Assembly (NCBI RefSeq): GCF_001547895.1
Contig: NZ_AP014627.1
Location: 2,731,501-2,795,500, forward strand
From: Pseudomonas sp. Os17
GTDB lineage: Bacteria; Pseudomonadota; Gammaproteobacteria; Pseudomonadales; Pseudomonadaceae
Reading direction: 5' to 3'
Length of the DNA stretch: 64,000 nt
The notes below the pieces were generated by a model that saw nothing but the letters and a program-made list of their open reading frames with translations, was not told the origin of the DNA and did no database searches. Shown here in pieces: positions 1-64,000 of this stretch. The translations under genes were made by a program, and so were the position numbers. The first letter of the stretch is position 1. Each line of letters opens with the position of its first letter.

Positions 1-792
1 CACCGGCTCGGTCAGCGGAACGCTGACCAGGGTCGGGTGATCGGCGGCGGGCATGGCCAGGCTGGGCATGGCCGACACCCCGAGCCCGGCTTCCACCATG
101 CCCAGTGAAGTGGACAGGTGCTGCACCTCGTAGAACCACTGGGGCCGCCAGCTCAAGCCGGACAGGGCGTGGTCCAACAGCATGCGGTTGCCGCTCAGGC
201 GGCCGACGCCGATCAAGCGGTAGTCGCTCAGTTCCGACCAGGTCACCGAGCTGCGCTCGGCCAGTTCGTGGTCGCGCCGGCAGGCCAGGACAAAGGGCTC
301 GTTGACCAGTGGCACGAACTCGATGTCCGGGTGCTGGCCGCTCATCATGTTGATGCCGAAGTCCGCTTCGCCGCGCAGCACCGCTTCAAGGCCCTCGTTG
401 GCACTGAGGTCGAGCAGACGGATGCGGATTTTCGGGTAGCGCTGGTTGTACAGGCGGATCACCGACGGCAGGAAGTAGAACGCCGCCGTGGGGATGCAGG
501 CCAGGGTCACCTGACCGATCTGCCGTTCCGCCAGCTCACGGATGTTGAGGATCGAATCGTCGAAGTCGTCCAGCAGGCGGCGGGCCTTGGGCAGGAAGTC
601 GCGGCCGACGCTGGTCAGGCTGACCTTGCGTGTGGTGCGATCGAGGAGGGCGGTGCCCAGCCCCTCTTCGAGCTTTTTCATGCGCCGGCTCAGGGCCGGT
701 TGGGACAGGTGCAAGGCGTCGGCTGCTTCGTGGAAACTCCCCAGTTCGGCGATTTTCACGAAAGATCTGATGTCCTGAAGCTCATATTCCAT
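1..792 (-). CDS. LysR-family transcriptional regulator (C-terminus cut by window edge)
   Basis: The reverse strand reads open from an ATG at 792 to the window edge, giving about 264 residues of a protein that normally has about 300. The N-terminus (MEYELQDIRSFVKIAELGSF) and the following ALHLSQPALSRRMKKLEE segment form the LysR winged helix-turn-helix. The rest matches a LysR substrate-binding domain, with segments such as ACIPTAAFYFLP and GVSAMPSLAMP. It diverges from the prpF-like gene at 963 across a 170-bp gap, the usual layout for a LysR activator and its target operon. It probably controls the isomerase/transporter/porin operon in response to an imported carboxylate. The family assignment is firm; the effector is not known from sequence. 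Confidence 0.93.
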   Translation of the reverse strand, partial: MEYELQDIRSFVKIAELGSFHEAADALHLSQPALSRRMKKLEEGLGTALLDRTTRKVSLTSVGRDFLPKARRLLDDFDDSILNIRELAERQIGQVTLACIPTAAFYFLPSVIRLYNQRYPKIRIRLLDLSANEGLEAVLRGEADFGINMMSGQHPDIEFVPLVNEPFVLACRRDHELAERSSVTWSELSDYRLIGVGRLSGNRMLLDHALSGLSWRPQWFYEVQHLSTSLGMVEAGLGVSAMPSLAMPAADHPTLVSVPLTEPV

Positions 793-962
793 GGGGGCTA
801 CTCAAGGCGGGAGTCGGGTGGGGCGCTGGCGGACACGATATTTAACTCATGCGCCAAACGCAATAATCTCTCTGATCTTTGCATTGGAAACACATTTTAA
901 TCCCTGACACTCTTGTGCCCAGAACATCAATTACCTCGATTGATCAACAAGAGTCAGTGTTC
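793..962. promoter_or_regulatory. Divergent promoter region, lysR / prpF-like operon
   Basis: This 170-bp spacer separates the two divergent starts and is more AT-rich than the flanking genes. LysR regulators normally bind T-N11-A sites in such spacers. No specific operator could be fixed by eye, so this is a positional inference. Confidence 0.4.
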
Positions 963-2045
963 ATGCAACGAATTCCTTGTGTGTTGATGCGCGGCGGCAC
1001 CTCCAAAGGGCCGTTTTTTCTGGCCTGGGATCTGCCGGTGGCCGTGTCCGAGCGTGATGAGCTGTTGCTCAACCTGATGGGCTCCGGCCATGAGCTGGAA
1101 ATCGACGGCATCGGCGGTGGCAGCCCGCAAACCAGCAAGGTGGCGATCGTCAGTCCGTCGCTGCACCCGGAGGCGGATGTCGATTACCTGTTCGTCCAGG
1201 TCATGGTGTCCCAGCGGCGGGTCGATACCGCGCCCAACTGCGGCAACATGCTGTGCGCTGTCGGGCCTTTCGCGATCGAGCAGGGGCTGGTCAAGGCCAC
1301 GGGGGCTCAGACCCAGGTGCGGATCCGCAACCTCAACACCGGCACCCTGGTCCATGCCCAGGTCCAGACCCCCGATGGCAAGGTCAGCTACGAAGGCGAC
1401 ACCACCATCGACGGCGTGCCGGGCAGCGCGGCGCCGGTGGCCCTGACCTTTCTCGATGCCGCCGGGAGCAAGACCGGCCAGTTGTTCCCCACCGGCCAGC
1501 CTCAGGACCTGATCGACGGCATTGCCGTGACCTGCATCGACATGGCCATGCCCATGGTGCTGGTGCAGGCGGCCTGCCTGGGCAAGCGCGGCGATGAAAG
1601 CCCCGCCGAACTGGACGCCGATACGGACTTTCTCCAGCGCCTGGAGAGCCTGCGGCTCAAGGCCGGCCTGGCCATGGGCCTGGGGGATGTCAGCGACAAG
1701 GTGATTCCCAAGCCGGTGCTGGTGTCCCCGGCCCGGGCGGGGGGCACCCTGGCGGTGCGCTATTTCATGCCCCACAACTGCCATCGGGCCCTGGCCATCA
1801 CCGGCTCCATCGGCCTGGCTACCGCCTGTGTCACCGCCGGCAGCGTGGTGGCCGAGATGCTCGGCGGGATCAGTGAACCGCGTCTGCATCAGGTTCGAAT
1901 CGAACACCCCAGCGGGGCGATAGATGTCGTATTGTCCTACAGCGGAACCAGCCCCGAGACCATCCGCGCCTCGGTGGTCCGCACCGCTCGCCGGTTGTTT
2001 TCCGGGTATGTCTACGCGCCTGCTGCACAACGTCTAGCCGGTTAG
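963..2045 (+). CDS. PrpF/GalD-family isomerase (4-oxalomesaconate tautomerase-like)
   Basis: A 360-residue protein starting MQRIPCVLMRGGTSKGPFFL, the typical opening of the PrpF family, which has a DapF-like two-domain fold. The conserved DTAPNCGNM motif puts the active-site Cys near residue 93. Relatives include 2-methylaconitate isomerase (PrpF), 4-oxalomesaconate tautomerase (GalD) and fungal aconitate delta-isomerase; all shift a double bond in a tricarboxylic acid. The ATG at 963 was preferred to an upstream in-frame start at 879 because it begins exactly at the family N-terminus. There are no gallate (galA/B/C) or 2-methylcitrate (prpB/C/D) genes nearby. Two carboxylate transporters and a porin follow, so the substrate may be another acid such as an aconitate isomer. 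Family sure, reaction open. Confidence 0.88.
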   Translation: MQRIPCVLMRGGTSKGPFFLAWDLPVAVSERDELLLNLMGSGHELEIDGIGGGSPQTSKVAIVSPSLHPEADVDYLFVQVMVSQRRVDTAPNCGNMLCAVGPFAIEQGLVKATGAQTQVRIRNLNTGTLVHAQVQTPDGKVSYEGDTTIDGVPGSAAPVALTFLDAAGSKTGQLFPTGQPQDLIDGIAVTCIDMAMPMVLVQAACLGKRGDESPAELDADTDFLQRLESLRLKAGLAMGLGDVSDKVIPKPVLVSPARAGGTLAVRYFMPHNCHRALAITGSIGLATACVTAGSVVAEMLGGISEPRLHQVRIEHPSGAIDVVLSYSGTSPETIRASVVRTARRLFSGYVYAPAAQRLAG

Positions 2046-2100
2046 TCGACGCGCTGTCGATCCTGGTTGCATCAGTACAATTCTAAAAATGGGTGATGCC

Positions 2101-3414
2101 ATGAAAGTTGTTAAATCGCTCTACTTCCAGATCCTCTGCGCGGTGTGCCTCGGGGTACTGGTGGGGCACTTCTGGGCCCAGCAAGCCATTGCCTTGAAGC
2201 CGCTGGGCGACGCCTTCATCAAGCTGATCAAAATGATGATCGCTCCCGTGGTGTTCTGCACCATCGTCACCGGCATCGCCGGCATGAGCGACAAGCGTTC
2301 CCTGGGGCGGCTGCTGAGCAAGACCATGCTGCTGTTCCTGGGCCTGACGCTGATCAGCCTGTTCATCGGCCTGGCGGCGGTCTACCTGTTCCAGCCCGGC
2401 GCGGGGATGAACATCGACCCCACCCGGCTGAACACCCAGGGCCTGTCCCAGTACACCGAGTCGGCGGCCAAGCTGGGGGTGGTGGAATTCTTCATGCACA
2501 TCATCCCCGAGACCTTCATCGGCGCCTTCAACAAGGGCGAGGTCCTGCCGGTGCTGTTTATCGCGGTGCTGTGCGGGTTTGCCCTGTCGTCCCTGGGCGA
2601 GCGTGGCAAGCCGGTGCTGGAGGTACTGGAGTCGGCCTCGCAGATGGTGTTCAAGATTTTTTCCTACCTGATGCGTTTTGCCCCCGTCGGCGCCTTCGGG
2701 GCCCTGGCCTTTACCGTGGGCCAGTACGGCATCACCTCCCTGGGCGCCCTGGCCAAACTGATCATGACCCTGTATGTCGCCTGCGGCTTCTTTGTCTGCG
2801 TGGTCCTGGGGGGCATTTGCCGGGCCAACGGCTTCAGCCTGTGGAAGCTGCTGCGCTACCTGCGCGAAGAGTTCCTGGTGGTGCTTGGCACCTCGTCCAC
2901 GGAGCCGGTGATGCCGCGCATGCTGGAAAAACTCCAGGCCCTGGGCTGCCGCAAGAGCGTGGTGGGGCTGGTGCTGCCCACCGGCTATTCGTTCAACCTC
3001 GACGGCACGGCGATCTACCTGTCCCTGGCGGCGATCTTCATTGCCCAGGCGTGCAACATCGACCTGAGCGCCGGGCAGGTGGTCACCATGCTGGCGATCA
3101 TGCTGCTGTCGTCCAAGGGCGCCGCCGGAGTGACCGGCAGCGGTTTCGTGGCCCTGGCCTCGACCCTGACGGTGATTCATGACATCCCCCTGGCCGGCCT
3201 GGCGTTGCTGATCGGCATCGATCGCTTCATGTCCGAGGCCCGGGCCCTGACCAGCCTGGCCAGCAACGCCGTGGCAACCGTGGTGATCGCCATTTCGGAG
3301 CAGGCCTGCGACCGCCAGGTGCTGTTGCGCACGCTCGATGGCCAGCCCCTTGCGGCCCAGGCCGCTGCTGCCGACGACACCCCGGCGAGCGCGCTGGCGA
3401 ACAAGCTCGGCTAG
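2101..3414 (+). CDS. DctA-type dicarboxylate/amino-acid:cation symporter
   Basis: A 437-residue inner-membrane protein of the DAACS (glutamate/dicarboxylate carrier) family. Signature elements appear in order: a Ser-rich re-entrant loop GTSSTEPVMPRM near residue 265, the TM7 motif PTGYSFNLDGTAIY, the second loop SSKGAAGVTGSGFVALAST and the TM8 segment GIDRFMSEARALTSLASNAV with the substrate-binding Arg and Asn. It should import a C4-dicarboxylate or related acid with Na+ or H+. An in-frame ATG at 2089 exists, but GGGTGA lies at normal spacing before 2101, so 2101 is preferred. It follows the prpF-like gene by about 55 bp in one orientation and is likely in the same operon. Confidence 0.92.
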   Translation: MKVVKSLYFQILCAVCLGVLVGHFWAQQAIALKPLGDAFIKLIKMMIAPVVFCTIVTGIAGMSDKRSLGRLLSKTMLLFLGLTLISLFIGLAAVYLFQPGAGMNIDPTRLNTQGLSQYTESAAKLGVVEFFMHIIPETFIGAFNKGEVLPVLFIAVLCGFALSSLGERGKPVLEVLESASQMVFKIFSYLMRFAPVGAFGALAFTVGQYGITSLGALAKLIMTLYVACGFFVCVVLGGICRANGFSLWKLLRYLREEFLVVLGTSSTEPVMPRMLEKLQALGCRKSVVGLVLPTGYSFNLDGTAIYLSLAAIFIAQACNIDLSAGQVVTMLAIMLLSSKGAAGVTGSGFVALASTLTVIHDIPLAGLALLIGIDRFMSEARALTSLASNAVATVVIAISEQACDRQVLLRTLDGQPLAAQAAAADDTPASALANKLG

Positions 3415-3463
3415 ACCCGCCAGGCCGCACCGCTTCACCCCAAGTACCGACTCAACACCTGTG

Positions 3464-3490
3464 CCGGGCGCCCTTGATCGGGGCGTCCGG
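3464..3490. other. Intercistronic hairpin
   Basis: A near-perfect inverted repeat (arms CCGGGCGCCC and GGGCGTCCGG, 7-nt loop) lies between the DctA-like and CitMHS genes. It has no T-run, so a role in mRNA processing or stability is more likely than full termination. Function is inferred. Confidence 0.45.
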
Positions 3491-3553
3491 TGCTCGGGTG
3501 GCCGTGCGCCCGCGCGTCGGCCACGCTCATCATAAAAACAAGAGAATCGACTT

Positions 3554-4858
3554 ATGCTCGCTTTACTCGGCCTCGCCATGGTGGTGGTCTTCACCTTCCT
3601 GATCATGACCAAGCGCCTGTCGCCCATCGTGGCGTTGACGCTGGTGCCCATCGTCTTCGCGGTGCTCGGCGGGTTTGCCGGCACCACCGGCAAGATGATG
3701 CTCGACGGCCTGAAAATGGTCGCGCCGTCGGCGGCGCTGTTGCTGTTCGCCATTCTGTTCTTCGGCTTGATGATCGATTCGGGGCTGTTCGACCCGCTGA
3801 TCCGCAAGATTCTCAAGCGGGTCAATGGCGATCCGACCAAGATCGCCATGGGCACCGCGCTGCTGTCGCTGGTGGTGGCCCTGGACGGTGACGGCACCAC
3901 CACCTACATGATCACTTGCGCGGCCATGCTGCCGCTGTACAAGCGCATCGGCATGAACCCGATGATCCTCGCCACCATCTCCATGCTGTCCTTGAGCATC
4001 ATGAGCGGCATGACCCCCTGGGGCGGGCCGGCCACGCGCGCCATCGCCGCCCTGGGCCTGGATGCCGGCGAGTACTTCGTGCCGCTGCTGCCGACCATGA
4101 TCGGTGGCGCCGCCTGGGTGGTGTTCACCGCCTACCTGCTGGGCCGGGCCGAACGCAAGCGCATCGGCAATACCCAGCTGCAAAGCGGCGGTGGCGACTG
4201 CTACATCAAGGCGATTCTCGAAGACACCCCGCACAAGCGGCCCAAGCTGGCCTACGTCAACCTGCTGCTGGTGATGGCGGTGATGACCGCGCTGGTGCTG
4301 GGCCTGATGCACTCGGCGGTGTTGTTCCTGATCGGTTTTGTCCTGGCCTTGATGATCAACTACCCGCAGCTGGATATTCAGAAAGAGCGCATTCTGGCCC
4401 ACTCGGGCAACGCCATGACCGTGGTGCTGCTGGTGTTCGCCGCGGGGATCTTCGCCGGCATTTTCTCCGGCACCAAGATGGTCGACGCCCTGGCGCAGAC
4501 CCTGGTGGACTGGATCCCGCCGTCCTGGGGCCACCTGTTCCCGCTGGTGGTGGCGCTGACCAGCATGCCGTTGACCTTCGTCCTGTCCAACGACGCCTAC
4601 TACTTCGGCGTGGTGCCGATCCTGGCCAACGCGGCGGCGGCCTATGGCATTTCTCCCCTGGAAATCGCCCGTGCCTCGATCCTCGGTCAGCCGGTGCACC
4701 TGATGAGCCCGCTGGTGGCCTCGACCTTGCTGCTGGTGGGCATGGTGGACCGCGACATCGGCGACTTCCAGAAAGCCACGGTGAAGTGGGCCGTGCTGAC
4801 CTCCCTGGTCATTACCGCCCTGGCCTTGCTGACCGGGGCCCTGACCCTGTTCGTCTGA
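3554..4858 (+). CDS. CitMHS-family citrate/proton symporter
   Basis: A 434-residue polytopic membrane protein starting MLALLGLAMVVVFTFLIM. It carries hallmarks of the CitMHS family (metal-citrate:H+ symporters of the CitM/CitH type), including ALDGDGTTTYMITCAAMLPLY near residue 105, MSGMTPWGGPATRA near 150 and a C-terminal LSNDAYYFGVVPIL. The family imports citrate complexed with a divalent metal. It shares direction with the upstream prpF-like and dctA-like genes and the downstream porin. Having two different carboxylate carriers in one operon suggests more than one related acid, or a substrate and its isomer, is taken up. Confidence 0.92.
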   Translation: MLALLGLAMVVVFTFLIMTKRLSPIVALTLVPIVFAVLGGFAGTTGKMMLDGLKMVAPSAALLLFAILFFGLMIDSGLFDPLIRKILKRVNGDPTKIAMGTALLSLVVALDGDGTTTYMITCAAMLPLYKRIGMNPMILATISMLSLSIMSGMTPWGGPATRAIAALGLDAGEYFVPLLPTMIGGAAWVVFTAYLLGRAERKRIGNTQLQSGGGDCYIKAILEDTPHKRPKLAYVNLLLVMAVMTALVLGLMHSAVLFLIGFVLALMINYPQLDIQKERILAHSGNAMTVVLLVFAAGIFAGIFSGTKMVDALAQTLVDWIPPSWGHLFPLVVALTSMPLTFVLSNDAYYFGVVPILANAAAAYGISPLEIARASILGQPVHLMSPLVASTLLLVGMVDRDIGDFQKATVKWAVLTSLVITALALLTGALTLFV

Positions 4859-4949
4859 TTGCCTCGAAACCCTCTTTTGTAGCCGGGCGCGCCTGCTGGC
4901 GGGGCGCTTGGCGAACTGCGCCTTGAATAACAACAACGAGAAGTACGAC

Positions 4950-6203
4950 ATGAGCCATTTGCTGATTCGCGCAACGGTATTTTCCTGCTTGAGCCTGCCA
5001 CCCGTGGCCGGGCTCCAGGCCGCTGACTTCATCGACGACAGCAGCCTCAAGCTGCAACTGCGCAACGTCTATTTCAACGAGAACTTCCGCGACGAACACG
5101 GCCTCAGCGCCAAGGCCGCGCGCACGGCCAAGAGCGAGCGCACCGAGTGGGCTCAAGGCTTCCTGCTGGACTATCAGTCCGGATTCACCCCGGGCACCCT
5201 GGGGTTCGGGGTCGATGCCCTGGGGCTGCTGGGGGTTCGGCTCGATTCCGGCAAGGGCCGCAGTGGCACGGGGCTGCTGCCGGTGCACGACGACGGTCGC
5301 GCCGCGAGCGAATTTGCCAGTGCCGGCGCCACGGCCAAGGTGCGGCTGGCCAAGACCACCCTCAAGTACGGCACCTTGCTGCCCAAGACCCCGGTGCTGG
5401 TCTACAACGATGCCCGTCTGTTGCCGCAGACCTATCAGGGCACCCAGCTCACCAGCACCGATATCGACGGCCTGAGCTTGACCGGCGGTTATCTGCAGCG
5501 CTTCAAACTGCGGGATTCCACCGACAGCGTGGGGCTGGTGCCCGACGGCTACAGCGGCGGCCAGTCCGGGGACTTCCGCTACGGCGGGGGCGAATACAAA
5601 TGGAGCAAGACCCTGCGCCTGAGCTATTTCCATGGCGAGCTCGAAAACTTCTATCGGCAGGATTTTGTCGGCCTGCAACATGACCTGGCGCTGAGGCAGG
5701 GGACCTTGACCAGCGATCTGCGCTACTTCCGCAGCGCCGATTCAGGCGCGGCGTTCGACGGCAAGATCGCCAACCGCATGTTCAGCGGCCAGCTGACCTA
5801 CGCGATTGCCGGGCATTCCCTTGGCGGCGGCTATCAGCGCCTGAGTGGCGATGCCGGCTTGCCCTATATCAGCGGCGCCACGGTCTACTCCTTCAGTAAC
5901 GCCGGCATCGGCAAGTTCATCGAGGAGGGCGAGAGGACCTGGATGCTCGGCTATGGCTACAACTTTGCCAGCCTGGGTGTCCCCGGCCTGACCTTCAGCT
6001 CGCGCTACCTGAGCGGCAATGACGGCAAGTCCAATACCCGCGTCGATGAGTGGGAGCGCGACAGCGAACTGGCCTACGTGCTCCAGCAGGGCTCGTTCAA
6101 GGGGCTGGGGGTGAAGCTGCGCAACTACGTGTATCGCTCCGACTACTCCCGTGGACGCGACAGCAACCGCCTCTACATCACTTACGACATCGCCCTCTGG
6201 TAA
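4950..6203 (+). CDS. OprD-family outer-membrane porin
   Basis: A 417-residue protein with a signal peptide ending near LQAAD and a mature start FIDDSSLKLQLRNVYFNENF, the classic N-terminus of OprD/Opd substrate-specific 18-strand barrels. Alternating beta-strand segments continue to a C-terminal DIALW, ending in an aromatic residue as outer-membrane barrels do. The start at 4950 has a GAGAAG ribosome site. The tricarboxylate porin OpdH belongs to this family. The position after a citrate-type carrier suggests this is the outer-membrane gate for the same acid. The gene ends 5 bp before the convergent M48 protease gene. Confidence 0.93.
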   Translation: MSHLLIRATVFSCLSLPPVAGLQAADFIDDSSLKLQLRNVYFNENFRDEHGLSAKAARTAKSERTEWAQGFLLDYQSGFTPGTLGFGVDALGLLGVRLDSGKGRSGTGLLPVHDDGRAASEFASAGATAKVRLAKTTLKYGTLLPKTPVLVYNDARLLPQTYQGTQLTSTDIDGLSLTGGYLQRFKLRDSTDSVGLVPDGYSGGQSGDFRYGGGEYKWSKTLRLSYFHGELENFYRQDFVGLQHDLALRQGTLTSDLRYFRSADSGAAFDGKIANRMFSGQLTYAIAGHSLGGGYQRLSGDAGLPYISGATVYSFSNAGIGKFIEEGERTWMLGYGYNFASLGVPGLTFSSRYLSGNDGKSNTRVDEWERDSELAYVLQQGSFKGLGVKLRNYVYRSDYSRGRDSNRLYITYDIALW

Positions 6204-6208
6204 CGCAT

Positions 6209-7219
6209 CTACAACGGCTTGAAGCGCCCATCCCACTGCGGATCCAGGCGCTGGATGCGTGCGGCCAGCGGCGGGTGGGTGGCGAACAGGCGTTCCAGGC
6301 GCAGTTTCACTCCCTGATGGAAATACAGGTGGCTGTACTGGGCGGCGGCGAAGGCCCGCAGGCGTGAGCCGGCGCTGCTGTCGCCGATCTTTTTCAGGGC
6401 CCCGGCAATGCCCTGGGGGTTGCGGGTGAACTGCACCGCCGAGGCGTCGGCGAGAAACTCGCGCTGACGGCAGATGGCGGCCTTGATCAGGTTGCCCAGC
6501 AGGCTCCCCAGGGAGCCGAAAATCAGCAGGGCCAGGCCCAGCACGGCAAACACGATCTGCCAGAAGAAGCGGTGGCGGTCGTTGCCCAGGTGTTGCTTTT
6601 CGGCCTGGCGCAGCACCGCGATGCCCGCCAGGCTGAACACCAGCAGGCCGTGGATCACCGCCAGCAGCCGGGTGTTGAGGCGCATGTCACCGTTGTAAAT
6701 GTGGCTGAACTCATGGGCGACCAAGCCCTGCAATTCGTCGCGGTCCAGATGGACGAGGGCACCGCGAGTGATTCCGAGCACCGCCTGCTCCGGGGTCAGT
6801 CCGGCGGCGAAGGCATTGATCGCGTCTTCCGGCAGTACATACACCGCCGGCAAGGTGGCACCCGAGGCCAGGGCCATTTCCTCGACGATATTGAGCAGGC
6901 GCTGTTCCTCGTTGCCCCGCGGCGAGTCGTTGATCAGGCGTCCGCCCAGGTGCTCGGCGATCACCTTGCCGCCGGCCCGCAGGCGCCAGGTCTTGTACCA
7001 ACTGCCCAGCACCACCACCAGCAGCATGAGCAGTGCCACGACCGCGACCACGGCCCAGTTCAGCACCTTGGGCTGGCCGTACTCCTGGCTCAGCTCGCGC
7101 CATAACAGGCCCAGCCCCAGGCTGCTGAGGCTGACCAGGGTGGTCACCGCCAGGGTCATCAACAGCAGCAGTTTGAGGGTGTGGCGCCGGGCACGGGCCT
7201 GGTGTTGAAAGAACTTCAT
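6209..7219 (-). CDS. M48-family membrane metalloprotease (HtpX-like)
   Basis: A 336-residue protein with two N-terminal membrane segments (about 17-40 and 55-75). The zinc-protease motif HEFSH lies near residue 166, and a later EFLAD supplies the third zinc ligand. Two further hydrophobic segments lie between them. This is the HtpX/Oma1-like M48 arrangement, a membrane protease facing misfolded or short-lived membrane proteins. It sits directly downstream of a lemA gene on the same strand with a 27-bp gap, a pairing common in bacteria. The substrate is unknown. The C-terminal FATHPPLAARIQRL is typical of the family. Confidence 0.92.
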   Translation of the reverse strand: MKFFQHQARARRHTLKLLLLMTLAVTTLVSLSSLGLGLLWRELSQEYGQPKVLNWAVVAVVALLMLLVVVLGSWYKTWRLRAGGKVIAEHLGGRLINDSPRGNEEQRLLNIVEEMALASGATLPAVYVLPEDAINAFAAGLTPEQAVLGITRGALVHLDRDELQGLVAHEFSHIYNGDMRLNTRLLAVIHGLLVFSLAGIAVLRQAEKQHLGNDRHRFFWQIVFAVLGLALLIFGSLGSLLGNLIKAAICRQREFLADASAVQFTRNPQGIAGALKKIGDSSAGSRLRAFAAAQYSHLYFHQGVKLRLERLFATHPPLAARIQRLDPQWDGRFKPL

Positions 7220-7246
7220 GCAAGTTTCCGGGGGCAGGCGGCGGGG

Positions 7247-7846
7247 TTATTGGAACGACACTTTGCTGGCGTCCTGGATCTGCGCGCTGTCGGCGAATTG
7301 CAGCAGCGCGGCATCGGCGCGATGGCCGAACAGCCCGGCGAAAAACAGCGCCGGCACTTGCTGCTTGCACAGGTTGTAGTCGGTCACGGCGTCGTTGAAG
7401 GCCTGGCGCGCGTAGGCGACCTTGTTCTCGGTGCTGGTCAGTTCTTCGCTGAGCTGCGCCATGTTCTGCGAGGCCTTGAGTTCCGGGTAGGCTTCCAGGC
7501 TCAGGTGCAGGCGGTCGAGGACTTGGTCCAGGGCACCCTGGTCCTGGCCCAGGCGGGCAATGCGCGCGCTGTCGCCGGGTTGCGCGGCGGCCGCTTGCAG
7601 GCTGTCCCGGGCGCTGTTGCGGGCCTCGGCCAGGGCGGTCAGGGTCTGGCGCTCGTGCTGCAGGTAGCCCTTGACGGTTTCCAGCAGGTTGGGGATCAGG
7701 TCGTAGCGGCGCTTGAGTTGCACTTCGATCTGGGCGAAGGCATTGCGCAGGCGATTGCGCCGGGTCGTCAGACGGTTGTAGAGACTGACCAGGTACAGCG
7801 CCAGAACGGCGAGCAGCACCAGGGCGACGATATCGGCGGTGGCCAT
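7247..7846 (-). CDS. LemA family protein
   Basis: A 199-residue protein with one N-terminal membrane helix (IVALVLLAVLALYLVSLYN), followed by the LemA signature around RLRNAFAQIEVQLKRRYDLIPNL and a long alpha-helical, coiled-coil-prone region ending in KVSF. LemA proteins are membrane-anchored with a cytosolic or periplasmic helical domain of unknown biochemical role. They are often encoded next to M48 proteases, as here, and may present or regulate protease substrates. The start ATG at 7846 directly precedes the hydrophobic helix. Confidence 0.93.
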   Translation of the reverse strand: MATADIVALVLLAVLALYLVSLYNRLTTRRNRLRNAFAQIEVQLKRRYDLIPNLLETVKGYLQHERQTLTALAEARNSARDSLQAAAAQPGDSARIARLGQDQGALDQVLDRLHLSLEAYPELKASQNMAQLSEELTSTENKVAYARQAFNDAVTDYNLCKQQVPALFFAGLFGHRADAALLQFADSAQIQDASKVSFQ

Positions 7847-7938
7847 GGGATGTCCTTATCGGGGTGAGGCGTGGGGGCGGCCATGGTAACGGAAACGTCC
7901 CGGGCCGTGACAGCGCTTTGCTCAAGTAGCCAATCAGG

Positions 7939-7975
7939 GATTGCCCTGGGCCGGCAATTCTGCGAAAAAGCGCGC
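7939..7975 (+). repeat. Direct repeat, left copy (flanks DUF4265/Imm10 pair)
   Basis: A 37-bp sequence matched at 33 positions by 8894-8930. The last 24 bp (CGGCAATTCTGCGAAAAAGC plus GCGC) are identical. The two copies bracket exactly two genes, suggesting a cassette boundary or local duplication. Confidence 0.85.
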
Positions 7976-8033
7976 GGCGCTCCGGCTTCAAGGTCGAGGG
8001 GGCGCCTTTCATTCGATGAACCAGGGACAGGCG

Positions 8034-8465
8034 ATGGACAAGATCATGCTCAGGTTGACGGTGGTCGACGATTACCCACCGGTTGCCAGCGAAGGGGTCT
8101 GGGCTGAGCAGCAGCCGGACGGCCTGTACCGGATCGCCAATCTTCCTTTCTATTCCCAGGACGTCTGTTATGACGACGAGGTGGCCGTCCAGGTCGAGGC
8201 CGATGGCCTGAAATGGTTCAGGCAGGTGGGGCGCAGCAGTGGCAACAGCACCTTGCGGGTGGTGTTCTTCAAGGCCGGCCGGGAGCGGATCCCGGAGGTG
8301 CTGGAGCGGATCAACGCCCTGGGTTGTCGCTGGGAGGGCATGAGCCAGGCCTTCTTCGCGGTCAACGTACCGGCCTCGGTGCCGTTGGACAGCGTGCTGG
8401 AGTACCTGCAGGCGTGCGTTGACCAGGATTGGCTGGATTATGAAAGCGGGCTGTTGCGCCAGTGA
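8034..8465 (+). CDS. DUF4265 domain-containing protein
   Basis: A 143-residue soluble protein starting MDKIMLRLTVVDDYPPVASE. The pattern EGVWAEQQPDGLYRIANLPFYSQDVCYDDEV (in part) and the later LRVVFFKAG and LGCRWEGMSQAFFAVNVP match DUF4265, whose function is unknown. The ATG at 8034 was chosen because AGGGA lies about 10 nt upstream; an in-frame ATG at 8016 is possible. It is followed after 22 bp by an Imm10-like gene, and members of this family often lie beside immunity-type genes. A role as an immunity protein is therefore a guess from context. No toxin gene is adjacent. Confidence 0.8.
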   Translation: MDKIMLRLTVVDDYPPVASEGVWAEQQPDGLYRIANLPFYSQDVCYDDEVAVQVEADGLKWFRQVGRSSGNSTLRVVFFKAGRERIPEVLERINALGCRWEGMSQAFFAVNVPASVPLDSVLEYLQACVDQDWLDYESGLLRQ

Positions 8466-8487
8466 CCGCGCCAGGGAACAAGGACCG

Positions 8488-8895
8488 ATGAACTTGAAAT
8501 TTCATGCCAACACCTACAGTGCCTATACCGAGGACGACGTGCAGATCCTGGGTTTTGCCGACGATGGGCAGCAGCCCGAGCACTACCTGCTGTTGCAGCG
8601 TGCCGAATGCTTCGACGAGCAGGATCGGCAACTGGGCATGGACACCTATTACGTCGAGCTGGGCGGGCAGGGCGTGGCCGGCTATGGCGGCATCGAGCAG
8701 CTGCAATTGGCCCCGGGGCGCTTGACCCTGCAGTTCTCCAGCACCCTGGACTGGTGCCGGGGCCTGCCCGGCCTGGACATCAGCTGGGACGCCGGGCTGG
8801 CCAGCGTCGAGGAGGTCCGGGCGGCGCTCGGCGAAATGCTGCTCGGCACCGACACGCGCATTCAGCTGCAGCCCGGGCCGGGGGCGCCGCAGTGA
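8488..8895 (+). CDS. Imm10-like immunity protein
   Basis: A 135-residue acidic protein starting MNLKFHANTYSAYTEDDVQI. The segments YLLLQRA, LGMDTYYVELGGQGVAGYGGIE and LDISWDAGLASVEEVR resemble the Imm10 family of polymorphic-toxin immunity proteins, as I recognise it from sequence pattern. An in-frame upstream start exists at 8419, but 8488 sits at the family N-terminus, with AGGGAACAAGGA upstream. Immunity proteins neutralise a cognate toxin, yet no toxin gene lies within several kilobases, so this would be an orphan. It is paired with the DUF4265 gene and framed by direct repeats. Confidence 0.72.
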   Translation: MNLKFHANTYSAYTEDDVQILGFADDGQQPEHYLLLQRAECFDEQDRQLGMDTYYVELGGQGVAGYGGIEQLQLAPGRLTLQFSSTLDWCRGLPGLDISWDAGLASVEEVRAALGEMLLGTDTRIQLQPGPGAPQ

Positions 8896-8930
8896 TTGCC
8901 AAGGCGCGGCAATTCTGCGAAAAAGCGCGC
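8894..8930 (+). repeat. Direct repeat, right copy (flanks DUF4265/Imm10 pair)
   Basis: Partner of 7939-7975, with a start-to-start distance of 955 bp. In this copy GGCGCG and CGCGCC flank the core and could also pair as a hairpin. The copy begins at the Imm10 stop codon. Confidence 0.85.
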
Positions 8931-8971
8931 CGCAGTCCCGTGTCGGGGCAATGTTTGAACGGGAGTGAAGC

Positions 8972-9310
8972 ATGAGTGACCAATTACAGGTGATCGATAT
9001 CCAGCTGGGCGACGGCAAGGCGGTGGTCAAGGGGGCCCTGATCACCACCCAGTACCGGGGCTTTCTGGAGGACGGCAGCAGCTTCGATTCCTCCTACGAT
9101 CGCGGCAAGCCGTTCCAGTGCGTGATCGGCACCGGGCGGGTGATCAAGGGGTGGGACCAGGGCCTGATGGGCATGCAGGTGGGCGGCAAGCGCAAGCTGC
9201 TGGTGCCGGCGCACCTGGGGTACGGCGAGCGCAGCATGGGCTCGATCCCGCCCAACTCGAACCTGATCTTCGAGATCGAGTTGCTCGAAGTGCTGACCCG
9301 TGACGACTGA
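8972..9310 (+). CDS. FKBP-type peptidyl-prolyl cis-trans isomerase
   Basis: A compact 112-residue single-domain FKBP with no signal peptide, so cytoplasmic. The motif order is standard: TTQYRGFLEDGSSFDSSYDR, then FQCVIGTGRVIKGWDQGLMGM containing the active-site Val-Ile and Trp, then KLLVPAHLGYGERSMGSIPPNSNLIF (Tyr, Ile, Phe pocket) and a closing IELLEV. It catalyses proline isomerisation during folding and resembles the small FKBPs common in proteobacteria. It overlaps the downstream Nudix gene by 11 bp, implying co-translation. Confidence 0.94.
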   Translation: MSDQLQVIDIQLGDGKAVVKGALITTQYRGFLEDGSSFDSSYDRGKPFQCVIGTGRVIKGWDQGLMGMQVGGKRKLLVPAHLGYGERSMGSIPPNSNLIFEIELLEVLTRDD

Positions 9311-9758
9311 GGGGCCGGCGCACACCTCAGCCGCACCCTCGACACCCGCCAACAAGGCTTGCCCGGTGCTGCTGCGCTACACCACCGAGCTTGAGGTCTT
9401 GGCCTTTCGCCATCCGCTGGCCGGCCTGCAACTGGTCAAGGGCACGGTGGAGGCGGGAGAGTCGACGGCCGCTGCGGCGGTCCGCGAGCTGGCGGAAGAA
9501 GCGGGCGTCGAGGCCGAGGAAAGCCGTTTTCTCGGCCTCTGGCACTCGGGGTTTGCCGGCCAGGTGTGGGCTTTCCATGAGTGCCGGGTGCCGGCGCCGC
9601 TGCCCGAGAGCTGGACTCACTTCACCGCGGATGACGGCGGCCATCACTTCGAATTCTTCTGGCACGCCCTGGCCAGCCCGCCGTCGGCCCAATGGCACCC
9701 GCTGTTCCAGGCGGCCCTGGTGTTTTTGCGCGAGCGCCTGCTCGACGCCGATGCCTAG
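9300..9758 (+). CDS. Nudix hydrolase
   Basis: A 152-residue protein with a complete Nudix box (GX5EX7REUXEEXGU) at about residues 43-65; it begins GTVEAGE and ends RELAEEAGV. Nudix enzymes hydrolyse nucleoside diphosphates linked to another moiety, using divalent metal held by the box glutamates. The substrate cannot be told from sequence. The first 20 residues ([20 protein letters not shown]) look unstructured. The start overlaps the end of the FKBP gene by 11 bp, so expression is probably coupled, but a functional tie between the two is not established. Confidence 0.9.
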   Translation: MTTEGPAHTSAAPSTPANKACPVLLRYTTELEVLAFRHPLAGLQLVKGTVEAGESTAAAAVRELAEEAGVEAEESRFLGLWHSGFAGQVWAFHECRVPAPLPESWTHFTADDGGHHFEFFWHALASPPSAQWHPLFQAALVFLRERLLDADA

Positions 9759-9774
9759 GCCGGGTTGGCGGGTA

Positions 9775-10797
9775 TCACTGCCCCAGGCGGTACTGGTTGT
9801 TGCCGCTGCGCTTGGCTTCGTACATCGCCAGGTCGGCGATGTGCAGCAACTGGTCCATGCGCCCGGCATGGTCGGGAAACACCGCCACCCCCAGGCTGCT
9901 GCCGATGCTGTGGCGCTGGCTGTCCACCTCCACCGGGGGCGATAGCTGGCTGAAGATCTTTTCGCCGATGCGCCGGGCTTCTTCCGTCAGGTCGAGCCCC
10001 GGGGACAGTCCCTCCAGAATCACCACGAATTCGTCACCGCCGATCCGCGCCACGGTGTCGCTGCTGCGCAGGATGCCTTGCAGGCGCTGGGCCGTGGCGC
10101 TCAGCACCCGGTCCCCGGCGGCGTGGCCGTACTGGTCGTTGATGGCCTTGAAGCCGTTGAGGTCGACGAACACCAGGGCCACCCGGGTCTGATTGTGCCG
10201 CGCCTGCTCCAGGGCCCGGGACAGGCGCTGTTCCAGCATCAGGCGGTTGGGCAGGCCGGTCAGCGGATCGAAGTGGGCCAGTTGCTGCAACTGGCTGGTG
10301 GAGACTTTTTCATCGGTGATGTCGCGCACCACGCCGAGCATCTTGATGGTGGTGTCGTGCACGTTCTTCACCACGTTGCCGGTCTCGCGCAGCCAGTGGA
10401 TGCTGCCGTCGGGCCACACCACGCGGTATTCCTCGTCATGGTTCTCGCCGGTTTCCAGGCAGCGCAATTCGCCGGCGCGCACCCGTTCCCGGTCCTCGGG
10501 GTGCACACAGGAGCAGAACAGTTCGTAGGAGGGCACCACTTCGCCGACCTTGAAGCCGAACATGCCGTAGATGGCTTCCGACCAGTACAGGCGCTGGGTG
10601 TCGACTTCCCAGTCCCAGGTGCCGATGCGTGCGAAGTACTGGCTGCGCTTGAAGCGCTCGGCATCGTCGGGCAGGCCCTCGACCCGTTGGCGATAGGCCC
10701 GCAACTGGGCCTGGGCGCGGCGCTCACGGCGCAGCAACCACAGCGTCAGCAGGGCCAGCAACAGGGTCAGGCACAGCAGGGACCAGACAGCAATCAT
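9775..10797 (-). CDS. Membrane-anchored PAS-GGDEF diguanylate cyclase
   Basis: A 340-residue protein with an N-terminal membrane helix (about 2-22), a PAS domain of the PAS_3 type (about 50-165, including WSEAIYGMFGF and VVRDITDEK), and a GGDEF domain (about 175-335). The catalytic motif is intact (ARIGGDEFVV), and an RSSD inhibitory I-site lies five residues before it. It should make c-di-GMP from two GTP under product inhibition, with the PAS domain sensing an unknown cue. It is monocistronic. The only neighbours are a Nudix gene and a decayed cation-efflux gene. Confidence 0.93.
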   Translation of the reverse strand: MIAVWSLLCLTLLLALLTLWLLRRERRAQAQLRAYRQRVEGLPDDAERFKRSQYFARIGTWDWEVDTQRLYWSEAIYGMFGFKVGEVVPSYELFCSCVHPEDRERVRAGELRCLETGENHDEEYRVVWPDGSIHWLRETGNVVKNVHDTTIKMLGVVRDITDEKVSTSQLQQLAHFDPLTGLPNRLMLEQRLSRALEQARHNQTRVALVFVDLNGFKAINDQYGHAAGDRVLSATAQRLQGILRSSDTVARIGGDEFVVILEGLSPGLDLTEEARRIGEKIFSQLSPPVEVDSQRHSIGSSLGVAVFPDHAGRMDQLLHIADLAMYEAKRSGNNQYRLGQ

Positions 10798-10941
10798 GAG
10801 ATTCTGGACAGCATGGAAGGGGGAGTCCTGAGGGTTGATGGCACGGGGCTATGTTAATCCACGCTATCGGCTGCAGAGCAGTTTTTTCTGTGGCGTCCGC
10901 TCATGCGGCGGCTGCCGGGGGGGGCAACCCTGGGGATTGCT

Positions 10942-11160
10942 GGCGAGTCGCTGGTGCGGCTGTTGCAGCCCACCACGGTGGCCTTTGCCGAGGCCCTGAC
11001 CTCGGTGCTGGCCATTGTCGCGCTGCTGGGCGGGCGCTACCGGGGCTGGGTCTGGCTCGACCCGGTGATGGGAAGGGTCGGCGCGCTGCTGATTGCCCGC
11101 AGGTCCCATGCGCTGATCAACTCCAGCGCGGCGGTGTTGCTCGACACCCGTGATGACCGC
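10942..11160 (+). pseudogene. Remnant of a DmeF-like cation diffusion facilitator gene
   Basis: One frame here encodes ESLVRLLQPTTVAFAEALTS, continuing LAIVALLGGRYRGWVWLDPV and MGRVGALLIARRSHAL. This resembles the middle of DmeF-type Co/Ni efflux proteins. The early part (RLLQPTTVAFAEA) seems joined directly to the later transmembrane part (ALTSVLAIVALL), as if about 60-80 residues were deleted between them. The His-rich N-terminus and the C-terminal domain are missing, and there is no plausible start. The remnant lies between two minus-strand genes. The surrounding 10798-11232 holds nothing else recognised. Identification is from memory of family motifs. Confidence 0.62.
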
Positions 11161-11232
11161 CTGGCCGCGGTGCCCGGGCTGGCGCACTTGCCCTTCGAAC
11201 TGCGCAGCCTCCGAGGCCGCTGGCCGGGCGCC

Positions 11233-11862
11233 TCAGCGGTACAGTTCCAGCACCGAATACACCAGCCCCACCACGGCCACCGCCAGCAGCATCAGGCTCG
11301 ACAGGCCGGTCACCTGGCGCTTGTACTTGAGTGAGAACCCCTGGCGCGCCATCAGGATATAGGCCCCCAGCACGGCAAAGTCGATCACCACCCAGACCAG
11401 CGTCAGCAGCAGCGCGCTGCGCTCGAAGGAGCGACTGACCTGGATGAACTGGGGGAAGAACGAGACAAAGAAAATGATGTCCTTGGGGTTGCTGATGCCC
11501 AGCAGGAACCCATTGGCCAGGCCGCGCCGGCCCGGGGTGGTCGGCGCTGTGGCCGCTGCAGTTTGCGGGCCTGCGGCCTCCCGCAGGCCTTGCAACGCCA
11601 GCCAGCCGATAAAGCCGCAACCCAGCAGGCTGAACCCGCTGATCAGGCGCGGATCCAGCGCCAGGCCGGTGGTCAGCATCAGCACCGCCAGCAGCGCCAG
11701 GAGCAATGAGGCGGCATGGGTGCCCAGGGCGGTGAGCAGCGCCTGGCGCGGTCCGGCATGCAGGCTGGTGGTGACAATCAGCGCCACCACCGGTCCCGGG
11801 GTGGCCACCAGCATCAGCACGCTGAGGGCATAGGCCAACAATAACGACAGGTTAAGATCCAC
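11233..11862 (-). CDS. LysE/RhtB-family amino-acid exporter
   Basis: A 209-residue inner-membrane protein with about six hydrophobic segments. The family signature LMLVATPGPVVALIVTTSL lies near the N-terminus, and GISNPKDIIFFVSFFPQFI sits near residue 120. LysE/RhtB proteins export amino acids or related compounds by proton antiport. The start is taken as GTG at 11862 because it gives the usual N-terminus (VDLNLSLLLAYALSVL) and length; no in-frame ATG fits. It diverges from a LysR-type gene at 11977, the classic argO/argP-like layout, so that regulator probably controls it. Substrate unknown. Confidence 0.9.
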   Translation of the reverse strand: MDLNLSLLLAYALSVLMLVATPGPVVALIVTTSLHAGPRQALLTALGTHAASLLLALLAVLMLTTGLALDPRLISGFSLLGCGFIGWLALQGLREAAGPQTAAATAPTTPGRRGLANGFLLGISNPKDIIFFVSFFPQFIQVSRSFERSALLLTLVWVVIDFAVLGAYILMARQGFSLKYKRQVTGLSSLMLLAVAVVGLVYSVLELYR

Positions 11863-11976
11863 GGTGCAGGCCTCCTGCTCTATTCGAGAGCGCGCAGCTT
11901 GGCGCCTTTGCCCGGCGTTGAAAAACGCAAAAAGCTGTGAGCTACTATGATTTTTTATCATCATGAGTGCCTGTCG

Positions 11977-12936
11977 ATGGTCGAGCCCCTGCCGCCGCTC
12001 TACGCCTTGCGTGCCTTTGAAGTGGCCGCCCGTTCCTGCTCCTTCACCCGTGCCGCCGAGGCGCTGTCCCTGACCCAGAGCGCCATCAGCCGGCATATCC
12101 GTACCCTGGAAAGCCAGTTCGGTTGCCGTCTGTTCCAGCGCCACGGCCCGCGGCTGCAGCTCACCGAGGCCGGGGAGCGCCTGGCCCGGGAGCTCAAGGT
12201 CGGTTTCCGGATCATCGAGGATGCCTGCCTGCCGCTGCGGGCCAGCCGCGGCCAGTTGCGTCTCAAGGCGCCCTCGACCCTGACCATGCGCTGGCTGCTG
12301 CGGGTTCTGCAGACGCTCAAGGGCGAGCAGCCGGAGCTGGCGGTGCAACTGGCCAGTGTGTGGATGGATTTCGATCACGTGGACTTCTACGCCGAGCCCT
12401 ACGACTGCGCGATTCTGCTGGGCAACGGCCACTTCGGCGACGGGGTCGAGGCCTGCAAGCTGTTCGATGAGTGGCTGATTCCCATCGGCCCGCCGCAGGC
12501 TGCGGACGGCGCGCCCTGGCCCCTCGAGCGGCTCAGGGACGCGGAGCTGATCCACCCGTCGGCGGACCGCCGCGACTGGCGCCGCTGGCTGCAGGCCCAG
12601 GCGCTTGAGGAGCGGGCACTGCTGGAGCCGCTGCGGCTGGAGCGCGGCACGGTCTTCGACACCCTGGACCAGGCGATCAGCGCCGCCATGGCCGGGCACG
12701 GTCTGTCGATCGGTGACCTGCACCTGGTGGCGCAGGACATACGCGGCGGTCGGATCAGCCTGCCGTTCCCCAGCGCGGTGGCGTCAGGAGACGGCTACTA
12801 CCTGGTGTGGCTGCGCGACAGCCCGAGCCAGGAGCGCATTGCCCGGTTGCGCACATTCCTGCTGAGCCAGGTCACGGATATCAGCGATCTAGGCGTGCAC
12901 TACCGGGCCCCGGGCAGCGCTGACCGGCCGGCATGA
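11977..12936 (+). CDS. LysR-family regulator (GcvA-like)
   Basis: A 319-residue protein starting MVEPLPPLYALRAFEVAARS, with a helix-turn-helix LSLTQSAISRHIRTLESQFG typical of the GcvA/TrpI subgroup, followed by a substrate-binding domain. The ATG at 11977 was chosen over 11947 because it sits at the family N-terminus. It diverges from the LysE-type exporter across 114 bp and most likely regulates that gene. Its 3' end meets the convergent DUF1543 gene after 2 bp. The ligand cannot be read from sequence. Confidence 0.9.
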   Translation: MVEPLPPLYALRAFEVAARSCSFTRAAEALSLTQSAISRHIRTLESQFGCRLFQRHGPRLQLTEAGERLARELKVGFRIIEDACLPLRASRGQLRLKAPSTLTMRWLLRVLQTLKGEQPELAVQLASVWMDFDHVDFYAEPYDCAILLGNGHFGDGVEACKLFDEWLIPIGPPQAADGAPWPLERLRDAELIHPSADRRDWRRWLQAQALEERALLEPLRLERGTVFDTLDQAISAAMAGHGLSIGDLHLVAQDIRGGRISLPFPSAVASGDGYYLVWLRDSPSQERIARLRTFLLSQVTDISDLGVHYRAPGSADRPA

Positions 12937-12938
12937 CG

Positions 12939-13433
12939 TCAGTTGAGGATGATGTAGTCGTTGCGTTGTTCGATGCCCTGGTGCGGCCCTGGCACCAGGT
13001 GCACATAGCGCCCTTGCAGCAGGTCGATCGGCAGGCAGTCGTCGACGTCGAGCAGGGCGTCGGTGTGGGATTTGTGCCAGTGGGCCAGCATCTGCCGCTT
13101 GCCCTTGGCCTTGGCTTCGGTCTTGTCTCTGGCCACCACCAGCAGGTAGCGGTGGGCCTCGCCGAAGGTTGCCGCCTCGTAGCCGCCCAGGTTGAGGAAG
13201 TACAGGCGCGGCGCGCCCGGCCCGGGGGCCAGGGGGCTGAACTCGACCTTGTATTCCTCGACGCCGTCGACCTGCATCCACGAATCGATATGCAGGCCCG
13301 CCGGGCTGCCGAACCAGGCCTCGCGCAGTTGCGCGTAGGCCGACTCAAGGCGGTCGGCGACCACGAATTGGACGTCGTGGACTTCGATTGTCGCTTTGGG
13401 GTGCTTGCCCCCGAGCATCACCACAAACAGCAT
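12939..13433 (-). CDS. DUF1543 domain-containing protein
   Basis: A 164-residue soluble protein beginning MLFVVMLGGKHPKATIEVHD, the conserved opening of DUF1543. Two similar halves follow: one around YFLNLGGYEAATFGEAHRYL and one ending QGIEQRNDYIILN. The family has no established function. The start at 13433 has AAGGA close upstream; an in-frame extension to 13475 is not needed. It is likely monocistronic, or co-transcribed with the upstream P450 gene at 13484 on the same strand (50-bp gap). Confidence 0.88.
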   Translation of the reverse strand: MLFVVMLGGKHPKATIEVHDVQFVVADRLESAYAQLREAWFGSPAGLHIDSWMQVDGVEEYKVEFSPLAPGPGAPRLYFLNLGGYEAATFGEAHRYLLVVARDKTEAKAKGKRQMLAHWHKSHTDALLDVDDCLPIDLLQGRYVHLVPGPHQGIEQRNDYIILN

Positions 13434-13483
13434 GATCCTTCCTTTTTCCAATAGCGGCGTCGGCAGAGGGGGCACTTTTTACC

Positions 13484-14650
13484 TCAAGCGTCCGCTGGCT
13501 GCCAGTCCATTGGCCGGCTGCCCGGTGCGTCGCTGAACTGGGGCAGGCGGCCATTGACCGAGGCCCGGTACTGCCACTGCAGGGCCAGCGCGTCCAGGCC
13601 CGGTGGTTGCAGCAGGGTGCGCAGCAGGCTGTGGACGATGTTCAAGGCCAGGTCCCGCCCCGGGCAGCGGTGGGCACCGGCGCCAAAGCTGAAGCCCTGC
13701 CGCGCCGGATCGCTGCCGGTGATCGCGCACAAGGCCGGGTCGTGATTGGCCGCGGCCAGCAGCACCAGCACGCTATCCCCGGCTTGCAGGTCGACACCGT
13801 GCAGGGTGCAAGGCTCGGCCACGAAGCGGCGGGTGTTCTGCACCGGCGGGTCCAGGCGCTGCAGTTGCAGCAGCCAGTCCTGCAACTGCCGGGGGTCGTG
13901 CTGCAGGCGCCGGGCCAGGGCCGGGTCCGCCAGCAAGGCCAGCAGGCTGTTGCCGAGCAGCCCGGCGCAGGCGTCGTGGGTTTGCGCCAGCAGGCCCACC
14001 AGGTTGGCCTGCAGGTCCTCGGGGGCCAGCCCGTTGCTGCGCTCAAGGATCGTTCTCAGCAGCGGGCCGGGTTGCGGGTTGTCGAGCACGGCCTGCATCT
14101 GTCGGAGCAAGGCTTGCGCCGCCGAGTCGGCAGCCTGCAACTGTGGTTCCGTGCTCAGGGGCGAGAAGCAGGCGACGAACTCGCCGGTGCGTCGGGCCAG
14201 TTCTTCGCATTGCGCGGCGGGCACCCCCAGCAGGGCTGCCAGCAGGGCCACCGGCAGGCACCACTGCCAGCGTTGCAGGTCGGCGGCGCACTGCGGGGCG
14301 CGAAGGGCCGGGCGCCATCGGGCCAGCCAGGGCATCAGGTCGATCCCGCCCAGTGCCTGCAGCCCAGGGGCCATGGCCTGTCGCGGACAGCCGTGGCGCG
14401 GGCCGTCGTTCATGCGCATCAGGCGGGCAAACACTTGCCCTGCGGGCCGTCCGGCGATGGCCCGGGGCACCGGCTCCTGCAGCGGCCGGACCCGGCAGGC
14501 CGGGTGGTTGAGCACCGCGGCGACCGCCGCGGCACTGCTGGCCACCCACAGTCCGAGGGCCGAATCGTAGGTCAGGCCGCCCCGGGCACGCAGGCGGGCG
14601 TAGTAAAAGTCGTAGGGGTCGAAATGGGTAGCGGCGCTGATCGGGTCCAT
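13484..14650 (-). CDS. Cytochrome P450 with altered ExxR motif
   Basis: A 388-residue soluble bacterial P450. The heme-thiolate loop is intact near residue 330 (FSFGAGAHRCPG, with Cys as fifth ligand). The I-helix oxygen-activation region reads LLAQTHDACAGLLGN, a variant seen in some bacterial P450s that have QT-x-(D/E)-A in place of AG-x-(D/E)-T. The K-helix ExxR, nearly invariant in P450s, reads QLQR here before LDPPVQNTRRF; the Gln codon is CAA. The enzyme may have changed stability or activity. It diverges from an ArsR-type regulator at 14732. No ferredoxin or reductase gene is adjacent. The substrate is unknown. Confidence 0.9.
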   Translation of the reverse strand: MDPISAATHFDPYDFYYARLRARGGLTYDSALGLWVASSAAAVAAVLNHPACRVRPLQEPVPRAIAGRPAGQVFARLMRMNDGPRHGCPRQAMAPGLQALGGIDLMPWLARWRPALRAPQCAADLQRWQWCLPVALLAALLGVPAAQCEELARRTGEFVACFSPLSTEPQLQAADSAAQALLRQMQAVLDNPQPGPLLRTILERSNGLAPEDLQANLVGLLAQTHDACAGLLGNSLLALLADPALARRLQHDPRQLQDWLLQLQRLDPPVQNTRRFVAEPCTLHGVDLQAGDSVLVLLAAANHDPALCAITGSDPARQGFSFGAGAHRCPGRDLALNIVHSLLRTLLQPPGLDALALQWQYRASVNGRLPQFSDAPGSRPMDWQPADA

Positions 14651-14731
14651 GATTTTTCTCTTTGTTGGGCAGATATCCAGGTTGCTACTATCCTCTGCCT
14701 TTCGAAGACACGATTCGTCATGGAGCGAAAT

Positions 14732-15481
14732 ATGAATGTAGTGCAGAACGACCTTGGGCTATCCAACGTGGCGGCGGCCATCGCCGAGCCGGCCCGGACC
14801 CGGATGCTCTGTGCCCTGATGGACGGCCACGCCCGCACCAGCACCGAACTGGCGGCGATCGCCCAGGTCAGTACCTCCACCGCCAGCGCCCACCTGGCCA
14901 AGCTCAAGGACGCCGGTTTGCTGCGGGTGCAGGTCCAGGGGCGGCACCGTTACTACGACCTCGGCGATCCCCTGGTGGCCCAGGCCCTGGAGGCGCTGAT
15001 GGTGATCGGCCAGGGCAGTACCTTCACCCCACGCACCCCGGACCGCCTGCAGTTCGCCCGCACCTGCTACGACCACCTGGCGGGCACCCTGGGGGTGCAG
15101 CTGCACGACCGGATGCTCGAAGCCGGCTGGTTGCTGGCGGCCGGGGAGGGCGAGGAGTACCAGGTCAGCGACAGCGGCGTCGAGTTCTTCCGCGGCCTGG
15201 GCATCGAGGTGGCCGAGCTTCGCGCCCTGCGTCGGCGCGTTGCCTGCTCGTGCCTGGACTGGAGCATGCGCCGTCCGCACCTGGGGGGCGCCCTGGGCGC
15301 TGCCGTGCTGCGGGTATTGCTGGAGCGCAAATGGCTGATCCGCGACCTGGACAGCCGTGCCTTGACCCTGACCGGCACCGGCGGGCGCTACATCAGCAAG
15401 CGTTTTGGCATGCCGCTGATCCAGCCGTCGCGGCCACTGTCGGCCTCGGCCAGCCGGGAGCTGCAGCAACTGGGGGGCTGA
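14732..15481 (+). CDS. ArsR-family transcriptional regulator
   Basis: A 249-residue protein with an N-terminal winged helix (about 10-85: AAIAEPARTRMLCALMDG, then VSTSTASAHLAKLKDAGLL) and a C-terminal domain carrying CSCLDWSMRRPHLGGALGAA. The latter is a recurring pattern in longer ArsR proteins that do not have classic metal-binding Cys sites. The ATG at 14732 has GGAG six bases upstream, better than the ATG at 14720. It diverges from the P450 gene across 81 bp and probably represses it, and itself, until an inducer binds. Confidence 0.9.
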   Translation: MNVVQNDLGLSNVAAAIAEPARTRMLCALMDGHARTSTELAAIAQVSTSTASAHLAKLKDAGLLRVQVQGRHRYYDLGDPLVAQALEALMVIGQGSTFTPRTPDRLQFARTCYDHLAGTLGVQLHDRMLEAGWLLAAGEGEEYQVSDSGVEFFRGLGIEVAELRALRRRVACSCLDWSMRRPHLGGALGAAVLRVLLERKWLIRDLDSRALTLTGTGGRYISKRFGMPLIQPSRPLSASASRELQQLGG

Positions 15482-15492
15482 GCCCCATGAGG

Positions 15493-15525
15493 ATGCGGCG
15501 GCCGGGGCTCGCCCGGGCGCCGCAT
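15493..15525. terminator. Strong hairpin between convergent genes
   Basis: A 33-bp inverted repeat with arms ATGCGGCG and CGCCGCAT, extended by further GC pairs, fills most of the 51-bp gap between the convergent arsR-type and hybrid-kinase genes. There is no clear T-run, so bidirectional termination is an inference. Confidence 0.5.
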
Positions 15526-15532
15526 GGGCCGT

Positions 15533-19135
<3,603 letters not shown>

Positions 19136-19474
19136 CGGGGCTCCTGATCGAGGAACGGCACAAGGGTGGATCGAAGAGGGAAGCGGCAGGCTGCGTCATC
19201 AGCCGGACAACAGCTGAGCGCCAATGCTGGACGTAAATATAGATCAAGGAACGGCGGCAAACGCGGCTATTTTCCCGGGTTGCGCAGGCTCGGGCAAGCG
19301 CGCTGATACGGGCGGACCGAAGGTCTGGTCGGCGCCTTGACCGGCTTGCGGTTAGCGATACGCTTGTTGCTATCCGTACGTTTCCCGTGTGCAGGCCGTC
19401 GGTTGGCCTGAATGGTGCCGGCGGCCGCACCATCGGCAGCCCCCCGGTCGTCGCCGCTGAGCCTGGAGCCGCGC

Positions 19475-20686
19475 TTGAATACCCTGAAGATATTGGTTCT
19501 GGAAGATCATCCAGTGCAGCAGTTGCTGGTCCTGGAGCAGTTGCAGCGCCTGGGGGTGGTGGCTCCCCTGGCGGCGTCCGACGGAACCGGTGCCCTGGAG
19601 CTGTTGCGCACACGCGGCGCGGCGGACATCGTTCTCTGCGACCTGCAGATGGCGGGCATGGACGGCCTGGAATTCCTGCGCCGGGCCAGCGCGGAACAAT
19701 TGGTGCGGGCGGTGATTCTCTACAGCCTGATCGAACCCGACCTGCGGCGCGCGGTGTTGCAGATGATCAGCCTGCAAGGGCTGATCGTGCTGGGGGATGT
19801 GGGCAAGCCGGCGGAACTGGCGGCCCTGCAGGCGATGCTCGAACTCTATCAACAGCGCCACCAGTCACCGCTGCCCGCGCCGCCGCCCCGGCACTTCGAG
19901 CCGGTGAATCGCGAAGAGCTGCTCCGGGGCGTGGAGCAGGGGCAGTTCGTGTCCTACTACCAGCCCAAGTTCGATCTGCAACAGGCCACCTGCAGTGGCG
20001 CCGAGGTGCTGGTGCGCTGGCTCCATCCGCAGCGCGGCGTGCTGGCGCCGGCGGCGTTTCTCGCTGAACTGGAGGCCGAAGGCCTGCTGGACCGGGTGTT
20101 TCATCAGCAGCTCGACCAGAGCATGGCGTTGCAGCGCCGGCTGCTGGATCAGGGAGAGGAGCTGGAGCTGGCGTTCAACCTGATGCCCCGGCAACTGGCC
20201 AGCAGCGACATCGTCGGGCATATCCGCCAGGCCATCGAACGGCATCAGGTGCCGCCGCATTTGCTGAGCTTTGAAATCACCGAGGTCGGCCTGGTGCAGG
20301 CTCCGGCCATCAGCCTGGAGAACCTGGTGCGTCTGCGCATGATGAAGTGCAACCTGGCCATCGACGACTTCGGCGCCGGCTATTCCTCCTTGCAGCGCCT
20401 GTGCGAGCTGCCGTTCAACCAGATCAAGCTCGACGCGCATTTCGTCCGCGAACTGGTGCGTCAGCCGCGCTGCCGCGCGGTGGTGGGGGCGTCCCTGGCG
20501 TTGGCCAGCAGCCTGGAGATGTGCCTGGTGGTGGAAGGGGTGGAAACCCAGCTCGAACGGCGCCTGCTGCTGGAAATGGGCTGCCTGCTGGGCCAGGGCT
20601 ACTGGTATGCCCGGCCGATGGCGCAAGCCCAGTTGCTGGCCTGGCCGCGCAGGGCGCCGGTGTCGGTGTCGCAACAGACGCCCTGA
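19475..20686 (+). CDS. REC-EAL response regulator (c-di-GMP phosphodiesterase, RocR-like)
   Basis: A 403-residue protein from a TTG start at 19475, which has GGAG six bases upstream and begins exactly at the receiver domain (NTLKILVLEDH). An ATG at 19412 would add a 21-residue tail. The receiver (about 3-120) has phospho-acceptor Asp56 in VLCDLQMAGMDG and the Lys of GDVGKPAE. The EAL domain (about 150-395) has EVL instead of EAL but keeps the FEITE, IDDFGAGYSSL, IKLD and VVEGVET residues, so it should hydrolyse c-di-GMP. It diverges from a Roc-like hybrid kinase, as in Roc/Pvr systems. No HTH response regulator is adjacent. Confidence 0.92.
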   Translation: MNTLKILVLEDHPVQQLLVLEQLQRLGVVAPLAASDGTGALELLRTRGAADIVLCDLQMAGMDGLEFLRRASAEQLVRAVILYSLIEPDLRRAVLQMISLQGLIVLGDVGKPAELAALQAMLELYQQRHQSPLPAPPPRHFEPVNREELLRGVEQGQFVSYYQPKFDLQQATCSGAEVLVRWLHPQRGVLAPAAFLAELEAEGLLDRVFHQQLDQSMALQRRLLDQGEELELAFNLMPRQLASSDIVGHIRQAIERHQVPPHLLSFEITEVGLVQAPAISLENLVRLRMMKCNLAIDDFGAGYSSLQRLCELPFNQIKLDAHFVRELVRQPRCRAVVGASLALASSLEMCLVVEGVETQLERRLLLEMGCLLGQGYWYARPMAQAQLLAWPRRAPVSVSQQTP

Positions 20687-20776
20687 GGCCGCCGGCTGGC
20701 GCCTGTGGAAACGGCGCTGGACGCGGGCGGCCATTGTGTCGAAGCTGTGGGTCCCTTGATTCAGGCAGGTGCTTGC

Positions 20777-21277
20777 ATGCTTATCGTCTTCAGCGGCTTG
20801 CCGGGCTCCGGCAAGACCACCATCGCCCGTACCCTGGTGCCGCACCTGGGCGCCACCTACCTGCGCATCGACAGCATCGAGCAGGGCCTGCGCGACGCCG
20901 GCCTGCCCGAGGTGGGCAAGGGCGGCTACCAGATCGCCCTGCAACTGGCCGAGGCCAATCTGGCCCTGGGCAACCGCGTGCTGGCGGACTGCGTCAATCC
21001 GCTGGCCGAAAGCCGTCAAGCCTGGCGTCGGCTGGCGGACAGGCTGGGCGTCGAGCTGCTGGACATCGAGGTGTTCTGCAGCGATCCGCTGGAGCATCGC
21101 CGGCGGGTCGAAACCCGGCAGCTGGATGTGCCGGGCCTGCAAGCGCCCGACTGGCAGTCGGTGCAGAGCCACGAGTATCAGGCCTGGGCTTCGCCGCCCC
21201 TGCGCCTGGACAGCTCTCGGCTGTCGCCGGAGCAGGCGGTGGCGGTGATTCTGGCCAAGGTGGCGGCGCGCTCCTGA
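20777..21277 (+). CDS. P-loop (AAA/adenylylsulfate-kinase-like) small-molecule kinase
   Basis: A 166-residue protein with a Walker A at the very N-terminus (MLIVFSGLPGSGKTTIARTL). A LADCVNPL segment, in the place of Walker B, and a lid-like EHRRRVETRQ follow. The fold matches small phosphotransferases related to gluconate, adenylylsulfate or zeta-type kinases. The start at 20777 removes a 24-residue non-conserved extension. It follows the REC-EAL gene by 90 bp and lies about 480 bp before the ATP-grasp/alpha-E/transglutaminase operon. The substrate is unknown, and a link to either neighbour is speculative. Confidence 0.85.
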   Translation: MLIVFSGLPGSGKTTIARTLVPHLGATYLRIDSIEQGLRDAGLPEVGKGGYQIALQLAEANLALGNRVLADCVNPLAESRQAWRRLADRLGVELLDIEVFCSDPLEHRRRVETRQLDVPGLQAPDWQSVQSHEYQAWASPPLRLDSSRLSPEQAVAVILAKVAARS

Positions 21278-21760
21278 GGCCCGGCTGCGCCGTGCCGATT
21301 TTTGTCTGTGAACCTCATTGGTGCAGCTACAGTCATTGCTCAGGGGGCGCTACTGGCCGCTGTGAGCAGCACTGGGTGAAAAACTCCCGATAACGGGGCA
21401 AAAAATTCCGCTGTCGGGCTTTCTGCACCGATTCTGCCCGCATCCGTCACCCCTGGTGCCGCCCGATCGGTCTTGAACAGGTTCAAGGCCGGCCTGTTCA
21501 GGGCGGACAAGTCACTTTTATGAAATTAAATGTCGCATTGAGTGCATTTATGGCCTGGGGCGGCGCTTTGCCCGCTGTTTGCGCATTTGCGGCATAGCGA
21601 TTGCTACCGCTGTCTTACCAGGGCGGCAAGGGCCGCCCCGCACAGCACTCAGGAGGTGTTTTCACGGTCAGGGAGCGCTGCTCCCTGCCAGGGCAAAGCC
21701 GGGTTAGGTACACACAGGGTTCAGATAAGAAGCCGTTTGCATCACGGCAAGGAGTTGGCT
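21278..21760. other. 483-bp intergenic region upstream of ATP-grasp operon
   Basis: No convincing gene. It presumably holds the promoter of the downstream three-gene operon. It contains overlapping inverted repeats (listed separately) and a 25-codon reading frame at 21520-21597 encoding a hydrophobic, signal-like peptide (MKLNVALSAFMAWGGALPAV plus CAFAA) but lacking a ribosome site, so probably not a gene. Confidence 0.5.
21472..21500. promoter_or_regulatory. Overlapping inverted repeats, candidate operator/attenuator
   Basis: CTTGAAC-AG-GTTCAAG forms perfect 7-bp arms (21472-21487). TGAACAGG at 21474 can alternatively pair with CCTGTTCA at 21493-21500. The two structures exclude each other. 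It lies about 260-290 bp before the ATP-grasp start. Confidence 0.4.
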
Positions 21761-23170
21761 ATGTCCCGCGCTTTTTTCGATGAAATGTACGCTGCCAGCG
21801 GCACGTGTCGACCCCATTACGCAGCGTTCGCCCGTTGGCTGGCGGACACCCCCCTGGAGCTTCTGGACCAGCGGCGGCGCGAAGCCGATCTGCTGTTCCA
21901 TCGCGCCGGCATCACGTTCACCCTGTACGGCGACGAGCAGGGCACCGAGCGCCTGATTCCCTTCGACATCATTCCCCGCAGCATCAAGGCCAGCGAGTGG
22001 CGCACCGTGGAACGCGGCTGCGTGCAGCGGGTCCAGGCGCTGAACCTGTTCCTGGCCGATATCTATCAGGGCCAGCGGATCATCAAGGAGGGCATCATTC
22101 CCGCCGAACAGGTGCTGGCCAACGAGGGCTATCAGGTGGCCATGCAGGGCCTGAACCTGCACCGCGGCATCTACGCCCATATCGCCGGGGTGGACCTGGT
22201 GCGCGACGGCGACGGCAGCTACTACGTGCTGGAAGACAACCTGCGCACCCCCAGCGGCGTGAGCTACATGCTCGAAGACCGCAAGATGATGATGCGCCTG
22301 TTTCCCGAGCTGTTCGCCGCCCAGCGCATCGCGCCCATCGACCATTACCCCAACCTGCTGCTCGAAACCCTGAAAAGCGCCAGCCCCCTGGACAATCCCA
22401 CGGTGGTGGTGCTGACCCCGGGACGCTTCAACAGCGCCTATTTCGAACATGCGTTCCTGGCCCGGGAGATGGGCGTGGAACTGGTGGAAGGGGCCGACCT
22501 GTTCGTGCGTGACGACCGGGTGTTCATGCGCACCACGGCCGGGGCCCAGGCGGTGGATGTGATCTATCGCCGGCTGGACGACGCCTTTCTCGATCCGCTG
22601 TCGTTCAACCCCGACTCCATGCTCGGCGTGCCCGGGCTGATCGCCGCCTACCGCTGCGGCAATGTGGTGCTGGCCAACGCCGTGGGCACCGGGGTCGCCG
22701 ACGACAAATCGATCTACCCCTACGTGGACGAGATGATCCGCTTCTACCTGAGCGAGGAGCCGATCCTCAAGAACGTGCCCACCTGGCAGTGCCGCAACCC
22801 CGCCGAACTGTCCCATGTGCTGGCCAACCTGCCGGATCTGGTGGTCAAGGAAACCCAGGGTTCCGGCGGCTACGGCATGCTGGTGGGCCCGGCGGCCACC
22901 GCGGCCCAGATCGAGGAATTCCGCGCCCGGCTCAAGGCCCGTCCCGAGGCCTACATCGCCCAGCCGACCCTGTCGCTGTCCACCTGTCCGACCTTCGTCG
23001 AAAACGGCATCGCGCCGCGGCACATCGACCTGCGGCCGTTCGTCCTGTCCGGCCGGGAAACCCGCCTGGTGCCCGGTGGCCTGACCCGCGTCGCCCTGCG
23101 CGAGGGCTCGCTGGTGGTGAACTCGTCCCAGGGCGGCGGCACCAAAGACACCTGGGTAGTGGAGGACTGA
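21761..23170 (+). CDS. Circularly permuted ATP-grasp protein (type 2)
   Basis: A 469-residue protein starting MSRAFFDEMYAASGTCRPHY, preceded by AAGGAG at ideal spacing. It matches the circularly permuted ATP-grasp family (formerly DUF404/DUF407): GITFTLYGDEQGTERLIPFD, a central YYVLEDNLRTPSGVSYMLEDR, VVKETQGSGGYGMLVGP (ATP-binding loop) and a C-terminal RPFVLSG...GGLTRVA. ATP-grasp enzymes join a carboxylate to an amine via an acyl phosphate, so a peptide or amide-like ligation is expected. The product is unknown. It is followed after 3 bp by an alpha-E gene and then a transglutaminase gene, the conserved three-gene set. Confidence 0.94.
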   Translation: MSRAFFDEMYAASGTCRPHYAAFARWLADTPLELLDQRRREADLLFHRAGITFTLYGDEQGTERLIPFDIIPRSIKASEWRTVERGCVQRVQALNLFLADIYQGQRIIKEGIIPAEQVLANEGYQVAMQGLNLHRGIYAHIAGVDLVRDGDGSYYVLEDNLRTPSGVSYMLEDRKMMMRLFPELFAAQRIAPIDHYPNLLLETLKSASPLDNPTVVVLTPGRFNSAYFEHAFLAREMGVELVEGADLFVRDDRVFMRTTAGAQAVDVIYRRLDDAFLDPLSFNPDSMLGVPGLIAAYRCGNVVLANAVGTGVADDKSIYPYVDEMIRFYLSEEPILKNVPTWQCRNPAELSHVLANLPDLVVKETQGSGGYGMLVGPAATAAQIEEFRARLKARPEAYIAQPTLSLSTCPTFVENGIAPRHIDLRPFVLSGRETRLVPGGLTRVALREGSLVVNSSQGGGTKDTWVVED

Positions 23171-23173
23171 ACC

Positions 23174-24124
23174 ATGCTCTCAAGAACCGCTGCGGACCTG
23201 TACTGGATGTCCCGCTACCTGGAGCGTGCCGAGAACCTGGCGCGCATGCTCGAAGTCAGTTACTCGCTGTCGCTGATGCCCCAGGCCGGGCGCGGCGACG
23301 GCCATGCCGAACTGTCCATGTCTCTGCTCGCCGCCGGCACCCTGGACGACTACAACCAGCGCTACGGTGAACTCAACAGCGAGCGCATGCTGCACTTCTT
23401 TGCCCTCGACGAAACCAATCCCGGCAGCATCTACTGCTGCCTACGGGCCGCGCGCAGCAATGCTCACGCGGTGCGCGGGCGGATCACCGCCGACATGTGG
23501 GAGAACATGAACGCCACCTGGCTGGAGATGCGCAACATCGCCGCCAACGGCCTGGGGCGCTACGGCATCAGCCAATTCTGTGACTGGGTCAAGGAGCGTT
23601 CGCACCTGTTCCGCGGCGCCACCGCCGGCACCATCATGCGCAACGATGCCTACCGTTTCATTCGCCTTGGGACCTTCATCGAGCGCGCCGACAACACCCT
23701 GCGCCTGCTGGATGCGCGCTACGAAATGTTCGGCGAGGAGTCCGAGGAGGTCAGCGACGATTCGGCCCGGGGCTACTACCAGTGGAGCGCCTTGCTCCGC
23801 GCCCTGTCGTCGTTCGAGGCGTTCAACGAGATCTACCGCAATGCCCCGGGGGCCGAGCAGGTGTCCGAGATGTTGCTGCTGCGCGCCGATGTGCCGCGCT
23901 CCCTGCTGGCCTGTGTCGAGGAGCTGGACCAGCTCCTGGCCACCTTGCCGGGGGACAACGGCCGCCCGGCCCAGCGCCTGGCCGCCGAACTCAATGCGCG
24001 CCTGCGCTACACCGGGATCGACGAGATTCTCGACTCCGGCCTGCACCAGTGGCTGACCGATTGCATCGGGCAGATCCGTCACCTGGGGCAGACCGTGCAC
24101 GAATCCTATCTGGAGGTGGTATGA
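23174..24124 (+). CDS. Alpha-E domain-containing protein
   Basis: A 316-residue all-helical protein (alpha-E, formerly DUF403) starting MLSRTAADLYWMSRYLERAE, which is the family signature. Internal conserved patches include RAARSNAHAVRGRI, LGTFIERADNTLRLLDARY and YQWSALLRALSSFEAF. Biochemical role unknown. It is nearly always encoded with a circularly permuted ATP-grasp and a transglutaminase-like protein, and sometimes fused to them. Here it starts 3 bp after the ATP-grasp stop, and its stop overlaps the transglutaminase start by 4 bp (ATGA), so the three products are made together. Confidence 0.94.
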   Translation: MLSRTAADLYWMSRYLERAENLARMLEVSYSLSLMPQAGRGDGHAELSMSLLAAGTLDDYNQRYGELNSERMLHFFALDETNPGSIYCCLRAARSNAHAVRGRITADMWENMNATWLEMRNIAANGLGRYGISQFCDWVKERSHLFRGATAGTIMRNDAYRFIRLGTFIERADNTLRLLDARYEMFGEESEEVSDDSARGYYQWSALLRALSSFEAFNEIYRNAPGAEQVSEMLLLRADVPRSLLACVEELDQLLATLPGDNGRPAQRLAAELNARLRYTGIDEILDSGLHQWLTDCIGQIRHLGQTVHESYLEVV

Positions 24125-24918
24125 AACTGTCCATTCGCCACGACACGACCTACAGCTACGCCGACGAAGTCTGCACCAGCATCCAGTTCCTGCGCCTGAC
24201 GCCCCAGGACAGCCAGCGCCAGCAGGTCCTGCAGTGGCAGCTGGAACTGCCACGCCGGGTCCGCGCCCAGCGCGATCCCTACGGCAACATCCTGCACGTC
24301 ATGACCCTCGACGAGCCTCACGGCGCGATCATCCTCACCGCCTTCGGCGAAGTGCAGATCGACGAGAGCCGCGAGGTGGAAGGCGACAGCCAGTCGCCGC
24401 TGCCGTTCCTGCGCACAAGCCACTTGAGCGCGGCCGACGCGGCCCTCTGCGACTTTGCCCGGCAGCACTGCGGCGCAGGCCGCGACCGCGCCGCGCTGAC
24501 CGAGCTGATGCACGCCCTGGCCGAGCACATGCCTTACCGTCCCGGCGCCACCGGGGTCGGCAGTACCGCCGCCCAGGCCTTTGCCGGCGGCGCCGGGGTC
24601 TGCCAGGACCATACCCACGCGTTCCTGGCCTGTGCCCGTAGCCTGGGGATTCCCGCGCGCTATGTGTCCGGCTACTTGTGCACCGAAGACGCCAGCCATC
24701 TGGCCAGTCATGCCTGGGCCGAAGCCTGGCTCGACGACGGCTGGTACAGCTTCGACGTGACCAACCGCCTGACCCGCCCCGAGCGCCACCTGAAACTGGC
24801 GGTGGGCCTGGATTACCTGGATGCCTGCCCGGTGCGCGGCATGCGCCGCGGCGGCGGGGCGGAACAGATGCACGCGCAGGTGCAGGTCAGTTCCATGGTG
24901 CAGGTCCAGCATCAATAG
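24121..24918 (+). CDS. Transglutaminase-like cysteine protease/amidase
   Basis: A 265-residue cytoplasmic protein starting MKLSIRHDTTYSYADEVCTS, an N-terminal bacterial transglutaminase-associated domain (about 1-80). A transglutaminase core follows, with the catalytic triad visible as Cys in GGAGVCQDHTHAF (about 161), His in SHAWAEAWL (about 199) and Asp in YSFDVTN (about 214). Such bacterial proteins usually act as peptidases or amidases rather than cross-linkers. It overlaps the alpha-E gene by 4 bp. In this operon it is thought to cut or process the product of the ATP-grasp ligase, an inference from gene context published for the family. Confidence 0.94.
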   Translation: MKLSIRHDTTYSYADEVCTSIQFLRLTPQDSQRQQVLQWQLELPRRVRAQRDPYGNILHVMTLDEPHGAIILTAFGEVQIDESREVEGDSQSPLPFLRTSHLSAADAALCDFARQHCGAGRDRAALTELMHALAEHMPYRPGATGVGSTAAQAFAGGAGVCQDHTHAFLACARSLGIPARYVSGYLCTEDASHLASHAWAEAWLDDGWYSFDVTNRLTRPERHLKLAVGLDYLDACPVRGMRRGGGAEQMHAQVQVSSMVQVQHQ

Positions 24919-24932
24919 GCGGCTGTCCGGGG

Positions 24933-25739
24933 TCAGTCGCGGCCCATGCACTGGCGACGGTATTCGTCCGGGGTGGTGCCCATCATGCGCCGGAACATGC
25001 TGATGAAGGCCGAGGCGCTGCTGTAGCCCAGGTCCAGGCCGATGCTTTCCACGGTCTGGCCCTGTTCCAGCAGGGCCAGGGCCTGCACCACCTTGAGCCG
25101 CTGGCGCCACTCGATCAGCGACATGCCCAGCTCGCGCTGGCTGCGGCGCATCAGCGTGCGTTCGCTGGTATTGGCGGCGTGGGCCAGTTGCGGCAATGAG
25201 CGCGGGTCGCCGGGGTTGGCCTTGAGGGTACGCAGCACCGGTCCCAGCAACGGGTCGTCGGAAGAGGGCAGGTAGCTGCCGGCGCAGGAGGCATGCCCCA
25301 GCTTGTCCACCAGCACTTGCAGCAGGCGCTGTTGTTCGGCGCTCTGGGGCAGCCCCGGCGGCGCCTGGCGCAGGTCGTCGAGCAAGGCCAGGACCAGCGG
25401 GCTGAGGCTCAGGGCGCAGTGTCGGGCGGGCAGGGCGGTGCACAGCTCGGGCGCCAGGTACAGCGAGCAGTGGCAGGCCTCGTGGCGGTTGAAGCCCATG
25501 TGCTCGACATCCGGTGGCAGCCAGATGCCGTATTGCGGCGGCGCCAGGTAATGGTGGTCGCCCAGCTCGATTTCCATCACCCCGCTGTAGGCATAGACGA
25601 ACTCGCCCCAGGGGTGGCGGTGGCGCGGGTAGGTGGCATGGGCCGGCAGGTTGGCCGCACGAAAGAAGATCGGCGCCGGCAGCGCTTCGCTGAACGGCGG
25701 CAGGTGCAGTTGTTGCGCGGCTTTGTTCACGGCGGGCAC
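24933..25739 (-). CDS. AraC-family regulator with N-terminal cupin
   Basis: A 268-residue protein with an N-terminal cupin sensor (YPRHRHPWGEFVYAYSGVME, about 37-90) and a C-terminal AraC HTH pair (NTSERTLMRRSQRELGMSLIEWRQ, in part, then GLDLGYSSASAFISMFRRMMG). It diverges from the EamA transporter at 25842 with a 102-bp spacer, so it most likely controls that transporter. Its 3' end faces the transglutaminase gene 14 bp away, so the two operons converge. The ligand is unknown. Confidence 0.92.
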   Translation of the reverse strand: MPAVNKAAQQLHLPPFSEALPAPIFFRAANLPAHATYPRHRHPWGEFVYAYSGVMEIELGDHHYLAPPQYGIWLPPDVEHMGFNRHEACHCSLYLAPELCTALPARHCALSLSPLVLALLDDLRQAPPGLPQSAEQQRLLQVLVDKLGHASCAGSYLPSSDDPLLGPVLRTLKANPGDPRSLPQLAHAANTSERTLMRRSQRELGMSLIEWRQRLKVVQALALLEQGQTVESIGLDLGYSSASAFISMFRRMMGTTPDEYRRQCMGRD

Positions 25740-25841
25740 CGGTTGGCGGATAAGTGTTATGGGCTGGCGGAATAGAACTATATCTAGGAAAACTGTCAGG
25801 CGGACAATCCTTCATCACTTTTGCTCGATGAAGGATTCGCC

Positions 25842-26813
25842 ATGGCCACTCGCCAACCCCTGGACGCCACCGCCGCTGGCCTGATGCTCGGCCTGTGCGC
25901 GATCTGGGGCCTGCAGCAGGTGGCGCTCAAGGCCACCGCCGCGGACATCGCGCCGATCCTGCAGATCGCCCTGCGCTCCGGCGGCGCCGCGTTGCTGGTG
26001 GGCCTGCTGATGCGCTGGCGCGGCGAACGCCTGGGGCTGGGCGATGGCCACTGGCGCCCGGGCCTGCTGGTGGGCGGGCTGTTTGCCCTGGAGTTTCTTC
26101 TGGTGGGCGAGGGCCTGCGTCACACCACGGCCTCGCACATGGCGATCTTCCTCTACACCGCGCCGATCTTCGCCGCCCTCGGGCTGCACTGGCTGATGCC
26201 TTCCGAGCGCCTCAAGCCCGCGCAATGGCTGGGTATTGGCGTGGCCTTTGGCGGCATCGTCGTGGCCTTCAGCGGACCATCCCCGGCCGGCCACGGCGGC
26301 GGCAGCAATGTGCTGCTGGGGGATTTTCTCGGGGTGCTCGGCGGGGTTGCCTGGGGCGCCACCACGGTGGTGGTGCGCTGTTCGCGGCTGGCCTCCAGCC
26401 CCACCACCCGGACCCTGCAATATCAGCTGCTGGGGGCCTTTGTCTGGCTCGGCCTGGCGGCGTTGCTGTTCGGCCAGACCAGTATCCGTTTCACCCCGCT
26501 GGTGATCGCCAGCCTGGGGTTCCAGGTGCTGGTGGTGTCGTTTGCCAGCTTCCTGATCTGGTTCACCCTGTTGCGTCGCTACCAGGCCTCGCGGCTCGGG
26601 GTGCTGTCGTTCATGACCCCGCTGTTCGGCATCGGCTTCGGCGTCTGGCTGCTGCATGAACCCCTGGAGGCCAACTTCATCGTTGGCGCGCTGCTGGTGC
26701 TGGCGGGCATCGTCACGGTCAGCGGCTACGAGTGGCTGCGCCAGCGGCTCAAGCGCAACACCCAGGTCGCTGCCGCGCCGGCGAGCCTGCCCGGGAGCGG
26801 GCCACGCGCCTGA
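25842..26813 (+). CDS. DMT-family (EamA) membrane transporter
   Basis: A 323-residue inner-membrane protein with ten predicted hydrophobic segments in two EamA repeats (LMLGLCAIWGLQQVALKATA at the start of the first, LLGDFLGVLGGVAWGATTVV at the start of the second). The family exports metabolites such as amino acids. The ATG at 25842 with AAGGA seven bases upstream is preferred over an in-frame TTG at 25821. It is divergent from, and probably regulated by, the AraC-type gene. The substrate is unknown. Confidence 0.91.
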   Translation: MATRQPLDATAAGLMLGLCAIWGLQQVALKATAADIAPILQIALRSGGAALLVGLLMRWRGERLGLGDGHWRPGLLVGGLFALEFLLVGEGLRHTTASHMAIFLYTAPIFAALGLHWLMPSERLKPAQWLGIGVAFGGIVVAFSGPSPAGHGGGSNVLLGDFLGVLGGVAWGATTVVVRCSRLASSPTTRTLQYQLLGAFVWLGLAALLFGQTSIRFTPLVIASLGFQVLVVSFASFLIWFTLLRRYQASRLGVLSFMTPLFGIGFGVWLLHEPLEANFIVGALLVLAGIVTVSGYEWLRQRLKRNTQVAAAPASLPGSGPRA

Positions 26814-26914
26814 GGCTAGGCCCACTGGCCGCGGCTGGCGTCGGCTCGCCCGCGGTCTTGAGCGTGTCGTGCCCGCAGCAGCGGTTGCGGACAAGGTTTC
26901 GGATCAATCGTTGA

Positions 26915-26929
26915 TGTTATAAAGTAACA
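26915..26929. promoter_or_regulatory. Zur-like inverted repeat upstream of DUF1624 gene
   Basis: TGTTATAAAGTAACA has perfect 5-bp arms (TGTTA/TAACA) and resembles the Zur box core TGTTATA-N-TATAACA. It lies 65 bp before the start at 26994 in an otherwise GC-rich spacer. A zinc-uptake-regulator site is a tentative reading. Confidence 0.4.
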
Positions 26930-26993
26930 GCCGATTGTCCCGCTTAGCCAAGCTGACGCCCACTCTCTGAACCTGACGCTGCGATCCCTCCCT

Positions 26994-28160
26994 ATGACTT
27001 CTTCAGCCCATCCTTCCGTGCGCCTCGGCGCGCGCTTGTTGAGCATCGACGCGCTGCGCGGCCTGGTGATGCTGTTCATGCTCCTGGACCACGTCCGCGA
27101 AACCTTCTTCCTGCACCGGCAGGTCAGCGATCCCATGGACGTGGCCACCACCGAGCCCGGGCTGTTTTTCAGCCGCACCCTGGCGCACCTGTGTGCGCCG
27201 GTCTTCGTGCTGCTGACCGGGCTCTCGGCCAGCCTGTTCGCCCACAAGCACGGCAATCGGGCCGAGGCCAGTGCCTTCCTGTTCAAGCGCGGCTTGTTCC
27301 TGGTGCTGCTGGAACTGACCCTGGTGAACTTCGCCTGGACCGGGCAGGTGCCGCCGAGCGTGATCTACCTGCAGGTGATCTGGGTCATCGGCCTGAGCAT
27401 GCTGGCGCTGTCGGCGCTGCTGTGGTTGCCGCGCGTGGTGCTGCTGGTGCTGAGCCTGCTGCTGATCGGCGGGCACAACCTGCTCGATGGCGTGCATTTC
27501 GCCGCGGGCGAGGCGCTGCACGTGCCTTGGGCGATCCTGCACGACCGGGGCTGGATCGAGTTCGGCGATGCCTTGCGCGTGCGCACCTCCTATCCGCTGT
27601 TGCCGTGGATCGGCGTGATTGGCCTGGGCTATGGGCTGGGGCCGTGGTTTGCCGCCGAGGCCGATAGCGCGCGGCGTCAGCGGCGGTTGCTGCTGGGCGG
27701 GCTGGCGGCGCTGGCGGGGTTTGTCCTGCTGCGCCTGCTCAACGGTTATGGCGAGCGGCCCTGGGTCAGTGGCGACAGCGGCCTGCAAACGCTGATGAGC
27801 TTTTTCAACATCACCAAGTACCCACCGTCGCTGCTGTTCATCGCCCTGACCCTGGGTGTGGGGCTGCTGGTGCTGCGCGCCCTGGAGCGCTGCCAGGCAC
27901 GCCGCTGGGTCGCGGTGCTCGGGGTGTTTGGCGGCGCGCCGATGTTCTTCTACCTGCTGCACCTGTATGTGCTCAAGGGCCTGTACCTGCTGGCCGTGGC
28001 GCTGCTGGGGCGCAACCAGGGGGCCTACTTCGGCTTCGACTCGCTGGGCTGGCTGTGGCTGATCACGCCGCTGCTGGCGGTGCTGCTCTACCCGCCGGTG
28101 CGGGCCTTTGCCCGGCTCAAGGCACGGCGTCGCGACCTGGGGTGGCTGAAGTACTTTTGA
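26994..28160 (+). CDS. DUF1624-family membrane protein (heparan-alpha-glucosaminide acetyltransferase-like)
   Basis: A 388-residue polytopic membrane protein. The opening LSIDALRGLVMLFMLLDHVR is the conserved first helix of DUF1624/acyltransferase-like proteins. About ten hydrophobic segments follow, with further conserved pieces LLPWIGVIGLGYGLGPWF and MSFFNITKYPPSLLFIALTL and FFYLLHLYVLKGLY near the end. The family is related to membrane acetyltransferases that move acetyl groups across a membrane to a sugar amine; the bacterial substrates are unknown. It stands alone, with a Zur-like palindrome upstream. Confidence 0.9.
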   Translation: MTSSAHPSVRLGARLLSIDALRGLVMLFMLLDHVRETFFLHRQVSDPMDVATTEPGLFFSRTLAHLCAPVFVLLTGLSASLFAHKHGNRAEASAFLFKRGLFLVLLELTLVNFAWTGQVPPSVIYLQVIWVIGLSMLALSALLWLPRVVLLVLSLLLIGGHNLLDGVHFAAGEALHVPWAILHDRGWIEFGDALRVRTSYPLLPWIGVIGLGYGLGPWFAAEADSARRQRRLLLGGLAALAGFVLLRLLNGYGERPWVSGDSGLQTLMSFFNITKYPPSLLFIALTLGVGLLVLRALERCQARRWVAVLGVFGGAPMFFYLLHLYVLKGLYLLAVALLGRNQGAYFGFDSLGWLWLITPLLAVLLYPPVRAFARLKARRRDLGWLKYF

Positions 28161-28167
28161 GGGAGGG

Positions 28168-28208
28168 TTCGCCGGCACGCGTTGCGCAGCAGCCGACTGG
28201 CCGGCGAA
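28168..28208. repeat. REP-like inverted repeat
   Basis: Perfect 9-bp arms TTCGCCGGC and GCCGGCGAA around a 23-bp spacer lie between convergent genes. It is similar in sequence to the REP units at 58618 and 60380. Confidence 0.7.
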
Positions 28209-28226
28209 AGCATCCCCCGAACGCTG

Positions 28227-28877
28227 TCAGGGCCGCGCCGCGCGAATGGCCTCGCGGATTTCTTCCTGCAACTGGCGAGCGCCGCTGCAGGCCGGGTCGG
28301 CGGGGCCGTACTTGCAGGATTTATCCAGCACCTTCAGCGCCAGGTCGGCGTCGGGCGCTACGCCGATGCCCCGGCTCAGGTGGAAGCCGTACATGGTGCA
28401 GGCCCAGGGATCATTCAGCTCACAGGCCTTGTTGAAAGTCTGCACCGCACAGTGCCGGGTAGCCTGGTTGTCGGCGTCGGCGGTGAGCATGCCGGCGGCG
28501 CGGTTGGTGCACCCGGAAACCAGCCCCAGGCTGCAGGCGCGCTGGTACAGCGGTTCATAGCCTGCGGCGGGGCCTTTGGCCTGTTGCAGGGTGGTGGCCA
28601 GCCAGTAGCAATCGTTGCCGTCGCCGGCTTCGCAGCGCTGCAGGCAGGCGCCCAGCTGCTCCGGGGTTTCGCAGCGGTTGGCCTGCGTGGCCCGTGTCGC
28701 GGTCCTGGCCGGCATGTTGTCGCTGGGGCATTGCCTGGCCTGGGCTTGCCAGTCTTGCCGGGCCTGGACCTTGGCGGAAATCCCCTCGACCAGGGCCGGG
28801 TCCACTGGCGCGGCGCTGGCCGCGAAGGTCGACAGCCATACGGCGCCAAGCAGGCAGAAACGATAGAAACGGTGCAT
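28227..28877 (-). CDS. Secreted Sel1-like, cysteine-rich protein
   Basis: A 216-residue protein with a signal peptide (MHRFYRFCLLGAVWLSTFAA, cleavage after SAA). The mature part is rich in evenly spaced Cys and contains Sel1/TPR-like units, such as CLQRCEAGDGNDCYWLATTL, LYQRACSLGLVSGCTNRAAG and FNKACELNDPWACTMYGFHL. Such repeats form disulfide-stitched helical solenoids that bind other proteins in the periplasm. The ATG at 28877 has AAGGA upstream; an in-frame start at 28895 would spoil the signal peptide. It is single-gene and convergent with the DUF1624 gene. The specific role is unknown. Confidence 0.82.
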   Translation of the reverse strand: MHRFYRFCLLGAVWLSTFAASAAPVDPALVEGISAKVQARQDWQAQARQCPSDNMPARTATRATQANRCETPEQLGACLQRCEAGDGNDCYWLATTLQQAKGPAAGYEPLYQRACSLGLVSGCTNRAAGMLTADADNQATRHCAVQTFNKACELNDPWACTMYGFHLSRGIGVAPDADLALKVLDKSCKYGPADPACSGARQLQEEIREAIRAARP

Positions 28878-29024
28878 GGACGGGGTCCTTTCCAAAGGGA
28901 GGGGGAAGCGGGGGCGTATCTTAGGGGCTTTCTGCCCTGGTTGCTGGTGGCCGGCGGGCTGTGCCGAGATTTTTTTCGACGTCTACCTGCCAAGTCCCTT
29001 GTGGGCCCGGGGTGGTACTCTGTA

Positions 29025-29040
29025 CTGTATATAAAAACAG
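29025..29040 (+). promoter_or_regulatory. LexA (SOS) box
   Basis: CTGTATATAAAAACAG fits the gamma-proteobacterial LexA consensus CTG-N10-CAG, with the preferred TATATA-rich centre. It ends 15 bp before the start codon at 29056, ideally placed to block transcription. Confidence 0.88.
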
Positions 29041-29055
29041 TATCAGGGCCTTGCC

Positions 29056-30276
29056 ATGCAATTGATCGACAAGCTGAGCATCCTCGCCGACGCCGCCAAG
29101 TACGACGCTTCCTGCGCCAGCAGCGGCGCGCCCAAGCGCAGCTCGGAAGGCCGAAGCGGGTTGGGCTCGAGCAATGGCATGGGCATCTGCCACAGCTACA
29201 CGCCGGACGGGCGTTGCGTCTCGCTGCTCAAGGTGCTGCTGACCAACTTCTGCCTGTATGACTGCCAGTACTGCGTCAACCGCCGCTCCAGCGATGTGCC
29301 CCGGGCACGCTTCAGCCCCGAGGAAGTGGTGCGCCTGACCCTGGATTTCTACCGGCGCAATTGCGTCAGCGGGCTGTTCCTCAGCTCCGGCATCATCCGC
29401 TCGGCGGACTACACCATGGAGCAACTGGTGCGGGTGGCCCGGCTGCTGCGCGAGGAGCACGAGTTTCGCGGCTACATCCACCTCAAGACCATCCCCGACG
29501 CCGACCCGCTGCTGATCGAGCAAGCCGGGCGCTATGCCGACCGCCTCAGCGTCAATGTCGAATTGCCCACCGACCAGGGCCTCAAGGCCCTGGCCCCGGA
29601 AAAACACCTGGGCTCGATCAAGCAGGCCATGGGCACCATCTATACCGGCGAGCAGACCGTGCTCAACGAACCCCGGGCGCCGCGTTTCGCCCCCGCCGGG
29701 CAGAGCACCCAGATGATCGTCGGTGCCGACGACACCGATGACAGCACCATCCTCCACAGCGCCGAGTCGCTGTACGGCAACTTCCGCCTGCGCCGGGTCT
29801 ATTACTCGGCGTTCAGCCCGATTCCCGACAGCCCGAAAAGCGTGCCCCTGGCCGCGCCGCCGCTGATGCGCGAGCACCGCCTGTACCAGGCCGACTTCCT
29901 GCTGCGCGGCTATGGCTTCAGCGCCAACGAACTCTTCAAGGGACCGGGGCACTTGGCCCTGGATATCGACCCCAAGCTGGCCTGGGCCCTGGATAACCGC
30001 AGCCTGTTTCCCCTGGACCTGAACCGCGCCGAACCGGCGCTGATCTCGCGTATTCCGGGGATCGGCCTGCGCACCACCCAGCGCCTGGTGGAACTGCGCC
30101 GCGAGCGGCGCATCCGCTTCGAGGACCTGGCGCGCATGCGCTGCGTGCTGAGCAAGGCCAAGCCGTTCTTCATCACTAGCGACTATCACCCGCAGCAGGC
30201 GGAAACCAGCAGCGCGCTGCTCTATCAGCAACTGCGGGACCGGCCGCAACCGCAGCAGATGGGGCTCTGGGGATGA
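29056..30276 (+). CDS. Putative DNA modification/repair radical SAM protein
   Basis: A 406-residue protein of the radical-SAM family linked to a uracil-DNA-glycosylase-type partner (TIGR03916-like). The iron-sulfur cluster motif CLYDCQYC (CX3CX2C) lies near residue 71, followed by the conserved NRRSSD and SGIIRSADYTMEQLVRVARL segments. A C-terminal helix-hairpin-helix-like stretch (ISRIPGIGLRTTQRLVELR, about 335-353) fits DNA binding. A LexA box sits directly upstream, so it should be induced by DNA damage. Its stop overlaps the next gene's start by 4 bp. The chemistry, and whether it repairs or modifies bases, is not established. Confidence 0.92.
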   Translation: MQLIDKLSILADAAKYDASCASSGAPKRSSEGRSGLGSSNGMGICHSYTPDGRCVSLLKVLLTNFCLYDCQYCVNRRSSDVPRARFSPEEVVRLTLDFYRRNCVSGLFLSSGIIRSADYTMEQLVRVARLLREEHEFRGYIHLKTIPDADPLLIEQAGRYADRLSVNVELPTDQGLKALAPEKHLGSIKQAMGTIYTGEQTVLNEPRAPRFAPAGQSTQMIVGADDTDDSTILHSAESLYGNFRLRRVYYSAFSPIPDSPKSVPLAAPPLMREHRLYQADFLLRGYGFSANELFKGPGHLALDIDPKLAWALDNRSLFPLDLNRAEPALISRIPGIGLRTTQRLVELRRERRIRFEDLARMRCVLSKAKPFFITSDYHPQQAETSSALLYQQLRDRPQPQQMGLWG

Positions 30277-31166
30277 TCAGCCTGGATTGCGACGACTTGT
30301 TCGACACCTGGCGCCAGCAGGCACGCTGGCTGCTCAGCCACTCCATCGACCCGAGCCGGGTCAGCTGGGCCGGGACCCGGGAGGCCGACCTGTTCGCCAG
30401 CGACGAGAGCTGCCCCGAACAGCCGGGGCCCTTTCGCGCGCGCATTCCCCAGGCCCTGCTGGAGCTGTTGCAGCGAGCCGCCTGCTACCGCGGCGAGCAG
30501 CGCTGGAGCCTGCTCTACGAGGTGCTGTGGCGGGTCAGCCATGGCGACCGCACGGCCATGCTCAGCGGCGATCAACTGGGCAGCGAGTTGCAGCGGCGGA
30601 TCAAGCAGGTGGACCGCGAGGCCCATCACCTGCATGCCTTCGTGCGATTTGTCCGGCTGCCCGAGGGCCGCTCGCGCCTGGCCGAGCAACCCGAATACGT
30701 GGCCTGGCACGAGCCGGCCCACGACATCCTGGCCCACGCCAGCCGGCACTTCATCGGACGCATGGGGCGCCACCGCTGGATGATTGCCACGCCCCGGGAC
30801 GGGGTGTACTTCGATGGCGAGCAACTGCACCACCAGCGCCATTGCCCCCGTGGCTGGCAGCAACTGGCCCAGGCCGGCGACGACCCCGGGAGTGAGCTGT
30901 GGCTGGCCTATTACAGCCACATCTTCAACCCGGCGCGGCTCAACCCCAGGGTCATGCAGGGGCATTTGCCGACCCGGTTCTGGAAGCACCTGCCGGAGGG
31001 GCCGCTGATTCCGGCGCTGATCAGCGAAGCGCGCCACGGCAAGCAGCGCGACGGCCAGGCCAGCCAGGTGGCAGCGCGGCCAGGCAAGCGGATCGCTCAG
31101 GTGCGCAGTGATAGCGCTGGGCAGACGCCAGGGCCTTCCCTGGCAATGCGCGGCTTTGAACAATGA
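30273..31166 (+). CDS. TIGR03915-family putative DNA repair protein (radical-SAM partner)
   Basis: A 297-residue protein matching the family always found beside the radical-SAM gene (TIGR03915-type). Recognisable pieces are LLYEVLWRVSHGDRTAML, VDREAHHLHAFVRFVRLP, WHEPAHDILAHASRHFIGRM and the C-terminal FNPARLNPRVMQGHLPTRFW. In many genomes this domain is fused to a uracil-DNA-glycosylase-like domain. Here the protein ends soon after the conserved part with a low-complexity tail, and no glycosylase domain is present. It overlaps the radical-SAM gene by 4 bp and so shares LexA control. It probably acts with it on damaged DNA; the mechanism is unknown. Confidence 0.9.
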   Translation: MISLDCDDLFDTWRQQARWLLSHSIDPSRVSWAGTREADLFASDESCPEQPGPFRARIPQALLELLQRAACYRGEQRWSLLYEVLWRVSHGDRTAMLSGDQLGSELQRRIKQVDREAHHLHAFVRFVRLPEGRSRLAEQPEYVAWHEPAHDILAHASRHFIGRMGRHRWMIATPRDGVYFDGEQLHHQRHCPRGWQQLAQAGDDPGSELWLAYYSHIFNPARLNPRVMQGHLPTRFWKHLPEGPLIPALISEARHGKQRDGQASQVAARPGKRIAQVRSDSAGQTPGPSLAMRGFEQ

Positions 31167-31178
31167 GGCAGGCAGTCA

Positions 31179-31877
31179 ATGGATGACGGTGTGGATGACG
31201 GCAAGGGCATTACCGAGGAGTTCTGGTCGAAGGCAGTGACTGACGACGCCAAGATGATGTGGCGGGTGGGCAGCCGCGGCGTGACCTTCCTGGCGGCGCT
31301 GCTGCTGCCCAAGACCGGGTTCAAAGTCGTGGACATCGCGGTTGGAGTGCTGACCATGCTGATCCCCTTGCTGGTGATCGAGACCCAGAGGGCCTATTCG
31401 AAGTTTTCCCCAGGGTTCCTGGCCTGGGTGGTTCGCATCAGTGTCTTTGCCAGTGGTGTGGCCATGGCCAGCCTGGGGTTGGTGATTTACGCCTGGGTAG
31501 TTGGGCCTGTGGTATCGGGGGTCGGCCTCGCCTTTTTTCAACAGACAGTCAGTCTTGGCGGGTACGGGAACAAAGGGGTTGAGTTCGTTGTGTTCTGGTG
31601 TATCGCGATAGTCACTGCGATGGGGGTGATACACGCGGTGATCAAGCAGTTTCGCGAGCTGAAGATTTTTGAACTTGTTTATCACCTGCCACGCAATCGA
31701 ATGGAGTGGCTCATGCAGGGGCGACCGCTGCGAGCCAGCGACTGGCCGATGTTCGTCTGGTTCGAACTCTGTGTGCTGATCACGAGTTTTCTCTACACCT
31801 TGATGGCGTCCCGGGCTGCACTGCTGGTGGTGGATGGAACGCAACAGGTGCTGATGTCGTTCGGTATCAGCCTCTGA
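31179..31877 (+). CDS. Hypothetical multi-pass membrane protein
   Basis: A 232-residue protein I do not recognise. It has an acidic N-terminus (MDDGVDDGKGITEEFWSKAV), then four or more hydrophobic segments (about 34-65, 82-110, 128-150 and 195-215), with a basic stretch (KQFRELKIFELVYHLPRNRM) between the third and fourth. GC content is visibly lower and codon use less biased than in the neighbours, a possible sign of transfer. It begins 12 bp after the DNA-repair gene and may be the third gene of the SOS-controlled operon. No function can be assigned from sequence. Confidence 0.75.
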   Translation: MDDGVDDGKGITEEFWSKAVTDDAKMMWRVGSRGVTFLAALLLPKTGFKVVDIAVGVLTMLIPLLVIETQRAYSKFSPGFLAWVVRISVFASGVAMASLGLVIYAWVVGPVVSGVGLAFFQQTVSLGGYGNKGVEFVVFWCIAIVTAMGVIHAVIKQFRELKIFELVYHLPRNRMEWLMQGRPLRASDWPMFVWFELCVLITSFLYTLMASRAALLVVDGTQQVLMSFGISL

Positions 31878-31923
31878 GGGGGGAGCCCCGCCTTCGGCAG
31901 GCATCCTGCAGTCTCCAGGCATG

Positions 31924-31956
31924 AAAAAGCCCGCCGCTGGCAAGCAGGGGCGGGCT
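31924..31956 (-). terminator. Rho-independent terminator of ilvE
   Basis: AGCCCGCC and GGCGGGCT form an 8-bp GC stem. Read on the minus strand it is followed by TTTTT, so it ends transcripts coming from ilvE. The minus-strand stop at 31977 lies 20 bp upstream. Confidence 0.85.
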
Positions 31957-31976
31957 GGGGTGCAGCAGGGGGCGAA

Positions 31977-32996
31977 TCAGACCTTGACGATCCAGCCCGC
32001 TGGCGCTTCCACGTCGCCGGTCTGCACGCCGGTCAGCTCTTTGTAGAGCTTCTGGGTGATCGGGCCGACGTCTTTTTCGCTGTAGAACACGTGCAGCTTG
32101 TCCTGGTACTGGATGCCGCCGATCGGGGTGATCACCGCGGCGGTGCCGCAGGCGCCGGCTTCCTTGAAGTCCGAGAGCTTGTCGATGAACACGTCGCCTT
32201 CGACCACTTCCAGGCCCAGGCGGGTCTTGGCCAGCTCGATCAGCGACAGGCGGGTGATACCTGGCAGCACCGATGGCGAGTTGGGGGTGACGAATTTGTC
32301 ATCGTGAGTGATGCCGAAGAAGTTCGCCGAACCGACTTCCTCGATCTTGCTGTGGGTCAGCGGGTCGAGGTAAATGCAGTCGGCGAAGCTGGCTTTCTTG
32401 GCCTGGGAGCCGGGCATCAGGCTGGCAGCGTAGTTGCCACCGACCTTGGCCGCGCCGGTGCCTTGCGGGGCCGCGCGGTCGTAGCTGGAGATCAGGAAGT
32501 TGTGTGGGGTCAGGCCGCCCTTGAAGTAGGCGCCGACCGGGATGGCGAAGATCGAGAAGATGAACTCGGGCGCGGTGCGCACGCCGATGTTGTCACCCAC
32601 GCCGATCACGAACGGACGCAGGTACAGCGCGCCGCCGGTGCCGTACGGCGGAATGAAGCGCTCGTTGGCCTTGACCACGGCCTTGCAGGCTTCGATGAAC
32701 TGTTCGGTGGACACCTGCGGCATCAGCAGGCGGGCGCAGCTGCGCTGCATGCGCGCGGCGTTCTGGTCAGGACGGAACAGGTTGATCGAGCCGTCCTTGC
32801 AGCGGTAGGCCTTGAGGCCTTCGAAGCATTGCTGACCGTAGTGCAGGGCGGTGGAGCCCTCGCTGATGTGCAGCACGTTGTCTTCGGTCAGGGTGCCTGC
32901 GTCCCACTCGCCGTTACGCCAGTGCGACAGATAGCGCTTGTCTGTCTTGATGTAGTCAAAACCCAGCTTGTCCCAATTGATGCTTTCGTTACCCAT
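31977..32996 (-). CDS. ilvE: Branched-chain amino-acid aminotransferase
   Basis: A 339-residue class-IV PLP aminotransferase starting MGNESINWDKLGFDYIKTDK. The catalytic Lys lies in GTGAAKVGGNYAASL (near 200), and the family signature around EEVGSANFFGITHD follows. It converts Leu, Ile and Val to their 2-oxoacids and back, using glutamate/2-oxoglutarate. It lies downstream of, and on the same strand as, the bkd operon, which degrades exactly those oxoacids, but a REP pair separates them and it has its own terminator. Length and motifs match the longer, eukaryote-like BCAT type found in pseudomonads. Confidence 0.95.
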   Translation of the reverse strand: MGNESINWDKLGFDYIKTDKRYLSHWRNGEWDAGTLTEDNVLHISEGSTALHYGQQCFEGLKAYRCKDGSINLFRPDQNAARMQRSCARLLMPQVSTEQFIEACKAVVKANERFIPPYGTGGALYLRPFVIGVGDNIGVRTAPEFIFSIFAIPVGAYFKGGLTPHNFLISSYDRAAPQGTGAAKVGGNYAASLMPGSQAKKASFADCIYLDPLTHSKIEEVGSANFFGITHDDKFVTPNSPSVLPGITRLSLIELAKTRLGLEVVEGDVFIDKLSDFKEAGACGTAAVITPIGGIQYQDKLHVFYSEKDVGPITQKLYKELTGVQTGDVEAPAGWIVKV

Positions 32997-33168
32997 GACA
33001 CCCTCTATCGCTTAACAACCGTCGGAACGGCTCAAGGCTTCTGACGTTTTTTTGGATGGGCACAACAATACTGCATTCCGGGGGCGCACCGCATCCCGGA
33101 CGATGGGAGGGTGCGCAAAAAACTTGGCCTGCTCATGAAGCTTCCTCCATAACAGCCCCATACCCCCT

Positions 33169-33252
33169 GTAGGAGCGAGCTTGCTCGCGAAGGTCCCGGC
33201 GCGAACGCTTGGCTATCCCCGCCAGCTCTTTCGCGAGCAAGCTCGCTCCTAC
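33169..33252. repeat. Inverted pair of REP elements
   Basis: GTAGGAGCGAGCTTGCTCGC at the left and its reverse complement ending CGCTCCTAC at the right, 84 bp overall. It lies in the spacer between lpdV and ilvE, and the same unit recurs at 57156-57253. This is a typical Pseudomonas REP doublet, which could fold into a long hairpin in the transcript. Confidence 0.88.
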
Positions 33253-33283
33253 CTGGGCGCTGTCCTGTGTGCCCCTTGAATGG

Positions 33284-34675
33284 TTACAGGTGCAGGGCGT
33301 GGCCCAAGGCCCGCAGCGCCGCTTCCTGGACCGCTTCACCCAGGGTCGGGTGGGCGTGGATGGTGCCGCCGATGTCTTCCAGGCGCGCGCCCATTTCCAG
33401 GGATTGGCCAAACGCCGTGGACAATTCGGACACCCCGACCCCCACCGCCTGCCAGCCGACAATCAGGTGATTGTCACTTCGGGCCACCACCCGCACGAAA
33501 CCGCTTTTGGCTTCCAGGGTCATGGCCCGGCCATTGGCCGCGAACGGGAAGCTGCTGACGATGCAATCCAGCCCGGCAGCGCGGGCCTCGTCCGGAGTCT
33601 TGCCCACCACCACCAGTTCCGGGTCGGTGAAACACACCGCCGGGATCGCCGCCGGGTTGAACTCGCGGTGCTTGCCGGCGATCAGCTCGGCGACCATCTC
33701 GCCCTGGGCCATGGCCCGGTGCGCGAGCATGGGTTCGCCGCTGAGGTCACCGATGGCCCAGACGTTGCGCATGCTGGTCTGGCAGCGGTGGTCGATCTTG
33801 ATCGCCGCGCCGTTCATGTCCAGGTTCAGGCTTTCCAGGTTCCAGCCCTGGGTGTTGGGTTTGCGACCCACCGCCACCAGCACCTGGTCGGTGGCCAGGT
33901 TCAGGGTGTCGCCGTTGGGCTCGCGCACCTGCAGGCTGCTGCTGGCGGCATCGAAGCCCAGCACGCTGTGCTTGAGGTAGAGCTTGATGCCCAAGTGCTT
34001 CACCGATTCGAGCACCGGCTGGGTCAGTTCGGCGTCATAGGCCGGCAGGATGCGTTCCTGGGCCTCGACCACGCTGACCTCGACCCCGAGCTTGCGGTAG
34101 GCAATGCCCAGTTCCAGGCCGATGTAGCCGCCGCCGACCACGGTCAGGCGCTTGGGCAGGGTCTTGGGCGCCAGGGCCTCGGTGGAGGAGATGATCGGCC
34201 CGCCGATGGGCAGCATCGGCAGGTTGACGCTCTTCGAACCGGTGGCCAGCAACAGGTGCTCGCAGTGGATGCGAGTCTCGGCGCCTTCGATCTCCACGGT
34301 CTTGCCGTCGATGACCCTGGCCCAGCCGTGAATCACCTGGACCTTGTTTTTCTTCAGCAGCGCGGCGACCCCGGTGGTCAGGCGGTCGACGATGCCGTCC
34401 TTCCATTCCACGCTCTTGCCGATGTTCAGGGTTGGCGCCGCCACTTCGATGCCCAGGGCCGAGCCCTGGCTGTGGTGGCGGGTCTGGTGGAACTGCTCGG
34501 CCACATGAATCAGCGCCTTGGACGGGATGCAGCCGATGTTCAGGCAGGTGCCGCCCAGGGCCTGGCCTTCCACCAGGATGGTGGAAATGCCCAGCTGGCC
34601 AGCACGGATCGCCGCCACGTAACCGCCAGGCCCGCCGCCGATGATCAGCAGTTGGGTGTTGAGAGTCTGTTGCAT
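33284..34675 (-). CDS. lpdV: Dihydrolipoyl dehydrogenase (E3) of branched-chain oxoacid dehydrogenase
   Basis: A 463-residue FAD-disulfide oxidoreductase. Visible motifs are the FAD-binding [17 protein letters not shown], the redox pair in [13 protein letters not shown] (Cys-X4-Cys), the NAD-binding [17 protein letters not shown] and the active-site His-Glu in HAHPTLGE near the C-terminus. It reoxidises the lipoyl arm of the E2 subunit and passes electrons to NAD+. It is the last gene of the bkd operon, 17 bp after bkdB, so it is the dedicated E3 (Lpd-Val) rather than the one shared by pyruvate and 2-oxoglutarate dehydrogenases. Confidence 0.96.
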
Positions 34676-34692
34676 GCCTGCTCCTCTGAAAG

Positions 34693-35994
34693 TCAGTCCA
34701 CAAACAGCGTGGCGGGTTGTTCGAGCAGGCCGCGAATGGCCTGGATGAATTGCGCAGCGTCCATGCCGTCGACCACCCGGTGATCGAAGGAGCTGGAAAG
34801 GTTCATCATCTTGCGGATCACGATCTGGCCCTTGATCACCATCGGCCGCTCGACGATGCGGTTGACCCCGACAATCGCCACTTCCGGCAGGTTCAGCACC
34901 GGGGTGCTGACAATCCCGCCCAGGGCGCCGAGGCTGGTGAGGGTGATGGTGGAGCCGGACAGTTCATCCCGGGCCGCCTTGCCGCTGCGGGCCGCCTTGG
35001 CCAGGCGCGAGATTTCCTCGGCGTTGCCCCACAGGCTGCGGGCTTCGGCGTGACGTACCACCGGCACCATCAGGCCGACGTCGCTCTGGGTGGCGACCCC
35101 GACATGCACCGCGCCGTGGCGGGTGATGACCTGGGCTTCGTCGTCGTAGCGGGCGTTGATCTGCGGGAAGTCGCGCAGGGCGACGACCATGGCCCGCACC
35201 AGGAATGGCAGCAGGGTCAGCTTGCCGCGGCTGGCGCCGTGTTTTTCATTGAGGTGGATGCGCAGCTCTTCCAGGGCGGTGACGTCCACTTCCTCGACAT
35301 AGCTGAAGTGCGCGGCGCGGTGCTTGGATTCCTGCATGCGCTGGGCGATCTTGCGGCGCATGCCAATCACCTGGATCTGCTCTTCGTCGTGGCGTTCGGC
35401 ATAGCCGGCGCCCGGGGCCGAATAGCCCTTGAGCGGCTGGCTGTCCTGGGCCAGGTAGGCCTCCAGGTCTTCGTGCAGGATGCGCCCGGCCGGGCCGCTG
35501 CCTTGCACCAGGCGCAGCTGGATGCCCAGGTCCAGGGCGTGCTTGCGCACCGCAGGCGAGGCCAGGGGGCGTTCGTCGGCCTGGCGCGCCACCGGCGCCT
35601 GGGGCGCAGGGCGGCAGGCGGCTGTTTGGCTGACGACGGCTTGTTCCGCCTTGGGGGCTTCGGCCACTGGCGCGGCAGCCGGCTTATTAATAGCGGCCGG
35701 CGCTTGTTGCGCCGGCGCGGCGGCCTGGGCGGATTCCTTGAGGTTGCCCGCGCCTTCGACTTCGATGCTGATGAGGATGCTGCCCACCGCCATCACTTCA
35801 CCGGGTTCGCCCCCCAGGGAAATGACCGTGCCGTGCACCGGGGAGGGGATATCGACCATCGCCTTGTCGGTCATCACGTCCGCCAGGACCTGGTCTTCCA
35901 CTACCTGGTCGCCGACTTTTACGTGCCATTGCGCCAGTTCCACTTCCGCGATGCCTTCGCCGATGTCCGGCATCTTGATAACGTGCGTGCCCAT
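34693..35994 (-). CDS. bkdB: Branched-chain 2-oxoacid dehydrogenase E2 (lipoamide acyltransferase)
   Basis: A 433-residue E2 subunit. An N-terminal lipoyl domain (about 1-80) has the lipoylated Lys in [14 protein letters not shown] Pro/Ala-rich linker (about 85-140) leads to a peripheral subunit-binding domain (about 145-180, [16 protein letters not shown]). The C-terminal acyltransferase core carries the catalytic [14 protein letters not shown]. It transfers the branched acyl group to CoA. It abuts bkdA2 with no gap (stop of one directly before start of the other) and precedes lpdV. Confidence 0.96.
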
Positions 35995-37053
35995 TCAGAC
36001 CTCCATGACCCGTTGCAGCGCCGCGCCCACTCGGGACGGCCCTGGGAAATATGCCCACTCCTGCGCGTGGGGATACGGCGTATCCCAACCGGTGACGCGC
36101 TCGATCGGGGCTTCCAGGTGGTGGAAGCAGTGCTCCTGCACCAGCGACACCAGCTCGGCGCCGAAGCCGCAGGTACGGGTGGCTTCGTGCACCACCACGC
36201 AACGGCCGGTCTTCTTCACCGACTTGACGATGGTGTCCAGGTCCAGGGGCCACAGGCTGCGCAGGTCGATGACCTCGGCGTCAATGCCGGTTTCCTCGGC
36301 CGCCACTTGCGACACATAGACGGTGGTGCCGTAGGTGAGGACGGTGACGTCCTTGCCCGGACGGGCGATGGCCGCCACGTCCAGCGGCACCTTGTAGTAG
36401 CCGTCCGGCACCTGGGCCGCCGGGTGTTTCGACCACGGCGTTACCGGGCGATCGTGGTGGCCATCGAACGGGCCGTTGTACAGGCGCTTGGGTTCGAGAA
36501 AGATCACCGGGTCATCGTTTTCGATGGAGGCGATCAGCAGGCCCTTGGCGTCGTAGGGGTTGGAGGGCATCACGGTGCGCAGGCCGCAGACCTGGGTGAA
36601 CATCGCCTCGATGCTCTGGCTGTGGGTCTGGCCGCCATAGATGCCGCCGCCGCAGGGCATGCGCAGGGTCATCGGCGCGGTGAACTGGCCGGCGGAGCGA
36701 TAGCGCAGGCGCGCGGCTTCGGAAATGATCTGGTCCGAGGCGGGGTAGACGTAGTCGGCGAACTGGATTTCCGCCACCGGACGCAGGCCGTAGGCGCCCA
36801 TGCCGATGGCCGCGCCGACGATGCCGCTTTCCGAGATCGGCGCGTCGAACACCCGCGAGGTGCCGTACTTGGCCTGCAGGCCCTCGGTGCAGCGGAACAC
36901 GCCGCCGAAGTAGCCGACGTCCTGGCCGAACACCACCACGTTGTCGTCACGCTCGAGCATCACATCCATGGCCGAGCGCAGGGCCTGGATCATGGTCATG
37001 GTGGTGGTGGTCATGGCGGTTTCCAGCTGGATATTGTTGTTGTGATCGTTCAT
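35995..37053 (-). CDS. bkdA2: Branched-chain 2-oxoacid dehydrogenase E1 beta subunit
   Basis: A 352-residue E1-beta subunit. TTMTMIQALRSAMDVMLERD begins the pyrimidine-binding domain, and GQDVGYFGGVFRCTEGL, DAPISESGIVGAAIGMGAYG and RSAGQFTAPMTLRMPCGGGI are standard E1-beta motifs. The C-terminal transketolase domain includes VHEATRTCGFGAELVSLV. With BkdA1 it forms the thiamin-diphosphate-dependent decarboxylase for the oxoacids of Val, Leu and Ile. It lies one base after bkdA1 and directly before bkdB, so translation is coupled. Confidence 0.96.
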   Translation of the reverse strand: MNDHNNNIQLETAMTTTTMTMIQALRSAMDVMLERDDNVVVFGQDVGYFGGVFRCTEGLQAKYGTSRVFDAPISESGIVGAAIGMGAYGLRPVAEIQFADYVYPASDQIISEAARLRYRSAGQFTAPMTLRMPCGGGIYGGQTHSQSIEAMFTQVCGLRTVMPSNPYDAKGLLIASIENDDPVIFLEPKRLYNGPFDGHHDRPVTPWSKHPAAQVPDGYYKVPLDVAAIARPGKDVTVLTYGTTVYVSQVAAEETGIDAEVIDLRSLWPLDLDTIVKSVKKTGRCVVVHEATRTCGFGAELVSLVQEHCFHHLEAPIERVTGWDTPYPHAQEWAYFPGPSRVGAALQRVMEV

Positions 37054-37054
37054 G

Positions 37055-38486
<1,432 letters not shown>

Positions 38487-38975
38487 ATGCGTAAACTGGA
38501 CCGTACCGACATCGGCATTCTCAACAGTCTTCAGGAGAATGCCCGCATCACCAACGCCGACCTGGCCCGTTCGGTGAATCTTTCGCCCACGCCGTGCTTC
38601 AACCGGGTCAAGGCCATGGAGGAGTTGGGACTGATTCGCGAGCAGGTGACCCTGCTGGATGCCGACCTCTTGGGGCTGCACGTCAACGTGTTCATTCACG
38701 TCAGCCTGGAGAAGCAGGTGGAGGAGGCCTTGCAGCACTTCGAAGAGGCCATTGCCGATCGTCCGGAAGTCATGGAGTGCTACCTGATGGCCGGCGACCC
38801 GGATTACCTGATCCGGGTGCTGGTGCCGACCATCCAGTCCCTGGAACGCTTCATGATGGACTTTCTGACCAAGGTGCCCGGGGTGGCCAACATCCGCTCC
38901 AGCTTCGCCCTCAAGCAGGTGCGCTACAAGACCGCGCTGCCGCTGCCGGCCAACGGCCTGACCCTGGGTACCTGA
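38487..38975 (+). CDS. bkdR: Lrp/AsnC-family activator of the bkd operon
   Basis: A 162-residue Lrp-type protein, the usual length for BkdR. The N-terminal HTH ([20 protein letters not shown], then [20 protein letters not shown]) is followed by the ligand-binding RAM domain (about 70-150), including [19 protein letters not shown]. It binds branched-chain amino acids and switches on bkdA1A2B-lpdV. The ATG at 38487 fits the family N-terminus; an upstream in-frame TTG at 38475 is unlikely. It ends 3 bp from the convergent HD-GYP gene. Confidence 0.95.
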
Positions 38976-38978
38976 GGT

Positions 38979-40187
38979 TCAGGCCGGGAGCGGGTTCCAG
39001 AGCCGCTCCAGGTTCTTGAACTCCCAGTCTTGCGGGGCTTCGCGGGCCAGGATGCGCTCCTGGCCCTGGACCTTGGCCAGGTCGACCACGCTTTGCTCCA
39101 GGGGCAGGTTGGAGCGGGTGGAGAAGAACACCCGGACCTTGGGCGTGAGCAACGACTTGGGGTTCTGTTCGATCACCACCGCCAGGCGTCCGCTTTCCAG
39201 GCGCACCAGGGCGCCCACCGGATAGATGCCCACGCTCTTGACGAAGGCCTGGAACACCCGCTGGTCGAAGTGGCCTTTCCAGGTGGACATGCGCTGGATC
39301 GCCTCGGCCGGGTCCCAGCCTCGGTTGTAGGGGCGATTGGAGGTCACCGCGTCGTACACATCGCACACCGCGCCCATCTGCGCGAACAGGCTGATCTGGT
39401 TGCCCGCCAGCCGGTGCGGATAGCCGGAGCCGTCGGCTTTCTCGTGGTGATGCAGGCACACATCGAGCACCAGCGCATCCACGTCAGGACTTTGCCGCAG
39501 GATCGCGCCACCGGCTTCGGGGTGCAACTTGACCTGTTCGAATTCGCTGTCCGAGAGTTTTTGCGGCTTGTTGAGGATGCTGTCGGGGATGGTCAGCTTG
39601 CCCACGTCATGCAGCAGCCCGGCAATCCCCGCCAGGCGGATGTAGTCCTCCGACAGGCCCAGCTGGCGGGCGGTGGCCAGCATCAGCGCGCACACCGCCA
39701 CTGAATGCATGTAGGTGTAGTCATCGGAGCTCTTCAGGCGCGCCAGGCTGATCAGCGCATCGGGATGGCGCAGCAGTGACTCGCCCATCTGCACCACCAG
39801 TTCCTCGGCTTGCTGCATCTCCAGGGCCTGGCCCATGCGCACTTCCTGGAACATCGCCATCACCGCCTTGCGCGATTCGGCGCAGAGCTTGATCGCGCGT
39901 TGGACTTCCTCGTCCATGCTCACCCGGGGTGTGCTCGTGCTGGCCGGTTGTAGCGGTGGCAGTGGCGGGGCGCCTGGCGCTGGCGTCGAACTGGCTTCGG
40001 GCAGGTCGCGACCCTTGGCGGTGTCGATCCACAGGCTGCTCAGGTTGGAGCGTTGCAGGCGTTGCAGGTCGTCACGGCTGTCGAGGACGAAGCCGGCTTT
40101 CCAGAACGAGTGGTCCAGCCAGGAACCACAGAATTGATGGATGTACATGCCCATTTGCAGCTGGTGGATGGAGATTTGTTTCAGCAT
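38979..40187 (-). CDS. HD-GYP domain protein (c-di-GMP phosphodiesterase)
   Basis: A 402-residue cytoplasmic protein. An N-terminal DUF3391-like domain (LKQISIHQLQMGMYIHQFCG) is joined by a Pro-rich linker (about 70-90) to an HD-GYP domain (about 150-330). The metal/catalytic residues are present: HSVAVCALM, GLLHDVGKLTIPD (HD) and LHHHEKADGSGYPHRL (the GYP loop). It should hydrolyse c-di-GMP. The ATG at 40187 has GGAG eight bases upstream, better than the GTG at 40196. It follows the chemoreceptor gene by about 120 bp on the same strand. Confidence 0.93.
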   Translation of the reverse strand: MLKQISIHQLQMGMYIHQFCGSWLDHSFWKAGFVLDSRDDLQRLQRSNLSSLWIDTAKGRDLPEASSTPAPGAPPLPPLQPASTSTPRVSMDEEVQRAIKLCAESRKAVMAMFQEVRMGQALEMQQAEELVVQMGESLLRHPDALISLARLKSSDDYTYMHSVAVCALMLATARQLGLSEDYIRLAGIAGLLHDVGKLTIPDSILNKPQKLSDSEFEQVKLHPEAGGAILRQSPDVDALVLDVCLHHHEKADGSGYPHRLAGNQISLFAQMGAVCDVYDAVTSNRPYNRGWDPAEAIQRMSTWKGHFDQRVFQAFVKSVGIYPVGALVRLESGRLAVVIEQNPKSLLTPKVRVFFSTRSNLPLEQSVVDLAKVQGQERILAREAPQDWEFKNLERLWNPLPA

Positions 40188-40218
40188 GACCAGCACTCCA
40201 TTTCAGGGCACCGGCTGG

Positions 40219-40257
40219 TCGCCGCTGAAAGGTTCCTGCCGAACCGATCAGCGGCGA
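40219..40257. other. Long hairpin upstream of the HD-GYP gene
   Basis: Arms TCGCCGCTGA and TCAGCGGCGA (10 bp, perfect) enclose a second stem GGTTC/GAACC. It lies between the chemoreceptor stop and the HD-GYP start. No T-run is present, so it may attenuate or stabilise the message rather than terminate it. Confidence 0.5.
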
Positions 40258-40307
40258 AGCACGCCAGCGCTTGTTCTACCTGACTTCTATACGGGCTTGG
40301 GCCCGTC

Positions 40308-41930
40308 TCACAGGGAGAAGCGTGCCACCAGCTTGTTCAGACCCATCGCCAGGTTCGACAGTTCACTGCTGGCGATGGAGGTCTGGCTGGCGGCGGACGA
40401 GCTCTGCACCGACAGGTCGCGGATGCTCATCAGGTTCTGATCCACCGAGCGCGCCACCTGGGCCTGTTCCTCCGAGGCGGTGGCGATCATCAGGTTGCGT
40501 TCGTTGATGTGGCTGATGGCCTGGGTGATGTGGCCGATGGCCGAGCCGGCTTCATGGGCGATGGCCAGGGTCTGGCTGGCGTCCTCGCTGCTCTGTTGCA
40601 TGGACAGCATGGCTTTGTTCGACCCGCTCTGGATGCCCTGGATCATCTGCTCGATTTCCTGGGTCGAAAGCTGGGTGCGGTGGGCCAGGGCGCGCACTTC
40701 ATCGGCCACCACGGCAAAGCCGCGGCCTTGCTCGCCGGCCCGGGCGGCCTCGATGGCGGCGTTCAGGGCCAGCAGGTTGGTCTGCTCGGCAATGGCGCGG
40801 ATCACGTCCAGGACCTTGGTGATGTCCTGGGCCTGTTGCGCCAGGCCGGCCATTTCCACCCGGGTGTTTTCCACCGTGCCGGTGAGCTTCTCGATGGAGT
40901 GGATGGTCTGCTCGACCCGCTCTTTGCCCAGCCCGGCGGAGCGCTCGGATTCCTGGGTCGATTGCGAGGCGGACACCGCGTTGCGCGCCACTTCCTCAAC
41001 GGCGGCGGTCATCTCGTTGACCGCGGTGGCGGCCTGTTCGGTCTCCATGCTCTGCTGCTGGATGCCGGCGTTGGACTCGCGGGTGATGGCGCTCATTTCC
41101 TCAGCGGCCGAGGCCAGTTGAGTGGAGGAATCGGCAATGTGGCGGATGGTCGACTTCAGGCTGTCGAGCATGGCCCGGGTGGCGGTCTGCAGCTCGGTGA
41201 GTTCGTCCTGGCCGCTGACTTCCACCTGGGTGCGCAGATCGCCCTCGGCGATTTTTCGCGTGGTCGCCAGCAGGGTCTGCACCGGCAGGATGATGCTGCG
41301 GGTGAAGAACAGGGCGATCAGCGCGGTGAGCACGATGGCCAGGACGATGATCACGCTGGTCACGGTCAGCCCGGTGCTGAACTGGGCTCCGGCGTCGGTG
41401 CCTGATTGGGCGGCGCCACGTTCGTTGAGCTTGATCAGCTCATCGATGCTGGTCTGCAGGGTGTTGGCCAGGGGCACCGTGACCTGGTTGGCATAGTTGA
41501 CCGCTTCCTCCGAAGTGCTGGTCTTGCTGCTCTCCATCAGCACCGCGAACTTGTCCAGATAGGCTTGGGCGCCACTGCGCACGCGCTCGTAGATGTCTTG
41601 TTCCTGAGGGCTGGAAACCAGCACGGCATAGTCCTTGATGGCCTGGTTCAGGTTGTCCTTGAGGGCATCGAGACGTGCCCGCGAAGCGGTTTTCTCGCCG
41701 TTGTTCTCGGTGATGAAATGCAGCGTTTCCAGACGCAGGCGCAGGGTGCTGGATTCGATCAGCGTGGCTTGTCGCACGCTGGGCAGCCAGTTGGTTTGCA
41801 GGTCGATCGCGGCATCATGGATCTGTCCCATCTTCCACAGGGACAACCCTCCCAGGCCTACCAGTAAAACGCAGATCGAGCCGAAGCTGAGCAGCGCTCG
41901 CAAGGTCAGTTTCATGTTTCTTGTCACCAT
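40308..41930 (-). CDS. Methyl-accepting chemotaxis protein
   Basis: A 540-residue chemoreceptor. TM1 (about 10-32), a periplasmic four-helix-bundle sensor domain (about 33-190), TM2 (about 193-215), a HAMP domain (about 215-268) and a long signalling coiled coil follow. The highly conserved hairpin tip reads EQTNLLALNAAIEAARAGEQ. It senses an unidentified small molecule and signals to CheA/CheW. The start at 41930 (MVTRNMKLTL) is chosen for the normal N-terminus; an in-frame ATG at 41915 is also possible, and longer readings upstream lack a receptor-like sequence. Confidence 0.94.
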   Translation of the reverse strand: MVTRNMKLTLRALLSFGSICVLLVGLGGLSLWKMGQIHDAAIDLQTNWLPSVRQATLIESSTLRLRLETLHFITENNGEKTASRARLDALKDNLNQAIKDYAVLVSSPQEQDIYERVRSGAQAYLDKFAVLMESSKTSTSEEAVNYANQVTVPLANTLQTSIDELIKLNERGAAQSGTDAGAQFSTGLTVTSVIIVLAIVLTALIALFFTRSIILPVQTLLATTRKIAEGDLRTQVEVSGQDELTELQTATRAMLDSLKSTIRHIADSSTQLASAAEEMSAITRESNAGIQQQSMETEQAATAVNEMTAAVEEVARNAVSASQSTQESERSAGLGKERVEQTIHSIEKLTGTVENTRVEMAGLAQQAQDITKVLDVIRAIAEQTNLLALNAAIEAARAGEQGRGFAVVADEVRALAHRTQLSTQEIEQMIQGIQSGSNKAMLSMQQSSEDASQTLAIAHEAGSAIGHITQAISHINERNLMIATASEEQAQVARSVDQNLMSIRDLSVQSSSAASQTSIASSELSNLAMGLNKLVARFSL

Positions 41931-42213
41931 AAGGCACCTGCTTTTTTGGAGTGATACGACTGATACTTCGACTCCCTGTCGCCCTGATGCCAATCTGATC
42001 TCATTGAAGTGAAAAATCTGTAGAAATGTAAAAGAGTGCTTCTTTTTTTTTGGATTTCTCAGGCATTCGATCAGTGCGGGCGAGGTGCTTGTGCAGGCGT
42101 CTTTGCGGCAGTCTAGAGGGCTCGCGGGCCGCCCGACTTGACCTCTATCAAGGCCGTTTGCCGCAGAAACCGGCATGCTGCACAGGCCCAACCGGAGAAG
42201 GAATACCCCGCAC

Positions 42214-43698
42214 ATGAACTCCCCTGTCAGTCAAACCTCCGAGGCTCGGGCGCGCTTGCCCGTCGGGCTGTTGATCGGCGTACTGGCGCTGGTCGCCGTG
42301 CTGCTGTTGCCGTTGCCCGCCGACCTGCCGGTGGCCGGCCAGCGGATGCTGGCGATCCTGGCATTTGCCGTGGTGGTGTGGATCAGCGAGGCGGTGTCCT
42401 ACGAGGCCAGCGCCATCATGATCACCGCGCTGATGGCCTTCCTGATCGGCACCGCGCCGACCCTGCAGGACCCGACCCAACTCTATGGCAGCTCGGCGGC
42501 CATCAGCCTGGCCCTCACCGGGTTTTCCAACTCGGCCCTGGCCCTGGTGGCCGGCGCTTTGTTCATCGCCGCCGCCATGACCCACACCGGCCTCGACCGG
42601 CGCATCGCCCTGGTGACCCTGACCCGGGTCGGCACCAGCACCCGACGCATCCTCCTCGGCGCCATCGCCGTGACCATCCTCCTCAGCCTGCTGGTGCCCA
42701 GCGCCACGGCGCGCAGTGCCTGCGTGGTGCCGATCATGATGGGGGTGATTGCCGCCTTCGGCGTCGACAAGCGCTCCAATATCGCCGCCGGGCTGATGAT
42801 CGTCGTGGCCCAGGGCACCAGCATCTGGAACGTCGGGATCCAGACCGCCGCGGCGCAGAACCTGCTGACCGTGGGCTTCATGGACAAGATGCTCGGCCAG
42901 CGCGTGGCCTGGCTCGACTGGCTGATCGCCGGCGCGCCCTGGGCGGTGATCATGTCCCTGGTGCTGCTGTGGCTGGTGCTCAAACTGCTGCCGCCGGAAA
43001 CCGACAGCATCCCCGGCGGCAAGGAAGCGGTGGCCCAGTCCCTGGTGGACATCGGGCCCATGACCGGGCCGCAGAAGCGCCTGCTGGCGGTGTCCCTGCT
43101 GCTGCTCCTGGCCTGGTCCACCGAAGGCAAGCTGCATCCCTTCGACACCACGACCACCACCTACGCCGGCCTGGTCATCCTGCTGTTGCCGCGAGTCGGC
43201 ATCATGACCTGGAAGGACGTGCAGTCGCGCATTCCCTGGGGCACGGTGATCGTCTTCGGGGTCGGCATCAGCCTCGGTTCGGCGCTGCTCAGCACCCAGG
43301 CCGGGCAATGGCTGGGCGGGCAGGTGGTGGCCCATACCGGGCTGGACCAGGTCGGGCCTTTGGCGGTGTTCGCGATTCTCGCGGCGTTCCTGATTCTCAT
43401 TCACCTGGGGTTCGCCAGTGCCACGGCCCTGACCTCGGCCTTGCTGCCGATCCTGATCGCCGTGCTGCAGACCCTACCGGGCGAGTTCAGCCGCCTGGGC
43501 ATGACCATGCTCCTGGGCTTTGTCGTCAGCTACGGTTTCATCCTGCCGATCAACGCGCCGCAGAACATGGTCTGCCTGGGTACCGAGACCTTCAATGCCC
43601 GGCAGTTCGCCAAGGTCGGGCTGCTGGTGACGCTGATCGGCTACCTGCTGATGCTGGTGTTCGCCCTGACCTGGTGGAAGTGGCTGGGCTGGATGTAG
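42214..43698 (+). CDS. SLC13-family (DASS) anion/dicarboxylate permease
   Basis: A 494-residue inner-membrane carrier with about 12 hydrophobic segments. Family features are MLAILAFAVVVWISEAVSYE near the N-terminus, LVPSATARSACVVPIMMGVI (SNT-type loop variant) near residue 165, and the C-terminal SYGFILPINAPQNMVCLGTE. DASS carriers import Na+-coupled di- or tricarboxylates or sulfate. The ATG at 42214 was chosen over 42175. It diverges from the chemoreceptor gene across 283 bp and converges on the DapF-like gene 6 bp away. The exact substrate is unknown. Confidence 0.9.
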   Translation: MNSPVSQTSEARARLPVGLLIGVLALVAVLLLPLPADLPVAGQRMLAILAFAVVVWISEAVSYEASAIMITALMAFLIGTAPTLQDPTQLYGSSAAISLALTGFSNSALALVAGALFIAAAMTHTGLDRRIALVTLTRVGTSTRRILLGAIAVTILLSLLVPSATARSACVVPIMMGVIAAFGVDKRSNIAAGLMIVVAQGTSIWNVGIQTAAAQNLLTVGFMDKMLGQRVAWLDWLIAGAPWAVIMSLVLLWLVLKLLPPETDSIPGGKEAVAQSLVDIGPMTGPQKRLLAVSLLLLLAWSTEGKLHPFDTTTTTYAGLVILLLPRVGIMTWKDVQSRIPWGTVIVFGVGISLGSALLSTQAGQWLGGQVVAHTGLDQVGPLAVFAILAAFLILIHLGFASATALTSALLPILIAVLQTLPGEFSRLGMTMLLGFVVSYGFILPINAPQNMVCLGTETFNARQFAKVGLLVTLIGYLLMLVFALTWWKWLGWM

Positions 43699-43704
43699 AG
43701 CCCT

Positions 43705-44520
43705 TCACAGTGACCCGCTGAACACCCGGGTCACACTGCCGGCCAGGCGCACCTTGCCCTGGCCGTCCCAGCTCACCGTCACCGGCCCACCGTCGCACAG
43801 TACCCGCACCGGGCTGTCCAGCAAGCCACGGCGGATGCCATTGACCGCCGCGGCGCAGGAACAGGAGCCGGAGCCCAGGGGAATGGCACCGTTGCGCTCC
43901 CAGATGCGCAAGCGGATGGTGTGCCGGTCCAGCACCTGGATCACATGCACATTGGTCTTGTCTGGGAACAGCGGGTCGTTCTCGATCCTTGGACCCAGCG
44001 TGGCAAGGTCCAGCGGTTGCAGATCCTCGACGAAAAAACTGCAATGGGGATTGCCCATGCTGCACGCCGCCGGCGTTCCCGGCAGCGGCAGGTGCAGGCT
44101 GTCCAGCTTCCGAGCCAGGGGGATGGCCTGCCAGTCGAATGAGGGCAGGCCCATCTCCACGGACACCGACTGATCCTCAAGGCGCAGGCAGTGCTGCAGA
44201 CCGCGGGCGGTTTTCACCAGCACCGAGGTGGCCCCGCTTTCGTTCAGCAGCAGGTCGGCGGCGCCGCGAGTCGCGCTGCCGCAGGTAGCCAGGCTGGAAC
44301 CATCGGCATTGAAGAAGGTCAGTTGCGCCGCGCTCTCCTGGCAATCGCCCAGCACCACCAACTGATTGAAACCGATGCCGCGCCGACGATCCCCCAGGGC
44401 CCGGGCCCGTTCGGCGCTGATCGGGTTGTCGCGGCCACGGGCATCGATCAGCACGAAGTCGTCGCCATTGGCGTGCATCTTGAGAAAGTTCAGCGGCATG
44501 TTTAGAAGGTTCAGCGGCAT
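43705..44520 (-). CDS. DapF-like epimerase paralogue with a Cys-to-Ser change
   Basis: A 271-residue protein of the diaminopimelate-epimerase fold. The N-terminal half has FLKMHANGDDFVLIDARG and NADGSSLATCGSATRG, with the first catalytic Cys kept. In the second half the usual ACGTGACA-type motif reads GSGSCSCA, so the second catalytic Cys is replaced by Ser. A true DapF needs both. The start at 44520 has GGAG upstream, and the first 14 residues are a tandem duplication (MPLNLLN then MPLNFLK). It probably acts on a different substrate or by one-base chemistry. It diverges from the MFS/HlyD pair. No lysine-pathway genes are near. Confidence 0.85.
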   Translation of the reverse strand: MPLNLLNMPLNFLKMHANGDDFVLIDARGRDNPISAERARALGDRRRGIGFNQLVVLGDCQESAAQLTFFNADGSSLATCGSATRGAADLLLNESGATSVLVKTARGLQHCLRLEDQSVSVEMGLPSFDWQAIPLARKLDSLHLPLPGTPAACSMGNPHCSFFVEDLQPLDLATLGPRIENDPLFPDKTNVHVIQVLDRHTIRLRIWERNGAIPLGSGSCSCAAAVNGIRRGLLDSPVRVLCDGGPVTVSWDGQGKVRLAGSVTRVFSGSL

Positions 44521-44737
44521 GCGAGCTCCGGTGGGCGAGGGCAGGCGACGCCCGCTTCGCCGGGCGCCAGCGAGGGCAGGATTGCGAAAAAATGCCACCG
44601 GCGCCAGCGCCATAAAATAAAATTCATCCGGTGGGCAGCGCTGCTGCCTGGATCGCGGGATTTTCCGGCACACTGCCGGACCACCGGGAACATCGCCCGG
44701 CGCTGCAACAGCGCTCGGCACAGCACAAGGTCACGGC

Positions 44738-46393
44738 ATGGATCACTACGCCCCGCGCAACTGGCAGCCCCACGAAAAGCCCAGCCTGCCCGGATCGCCC
44801 TCGACACCGCTGCATCCCCGCCACAAGCGCCTGGCCTACGCCCTGGTGGGTTTGCTGGTGGCGATTACCGGCGGCCTGGGCAACTCGCTGGTGATCGCCA
44901 ACCTGCCGTACCTGCAAGGGGCGCTGGGGGCGACCACCGCGGAAATGGCCTGGCTGCCGGCCGCCTACGTGATGACCAACGTGTCGATGAACCTGCTGCT
45001 GGTGAAGTTTCGCCAGCAGTTCGGCCTGCGTGCCTTCACCGAAGTGTTCCTGGTGCTCTACGCCCTGGTGACCTTCGGCCACCTGTTCGTCAACGACCTG
45101 AGTTCGGCCATCGCCGTGCGCGCGGCCCACGGCATGGTCGGCGCCGCGCTCAGTTCCCTGGGCCTGTACTACATGGTCCAGGCCTTTCCGGCGAAATGGC
45201 GGCTCAAGGCCCTGGTGCTGGGGCTCGGCACTTCGCAGCTGGCCTTGCCCCTGGCCCGGCTGTTTTCCGAGGACCTGCTGCAGATCGCCGAATGGCGCGG
45301 CCTGTACCTGTTCGAACTGGGCCTGGCGCTGACCTCCCTGGGCTGCGTGTTTCTGCTCAAGCTGCCGCCGGGGGACCGTTTTCGCACCTTCGAGAAACTC
45401 GACTTCCTGACCTTCGCTTTGCTGGCCACAGGCGTTGCCCTGCTGTGCGCGGTGCTATCGCTGGGGCGCATCGACTGGTGGCTGGAAGCGCCGTGGATCG
45501 GCTACGCCAGCGCCGGCTCCATCGTGCTGATCCTGGCCGGGCTGTGCATCGAACATAACCGCAGCAACCCGATGCTGATGACCCGCTGGCTGGGCAGCGG
45601 GGCGATGATCCGCCTGGGGCTGGCGGTGATCCTGATTCGCATGGTGTTGTCCGAGCAGTCCACCGGCGCCGTGGGTTTTCTCCAGGCGCTGAACATGAGC
45701 AGCGAGCAGATGCGCCTGCTCTACGGGGTGATGCTGCTGGGCAGCGTCGCCGGGCTGGCCACCAGCGCCCTGACCATCAACCCGGCGCACCTGCTGATGC
45801 CGCTGGTGATTTCCCTGGCGCTGATGGCCGTGGGCTCGGTGATGGACAGCTTCTCCAGCAACCTCACGCGCCCGGCCAACATGTACCTGAGCCAGTTCCT
45901 GCTGGCCTTCGGCGGCACCTTCTTTCTCGGCCCGACCATGGTCCTGGGCACCCGCAACGTGCTGACCAATCCGCGCAACCTGGTGAGTTTCTCAGTGCTG
46001 TTCGGCATCTGCCAGAACCTCGGCGGGCTGATCGGCTCGGCCTTGCTCGGGACCTTCCAGATCGTGCGCGAGAAGTACCATTCCAGCCATATCGTCGAGC
46101 AGTTGACCCTGCTCGATCCCCAGGTCCTGGCCCGGGTGCAGAGCGGCGGCGTGGCCTACGGCAAGGTCATCGCCGACCCGGACCTGCGCACCCTGCAAGG
46201 CATTCGCAGCCTGGCCAGCGCCGCTACCCGCGAGGCCAACGTGCTGGCCTATAACGATGTATTCATGCTGATCGCGGTGATTGCCGTGCTGACCATGCTC
46301 TGGATCTTCATCCGCAGCCTGTGGCTGATGAGCACGACCCGAGCGGTCGCGCCCACGGCTCCCGTTCAACAAAGTGGTGCCCCAAGTTCATGA
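44738..46393 (+). CDS. MFS (DHA2-type) multidrug efflux permease
   Basis: A 551-residue inner-membrane protein with about 14 hydrophobic segments, as in the EmrB/DHA2 subfamily. After a 40-residue hydrophilic N-terminus, YALVGLLVAITGGLGNSLVI is the first helix, and MVGAALSSLGLYYMVQAFP carries the motif-C-like region. It pumps drugs or metabolites outward with proton antiport. Its stop overlaps the start of the HlyD-type adaptor gene by 4 bp (ATGA), so the two are made together as an inner-membrane pump and periplasmic adaptor. An outer-membrane channel gene is not adjacent. Confidence 0.92.
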   Translation: MDHYAPRNWQPHEKPSLPGSPSTPLHPRHKRLAYALVGLLVAITGGLGNSLVIANLPYLQGALGATTAEMAWLPAAYVMTNVSMNLLLVKFRQQFGLRAFTEVFLVLYALVTFGHLFVNDLSSAIAVRAAHGMVGAALSSLGLYYMVQAFPAKWRLKALVLGLGTSQLALPLARLFSEDLLQIAEWRGLYLFELGLALTSLGCVFLLKLPPGDRFRTFEKLDFLTFALLATGVALLCAVLSLGRIDWWLEAPWIGYASAGSIVLILAGLCIEHNRSNPMLMTRWLGSGAMIRLGLAVILIRMVLSEQSTGAVGFLQALNMSSEQMRLLYGVMLLGSVAGLATSALTINPAHLLMPLVISLALMAVGSVMDSFSSNLTRPANMYLSQFLLAFGGTFFLGPTMVLGTRNVLTNPRNLVSFSVLFGICQNLGGLIGSALLGTFQIVREKYHSSHIVEQLTLLDPQVLARVQSGGVAYGKVIADPDLRTLQGIRSLASAATREANVLAYNDVFMLIAVIAVLTMLWIFIRSLWLMSTTRAVAPTAPVQQSGAPSS

Positions 46394-47520
46394 GCGAAAC
46401 CGTCAACCCCACCACCAACGCCATCGCCTCGACTCCGGAGTCCGGCGGCCCGCCGAGCATGCCCGCCACCGAGCCGCGCCCGCTGGCGGTGCGCGTCCTC
46501 TCGTCCCTGGGCTTTGCCGCCATTGCCATCGTCGGCGTGCTGATCGTGCTCTACGCCTGGCAGCTGCCGCCGTTCTCCAGCGCTATCGAAAGCACCGAGA
46601 ACGCCCTGGTGCGGGGGCAGGTGACCATCATCGGCCCGCAGCTCAGCGGTTATGTGTTCGAAGTGCCGGTGCAGGACTTCCAGCAGGTCAAGGCCGGCGA
46701 CCTGCTGGTGCGTCTCGACGACCGCATCTACCGCCAGCGCCTGGACCAGTCCCTGGCGCAACTGGCGGTGCAGAAGGCCGCCCTGGCCAACGCCCTGCAG
46801 CAGCGCAACAGCGCCGAAGCCACGATCAAGCTGCGCCAGGCCGCCCTGGTCGACAGCCAGGCCCAGGCGCGCAAGAGCACAGCCGACCTGCAACGCAACC
46901 AGGCGCTGATCGCCGACGGTTCGGTGTCCCAGCGTGAGCTGGACGTGACCCGCGCGGCCAATGCCCAGACCCAGGCCGCGGTGGCTCAGGCCCAGGCGCA
47001 ACTGGACATCGCCCGCCAGGACCTGCAGAGCGTGATCGTCAACCGCGGCTCCCTGGAAGCGGCGGTGGCCAGCGCCGAGGCCGCGGTGGAACTGGCGCGC
47101 ATCGACCTGTCCAACACCCGCATCCTCGCCCCGCGGGATGGCCAGCTGGGGCAGATCGGCGTGCGCCTGGGGGCCTACGTCAACTCCGGCGCGCAACTGA
47201 TGGCCCTGGTGCCGAACCAGTTGTGGGTGATTGCCAACATGAAGGAAACCCAGATGGACAACGTCCGGGTCGGGCAGCCGGTGAGCTTCACCGTGGACGC
47301 CCTGAACCACCGCAGATTCACCGGCAAGGTGCAGCGGATTTCCCCGGCCACCGGTTCCGAATTCGCCTTGTTGCAGGCCGACAACGCCACCGGCAACTTC
47401 GTCAAGATTGCCCAGCGCGTCCCGGTGCGCATCAGCGTCGACCCGGATCAGCCGGAGTTGGAGCGGTTGCGGCCGGGGTTATCGGTGGTGGTCAGCATCG
47501 ACACCTCCGTCACGCCTTGA
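46390..47520 (+). CDS. HlyD/EmrA-family periplasmic adaptor
   Basis: A 376-residue membrane-fusion protein. It has a cytosolic Pro-rich N-terminus, one membrane anchor (about 38-60: SLGFAAIAIVGVLIVLYAW), a biotinyl-lipoyl-like domain split around a long coiled coil (VRGQVTIIGPQLSGYVFEVP before it, TRILAPRDGQLGQIGVRLGA after it), and a beta-barrel domain (LWVIANMKETQMDNVRVGQP). It links the partner MFS pump to an outer-membrane channel. It starts within the MFS stop codon. An in-frame upstream ATG at 46321 lies inside the MFS gene and is not used. Confidence 0.93.
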   Translation: MSETVNPTTNAIASTPESGGPPSMPATEPRPLAVRVLSSLGFAAIAIVGVLIVLYAWQLPPFSSAIESTENALVRGQVTIIGPQLSGYVFEVPVQDFQQVKAGDLLVRLDDRIYRQRLDQSLAQLAVQKAALANALQQRNSAEATIKLRQAALVDSQAQARKSTADLQRNQALIADGSVSQRELDVTRAANAQTQAAVAQAQAQLDIARQDLQSVIVNRGSLEAAVASAEAAVELARIDLSNTRILAPRDGQLGQIGVRLGAYVNSGAQLMALVPNQLWVIANMKETQMDNVRVGQPVSFTVDALNHRRFTGKVQRISPATGSEFALLQADNATGNFVKIAQRVPVRISVDPDQPELERLRPGLSVVVSIDTSVTP

Positions 47521-47541
47521 CCCCTCTTGCCGCGGATCCTC

Positions 47542-47685
47542 TGTAGCCGCTGCCGCAGGCTGCGACCGGCTGCGCAGCAGACGCCAAGGATGGCGCTCCA
47601 CCGCAATGCTCCAGACCAGGAGGGGGAGGCCTTGAGATCGCTGAAGGTCCTGCGGACCTTTTCGCAGCCTGCGGCAGCGGCTACA
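47542..47685. repeat. REP-like inverted repeat (TGTAGCCGCTGCCG family)
   Basis: TGTAGCCGCTGCCGCAGGCT at the left is mirrored by AGCCTGCGGCAGCGGCTACA at the right, 144 bp overall, between convergent genes. It belongs to the same family as the triple array at 53115-53565. Confidence 0.85.
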
Positions 47686-47706
47686 GGGGGCGCGTTGCGC
47701 GGGAGG

Positions 47707-48582
47707 CTATGCCGCCTGCATCGGCGGCAAGGTGCCCAGCAACGACACAGCGGCCACCGCCGCCACGCCCAGCAACCACTCCACCAGCACGCTGCTGCGC
47801 AAGGTCCCCAGGCGCTGGTCGCAACCTTGAGTCCTCAAGCGGTTGAACAGCGCCAGCCCGAGCATGCCCGCCACCAGCAGCACCTTGATCAGCAGGATCA
47901 GGGCAAAGCCGCTGAACAATGGCGTCGGCCACCATTGCCCGGTGAGCACTCGCACGTTGATCAGGCCGGTTAGCAGCAAGCCGCTGACCAGGCCATAACC
48001 CACGCCGCTGAAGCGCCTCAACAAGGGCTCGACAGACAGCCCCGCGGGTTGCCGCAACACCAGCAACAACACCAGCAAGCCCCCCAACCAGATGGCGACA
48101 CAGCTTAAATGCACGATCTGATTGAGGATCAGCATCTGCCCCTGCAGCCCATCGAGCATGGCGCCGTGACCCACCGGAGCCAGGGTGGCCAGGAGCAGGG
48201 CACCGAGCCCCAGTTGCAGCGGCAGGCGCCGACCCAGCGGCGTCAGTAGCAGCCCCAGCAACAGCAGATTGAGCAGCAGGTGCCAGGTCCAGACCTGACC
48301 GAAGAAGGTCTTGCCCAGCACCAATTGCACGGTCGCCGGGTCCAGCGCCGCTGACCAGGAGCCGGCCATGCTGGCGGTGATCAGCAACAGCCAGCACAGG
48401 CCGCTGCAAAGGCCGATCAGCGTCAGCCAGCGGCTGAGCCGATCGAGCTGTCGATGCACGGCGCCATGGCCGTTCTGTGCTGAATCACGGCCCAGCAACA
48501 GCGGGCGAAACACCCAGGCACCCACCAGGATCAGCACCACCGCAAAGTGCACGAAGCGGCACAGCACCAGCCATGACGCCAC
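47707..48582 (-). CDS. copD: CopD-family copper import/resistance membrane protein
   Basis: A 291-residue inner-membrane protein with about eight hydrophobic segments. MASWLVLCRFVHFAVVLILV (with an early His), VWTWHLLLNLLLLGLL, GHGAMLDGLQGQMLILNQIV, HLSCVAIWLGGLLVLLLVL and LLTGLINVRVL follow the CopD pattern. The conserved His and Trp are thought to move copper across the inner membrane together with periplasmic CopC. It starts 3 bp after the copC stop, so the pair is one operon. The classic copA/copB partners are not present. Confidence 0.93.
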   Translation of the reverse strand: MASWLVLCRFVHFAVVLILVGAWVFRPLLLGRDSAQNGHGAVHRQLDRLSRWLTLIGLCSGLCWLLLITASMAGSWSAALDPATVQLVLGKTFFGQVWTWHLLLNLLLLGLLLTPLGRRLPLQLGLGALLLATLAPVGHGAMLDGLQGQMLILNQIVHLSCVAIWLGGLLVLLLVLRQPAGLSVEPLLRRFSGVGYGLVSGLLLTGLINVRVLTGQWWPTPLFSGFALILLIKVLLVAGMLGLALFNRLRTQGCDQRLGTLRSSVLVEWLLGVAAVAAVSLLGTLPPMQAA

Positions 48583-48585
48583 GGC

Positions 48586-48954
48586 TTACGGGCTCACCTT
48601 GAAGCTGTAGCTGCCTTCGCTCTTGTGGGTGTCCACCGACACCACGTGCCATTGCACCTGGTACTTGCCGGCACGCAGCGGCGTGGCGGCCGGGGTGACG
48701 ATCAGGGTCTTCTTGTCCGCGCCTTCGGTGGCCAGGCTTTTCACTTCGAGGGGCGCACCGTCCTTGCTGATCGTCACTTGAGTGAAGGCCGCTTCCACGC
48801 CTTCGCTGAACATCAGGCGCAGTTCGTTGGGCGCAACCACGCTGCTGTCGGCCGCCGGGTTCGAGCTTTTCAGATGGGCGTGGGCGAATACCGAGGAGGC
48901 GCCCAGCAGCGAGGCGAGCAGGGCGGTGGTGGTGAACAGGTTTTTCAGTGACAT
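48586..48954 (-). CDS. copC: CopC-family periplasmic copper-binding protein
   Basis: A 122-residue protein with a signal peptide (MSLKNLFTTTALLASLLGAS, cleavage before HAHLKSS). The mature N-terminal His, and the C-terminal VSVDTHKSEGSYSFKV with its Asp and His, form the Cu(II) site typical of CopC. It carries copper in the periplasm and delivers it to CopD, encoded directly downstream. The ATG at 48954 was chosen because it gives a clean signal peptide; an in-frame start at 48990 would not. The Met-rich Cu(I) site of long CopC forms is absent. Confidence 0.94.
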   Translation of the reverse strand: MSLKNLFTTTALLASLLGASSVFAHAHLKSSNPAADSSVVAPNELRLMFSEGVEAAFTQVTISKDGAPLEVKSLATEGADKKTLIVTPAATPLRAGKYQVQWHVVSVDTHKSEGSYSFKVSP

Positions 48955-48986
48955 GAGAGGGTTACCTTTATGTAGAGGGCAGGGGC

Positions 48987-49421
48987 TCAACGATCGCGCA
49001 ACTGCATGTGGATGATCGGAAACGGCCGGCCTTCGCCATCGGTTTCCGAGCGGCCGCAGTCGACGAAGCCGTAGTGACGATAGAAACCGTGGGCCTGTGG
49101 GTTCTGTTCATTGACGTCGACCTTGAGGCCGGGACGGCGAACGTGATCCAGAAGCGTTCGACCGATGCCCTGGCCCCGTTGGGCCGGTTCGATGAACAGC
49201 ATCTGTACGGTGTTGTCGCTGGTGGCGATAAAGCCTGCGGGGCTGGCGTCGGGGTTTTCGAAGACCCAGGTCTCAAGGGCCGGCAGGTAGCTGTCGCGTA
49301 CCAGCGGGTACAGGCGCTGGATGTCGTCTTCAGCAATGAAGTCATGGGTGGCGCGTACCGAACGCTCCCAGAGCGCGGTCAGCAGGGCGTCGTCCGCAGC
49401 GACGCGAGGGCGAATCGTCAT
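48987..49421 (-). CDS. GNAT-family N-acetyltransferase
   Basis: A 144-residue single-domain acetyltransferase. The acetyl-CoA-binding motif A is clear (MLFIEPAQRGQGIGRTLLDH, Q-X-X-G-X-G), followed by LKVDVNEQNPQAHGFYRHYG, a standard motif B. It resembles the small YjaB-type acetyltransferases. The substrate cannot be predicted. It lies upstream of copC on the same strand with a 32-bp gap and may be co-transcribed, but a functional link to copper is not evident. Confidence 0.9.
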   Translation of the reverse strand: MTIRPRVAADDALLTALWERSVRATHDFIAEDDIQRLYPLVRDSYLPALETWVFENPDASPAGFIATSDNTVQMLFIEPAQRGQGIGRTLLDHVRRPGLKVDVNEQNPQAHGFYRHYGFVDCGRSETDGEGRPFPIIHMQLRDR

Positions 49422-49631
49422 GAGTGTGTTCCATCAGTAACAGGACAGATGGCCGGCGGTGGGGCAGGGCCGGCATTCGGGCAGAGACCTGTATGCCCGT
49501 GTCGCGAGTTAACGCCTGGACGGAGCACCGCAGTGGCTGCTGCAAATGAGCGGGAGGCCGATCCTACTCAATCCGGCCGGGCGGCGAAAGACCCATCGGC
49601 GGCGCGCAATGTCGCGGCCCTGACAGCCCCC

Positions 49632-49659
49632 GCAAGACTCGGGCGAATGCTAGTCTTGC
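49632..49659. promoter_or_regulatory. Inverted repeat upstream of the TetR gene, candidate operator
   Basis: Perfect 8-bp arms GCAAGACT and AGTCTTGC with a 12-bp spacer end 26 bp before the tetR-type start. The position fits autoregulation. It does not match the E. coli RutR consensus, so the assignment is tentative. Confidence 0.45.
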
Positions 49660-49685
49660 CGCAGACTGTTTTCGTAGGAGCCCTC

Positions 49686-50306
49686 ATGGGCAATCACAAG
49701 ATCGAGATTCGTCGCAGCAACGTGGAAAAGATCCTCCTGGCGGCCGAGAAAATCTTCGCTGAAAAAGGCTATGCCGGGACCGCCATGGCCGACATCGCCG
49801 AAGAAGTGCAACTGCCGCGTTCCAACCTGCATTACTACTTCAGCACCAAGAACGAGCTGTACAGCGCCGTGCTCATGGACCTGCTGGACGTGTGGAAACA
49901 GGACGCCCTGTGCTTCGAGATGTTCGACGACCCGCGGGTGGTGCTCAGCAGCTACATCCGCGCCAAGATGCAGCACTCGCGCAGCCGGCCCTATGGCTCC
50001 AAGGTCTGGGCCAACGAAATCATCCATGGCGCGCCGACCCTGGGCGCGGCGCTGGATGCCAGCCTGTACGACTGGGCGAAGATGAAGGAAGCCAAGATCC
50101 GCCAATGGGTCGAAGACGGGCGGATCCTACCGGTGGAACCTTCCAGCCTGCTGTACATGATCTGGGCCTCGACCCAGCATTACGCCGACTTCGACCACCA
50201 GGTGATGATCCTCAACGACCACCAGCCGCTGTCGGACCTGCAATTCGAACGCGCGGTGCAGACTGTCACCAGCGTCATCCTGCGCGGCATTGGCCTCGAA
50301 CCATAG
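49686..50306 (+). CDS. TetR-family regulator (RutR-like) of pyrimidine catabolism
   Basis: A 206-residue TetR protein. The N-terminal HTH (ILLAAEKIFAEKGYAGTAMA, then LPRSNLHYYFSTKNELYSAV) is followed by a RutR-like C-terminal domain (KVWANEIIHGAPTLG, then SLLYMIWASTQHYADFDHQV). RutR proteins bind uracil or thymine. The start at 49686 has AGGAG upstream. It converges on preA, the first step of reductive pyrimidine breakdown, and is its likely regulator. A nested inverted repeat separates the two stop codons. The effector is inferred from family and context. Confidence 0.88.
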   Translation: MGNHKIEIRRSNVEKILLAAEKIFAEKGYAGTAMADIAEEVQLPRSNLHYYFSTKNELYSAVLMDLLDVWKQDALCFEMFDDPRVVLSSYIRAKMQHSRSRPYGSKVWANEIIHGAPTLGAALDASLYDWAKMKEAKIRQWVEDGRILPVEPSSLLYMIWASTQHYADFDHQVMILNDHQPLSDLQFERAVQTVTSVILRGIGLEP

Positions 50307-50399
50307 AAGCAGCTGCAAGCTGCAAGCAGAGGCAAGCTTCAAGCCAGGAGCTTGAAGCTTGCGACTTGCGGCTTAAAACTTGCCGCTTGCAGCTGCTTC
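50306..50399. repeat. Nested inverted repeat spanning tetR and preA stops
   Basis: Outer arms GAAGCAGCTGCAAGC (50306-50320) and GCTTGCAGCTGCTTC (50385-50399) are perfect 15-mers. Inner arms AAGCTTCAAGC and GCTTGAAGCTT form an 11-bp stem with a 5-nt loop. The right outer arm lies inside the 3' end of preA. It could terminate both convergent transcripts. Confidence 0.88.
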
Positions 50400-51662
50400 T
50401 CCATAGGGGTTGCGCGGGTCGTGCTGCCAGTCGAGGAAGGGTTTGCCGGTGTCCTGGGGCACCATTTCGATGCAGTCCTGCACCGGGCAGGTGATCTGGC
50501 ACAGGTTGCAGCCCACGCATTCGTCGTCGATCACTTGATAGGTGTGGGTGCCGTCGGCCTGGCGGATGCTGGCAATTGCCTGATGTGAGGTGTCTTCGCA
50601 GGCGATATGACAACGGCCGCAACCGATGCACGCTTCCTGGTCAATTTTTGCGATCACCTGATAGTTGATGTCCAGGTACTTCCAGTCGGTGGTGTTGCCC
50701 ACCGCGCGCCCGGAGAAGTCCTGCAGGCTGTGGTAGCCCTGGCTGTCCATCCACCGCGACAGGCCGTCCTTCATCTCGTCGACGATGCGAAAGCCATGCA
50801 GCATCGCCGCCGTGCACACTTGCACCGCACCGCAGCCCAAGGCCACGAACTCCGCCGCATCGCGCCAGCTGCCGATGCCGCCAATGCCGCAGATCGGCAG
50901 GCCGCGGGTCTGCGGGTCACGGGCAATCTCGGCCACCATGTTCAGGGCAATCGGCTTGACCGCCGAGCCGCAGTAGCCGCCGTGGGTGCTCTGGCTGCCC
51001 ACCATTGGGTGGGCCACCATGCGCTCCAGGTCGACGCTGGTGATGGAGTTGATGGTGTTGATCAGCGACACCGCATCCGCTCCGCCGCGATGGGCGGCGC
51101 GGGCGGCCATGCGGATGTCGGTGATGTTGGGCGTCAGCTTGACGATCACCGGCAGCGAGCAGTAGGTCTTGCACCAGCGGGTCACCTGCTCGACGTACTC
51201 CGGCACCTGGCCCACCGCCGCGCCCATGCCGCGTTCCGGCATGCCGTGGGGGCAGCCGAAGTTCAGCTCGATGCCGTCAGCGCCGGTGGCTTCCACCAGG
51301 GGCAGGATGGCTTTCCAGGATTCCTCGACGCAGGGCACCATCAGCGACACGATCAGCGCCCGGTCTGGCCAGTCCTTCTTCACCTGGGTGATTTCCTTGA
51401 GGTTGATCTCCAGGGAGCGGTCGGTGATCAGCTCGATGTTGTTGATGCCCATGACCTCGCGGTTCGGTCCGAAATGCGCGGAATAACGCGACGACACGTT
51501 GACCGCCGCCGGGTCCTCGCCCAGGGTTTTCCAGACCACGCCGCCCCAGCCGGCCTCGAAGGCACGGACCACGTTGTAGGCCTTGTCGGTGGGCGGTGCA
51601 GAGGCCAGCCAGAACGGGTTGGGCGCCTTGATACCGGCAAAGACAATCGATAGATCGGCCAT
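50373..51662 (-). CDS. preA: NAD-dependent dihydropyrimidine dehydrogenase subunit PreA
   Basis: A 429-residue FMN/iron-sulfur subunit. An N-terminal dihydroorotate-dehydrogenase-like barrel (MADLSIVFAGIKAPNPFWLA, ELNFGCPHGMPERGMGAA, AVSLINTINSITSVDLERM) binds FMN and pyrimidine. Two C-terminal [4Fe-4S] motifs follow: CIGCGRCHIAC and CVGCNLCQITCP. With PreT it reduces uracil and thymine to dihydro forms using NAD(P)H. It starts directly after the preT stop. The last residues (GEAAASGKF) are encoded by the arm of an inverted repeat and may be a recent extension. Confidence 0.95.
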   Translation of the reverse strand: MADLSIVFAGIKAPNPFWLASAPPTDKAYNVVRAFEAGWGGVVWKTLGEDPAAVNVSSRYSAHFGPNREVMGINNIELITDRSLEINLKEITQVKKDWPDRALIVSLMVPCVEESWKAILPLVEATGADGIELNFGCPHGMPERGMGAAVGQVPEYVEQVTRWCKTYCSLPVIVKLTPNITDIRMAARAAHRGGADAVSLINTINSITSVDLERMVAHPMVGSQSTHGGYCGSAVKPIALNMVAEIARDPQTRGLPICGIGGIGSWRDAAEFVALGCGAVQVCTAAMLHGFRIVDEMKDGLSRWMDSQGYHSLQDFSGRAVGNTTDWKYLDINYQVIAKIDQEACIGCGRCHIACEDTSHQAIASIRQADGTHTYQVIDDECVGCNLCQITCPVQDCIEMVPQDTGKPFLDWQHDPRNPYGEAAASGKF

Positions 51663-53030
51663 TTACGCAGCCTCCACATTGAGCATGAGTTGGGCATGCA
51701 TGGCTTCTGCGGCCAGCTTGCCGTGTTGTACCGCCTGCACCGTCAGGTCCTGGCCGAGGCTGACGCAATCGCCGCCGGCGTAGACCCCGGGAATGCTGGT
51801 GCGCAGTTGTTCGTCCACCTGGATACGTTCCCCGCAACGCTGCAGTTCCCGCGCCAGAGGATCGGCCAGGGCGCAGTCGTCGAACGACTGGCCGATGGCC
51901 TTGAAGATCGCGTCGGCCGCCAGCTCGAAGGTTTCCCCGGTGTGTTGCAAACGTCCCTCCAGCATTCGGGTGCGAGCGAAGCGCATGCCGCGCACCCGGC
52001 CCTGATCATCCAGCAGCACCTGTTGCGGTGCGGCCCAGGTCAGCAGGCGCACCTGATTGGCCTTGGCGATCTCCTGTTCGTGCCCGGTGGCGCCCATGTC
52101 CTCGACGCCCCGGCGGTACACCAGGTTGACGTCCCGGGCGCCGAGGCGGGCCATCTGCACCGCCATGTCGATGGCGGTGTTGCCGGCGCCGAGGACGATG
52201 CAGCGGTCGGCCAGGGGCAGTTGGCTGAGGTCGTCGGCCTGGCGCAGCTCGCGGATGTAGTCGGTGGCGGCCAGCAGCCCGGGGGCGTCTTCATGCTCCA
52301 GCCCCAGCTGCTTGCTGGTGGCCAGCCCGAGGCCGAGAAACACCGCATCGAACTCCTGATGCAGTTGGGTCAGGCTCAGGTTGTCGCCGAGTTTGTGCCC
52401 GTGGCGGATCTCGATGCCGCCAATGCCCAGCAGGAACTCCAGCTCCTGCTGAGCGAAGTCATCCACCAGCTTGTACTTGGCGATCCCGTATTCGTTGAGG
52501 CCACCGGCTTTTTCCCGGGCTTCGAACACCACCACCTCATGACCGTGCAGGGCGCAGCGGTGGGCGCAGGACAAGCCCGCCGGGCCGGCGCCGACCACGG
52601 CGATGCGCTTGCCGGTGGGCGCGGCGCGCTGGAACGGGTGCTCGGTGAAGTGCGCGTTGTCCAGGGCATAGCGCTGCAGCAGGCCGATCAGCACCGGCGC
52701 GCATTCCTGGGCGTTGTTGCGCACGCAGGCCTGCTGGCAGAGGATCTCGGTGGGGCAGACCCGGGCGCAACTGCCGCCGAGGATATTGGCCGAGAGAATC
52801 TTCTGCGCTGCGCCCTGGACGTTGTCGGTGTGGATATTGCGGATGAACGAAGGAATGTCGATCTCGCTGGGGCAGGCGTTGACGCAGGGCGCGTCGTAGC
52901 AATACAGGCAGCGCGAGGCTTCCAGATGGGCTTGGCGGGCGTTGAGCGGTGGCGCCAGATCGCTGAAATGACCGGCGAGGGTGGCGCCGTCCAGGGTCGG
53001 GTGGGGCAAGTGGTTCAAGGTCTTGATCAC
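51663..53030 (-). CDS. preT: NAD-dependent dihydropyrimidine dehydrogenase subunit PreT
   Basis: A 455-residue FAD/iron-sulfur subunit of the GltD-like family. N-terminal cluster motifs are CLYCYDAPCVNACP and CARVCPTEILCQQAC. FAD binding is shown by AVVGAGPAGLSCAHRCALHG, NAD(P) binding by IVLGAGNTAIDMAVQMARLG and the C-terminus by IPGVYAGGDCV. It takes electrons from NAD(P)H to PreA. The GTG start at 53030 has GAGG eight bases upstream and fits the family N-terminus (IKTLNHLPHP); the ATG at 53054 is the alternative. It is co-transcribed with preA (no gap). Confidence 0.94.
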   Translation of the reverse strand: MIKTLNHLPHPTLDGATLAGHFSDLAPPLNARQAHLEASRCLYCYDAPCVNACPSEIDIPSFIRNIHTDNVQGAAQKILSANILGGSCARVCPTEILCQQACVRNNAQECAPVLIGLLQRYALDNAHFTEHPFQRAAPTGKRIAVVGAGPAGLSCAHRCALHGHEVVVFEAREKAGGLNEYGIAKYKLVDDFAQQELEFLLGIGGIEIRHGHKLGDNLSLTQLHQEFDAVFLGLGLATSKQLGLEHEDAPGLLAATDYIRELRQADDLSQLPLADRCIVLGAGNTAIDMAVQMARLGARDVNLVYRRGVEDMGATGHEQEIAKANQVRLLTWAAPQQVLLDDQGRVRGMRFARTRMLEGRLQHTGETFELAADAIFKAIGQSFDDCALADPLARELQRCGERIQVDEQLRTSIPGVYAGGDCVSLGQDLTVQAVQHGKLAAEAMHAQLMLNVEAA

Positions 53031-53114
53031 GGTTTTGGCCTCACGGTTTTTCATCTGCCTCTGACGGGCATGGGTGTTCACGAAACTGCTAGCTGTCCTG
53101 CTGTCCTGCCGTCT

Positions 53115-53565
53115 TGTAGCCGCTGCCGAGCCTGCGAGGCTGCGAAAAGGCCCGCAGGGCCTTGCCTGGCGATCTCCCGCCAACCCTCTATTGGCCTCAA
53201 GAGCGCCGCGAGCGTGCCGCTCGTTCGCAGCCTGCGGCAGCGGCTACACGAAGCCCTGATCGCCGCAATCCCTGTAGCCGCTGCCGAGCCTGCGAGGCTG
53301 CGAAAAGGCCCGCAGGGCCTTGCTTGACGGTCTCCCGCCAATCCTCTGCTGGCCTCGCGAGCGCCGCGAGCGTGCCGCTCGTTCGCAGCCTGCGGCAGCG
53401 GCTACACGAAGCCCTGATCCCCGCAATCCCTGTAGCCGCTGCCGAGCCTGCGAGGCTGCGAAAAGGCCCGCAGGGCCTTGCTTGACGGTCTCCTGCCAAC
53501 CCTCTGCTGGCCTCAAGAGCGCCGCGAGCGTGCCGCTCGTTCGCAGCCTGCGGCAGCGGCTACAC
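53115..53565. repeat. Tandem triple array of a 158-bp inverted-repeat unit
   Basis: Three copies begin at 53115, 53273 and 53431, exactly 158 bp apart. Each has a 135-bp body with TGTAGCCGCTGCCGAGCCTG at one end and CAGCCTGCGGCAGCGGCTAC near the other, then a 23-bp linker. The copies differ at only a few bases. The body belongs to the same REP-like family as 47542-47685. It fills the 577-bp gap between preT and the dihydropyrimidinase gene, which contains no gene. Confidence 0.93.
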
Positions 53566-53607
53566 AGAGCGTGACAGAGCGTGGATTGGCATTGGGGCAT
53601 TCCGGGG

Positions 53608-55176
<1,569 letters not shown>

Positions 55177-55241
55177 TTATTTTTTATAAGCTTATATTAG
55201 TTATAACTCATTGAAAATAAACGAATAAAAATCAAAATCCG

Positions 55242-55269
55242 CAAAATGGTGCGCGCCATCACCATTTTG
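55242..55269. promoter_or_regulatory. 28-bp palindrome in hydA/NCS1 spacer
   Basis: Perfect 10-bp arms CAAAATGGTG and CACCATTTTG around an 8-bp centre. It is the strongest palindrome in the divergent spacer and a good candidate operator for the pyrimidine regulator or a nitrogen regulator. The protein is not known. Confidence 0.55.
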
Positions 55270-55668
55270 ACGCACTTGACAGGATCGAAAAATAGTCGAG
55301 ATTTCCTATGTCAAATCAGCCGTTTGAGGAGGCGCTGCGAAGAGCAGAAGACAACTAAGAAAATAAACGTGCACCGCTTTGGGACCTGATCGAACGGACA
55401 ACTTGCCAAACACCCGGCCTGAGTGAACCGGCAACTAACCGAAGGCTTCAAAGTTGACTGAATAAAACTGAATCACATCAGTTGTTTACATGGATTCCGC
55501 ACACTGTGCAGTCGCGTACCCGGCAGTAGTTGGCATCGTTATTGAGTGCCGCCGCAGATCGCTGGCCAGGAGGGCGGAAGTCGTAAGTTCTCCGGCCATC
55601 GTCCGGCGCACTGTTCCTGGGTGCGCTGGCCTGATGAGCAAAATAATCAAAAGAACAGTGGAGCGGCC

Positions 55669-57159
55669 ATGCAACAGATCAGATCCCAGGTGACCGAGCG
55701 CGCCGGCTTGTACGAGCTGGACGCCGGCAGCGACGTACTCGACAGCCCCCGTTACAACCACGACATCGCACCGACCAAGGTCCAGGAGCGCACCTGGAAC
55801 AAATGGCACATCACCGCGCTGTGGATCGGCATGTCGATCTGCGTGCCCACCTACACCCTGGGCGGGGTGCTCACCGCCTACTTCGGCCTCAGCGTCGGCG
55901 AGGCGCTGCTGGCGATCCTCCTGGCCAATATCGTGGTGCTGATTCCCCTGACCCTCAACGCCTTTGCCGGCACCAAGTACGGCATCCCGTTTCCGGTGCT
56001 GCTGCGCTCGTCGTTCGGCATCATCGGCTCCAACGTGCCGTGCCTGATCCGTGCCCTGGTGGCTTGCGGCTGGTTCGGCATCCAGACGATGTTCGGCGGG
56101 TTGGCGATCCACCTGTTCCTGGGCTCGATCTTCGAGGGCTGGAAGGCCCTGGGTGGCACCGGCGAGGTGATCGGCTTCATGATCTTCTGGACCCTCAACC
56201 TGTGGGTGGTGCTGCGCGGCGCCGAGTCGATCAAGTGGCTGGAAACATTGTCTGCGCCACTGCTGGTGGCAGTGGGCATCGGCCTGCTGGTGTGGGCCTT
56301 GCCCAGCGTGTCGCTGACTGAGTTGCTGGCAATCGCGCCCAAGCGTCCCGAGGGCGCCAGCGTCACGGGTTACTTCATGGCCGGGCTCACGGCGATGGTC
56401 GGCTTCTGGGCCACCCTGTCGCTGAACATTCCCGACTTCAGCCGCTACGCGAAGAGCCAGAAGGACCAGATCCTCGGGCAGATCTTCGGCCTGCCGCTGA
56501 CCATGTTCCTGTTCGCCGCCCTGGGGGTGGTGATGACCGCCGCCTCGGTGAAGTTGGTGGGCGTCACCGTCTCCGATCCGGTGAGCCTGATCGGCCACAT
56601 CCAGAGCCCGGGCTGGGTGGCCCTGGCCATGGCGCTGATCATCATCGCCACCTTGTCCACCAACACCGCGGCCAACATCGTCTCGCCCACCAACGACTTC
56701 CAGAACCTGGCGCCCAAGCTGATCGGTCGCACCACCGCGGTGATCCTCACCGGCCTGGTGGGGCTGGCGCTGATGGGCCACGAACTGCTGAAAAAGCTCG
56801 GCCTGCTGATTTCCGACGTCAGCCTGGAGACCGTGTATTCCAACTGGCTGCTGGGCTACTCCAGCCTGCTGGGGCCGATCGCCGGGATCATGGTGGTGGA
56901 CTATTTCATCATCAAGAAACAGCGCCTGGACCTGGCCGGCCTGTACCGCGACGACGTCTACCCGGCGTGGAACTGGCACGGTTTCATCGCCTTTGGCGTG
57001 CCGGTGGCCCTGACCCTGATGTCCCTGGGCAGCAGCGCCTTCAACTGGTTCTACAGCTACGGCTGGTTCACCGGCTCGGCCCTGGGCGGCTTGATCTACT
57101 ACGGCCTGTGCAGCCTGCGCAGCCCGCAGGTGGCGACCGTCAAGACCCCGACCCTGTAG
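55669..57159 (+). CDS. NCS1-family nucleobase:cation symporter
   Basis: A 496-residue inner-membrane protein with 12 hydrophobic segments. Family features are LDSPRYNHDIAPTKVQERTW at the N-terminus, MSICVPTYTLGGVLTAYFGL (TM1), PVLLRSSFGIIGSNVPCLIR and LSLNIPDFSRYAKSQKDQIL. NCS1 carriers import uracil, thymine, hydantoin or allantoin with a cation. The ATG at 55669 has GGAG six bases upstream; in-frame extensions to 55546 are not family-like. It is flanked by dihydropyrimidinase and the carbamoyl amidohydrolase, so a pyrimidine or hydantoin substrate is likely. Its stop codon lies inside a REP element. Confidence 0.93.
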   Translation: MQQIRSQVTERAGLYELDAGSDVLDSPRYNHDIAPTKVQERTWNKWHITALWIGMSICVPTYTLGGVLTAYFGLSVGEALLAILLANIVVLIPLTLNAFAGTKYGIPFPVLLRSSFGIIGSNVPCLIRALVACGWFGIQTMFGGLAIHLFLGSIFEGWKALGGTGEVIGFMIFWTLNLWVVLRGAESIKWLETLSAPLLVAVGIGLLVWALPSVSLTELLAIAPKRPEGASVTGYFMAGLTAMVGFWATLSLNIPDFSRYAKSQKDQILGQIFGLPLTMFLFAALGVVMTAASVKLVGVTVSDPVSLIGHIQSPGWVALAMALIIIATLSTNTAANIVSPTNDFQNLAPKLIGRTTAVILTGLVGLALMGHELLKKLGLLISDVSLETVYSNWLLGYSSLLGPIAGIMVVDYFIIKKQRLDLAGLYRDDVYPAWNWHGFIAFGVPVALTLMSLGSSAFNWFYSYGWFTGSALGGLIYYGLCSLRSPQVATVKTPTL

Positions 57160-57253
57160 GAGCGAGCTTGCTCGCGATGAACGTACAAACAACCCTGTCT
57201 CTCTGGGGATTGCGTAACGTCTGCTGGCTAATCGCGAGCAAGCTCGCTCCTGC
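57156..57253. repeat. Inverted pair of REP elements
   Basis: GTAGGAGCGAGCTTGCTCGC on the left, with its reverse complement (TCGCGAGCAAGCTCGCTCCT) on the right, 98 bp overall. The left unit begins one base before the TAG stop of the NCS1 gene. Same family as 33169-33252. Confidence 0.88.
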
Positions 57254-57333
57254 AGGTGAGCACCGAAAACCGCGAGACTCAAGACGAGCCCGATCTCGTC
57301 AACCACAACCAGATAAAGCCTGAGGGGATCACC

Positions 57334-58611
57334 ATGAACGCTGCTGTCGAGGTTCTGCAATCCAGTCACCTGCACATCAACCGCGACCGCCTGTGGCAGT
57401 CGCTCATGCAACTGGCCCAGCTCGGTGCCACGGTCAAGGGCGGGGTCTGCCGTCTGGCCCTGACCGACCTCGATCGCCAGGCCCGCGACCTGTTCGTGAA
57501 GTGGTGCGAGGAGGCCGGTTGCACGGTCACGGTGGACGGCATCGGCAACATCTTCGCCCGCCGCCCCGGGCGCAATCCGCAGTTGCCACCGGTGATGACC
57601 GGCAGCCATATCGACACCCAGCCCACCGGCGGCAAGTTCGACGGCTGCTTTGGCGTGCTGGCCGGGGTGGAAGTGCTGCGCACCCTCAATGACCTCAAGC
57701 TGGAGACCGAGGCGCCCCTGGAAGTGGTGGTGTGGACCAACGAAGAAGGCTCGCGCTTCCCGCCGTGCATGATGGGCTCCGGGGTGTTCGCCGAGAAATT
57801 CACCCTGCAAGACACCCTGGCCAAGACCGACGCCGAGGGCATCAGCGTCGGCGAGGCGCTGAACGCCATCGGCTACGCCGGCACGCGCCCGGTCAGCGGG
57901 CACCCGGTGGGTGCCTATTTCGAGGCGCACATCGAGCAAGGCCCGATCCTGGAAGACGAGCGCAAGACCATCGGTGTGGTGCTGGGCGCCCTCGGCCAGA
58001 AGTGGTTCGACCTCAAGCTGCGGGGTGTCGAAGCCCACGCCGGCCCGACCCCCATGCACCTGCGCAAGGACGCCCTGGTGGGCGCTGCCGCGGTGGTGGC
58101 CGCGGTCAACCGTGCGGCCCTGGGGCACCAGCCCCACGCCTGCGGCACCGTCGGCTGCCTGCAAGCCTACCCGGGCTCGCGCAACGTGATTCCGGGGGAG
58201 GTGCGCATGACCCTGGACTTCCGCCACCTGGAGCCGGAGCGCCTGGATTCGATGATTGCCGAGGTGCGCCAGGTGATCGACAACACCTGCGAAGAGCACG
58301 GCCTGAGTTTCGAACTGACCCCCACCGCGGACTTCCCGCCGCTGTACTTCGACCCGGTGTGTGTCGACGCCGTGCGCGGAGCCGCGCAGGGCTTGGGTCT
58401 GTCCCACATGGACATCGTCAGCGGCGCCGGACACGACGCGATCTTCGTCGCCGAGCTGGGCCCGGCGGGGATGATCTTCGTGCCCTGCGAAGGCGGCATC
58501 AGCCACAACGAAATCGAAAACGCCGACCCCGACGACCTGGCCGCCGGCTGCGCCGTGCTGCTGCGGGCCATGCTCGCCGCCTCCCAATCCATCGCCCAGC
58601 GCCAACCTTAG
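57334..58611 (+). CDS. hyuC: N-carbamoyl-beta-alanine amidohydrolase (beta-ureidopropionase, HyuC-like)
   Basis: A 425-residue M20-family hydrolase. Metal-binding motifs are GSHIDTQPTGGKFDGCFGVL, WTNEEGSRFPP and HDAIFVAELGPAGM, with the C-terminal EGGISHNEIE supplying the last His. Such enzymes remove the carbamoyl group from N-carbamoyl-beta-alanine (or allantoate in relatives), releasing CO2 and ammonia. Its place beside dihydropyrimidinase and preAT favours the pyrimidine role. The ATG at 57334 has GAGGGG upstream. It follows the NCS1 gene across a REP pair. Confidence 0.93.
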   Translation: MNAAVEVLQSSHLHINRDRLWQSLMQLAQLGATVKGGVCRLALTDLDRQARDLFVKWCEEAGCTVTVDGIGNIFARRPGRNPQLPPVMTGSHIDTQPTGGKFDGCFGVLAGVEVLRTLNDLKLETEAPLEVVVWTNEEGSRFPPCMMGSGVFAEKFTLQDTLAKTDAEGISVGEALNAIGYAGTRPVSGHPVGAYFEAHIEQGPILEDERKTIGVVLGALGQKWFDLKLRGVEAHAGPTPMHLRKDALVGAAAVVAAVNRAALGHQPHACGTVGCLQAYPGSRNVIPGEVRMTLDFRHLEPERLDSMIAEVRQVIDNTCEEHGLSFELTPTADFPPLYFDPVCVDAVRGAAQGLGLSHMDIVSGAGHDAIFVAELGPAGMIFVPCEGGISHNEIENADPDDLAAGCAVLLRAMLAASQSIAQRQP

Positions 58612-58617
58612 GAGTCG

Positions 58618-58674
58618 GCCTGCCGGCGAAGGGGCCCGCCAGAGGTGGGCCGCCGACGCCTTCGCCGGCAAGGC
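58618..58674. repeat. REP-like inverted repeat
   Basis: GCCTGCCGGCGAAGG and CCTTCGCCGGCAAGGC form long arms, with an inner GGCCC/GGGCC stem. It lies just after the hyuC stop and may end that transcript. Confidence 0.8.
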
Positions 58675-58723
58675 GCATCGTCAGGTGCTCGGCTGGCGTA
58701 CACTGGCGAACTTTTCGCACGGG

Positions 58724-59284
58724 ATGTCGACTATGCACAGGATGGCGCTTTGTCTGGCCCTGGCTCTGAGCCTGGGGGGTTGTATCGATTACAAATGGGG
58801 CCACGACTGGAAGGCCGACAGCCTCGGCGGTTGGCAGGACGCCAGCAAGGGAAGCTATGACCAGGGCACCTCGTTCAAGCTGGCCTGCGGCCCCGAGCCG
58901 CTGTATGTGAAGCTGACCTCCGCGCCGTCCCACCACCTGATGTCGCTGCTGTTCATCCCCCTGGTCCCGGCGGCCACCGGCGATGACAACCATCTGAGCA
59001 TCAACGCCCGCCACCCCAGCCTCTCGGCCTGTTCGGCGGCGCAGAACCCCCTGGTGATCAAACTGGACAACCGGGTGATCAGCCATATCGGCTACGCGGC
59101 AGGTGACCAGGCGGGCAGTTGCGAGCTGCGGCTGGACGAGCGCGAGTTGCAGGGCGAGCGGGTGTCGATCGAGGTCAATCAGGCCGTGCTGCCTTGCGCC
59201 GTGGCACCGCTGACCTTGAAGAAAAACGGCTTCTTCTGCCTGCGCAAAACCGAGTTCGGCGGTTCCAAGCCTTGTGACCGTTAG
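58724..59284 (+). CDS. Hypothetical lipoprotein
   Basis: A 186-residue protein I do not recognise. The N-terminus MHRMALCLALALSLGGCIDY is a lipoprotein signal with lipobox LGGC, so the mature protein should be lipid-anchored at Cys20 (counting from 58724). Five further Cys in the mature part could form disulfides. An ATG at 58733 gives the same lipobox with a shorter n-region, and the choice between the two is uncertain. It stands alone between the pyrimidine locus and the ABC transporter genes. Confidence 0.78.
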   Translation: MSTMHRMALCLALALSLGGCIDYKWGHDWKADSLGGWQDASKGSYDQGTSFKLACGPEPLYVKLTSAPSHHLMSLLFIPLVPAATGDDNHLSINARHPSLSACSAAQNPLVIKLDNRVISHIGYAAGDQAGSCELRLDERELQGERVSIEVNQAVLPCAVAPLTLKKNGFFCLRKTEFGGSKPCDR

Positions 59285-59393
59285 GGGTGGTCGGTCGCAC
59301 GAACCTAAGCTAATTCCTAAAAAGTATTTATTTTCGATTTATTAGATCGATTAGCTTTTAGCGACTGTCCTGTCTCCGAGAAGGTTCGCCCCC

Positions 59394-60362
59394 ATGCGCC
59401 TGCCCTTTGCTTTGCGTCGTAGCTTGTCGATTACCGCCCTGGCCGGTCTGGCGCTGGGCATGGCCCTCAATGCCCAGGCCGATACCGACCTGCGCATCGG
59501 CTACCAGAAATCCTCGACCCTGCTGGCGCTGCTCAAGGCCCAGGGTACCCTGGAAAAACAACTGGCGGGGCAGGGCGTCAACATCACCTGGCACGAGTTC
59601 ACCAGTGGCCTGCCGCTGGCGGAGTCGCTGAACGTGGGCAACGTCGACATCAGCGCCGATGTCGCCGACACGGTGCCGGTCTTCGCCCAGGCCGCCGGGG
59701 CCCAACTGACCTATTTCGCCACGGAAACCCCATCGCCGGCGGCCCAGTCCATCGTCATCCCCAAGGATTCGCCGCTCAAATCCCTGGCCGACCTCAAGGG
59801 CAAGCGCATTGCCGTGACCAAGGCCGCCGGCAGCCATTACCTGCTGATCGCCGCCTTGCGCGAAGCGGGCTTGAGCTTCGCCGATATCCAGCCGGTGTAC
59901 CTGACCCCGGCCGATGGCCGCGCGGCCCTGGAAACCGCTAAGGTCGATGCCTGGGTCACCTGGGAGCCCTTCGTCGCCAGCGCCCAGCGCCAGCAGGGCG
60001 CGCGGGTGCTGCACGACGGCCAGGGGCTGGCCAGTTACCGCCGCTATTACCTGGCCTCCAATGACTACGCCAAGGCCCATCCCGAGGTGCTGAACCAGGT
60101 GTTCGCCGAGTTGCAGAAGACCGGCGCCTGGGTCAAGGCACACCCGAGCGAGGCGGCCAAACTGCTGGGCCCGCTGTGGGGCAACCTGGACGTGCCGACG
60201 GTAGAGCTGGCCAACAGCCGCCGCACCTACCAGGTGGAAGCGGTCAAGCCCGACGCCCTGGGCGAGCAGCAGAAAATCGCCGATGCCTTCTACCAGGAAA
60301 AACTCTTGCCCAAGCCGGTGGATGCCCGGGCCGTGCAGTTGTGGAGCCCCAAGAAGTTGTGA
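59394..60362 (+). CDS. SsuA-like aliphatic sulfonate ABC transporter binding protein
   Basis: A 322-residue periplasmic protein with a signal peptide (about 1-29, ending NAQA). The mature part starts DTDLRIGYQKSSTLLALLKA and carries ITWHEFTSGLPLAESLNVGN and DAWVTWEPFVASAQR, typical of the SsuA/TauA/nitrate-binding family. It should bind a sulfonate or related compound. The AT-rich spacer before it, with few GC bases, is a likely promoter. No ssuB/ssuC genes follow directly. A REP element and the fused ABC transporter come next. Confidence 0.9.
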   Translation: MRLPFALRRSLSITALAGLALGMALNAQADTDLRIGYQKSSTLLALLKAQGTLEKQLAGQGVNITWHEFTSGLPLAESLNVGNVDISADVADTVPVFAQAAGAQLTYFATETPSPAAQSIVIPKDSPLKSLADLKGKRIAVTKAAGSHYLLIAALREAGLSFADIQPVYLTPADGRAALETAKVDAWVTWEPFVASAQRQQGARVLHDGQGLASYRRYYLASNDYAKAHPEVLNQVFAELQKTGAWVKAHPSEAAKLLGPLWGNLDVPTVELANSRRTYQVEAVKPDALGEQQKIADAFYQEKLLPKPVDARAVQLWSPKKL

Positions 60363-60379
60363 TCGCTGGTTAGATTGCC

Positions 60380-60445
60380 TTCGCTGGCAAGCCAGCTCCT
60401 ACATGCACCACGCGATGCCGTTGTAGGAGCCGGCTTGCCGGCGAA
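60380..60445. repeat. Inverted pair of REP elements
   Basis: TTCGCTGGCAAGCCAGCTCC on the left is mirrored, with a few changes, by GGAGCCGGCTTGCCGGCGAA on the right, 66 bp overall. It separates the SsuA-like gene from the ABC fusion gene, which could limit read-through. Confidence 0.85.
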
Positions 60446-60512
60446 CAGGTCCCCCCCTTTTTTCTTGTTCACCGCCGGTTAGGCCATCCCGCGCCCGGCG
60501 TCAGGAGTTCCC

Positions 60513-62594
60513 GTGTCTGCCGTTCACCCCCAAGAGGCTTTCGCCGTCTCAGCCTCAGCCGCCACGCCACCGAGTCCCGCCGACGTGGTGCTGGAGTTGC
60601 GCAACCTGACCAAGCACTACACCCGTCGCCGTGGCCAGAGCGCGCCGCCAGCGGTGCAGCAGGTCAGCCTCAAGGTGCGCCGTGGCGAAGTGCTGTGCCT
60701 GATGGGCACCTCCGGCAGCGGCAAGTCCACCTTGCTGCGGCATATCAACCGGCTGATCGAGCCCAGCAGTGGCGAGGTGCTGATCGATGGTTCGGCCATC
60801 AGCCAACTCTCGGCCCAGGCGCTACGTACCCTGCGTTCCCGGCGCATCGGCATGGTCTTCCAGCACTTCGGCCTGCTGCCCCATCGCAGCGTGCGCGACA
60901 ACGTCGCCTTGCCTCTGGAACTGCGCGGCGAGCCCGAGGCCCTGCGTCACGCCGCAGCGGATGTGCAACTGCAGGCCATGGGCCTTGACGGCTGGGGCGA
61001 GCACTATCCCCATGAGCTGTCCGGAGGCATGCAGCAGCGGGTCGGGCTGGCCCGGGCGCTGGTCAGCGAGCCGGACATCCTGCTGATGGACGAACCCTTC
61101 AGCGCCCTGGACCCGACCATTCGCCGGGATCTGCAAAGCCACTTTCTGCGGGTGGTACGCGAGCGCGGCATCACCACCTTGCTGGTGACCCACGACCCGG
61201 CCGAAGCCCTGCGCCTGGCGGACCGCATTGCCGTATTGCGCCACGGCCAGCTGATTCAACTGGGCACCCCCGCCGAACTGCTGGAGCAGCCGGCGGATGC
61301 CGAAGTGGCGGACTTCTTCCAGGAGCACGGCGCCCGCAGCGCTGCACCTGCGGTGGCGGCGATTGCCCCGCACCCGCGCGCGACGACCCCGGCTCCGGCC
61401 CCGGTCAGCCCCGGATTGTCCCTGGCCCAGGCCTTGCTGCTGGGGCCCGCGGCCCTGGCCGCCAGCGGTCGCGGTAGCCTGTACTGGCTGGGCTTTGCCC
61501 TGGAGCTGGGCGCCGCCGCAGCCTTGGGGCAGGGGCTGGCCACGGCCGGTTTCGCCTGGGTCGCCTTGGCGCTCATCGGCTTGCTGTCCAGCCGCCTGTT
61601 GAGTGTGACCCTGGCCCGCCGTCCCAGCCGCCTGGGCCGCTCCGACTGGCGCCTGCCGTGGCTGGTGTTGCTGCTGTCCCAGGCCCTGGTGCTGTGGCGG
61701 GTACTGGCCGCCGATGCCTCTGGCCCCTGGCTGCAGTTTCCCGCCGACCGCCAAGTGCTGCTGGGCACCGCGGCGGCCATCGACCAGTTGATCGGCTGGT
61801 CCCAGGTCACCTTTGAAAGCAGCTTTGTCGGCGTGATAGTCGCCGTGCGCACGGTGATCGAAAGCATCGAAAACCTGCTGGGCTGGCTGCCCTGGCCGGT
61901 GCCGGCCCTGGCCCTGGTGCTGCTGGCCTGGCGCAGCGCCGGCGCCGCCCTGGCCCTGACCAGCGCCGCGGCCTTGCTCTACATCGGCCTGTTCGGCTTC
62001 TGGGAACGGACCATCGCCACCCTGGCCCTGGTGGGTTCCTCGGTGCTGATCTCGCTGTTGATCGGCGTGCCCGCCGGCATCCTCCTGGCCAAGCGCGCCC
62101 TGGCCCGGCGCCTGATCACTCCCTTGCTGGACGTGATGCAGACCCTGCCGACCTTCGTGTACCTGATCCCGGCGGTGGCGTTCTTCTCGGTGGGCAAGAC
62201 CCCGGCGGTGATCGCCACGGTGATCTTCGCCCTGGCGCCGATGATCCGCCTTACCGCCCTGGGGATTCAGGAAGTGCCCAAGACCGCCGTCGAAGCCGCC
62301 CTGGCCCACGGCGCCACGCCGTGGCAGATCCTGACCAAGGTCGAGCTGCCCCTGGCCGCGGGTTCCTTGCTGCTGGGGATCAACCAGACCCTGGTGATGA
62401 GCCTGTCGATGGTGGTGGTGGCGGCGCTGATCGGCGCCGGTGGCCTGGGCTACGACGTGATGACCGCGCTGCGCAACATCAAGGGCGGTGAGGGCATGTT
62501 GGCCGGTGCCGCGATCGTGTTCTGCGCGCTGATTCCCGATCGAATCATTCAAGCGACCCTGCGCCAGCGGGATCGCACATTGCATCAATCATGA
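60513..62594 (+). CDS. Fused ABC transporter ATPase-permease (ProV-ProW-like)
   Basis: A 693-residue protein joining two normally separate parts. Residues about 25-270 are an ABC ATPase with Walker A GTSGSGKST, Q-loop VFQHFGLLP, signature LSGGMQQRVGLARAL, Walker B ILLMDEPFSALDP and H-loop VTHD. After an Ala/Pro-rich linker come about four hydrophobic segments and then a ProW-type permease (about 500-680) with the EAA-like loop VEAALAHGATPWQILTKVEL. It should import a betaine-like or related solute. The GTG start at 60513 has AGGAG at good spacing. It overlaps the OpuAC-type gene region by a few bases. Confidence 0.93.
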   Translation: MSAVHPQEAFAVSASAATPPSPADVVLELRNLTKHYTRRRGQSAPPAVQQVSLKVRRGEVLCLMGTSGSGKSTLLRHINRLIEPSSGEVLIDGSAISQLSAQALRTLRSRRIGMVFQHFGLLPHRSVRDNVALPLELRGEPEALRHAAADVQLQAMGLDGWGEHYPHELSGGMQQRVGLARALVSEPDILLMDEPFSALDPTIRRDLQSHFLRVVRERGITTLLVTHDPAEALRLADRIAVLRHGQLIQLGTPAELLEQPADAEVADFFQEHGARSAAPAVAAIAPHPRATTPAPAPVSPGLSLAQALLLGPAALAASGRGSLYWLGFALELGAAAALGQGLATAGFAWVALALIGLLSSRLLSVTLARRPSRLGRSDWRLPWLVLLLSQALVLWRVLAADASGPWLQFPADRQVLLGTAAAIDQLIGWSQVTFESSFVGVIVAVRTVIESIENLLGWLPWPVPALALVLLAWRSAGAALALTSAAALLYIGLFGFWERTIATLALVGSSVLISLLIGVPAGILLAKRALARRLITPLLDVMQTLPTFVYLIPAVAFFSVGKTPAVIATVIFALAPMIRLTALGIQEVPKTAVEAALAHGATPWQILTKVELPLAAGSLLLGINQTLVMSLSMVVVAALIGAGGLGYDVMTALRNIKGGEGMLAGAAIVFCALIPDRIIQATLRQRDRTLHQS

Positions 62595-62602
62595 GGTGTC
62601 CC

Positions 62603-63646
62603 TTGAACAAGTCGTTTACCCGTACCCTTGGCGCCGCTGCGCTGTTGTTGGGTCTGTCCCTGCCGGTGCTGGCCAAGGACAAGATCGTCATTGGCGAACA
62701 GAACTGGACCGGCGCCATCGCCATCCAGAACATCCTCGGCGAAGTGATCAAGAGCCGCCTCGACGGCGACGTTTCCTACCTCGCCGGTGACGTACCGGTG
62801 CTGTTTGCTGCTGCCGCCAAGGGCGACGGCTCGGTGGACGTGCTGACCGACATCTGGCTGCCCAACCAGTCCGCCGCCTGGGCCAAGTACGTCACCGGCG
62901 GCACCCGCTCCCTGGTGCCCAACAAGCAGCCGTACCTGGGGGTGCAAGGCTTCTACATTCCAGGTTACCTGCAAGATAAATACGGCGTGAAGTCGGTCTA
63001 CGACCTGCAAAAGCCCGAAGTGGCGAAACTCTTCGAACCCCTGGGCGGCGGCAAGGCCCAACTGCTGGTGGGCCCGGCGGGCTGGGAGTCCACCTACATC
63101 GGCCAGATCAAGGCCAAGGATTTTGGCTTTGCCGATAAATTCGAATCGGTGTCCACCGAAGCCTCGGTGACCTACGCCAAGCTCGCCGCGGCCTACAAGG
63201 CCCAGCGCGGCGTGGTGTTCTACGCCTACACCCCGGACTGGATCTTCTCCGCCTTCGACCTGCGCCGCCTGGATGAACCGGCGTTCGACGGCTACGCCCA
63301 GGACAACAAGAAGGGCGACCCGCTGTACAAGGCCGACGGCTGCTGGAAATTCATCAGCCCCACGGTGGACGCCGACTGGCTGAGCAAGAGCAAGATCACC
63401 TGCGCCTACCCGGATGCCCGGGTGTATGTCCTGGCGTCCAGCGCTTTGCAAAAACGCGCACCACGGATCGCCGCGTTCCTGGAGAACTTCAGCATCGAAC
63501 CCCAGGCCTTGAACGACCTGATCCTCAAGATCGAAAAGGAACAGCAACCGGCGGCGCAGGCGGCCAAGGAATGGGTCGCCGCGCACCCGCAGATCGTTGA
63601 TGGCTGGCTGGGCGCCAGCGGCGAAAAAGTGGGAGTGGCGCAATGA
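62603..63646 (+). CDS. OpuAC-type glycine-betaine/quaternary-amine binding protein
   Basis: A 347-residue periplasmic protein of the OpuAC/ProX family. A signal peptide (NKSFTRTLGAAALLLGLSLP, cleavage after LAK or VLA) is followed by KIVIGEQNWTGAIAIQNILG and DGSVDVLTDIWLPNQSAAWA, with aromatic residues suited to quaternary-ammonium binding, and YTPDWIFSAFDLRRLDEP later. The TTG at 62603 has GAGGTG directly upstream; an ATG at 62591 overlapping the previous stop is the alternative. It feeds the fused ABC transporter just before it. The ligand is not known. Confidence 0.91.
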   Translation: MNKSFTRTLGAAALLLGLSLPVLAKDKIVIGEQNWTGAIAIQNILGEVIKSRLDGDVSYLAGDVPVLFAAAAKGDGSVDVLTDIWLPNQSAAWAKYVTGGTRSLVPNKQPYLGVQGFYIPGYLQDKYGVKSVYDLQKPEVAKLFEPLGGGKAQLLVGPAGWESTYIGQIKAKDFGFADKFESVSTEASVTYAKLAAAYKAQRGVVFYAYTPDWIFSAFDLRRLDEPAFDGYAQDNKKGDPLYKADGCWKFISPTVDADWLSKSKITCAYPDARVYVLASSALQKRAPRIAAFLENFSIEPQALNDLILKIEKEQQPAAQAAKEWVAAHPQIVDGWLGASGEKVGVAQ

Positions 63647-64000
63647 GTGGGGCGCCGGTGAACAGCCTCGAACAGGCGACCTTTGGTGCCGGCTGCTTCT
63701 GGGGTGCGGAAGCCGCGTTCCGGGCGCTGCCTGGAGTAGTGGACAGCCGCGTCGGCTACGCCTTGGAAGCGGCGGATGAAGCCTTGCAAATTGAAGTGGT
63801 GCAGGTGGATTTCGATCCGCAGGTGCTGGCGTATTCGACCCTGATCGAACACTTCTGGGGCCTGCACGATCCCACCTCGGTGGATCGCCAGGGCGAACAT
63901 GGCGGGGTGAAATATCGCTCGGCGATCTTCCACACCACTGCCGAACAGGCCGAACAGGCGAGGGCGGCCAAGACCGCCCTGCAAGACTCCGGACGCCTCA
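63643..64000 (+). CDS. MsrA-like peptide methionine sulfoxide reductase (C-terminus cut)
   Basis: The first about 119 codons of an MsrA-family protein starting within the previous stop (ATGA overlap). The catalytic GAGCFWGAEAAF is intact, as are HFWGLHDPTSVDRQGE and KYRSAIF. The usual loop between RVGYAGG and the EVV strand is shorter here (RVGYALEAADEALQIEVVQV), and GEHGG replaces the usual G-(N/T/P)-D-x-G. It is therefore a divergent MsrA, perhaps acting on free sulfoxides brought in by the upstream transporter rather than on protein. Its C-terminal resolving Cys lies beyond the window. Confidence 0.88.
   Translation, partial: MSGAPVNSLEQATFGAGCFWGAEAAFRALPGVVDSRVGYALEAADEALQIEVVQVDFDPQVLAYSTLIEHFWGLHDPTSVDRQGEHGGVKYRSAIFHTTAEQAEQARAAKTALQDSGRL

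Follow-up and report, generated by a model that had tools for sequence, protein, structure and literature searches.

A predicted SOS-controlled radical-SAM and DUF4130 gene pair with a clamp-type tail in Pseudomonas sp. Os17

A radical-SAM gene (ORF1) and its partner gene (ORF2) form a two-gene locus in the analysed stretch of Pseudomonas sp. Os17 DNA, a window of 64 kb, and the positions of their features are given in Table 1. The perfect LexA box CTGTATATAAAAACAG is located 15 bp upstream of the ATG of ORF1, and the ATG of ORF2 shares the four bases ATGA with the TGA of ORF1, so that the consensus box and the 4 bp overlap described in the original prediction are both present. The box is the sole match in the window when up to three mismatches are allowed, and 100 shuffles of the window gave a mean of 0.04 matches, with any match at all in 4 of the 100. 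A promoter of the sigma-70 type was looked for next to the box and not found. Two neighbouring genes were considered as members of the operon and rejected, namely a divergent gene at 28227–28895 and a third gene at 31179–31877, each of which has a counterpart in L033 alone among the 200 homologous loci described below, where the 30 same-genus loci end within some 600 bases past the pair.

Table 1. Predicted features of the two-gene locus, and the LexA-type box of a second radical-SAM gene in the same genome.
Feature	Position	Strand	Basis
LexA box CTGTATATAAAAACAG, predicted SOS operator	29025..29040	+	motif match and conservation before homologues
Radical-SAM gene (ORF1), TIGR03916 rSAM_link_UDG, 406 aa	29056..30276	+	profile match, AF2 model
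N-terminal region with extra invariant C20, C45, C54 and H46	29113..29217	+	alignment
CX3CX2C radical-SAM cluster motif (C66, C70, C73)	29251..29274	+	sequence, alignment
Helix-hairpin-helix, residues 320–352, presumed DNA contact	30013..30111	+	sub-threshold HHH_3
C-terminal QMGLW, beta-clamp-binding-like peptide, residues 401–405	30256..30270	+	pattern match
ATGA overlap of ORF2 ATG with ORF1 TGA, 4 bp	30273..30276	+	sequence
TIGR03915/DUF4130 partner gene (ORF2), 297 aa, without UDG domain	30273..31166	+	profile matches
DUF4130 domain, residues 75–242	30495..30998	+	Pfam
Box CTGTATGCGCATACAG of the PA0069-family gene	L001:1501-1516 = G000:C1:56479-56494		

ORF1 scores 530.4 bits against TIGR03916 (cut-off 343.5), which is the only NCBIfam model that it matches at E 0.001, and we infer that this family corresponds to COG4277. 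The AF2 model of the protein has a mean pLDDT of 85.3 and matches radical-SAM folds, and the CX3CX2C motif and a partial TIM barrel place it in the radical SAM superfamily; a search of the PDB by sequence gave nothing useful. The three cluster cysteines are invariant in 200 of 200 homologues together with C20, C45, H46 and C54, and the latter four are invariant also in the best 120 listed matches of the profile search. In lipoyl synthase, three extra cysteines N-terminal to the CX3CX2C motif bind a second cluster. A second metal centre on C20, C45 and C54 of ORF1 is perhaps present, but this is a guess from conservation, since residues 20–54 have a pLDDT below 50 in the model. We consider it very unlikely that the enzyme uses a second Fe-S cluster, bound by these three cysteines in the manner of lipoyl synthase, for sulfur insertion into DNA bases or another modification of them and not for lesion repair.

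The HHH-like tail anticipated for the radical-SAM protein is real, though sub-threshold, with a Pfam HHH_3 match at E 4.7e-4 and 20.6 bits against a cut-off of 27. R332, P334, G335 and G337 do not vary among 46 aligned homologues, nor among 240 proteins (120 homologues and 120 sister proteins, the best listed). Clients of the beta sliding clamp carry a QL[SD]LF-like peptide in an unstructured tail, and ORF1 has a variant of this peptide at its C-terminus; the genus form QMGLW deviates from the consensus, and residues 402–406 have a pLDDT below 50. The clamp-type C-terminal pattern is found in 175 of the 200 homologues and lacking in 25, compared with 14 of 1138 other ORFs from these loci and none of 187 partner proteins. 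Judged from this pattern, the tail peptide of ORF1 is likely to serve as a tether to the beta sliding clamp.

Homologous loci were read in four groups, namely 30 from the same genus, 24 from other members of the family, order or class, 66 from other classes of the phylum and 80 named loci (by title mostly Bacteroidota), and 11 additional loci came from the phylum draw (10 same-genus, one from another class). A box was counted if it lay within 100 bp before the start, and tiled windows served as controls. A search for the box upstream of homologues had been proposed in the original prediction, and its outcome favours LexA control. In the same genus the box is found with at most one mismatch in 30 of 30 loci (29 of 1140 control windows) and exactly in 21 of them (1 of 1140), and the other members of the family, order or class have an exact box in 19 of 24 loci (1 of 1167). 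At 65 of 66 loci from the phylum's other classes the direct repeat GAACN7GAAC or GTTCN7GTTC is present (3 of 2889), and GTTC-N7-GTTC is given as the alphaproteobacterial LexA motif in the accessible text of PMC8565304. All ten additional same-genus loci carry the box within one mismatch, five of them exactly, and the additional other-class locus has the direct repeat, giving 40 of 40 same-genus loci within one mismatch and the alphaproteobacterial-type repeat in 66 of 67 other-class loci, where the class names are partly inferred. Among the named loci, CTAAN5TTAG was found in 23 of 80 (14 of 6738 control windows), two or more GGAN5TCC in 16 (3 of 6738) and either of these Bacteroidota SOS motifs at least once in 39 (143 of 6738), while 41 have neither of the two. 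The box overlaps the assumed start codon in four loci. A consensus operator next to the start and conserved in orthologues, as expected for a LexA regulon, is thus found here; its sequence varies by clade (a gamma-type palindrome, an alpha-type direct repeat and two Bacteroidota motifs) and its position is constant. Since several operator dialects recur before the same gene, selection probably acts on the induction of the pair by damage. The direct SOS control claimed in the original prediction is therefore strongly supported by comparative genomics, and on these comparisons we regard the pair as almost certainly SOS-controlled. The link itself is however not new, because it is in print for other phyla; the accessible text of PMC8565304 describes a COG1573-COG4277 two-gene operon as SOS-regulated in Bacteroidetes and as a putative base-excision system, and it cites earlier reports of a UDG-based base-excision system under SOS control in Verrucomicrobia and Alphaproteobacteria.

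Six of the 90 phylum-sample loci have no exact box, namely L035, L037, L083 and three f32 loci. The latter (L074, L081 and L085) are closely related and have a common palindrome GGTCTCATCCAATGAGACC shortly before the start, with a one-sided variant in L081, which is possibly another operator or a terminator. In the Chryseobacterium loci L130–L141 none of the tried SOS motifs was found, and most have a TCAATTTTGGAACTAATTTTGAA-like sequence before the gene that could be an undescribed SOS operator. The loci of Psychrobacter, Moraxella and Acinetobacter, and L035, have no known SOS box. Psychrobacter and Moraxella are not known to have LexA. It is missing in Acinetobacter according to the accessible text of PMC3978071, and if LexA is absent from all of these the lack of a box is expected.

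The Os17 genome is a single contig of 6.89 Mb with 41 exact CTGTN8ACAG sites, compared with 25 for the reversed control pattern, and the half-site pattern alone is therefore weak. Many of the sites should thus be background, as would fit a box that is a chance match before a pair outside LexA control. Such a reading is nevertheless extremely improbable in our estimate, since the position is conserved in several operator dialects relative to the tiled controls, and the place before the homologues (200 with tiled controls, and 11 more) puts the box of the pair above chance. Fifteen of the 41 sites, the pair's own not among these, were read with their neighbours, and five of them are located close before genes linked to SOS or DNA repair, at distances of 10 to 43 bp. 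The pattern lies 10 bp before lexA, 27 bp before an SRAP peptidase gene, 43 bp before the gene of a YebG protein and 18 bp before that of a protein whose S24/UmuD-like match is weak and below the cut-off, and the radical-SAM gene of the PA0069 family (NF033668, L001:1532-2587) is preceded at 15 bp by the palindromic LexA-type box CTGTATGCGCATACAG. Of the remaining ten sites the neighbours were scanned at three, with no SOS gene found (YceD; Tgt; a family-less gene beside an auxin-efflux-type gene). A box CTGTATGTATATACAG (L004:1501-1516; G000:C1:1011562) precedes by 39 bp an ORF without an NCBIfam match, which spans at least 487 codons. The genome also has a second lexA-like gene at G000:C1:4333625-4334224 (TIGR00498, 187.6 bits).

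ORF2 scores 201.1 bits against TIGR03915 (cut-off 112.25) and 118.6 bits against Pfam DUF4130 (PF13566, cut-off 27). The radical-SAM homologue has a same-strand DUF4130 ORF downstream of it at 30 of 30 same-genus, 89 of 90 phylum-sample and 78 of 80 named loci, and a DUF4130 ORF was found in all 11 additional loci. Proteins of the DHH/RecJ/Cdc45 superfamily have a DHH-DHHA1 fold with metal-binding motifs; comparison of the DUF4130 fold gave weak matches only, and the last 37 residues of the ORF2 model have block means of 56 to 64 pLDDT. No Pfam match to a UDG domain was found in ORF2 and no match to TIGR03914 anywhere in the Os17 genome, and the UDG domain with a KRRIH-type loop that marks UdgX is thus absent from the partner. 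Since the genome is without a UdgX-type domain, the core chemistry should not need one.

The absence bears on a reading of the system as UDG-based base excision repair, the label used in the accessible text of PMC8565304, in which the radical-SAM protein would be an accessory and the partner would remove uracil that SOS polymerases incorporate or leave behind. A UDG-domain ORF is indeed present in 12 of 24 loci of the family, order or class and in 58 of 66 of other classes, and a KRRIH-like loop, as defined by our own pattern, is kept in 64 of 73 long-tailed partners; this loop is unique to UdgX according to the accessible text of PMC10359453. The genome of Os17 however has no TIGR03914 match, and the UDG-domain ORF is found in 2 of 30 same-genus and none of 80 named loci, and among the additional loci in 1 of 10 from the genus and in the single one from another class, so that the domain is missing from 37 of 40 same-genus and 80 of 80 named loci. 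On a quick tree built from 64 radical-SAM proteins, with the partners coded by UDG domain, the state changed 8 times, at least 4 of them on well-supported branches, and we find base excision quite unlikely as the main role of the pair. With the domain absent here, in most same-genus and in all named loci, and with its repeated changes on the tree, UDG looks like an optional add-on, and the core of the system, as judged from gene content, is radical SAM plus DUF4130. It would follow from the UDG-less version that the printed base-excision label does not describe the core function. Three of the 40 same-genus loci have a UDG half. In L009 it is without the UdgX loop, in L010 it has an altered loop, and in L232 its score is low (121.5 bits), as if this half were decaying in the genus.

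In one sample TIGR03916 is carried by 30 of 36 genomes from the genus and by none of 21 from other families of the order. In the phylum draw the cut-off is exceeded in 103 of 397 genomes, and these include members of other families of the order. Because it is absent from 6 of the 36 and from all 21, the family is dispensable as judged from these genomes. The Psychrobacter and Moraxella copies (L125–L129) are 74–90% identical to L035, and L035 itself clusters on the tree with three rows from Bacteroidota; in these copies the pattern looks like horizontal transfer. Several other explanations were tried and rejected. For a defence system, neither protein matches PADLOC at E 0.01. For phage cargo, a phage collection gave 10 matching records, all below 60% identity; eight are labelled only 'Bacteriophage sp.', from faecal samples and without annotation, and in the two others, named 'Acinetobacter phage', the gene is annotated. 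For spread by plasmids, 158 plasmid records match, of which 142 are predicted to be non-mobilizable.

A mechanism can be proposed from these features. LexA bound to the box, as the motif and its conservation suggest, would block transcription, and RecA-driven cleavage of LexA after DNA damage would release the operon. ORF1 would bind DNA via its C-terminal helix-hairpin-helix, and its last residues, where the motif is observed and binding is predicted, would tether the enzyme to the beta sliding clamp and hence direct it to forks or gaps in replication, which are docking sites of SOS polymerases as well. The CX3CX2C cluster should yield a 5'-deoxyadenosyl radical that, perhaps with the second metal centre, would attack a damaged base, and DUF4130 as the constant partner probably presents the damaged strand. 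In loci with a fusion of a UdgX-type domain to DUF4130, this extra domain would cap uracil or the abasic product. Radical chemistry on DNA by ORF1 is moderately probable, and for the whole model, in which a radical enzyme is induced by the SOS response, tethered to the clamp and active on damaged DNA at forks, our confidence is a little better than even. The pair might instead be an accessory of forks or translesion synthesis that handles the clamp or fork in mutagenesis and repairs no base itself, which we think unlikely since the invariance of the seven cysteine and histidine residues in 200 of 200 homologues speaks for catalysis. The undescribed repair chemistry of the original prediction is plausible given the missing UDG domain, the extra cysteines and the clamp-type tail, as a suggestion drawn from sequence. 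A fuller form of the radical-enzyme model, with a replisome-tethered SOS-induced radical-SAM enzyme that uses a second metal centre to revert or rewrite a damaged base at stalled forks, DUF4130 as a degenerate RecJ/Cdc45-like strand handler and UdgX as an optional cap, is speculative and on balance rather doubtful.

Few genes of unknown chemistry are, in our view, both SOS-controlled and recurrent across phyla. The clamp-type tail hints at a place of action for the enzyme, the extra cysteines are residues to mutate, and the annotation 'putative DNA repair' becomes testable by one laboratory. The finding also bears on UdgX, the precise physiological role of which is called largely unknown in the accessible text of PMC10359453. 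A literature search gave nothing on the pair in Pseudomonas, and most subscription papers were outside it, so that regulon studies of Pseudomonas may contain the SOS link for this genus. The accessible parts of PMC5435343 and PMC5554334, with Pseudomonas data, have no gene attributable to the pair, and those of PMC1839093 and PMC10776899 nothing pertinent to it. A LexA-bound 'Radical SAM protein', vnz_31145, appears for Streptomyces in the accessible text of PMC9380542. No description of the clamp motif, the extra cysteines or the UDG-less core was found among the literature matches listed.

Among known systems, ORF1 is a full-length member of TIGR03916, the putative DNA modification/repair radical SAM family, with no difference in domains. 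TIGR03915/DUF4130 is known fused to a UdgX-type UDG (TIGR03914), whereas ORF2 has the DUF4130 half without the UDG half. The COG1573-COG4277 operon of Bacteroidetes, as described in the accessible text on it, likewise has a radical-SAM gene and a partner with an SOS operator just upstream, but the Os17 pair differs by its CTGT-N8-ACAG operator and by the lack of a UDG domain. The COG1573 label of that operon may stem from the shared DUF4130 half, since no UDG-domain ORF was found in the 80 named, mostly Bacteroidota loci. The PA0069 family (NF033668) is similar in being radical SAM, and a member in Os17 has a LexA-type box at the same distance, but ORF1 matches TIGR03916 alone of the NCBIfam models. 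A further comparison is with a sister HhH radical-SAM family from Gemmatimonadota and others (L223, P0121–P0240), in which the cluster cysteines, H142, the HhH residues and a Q aligned with Q401 are present in 120 of the 120 best listed proteins, whereas C20, C45 and C54 are absent from all 120, the clamp-like pattern is found in 30 of the 120, and there is no DUF4130 at L223, the sole locus read.
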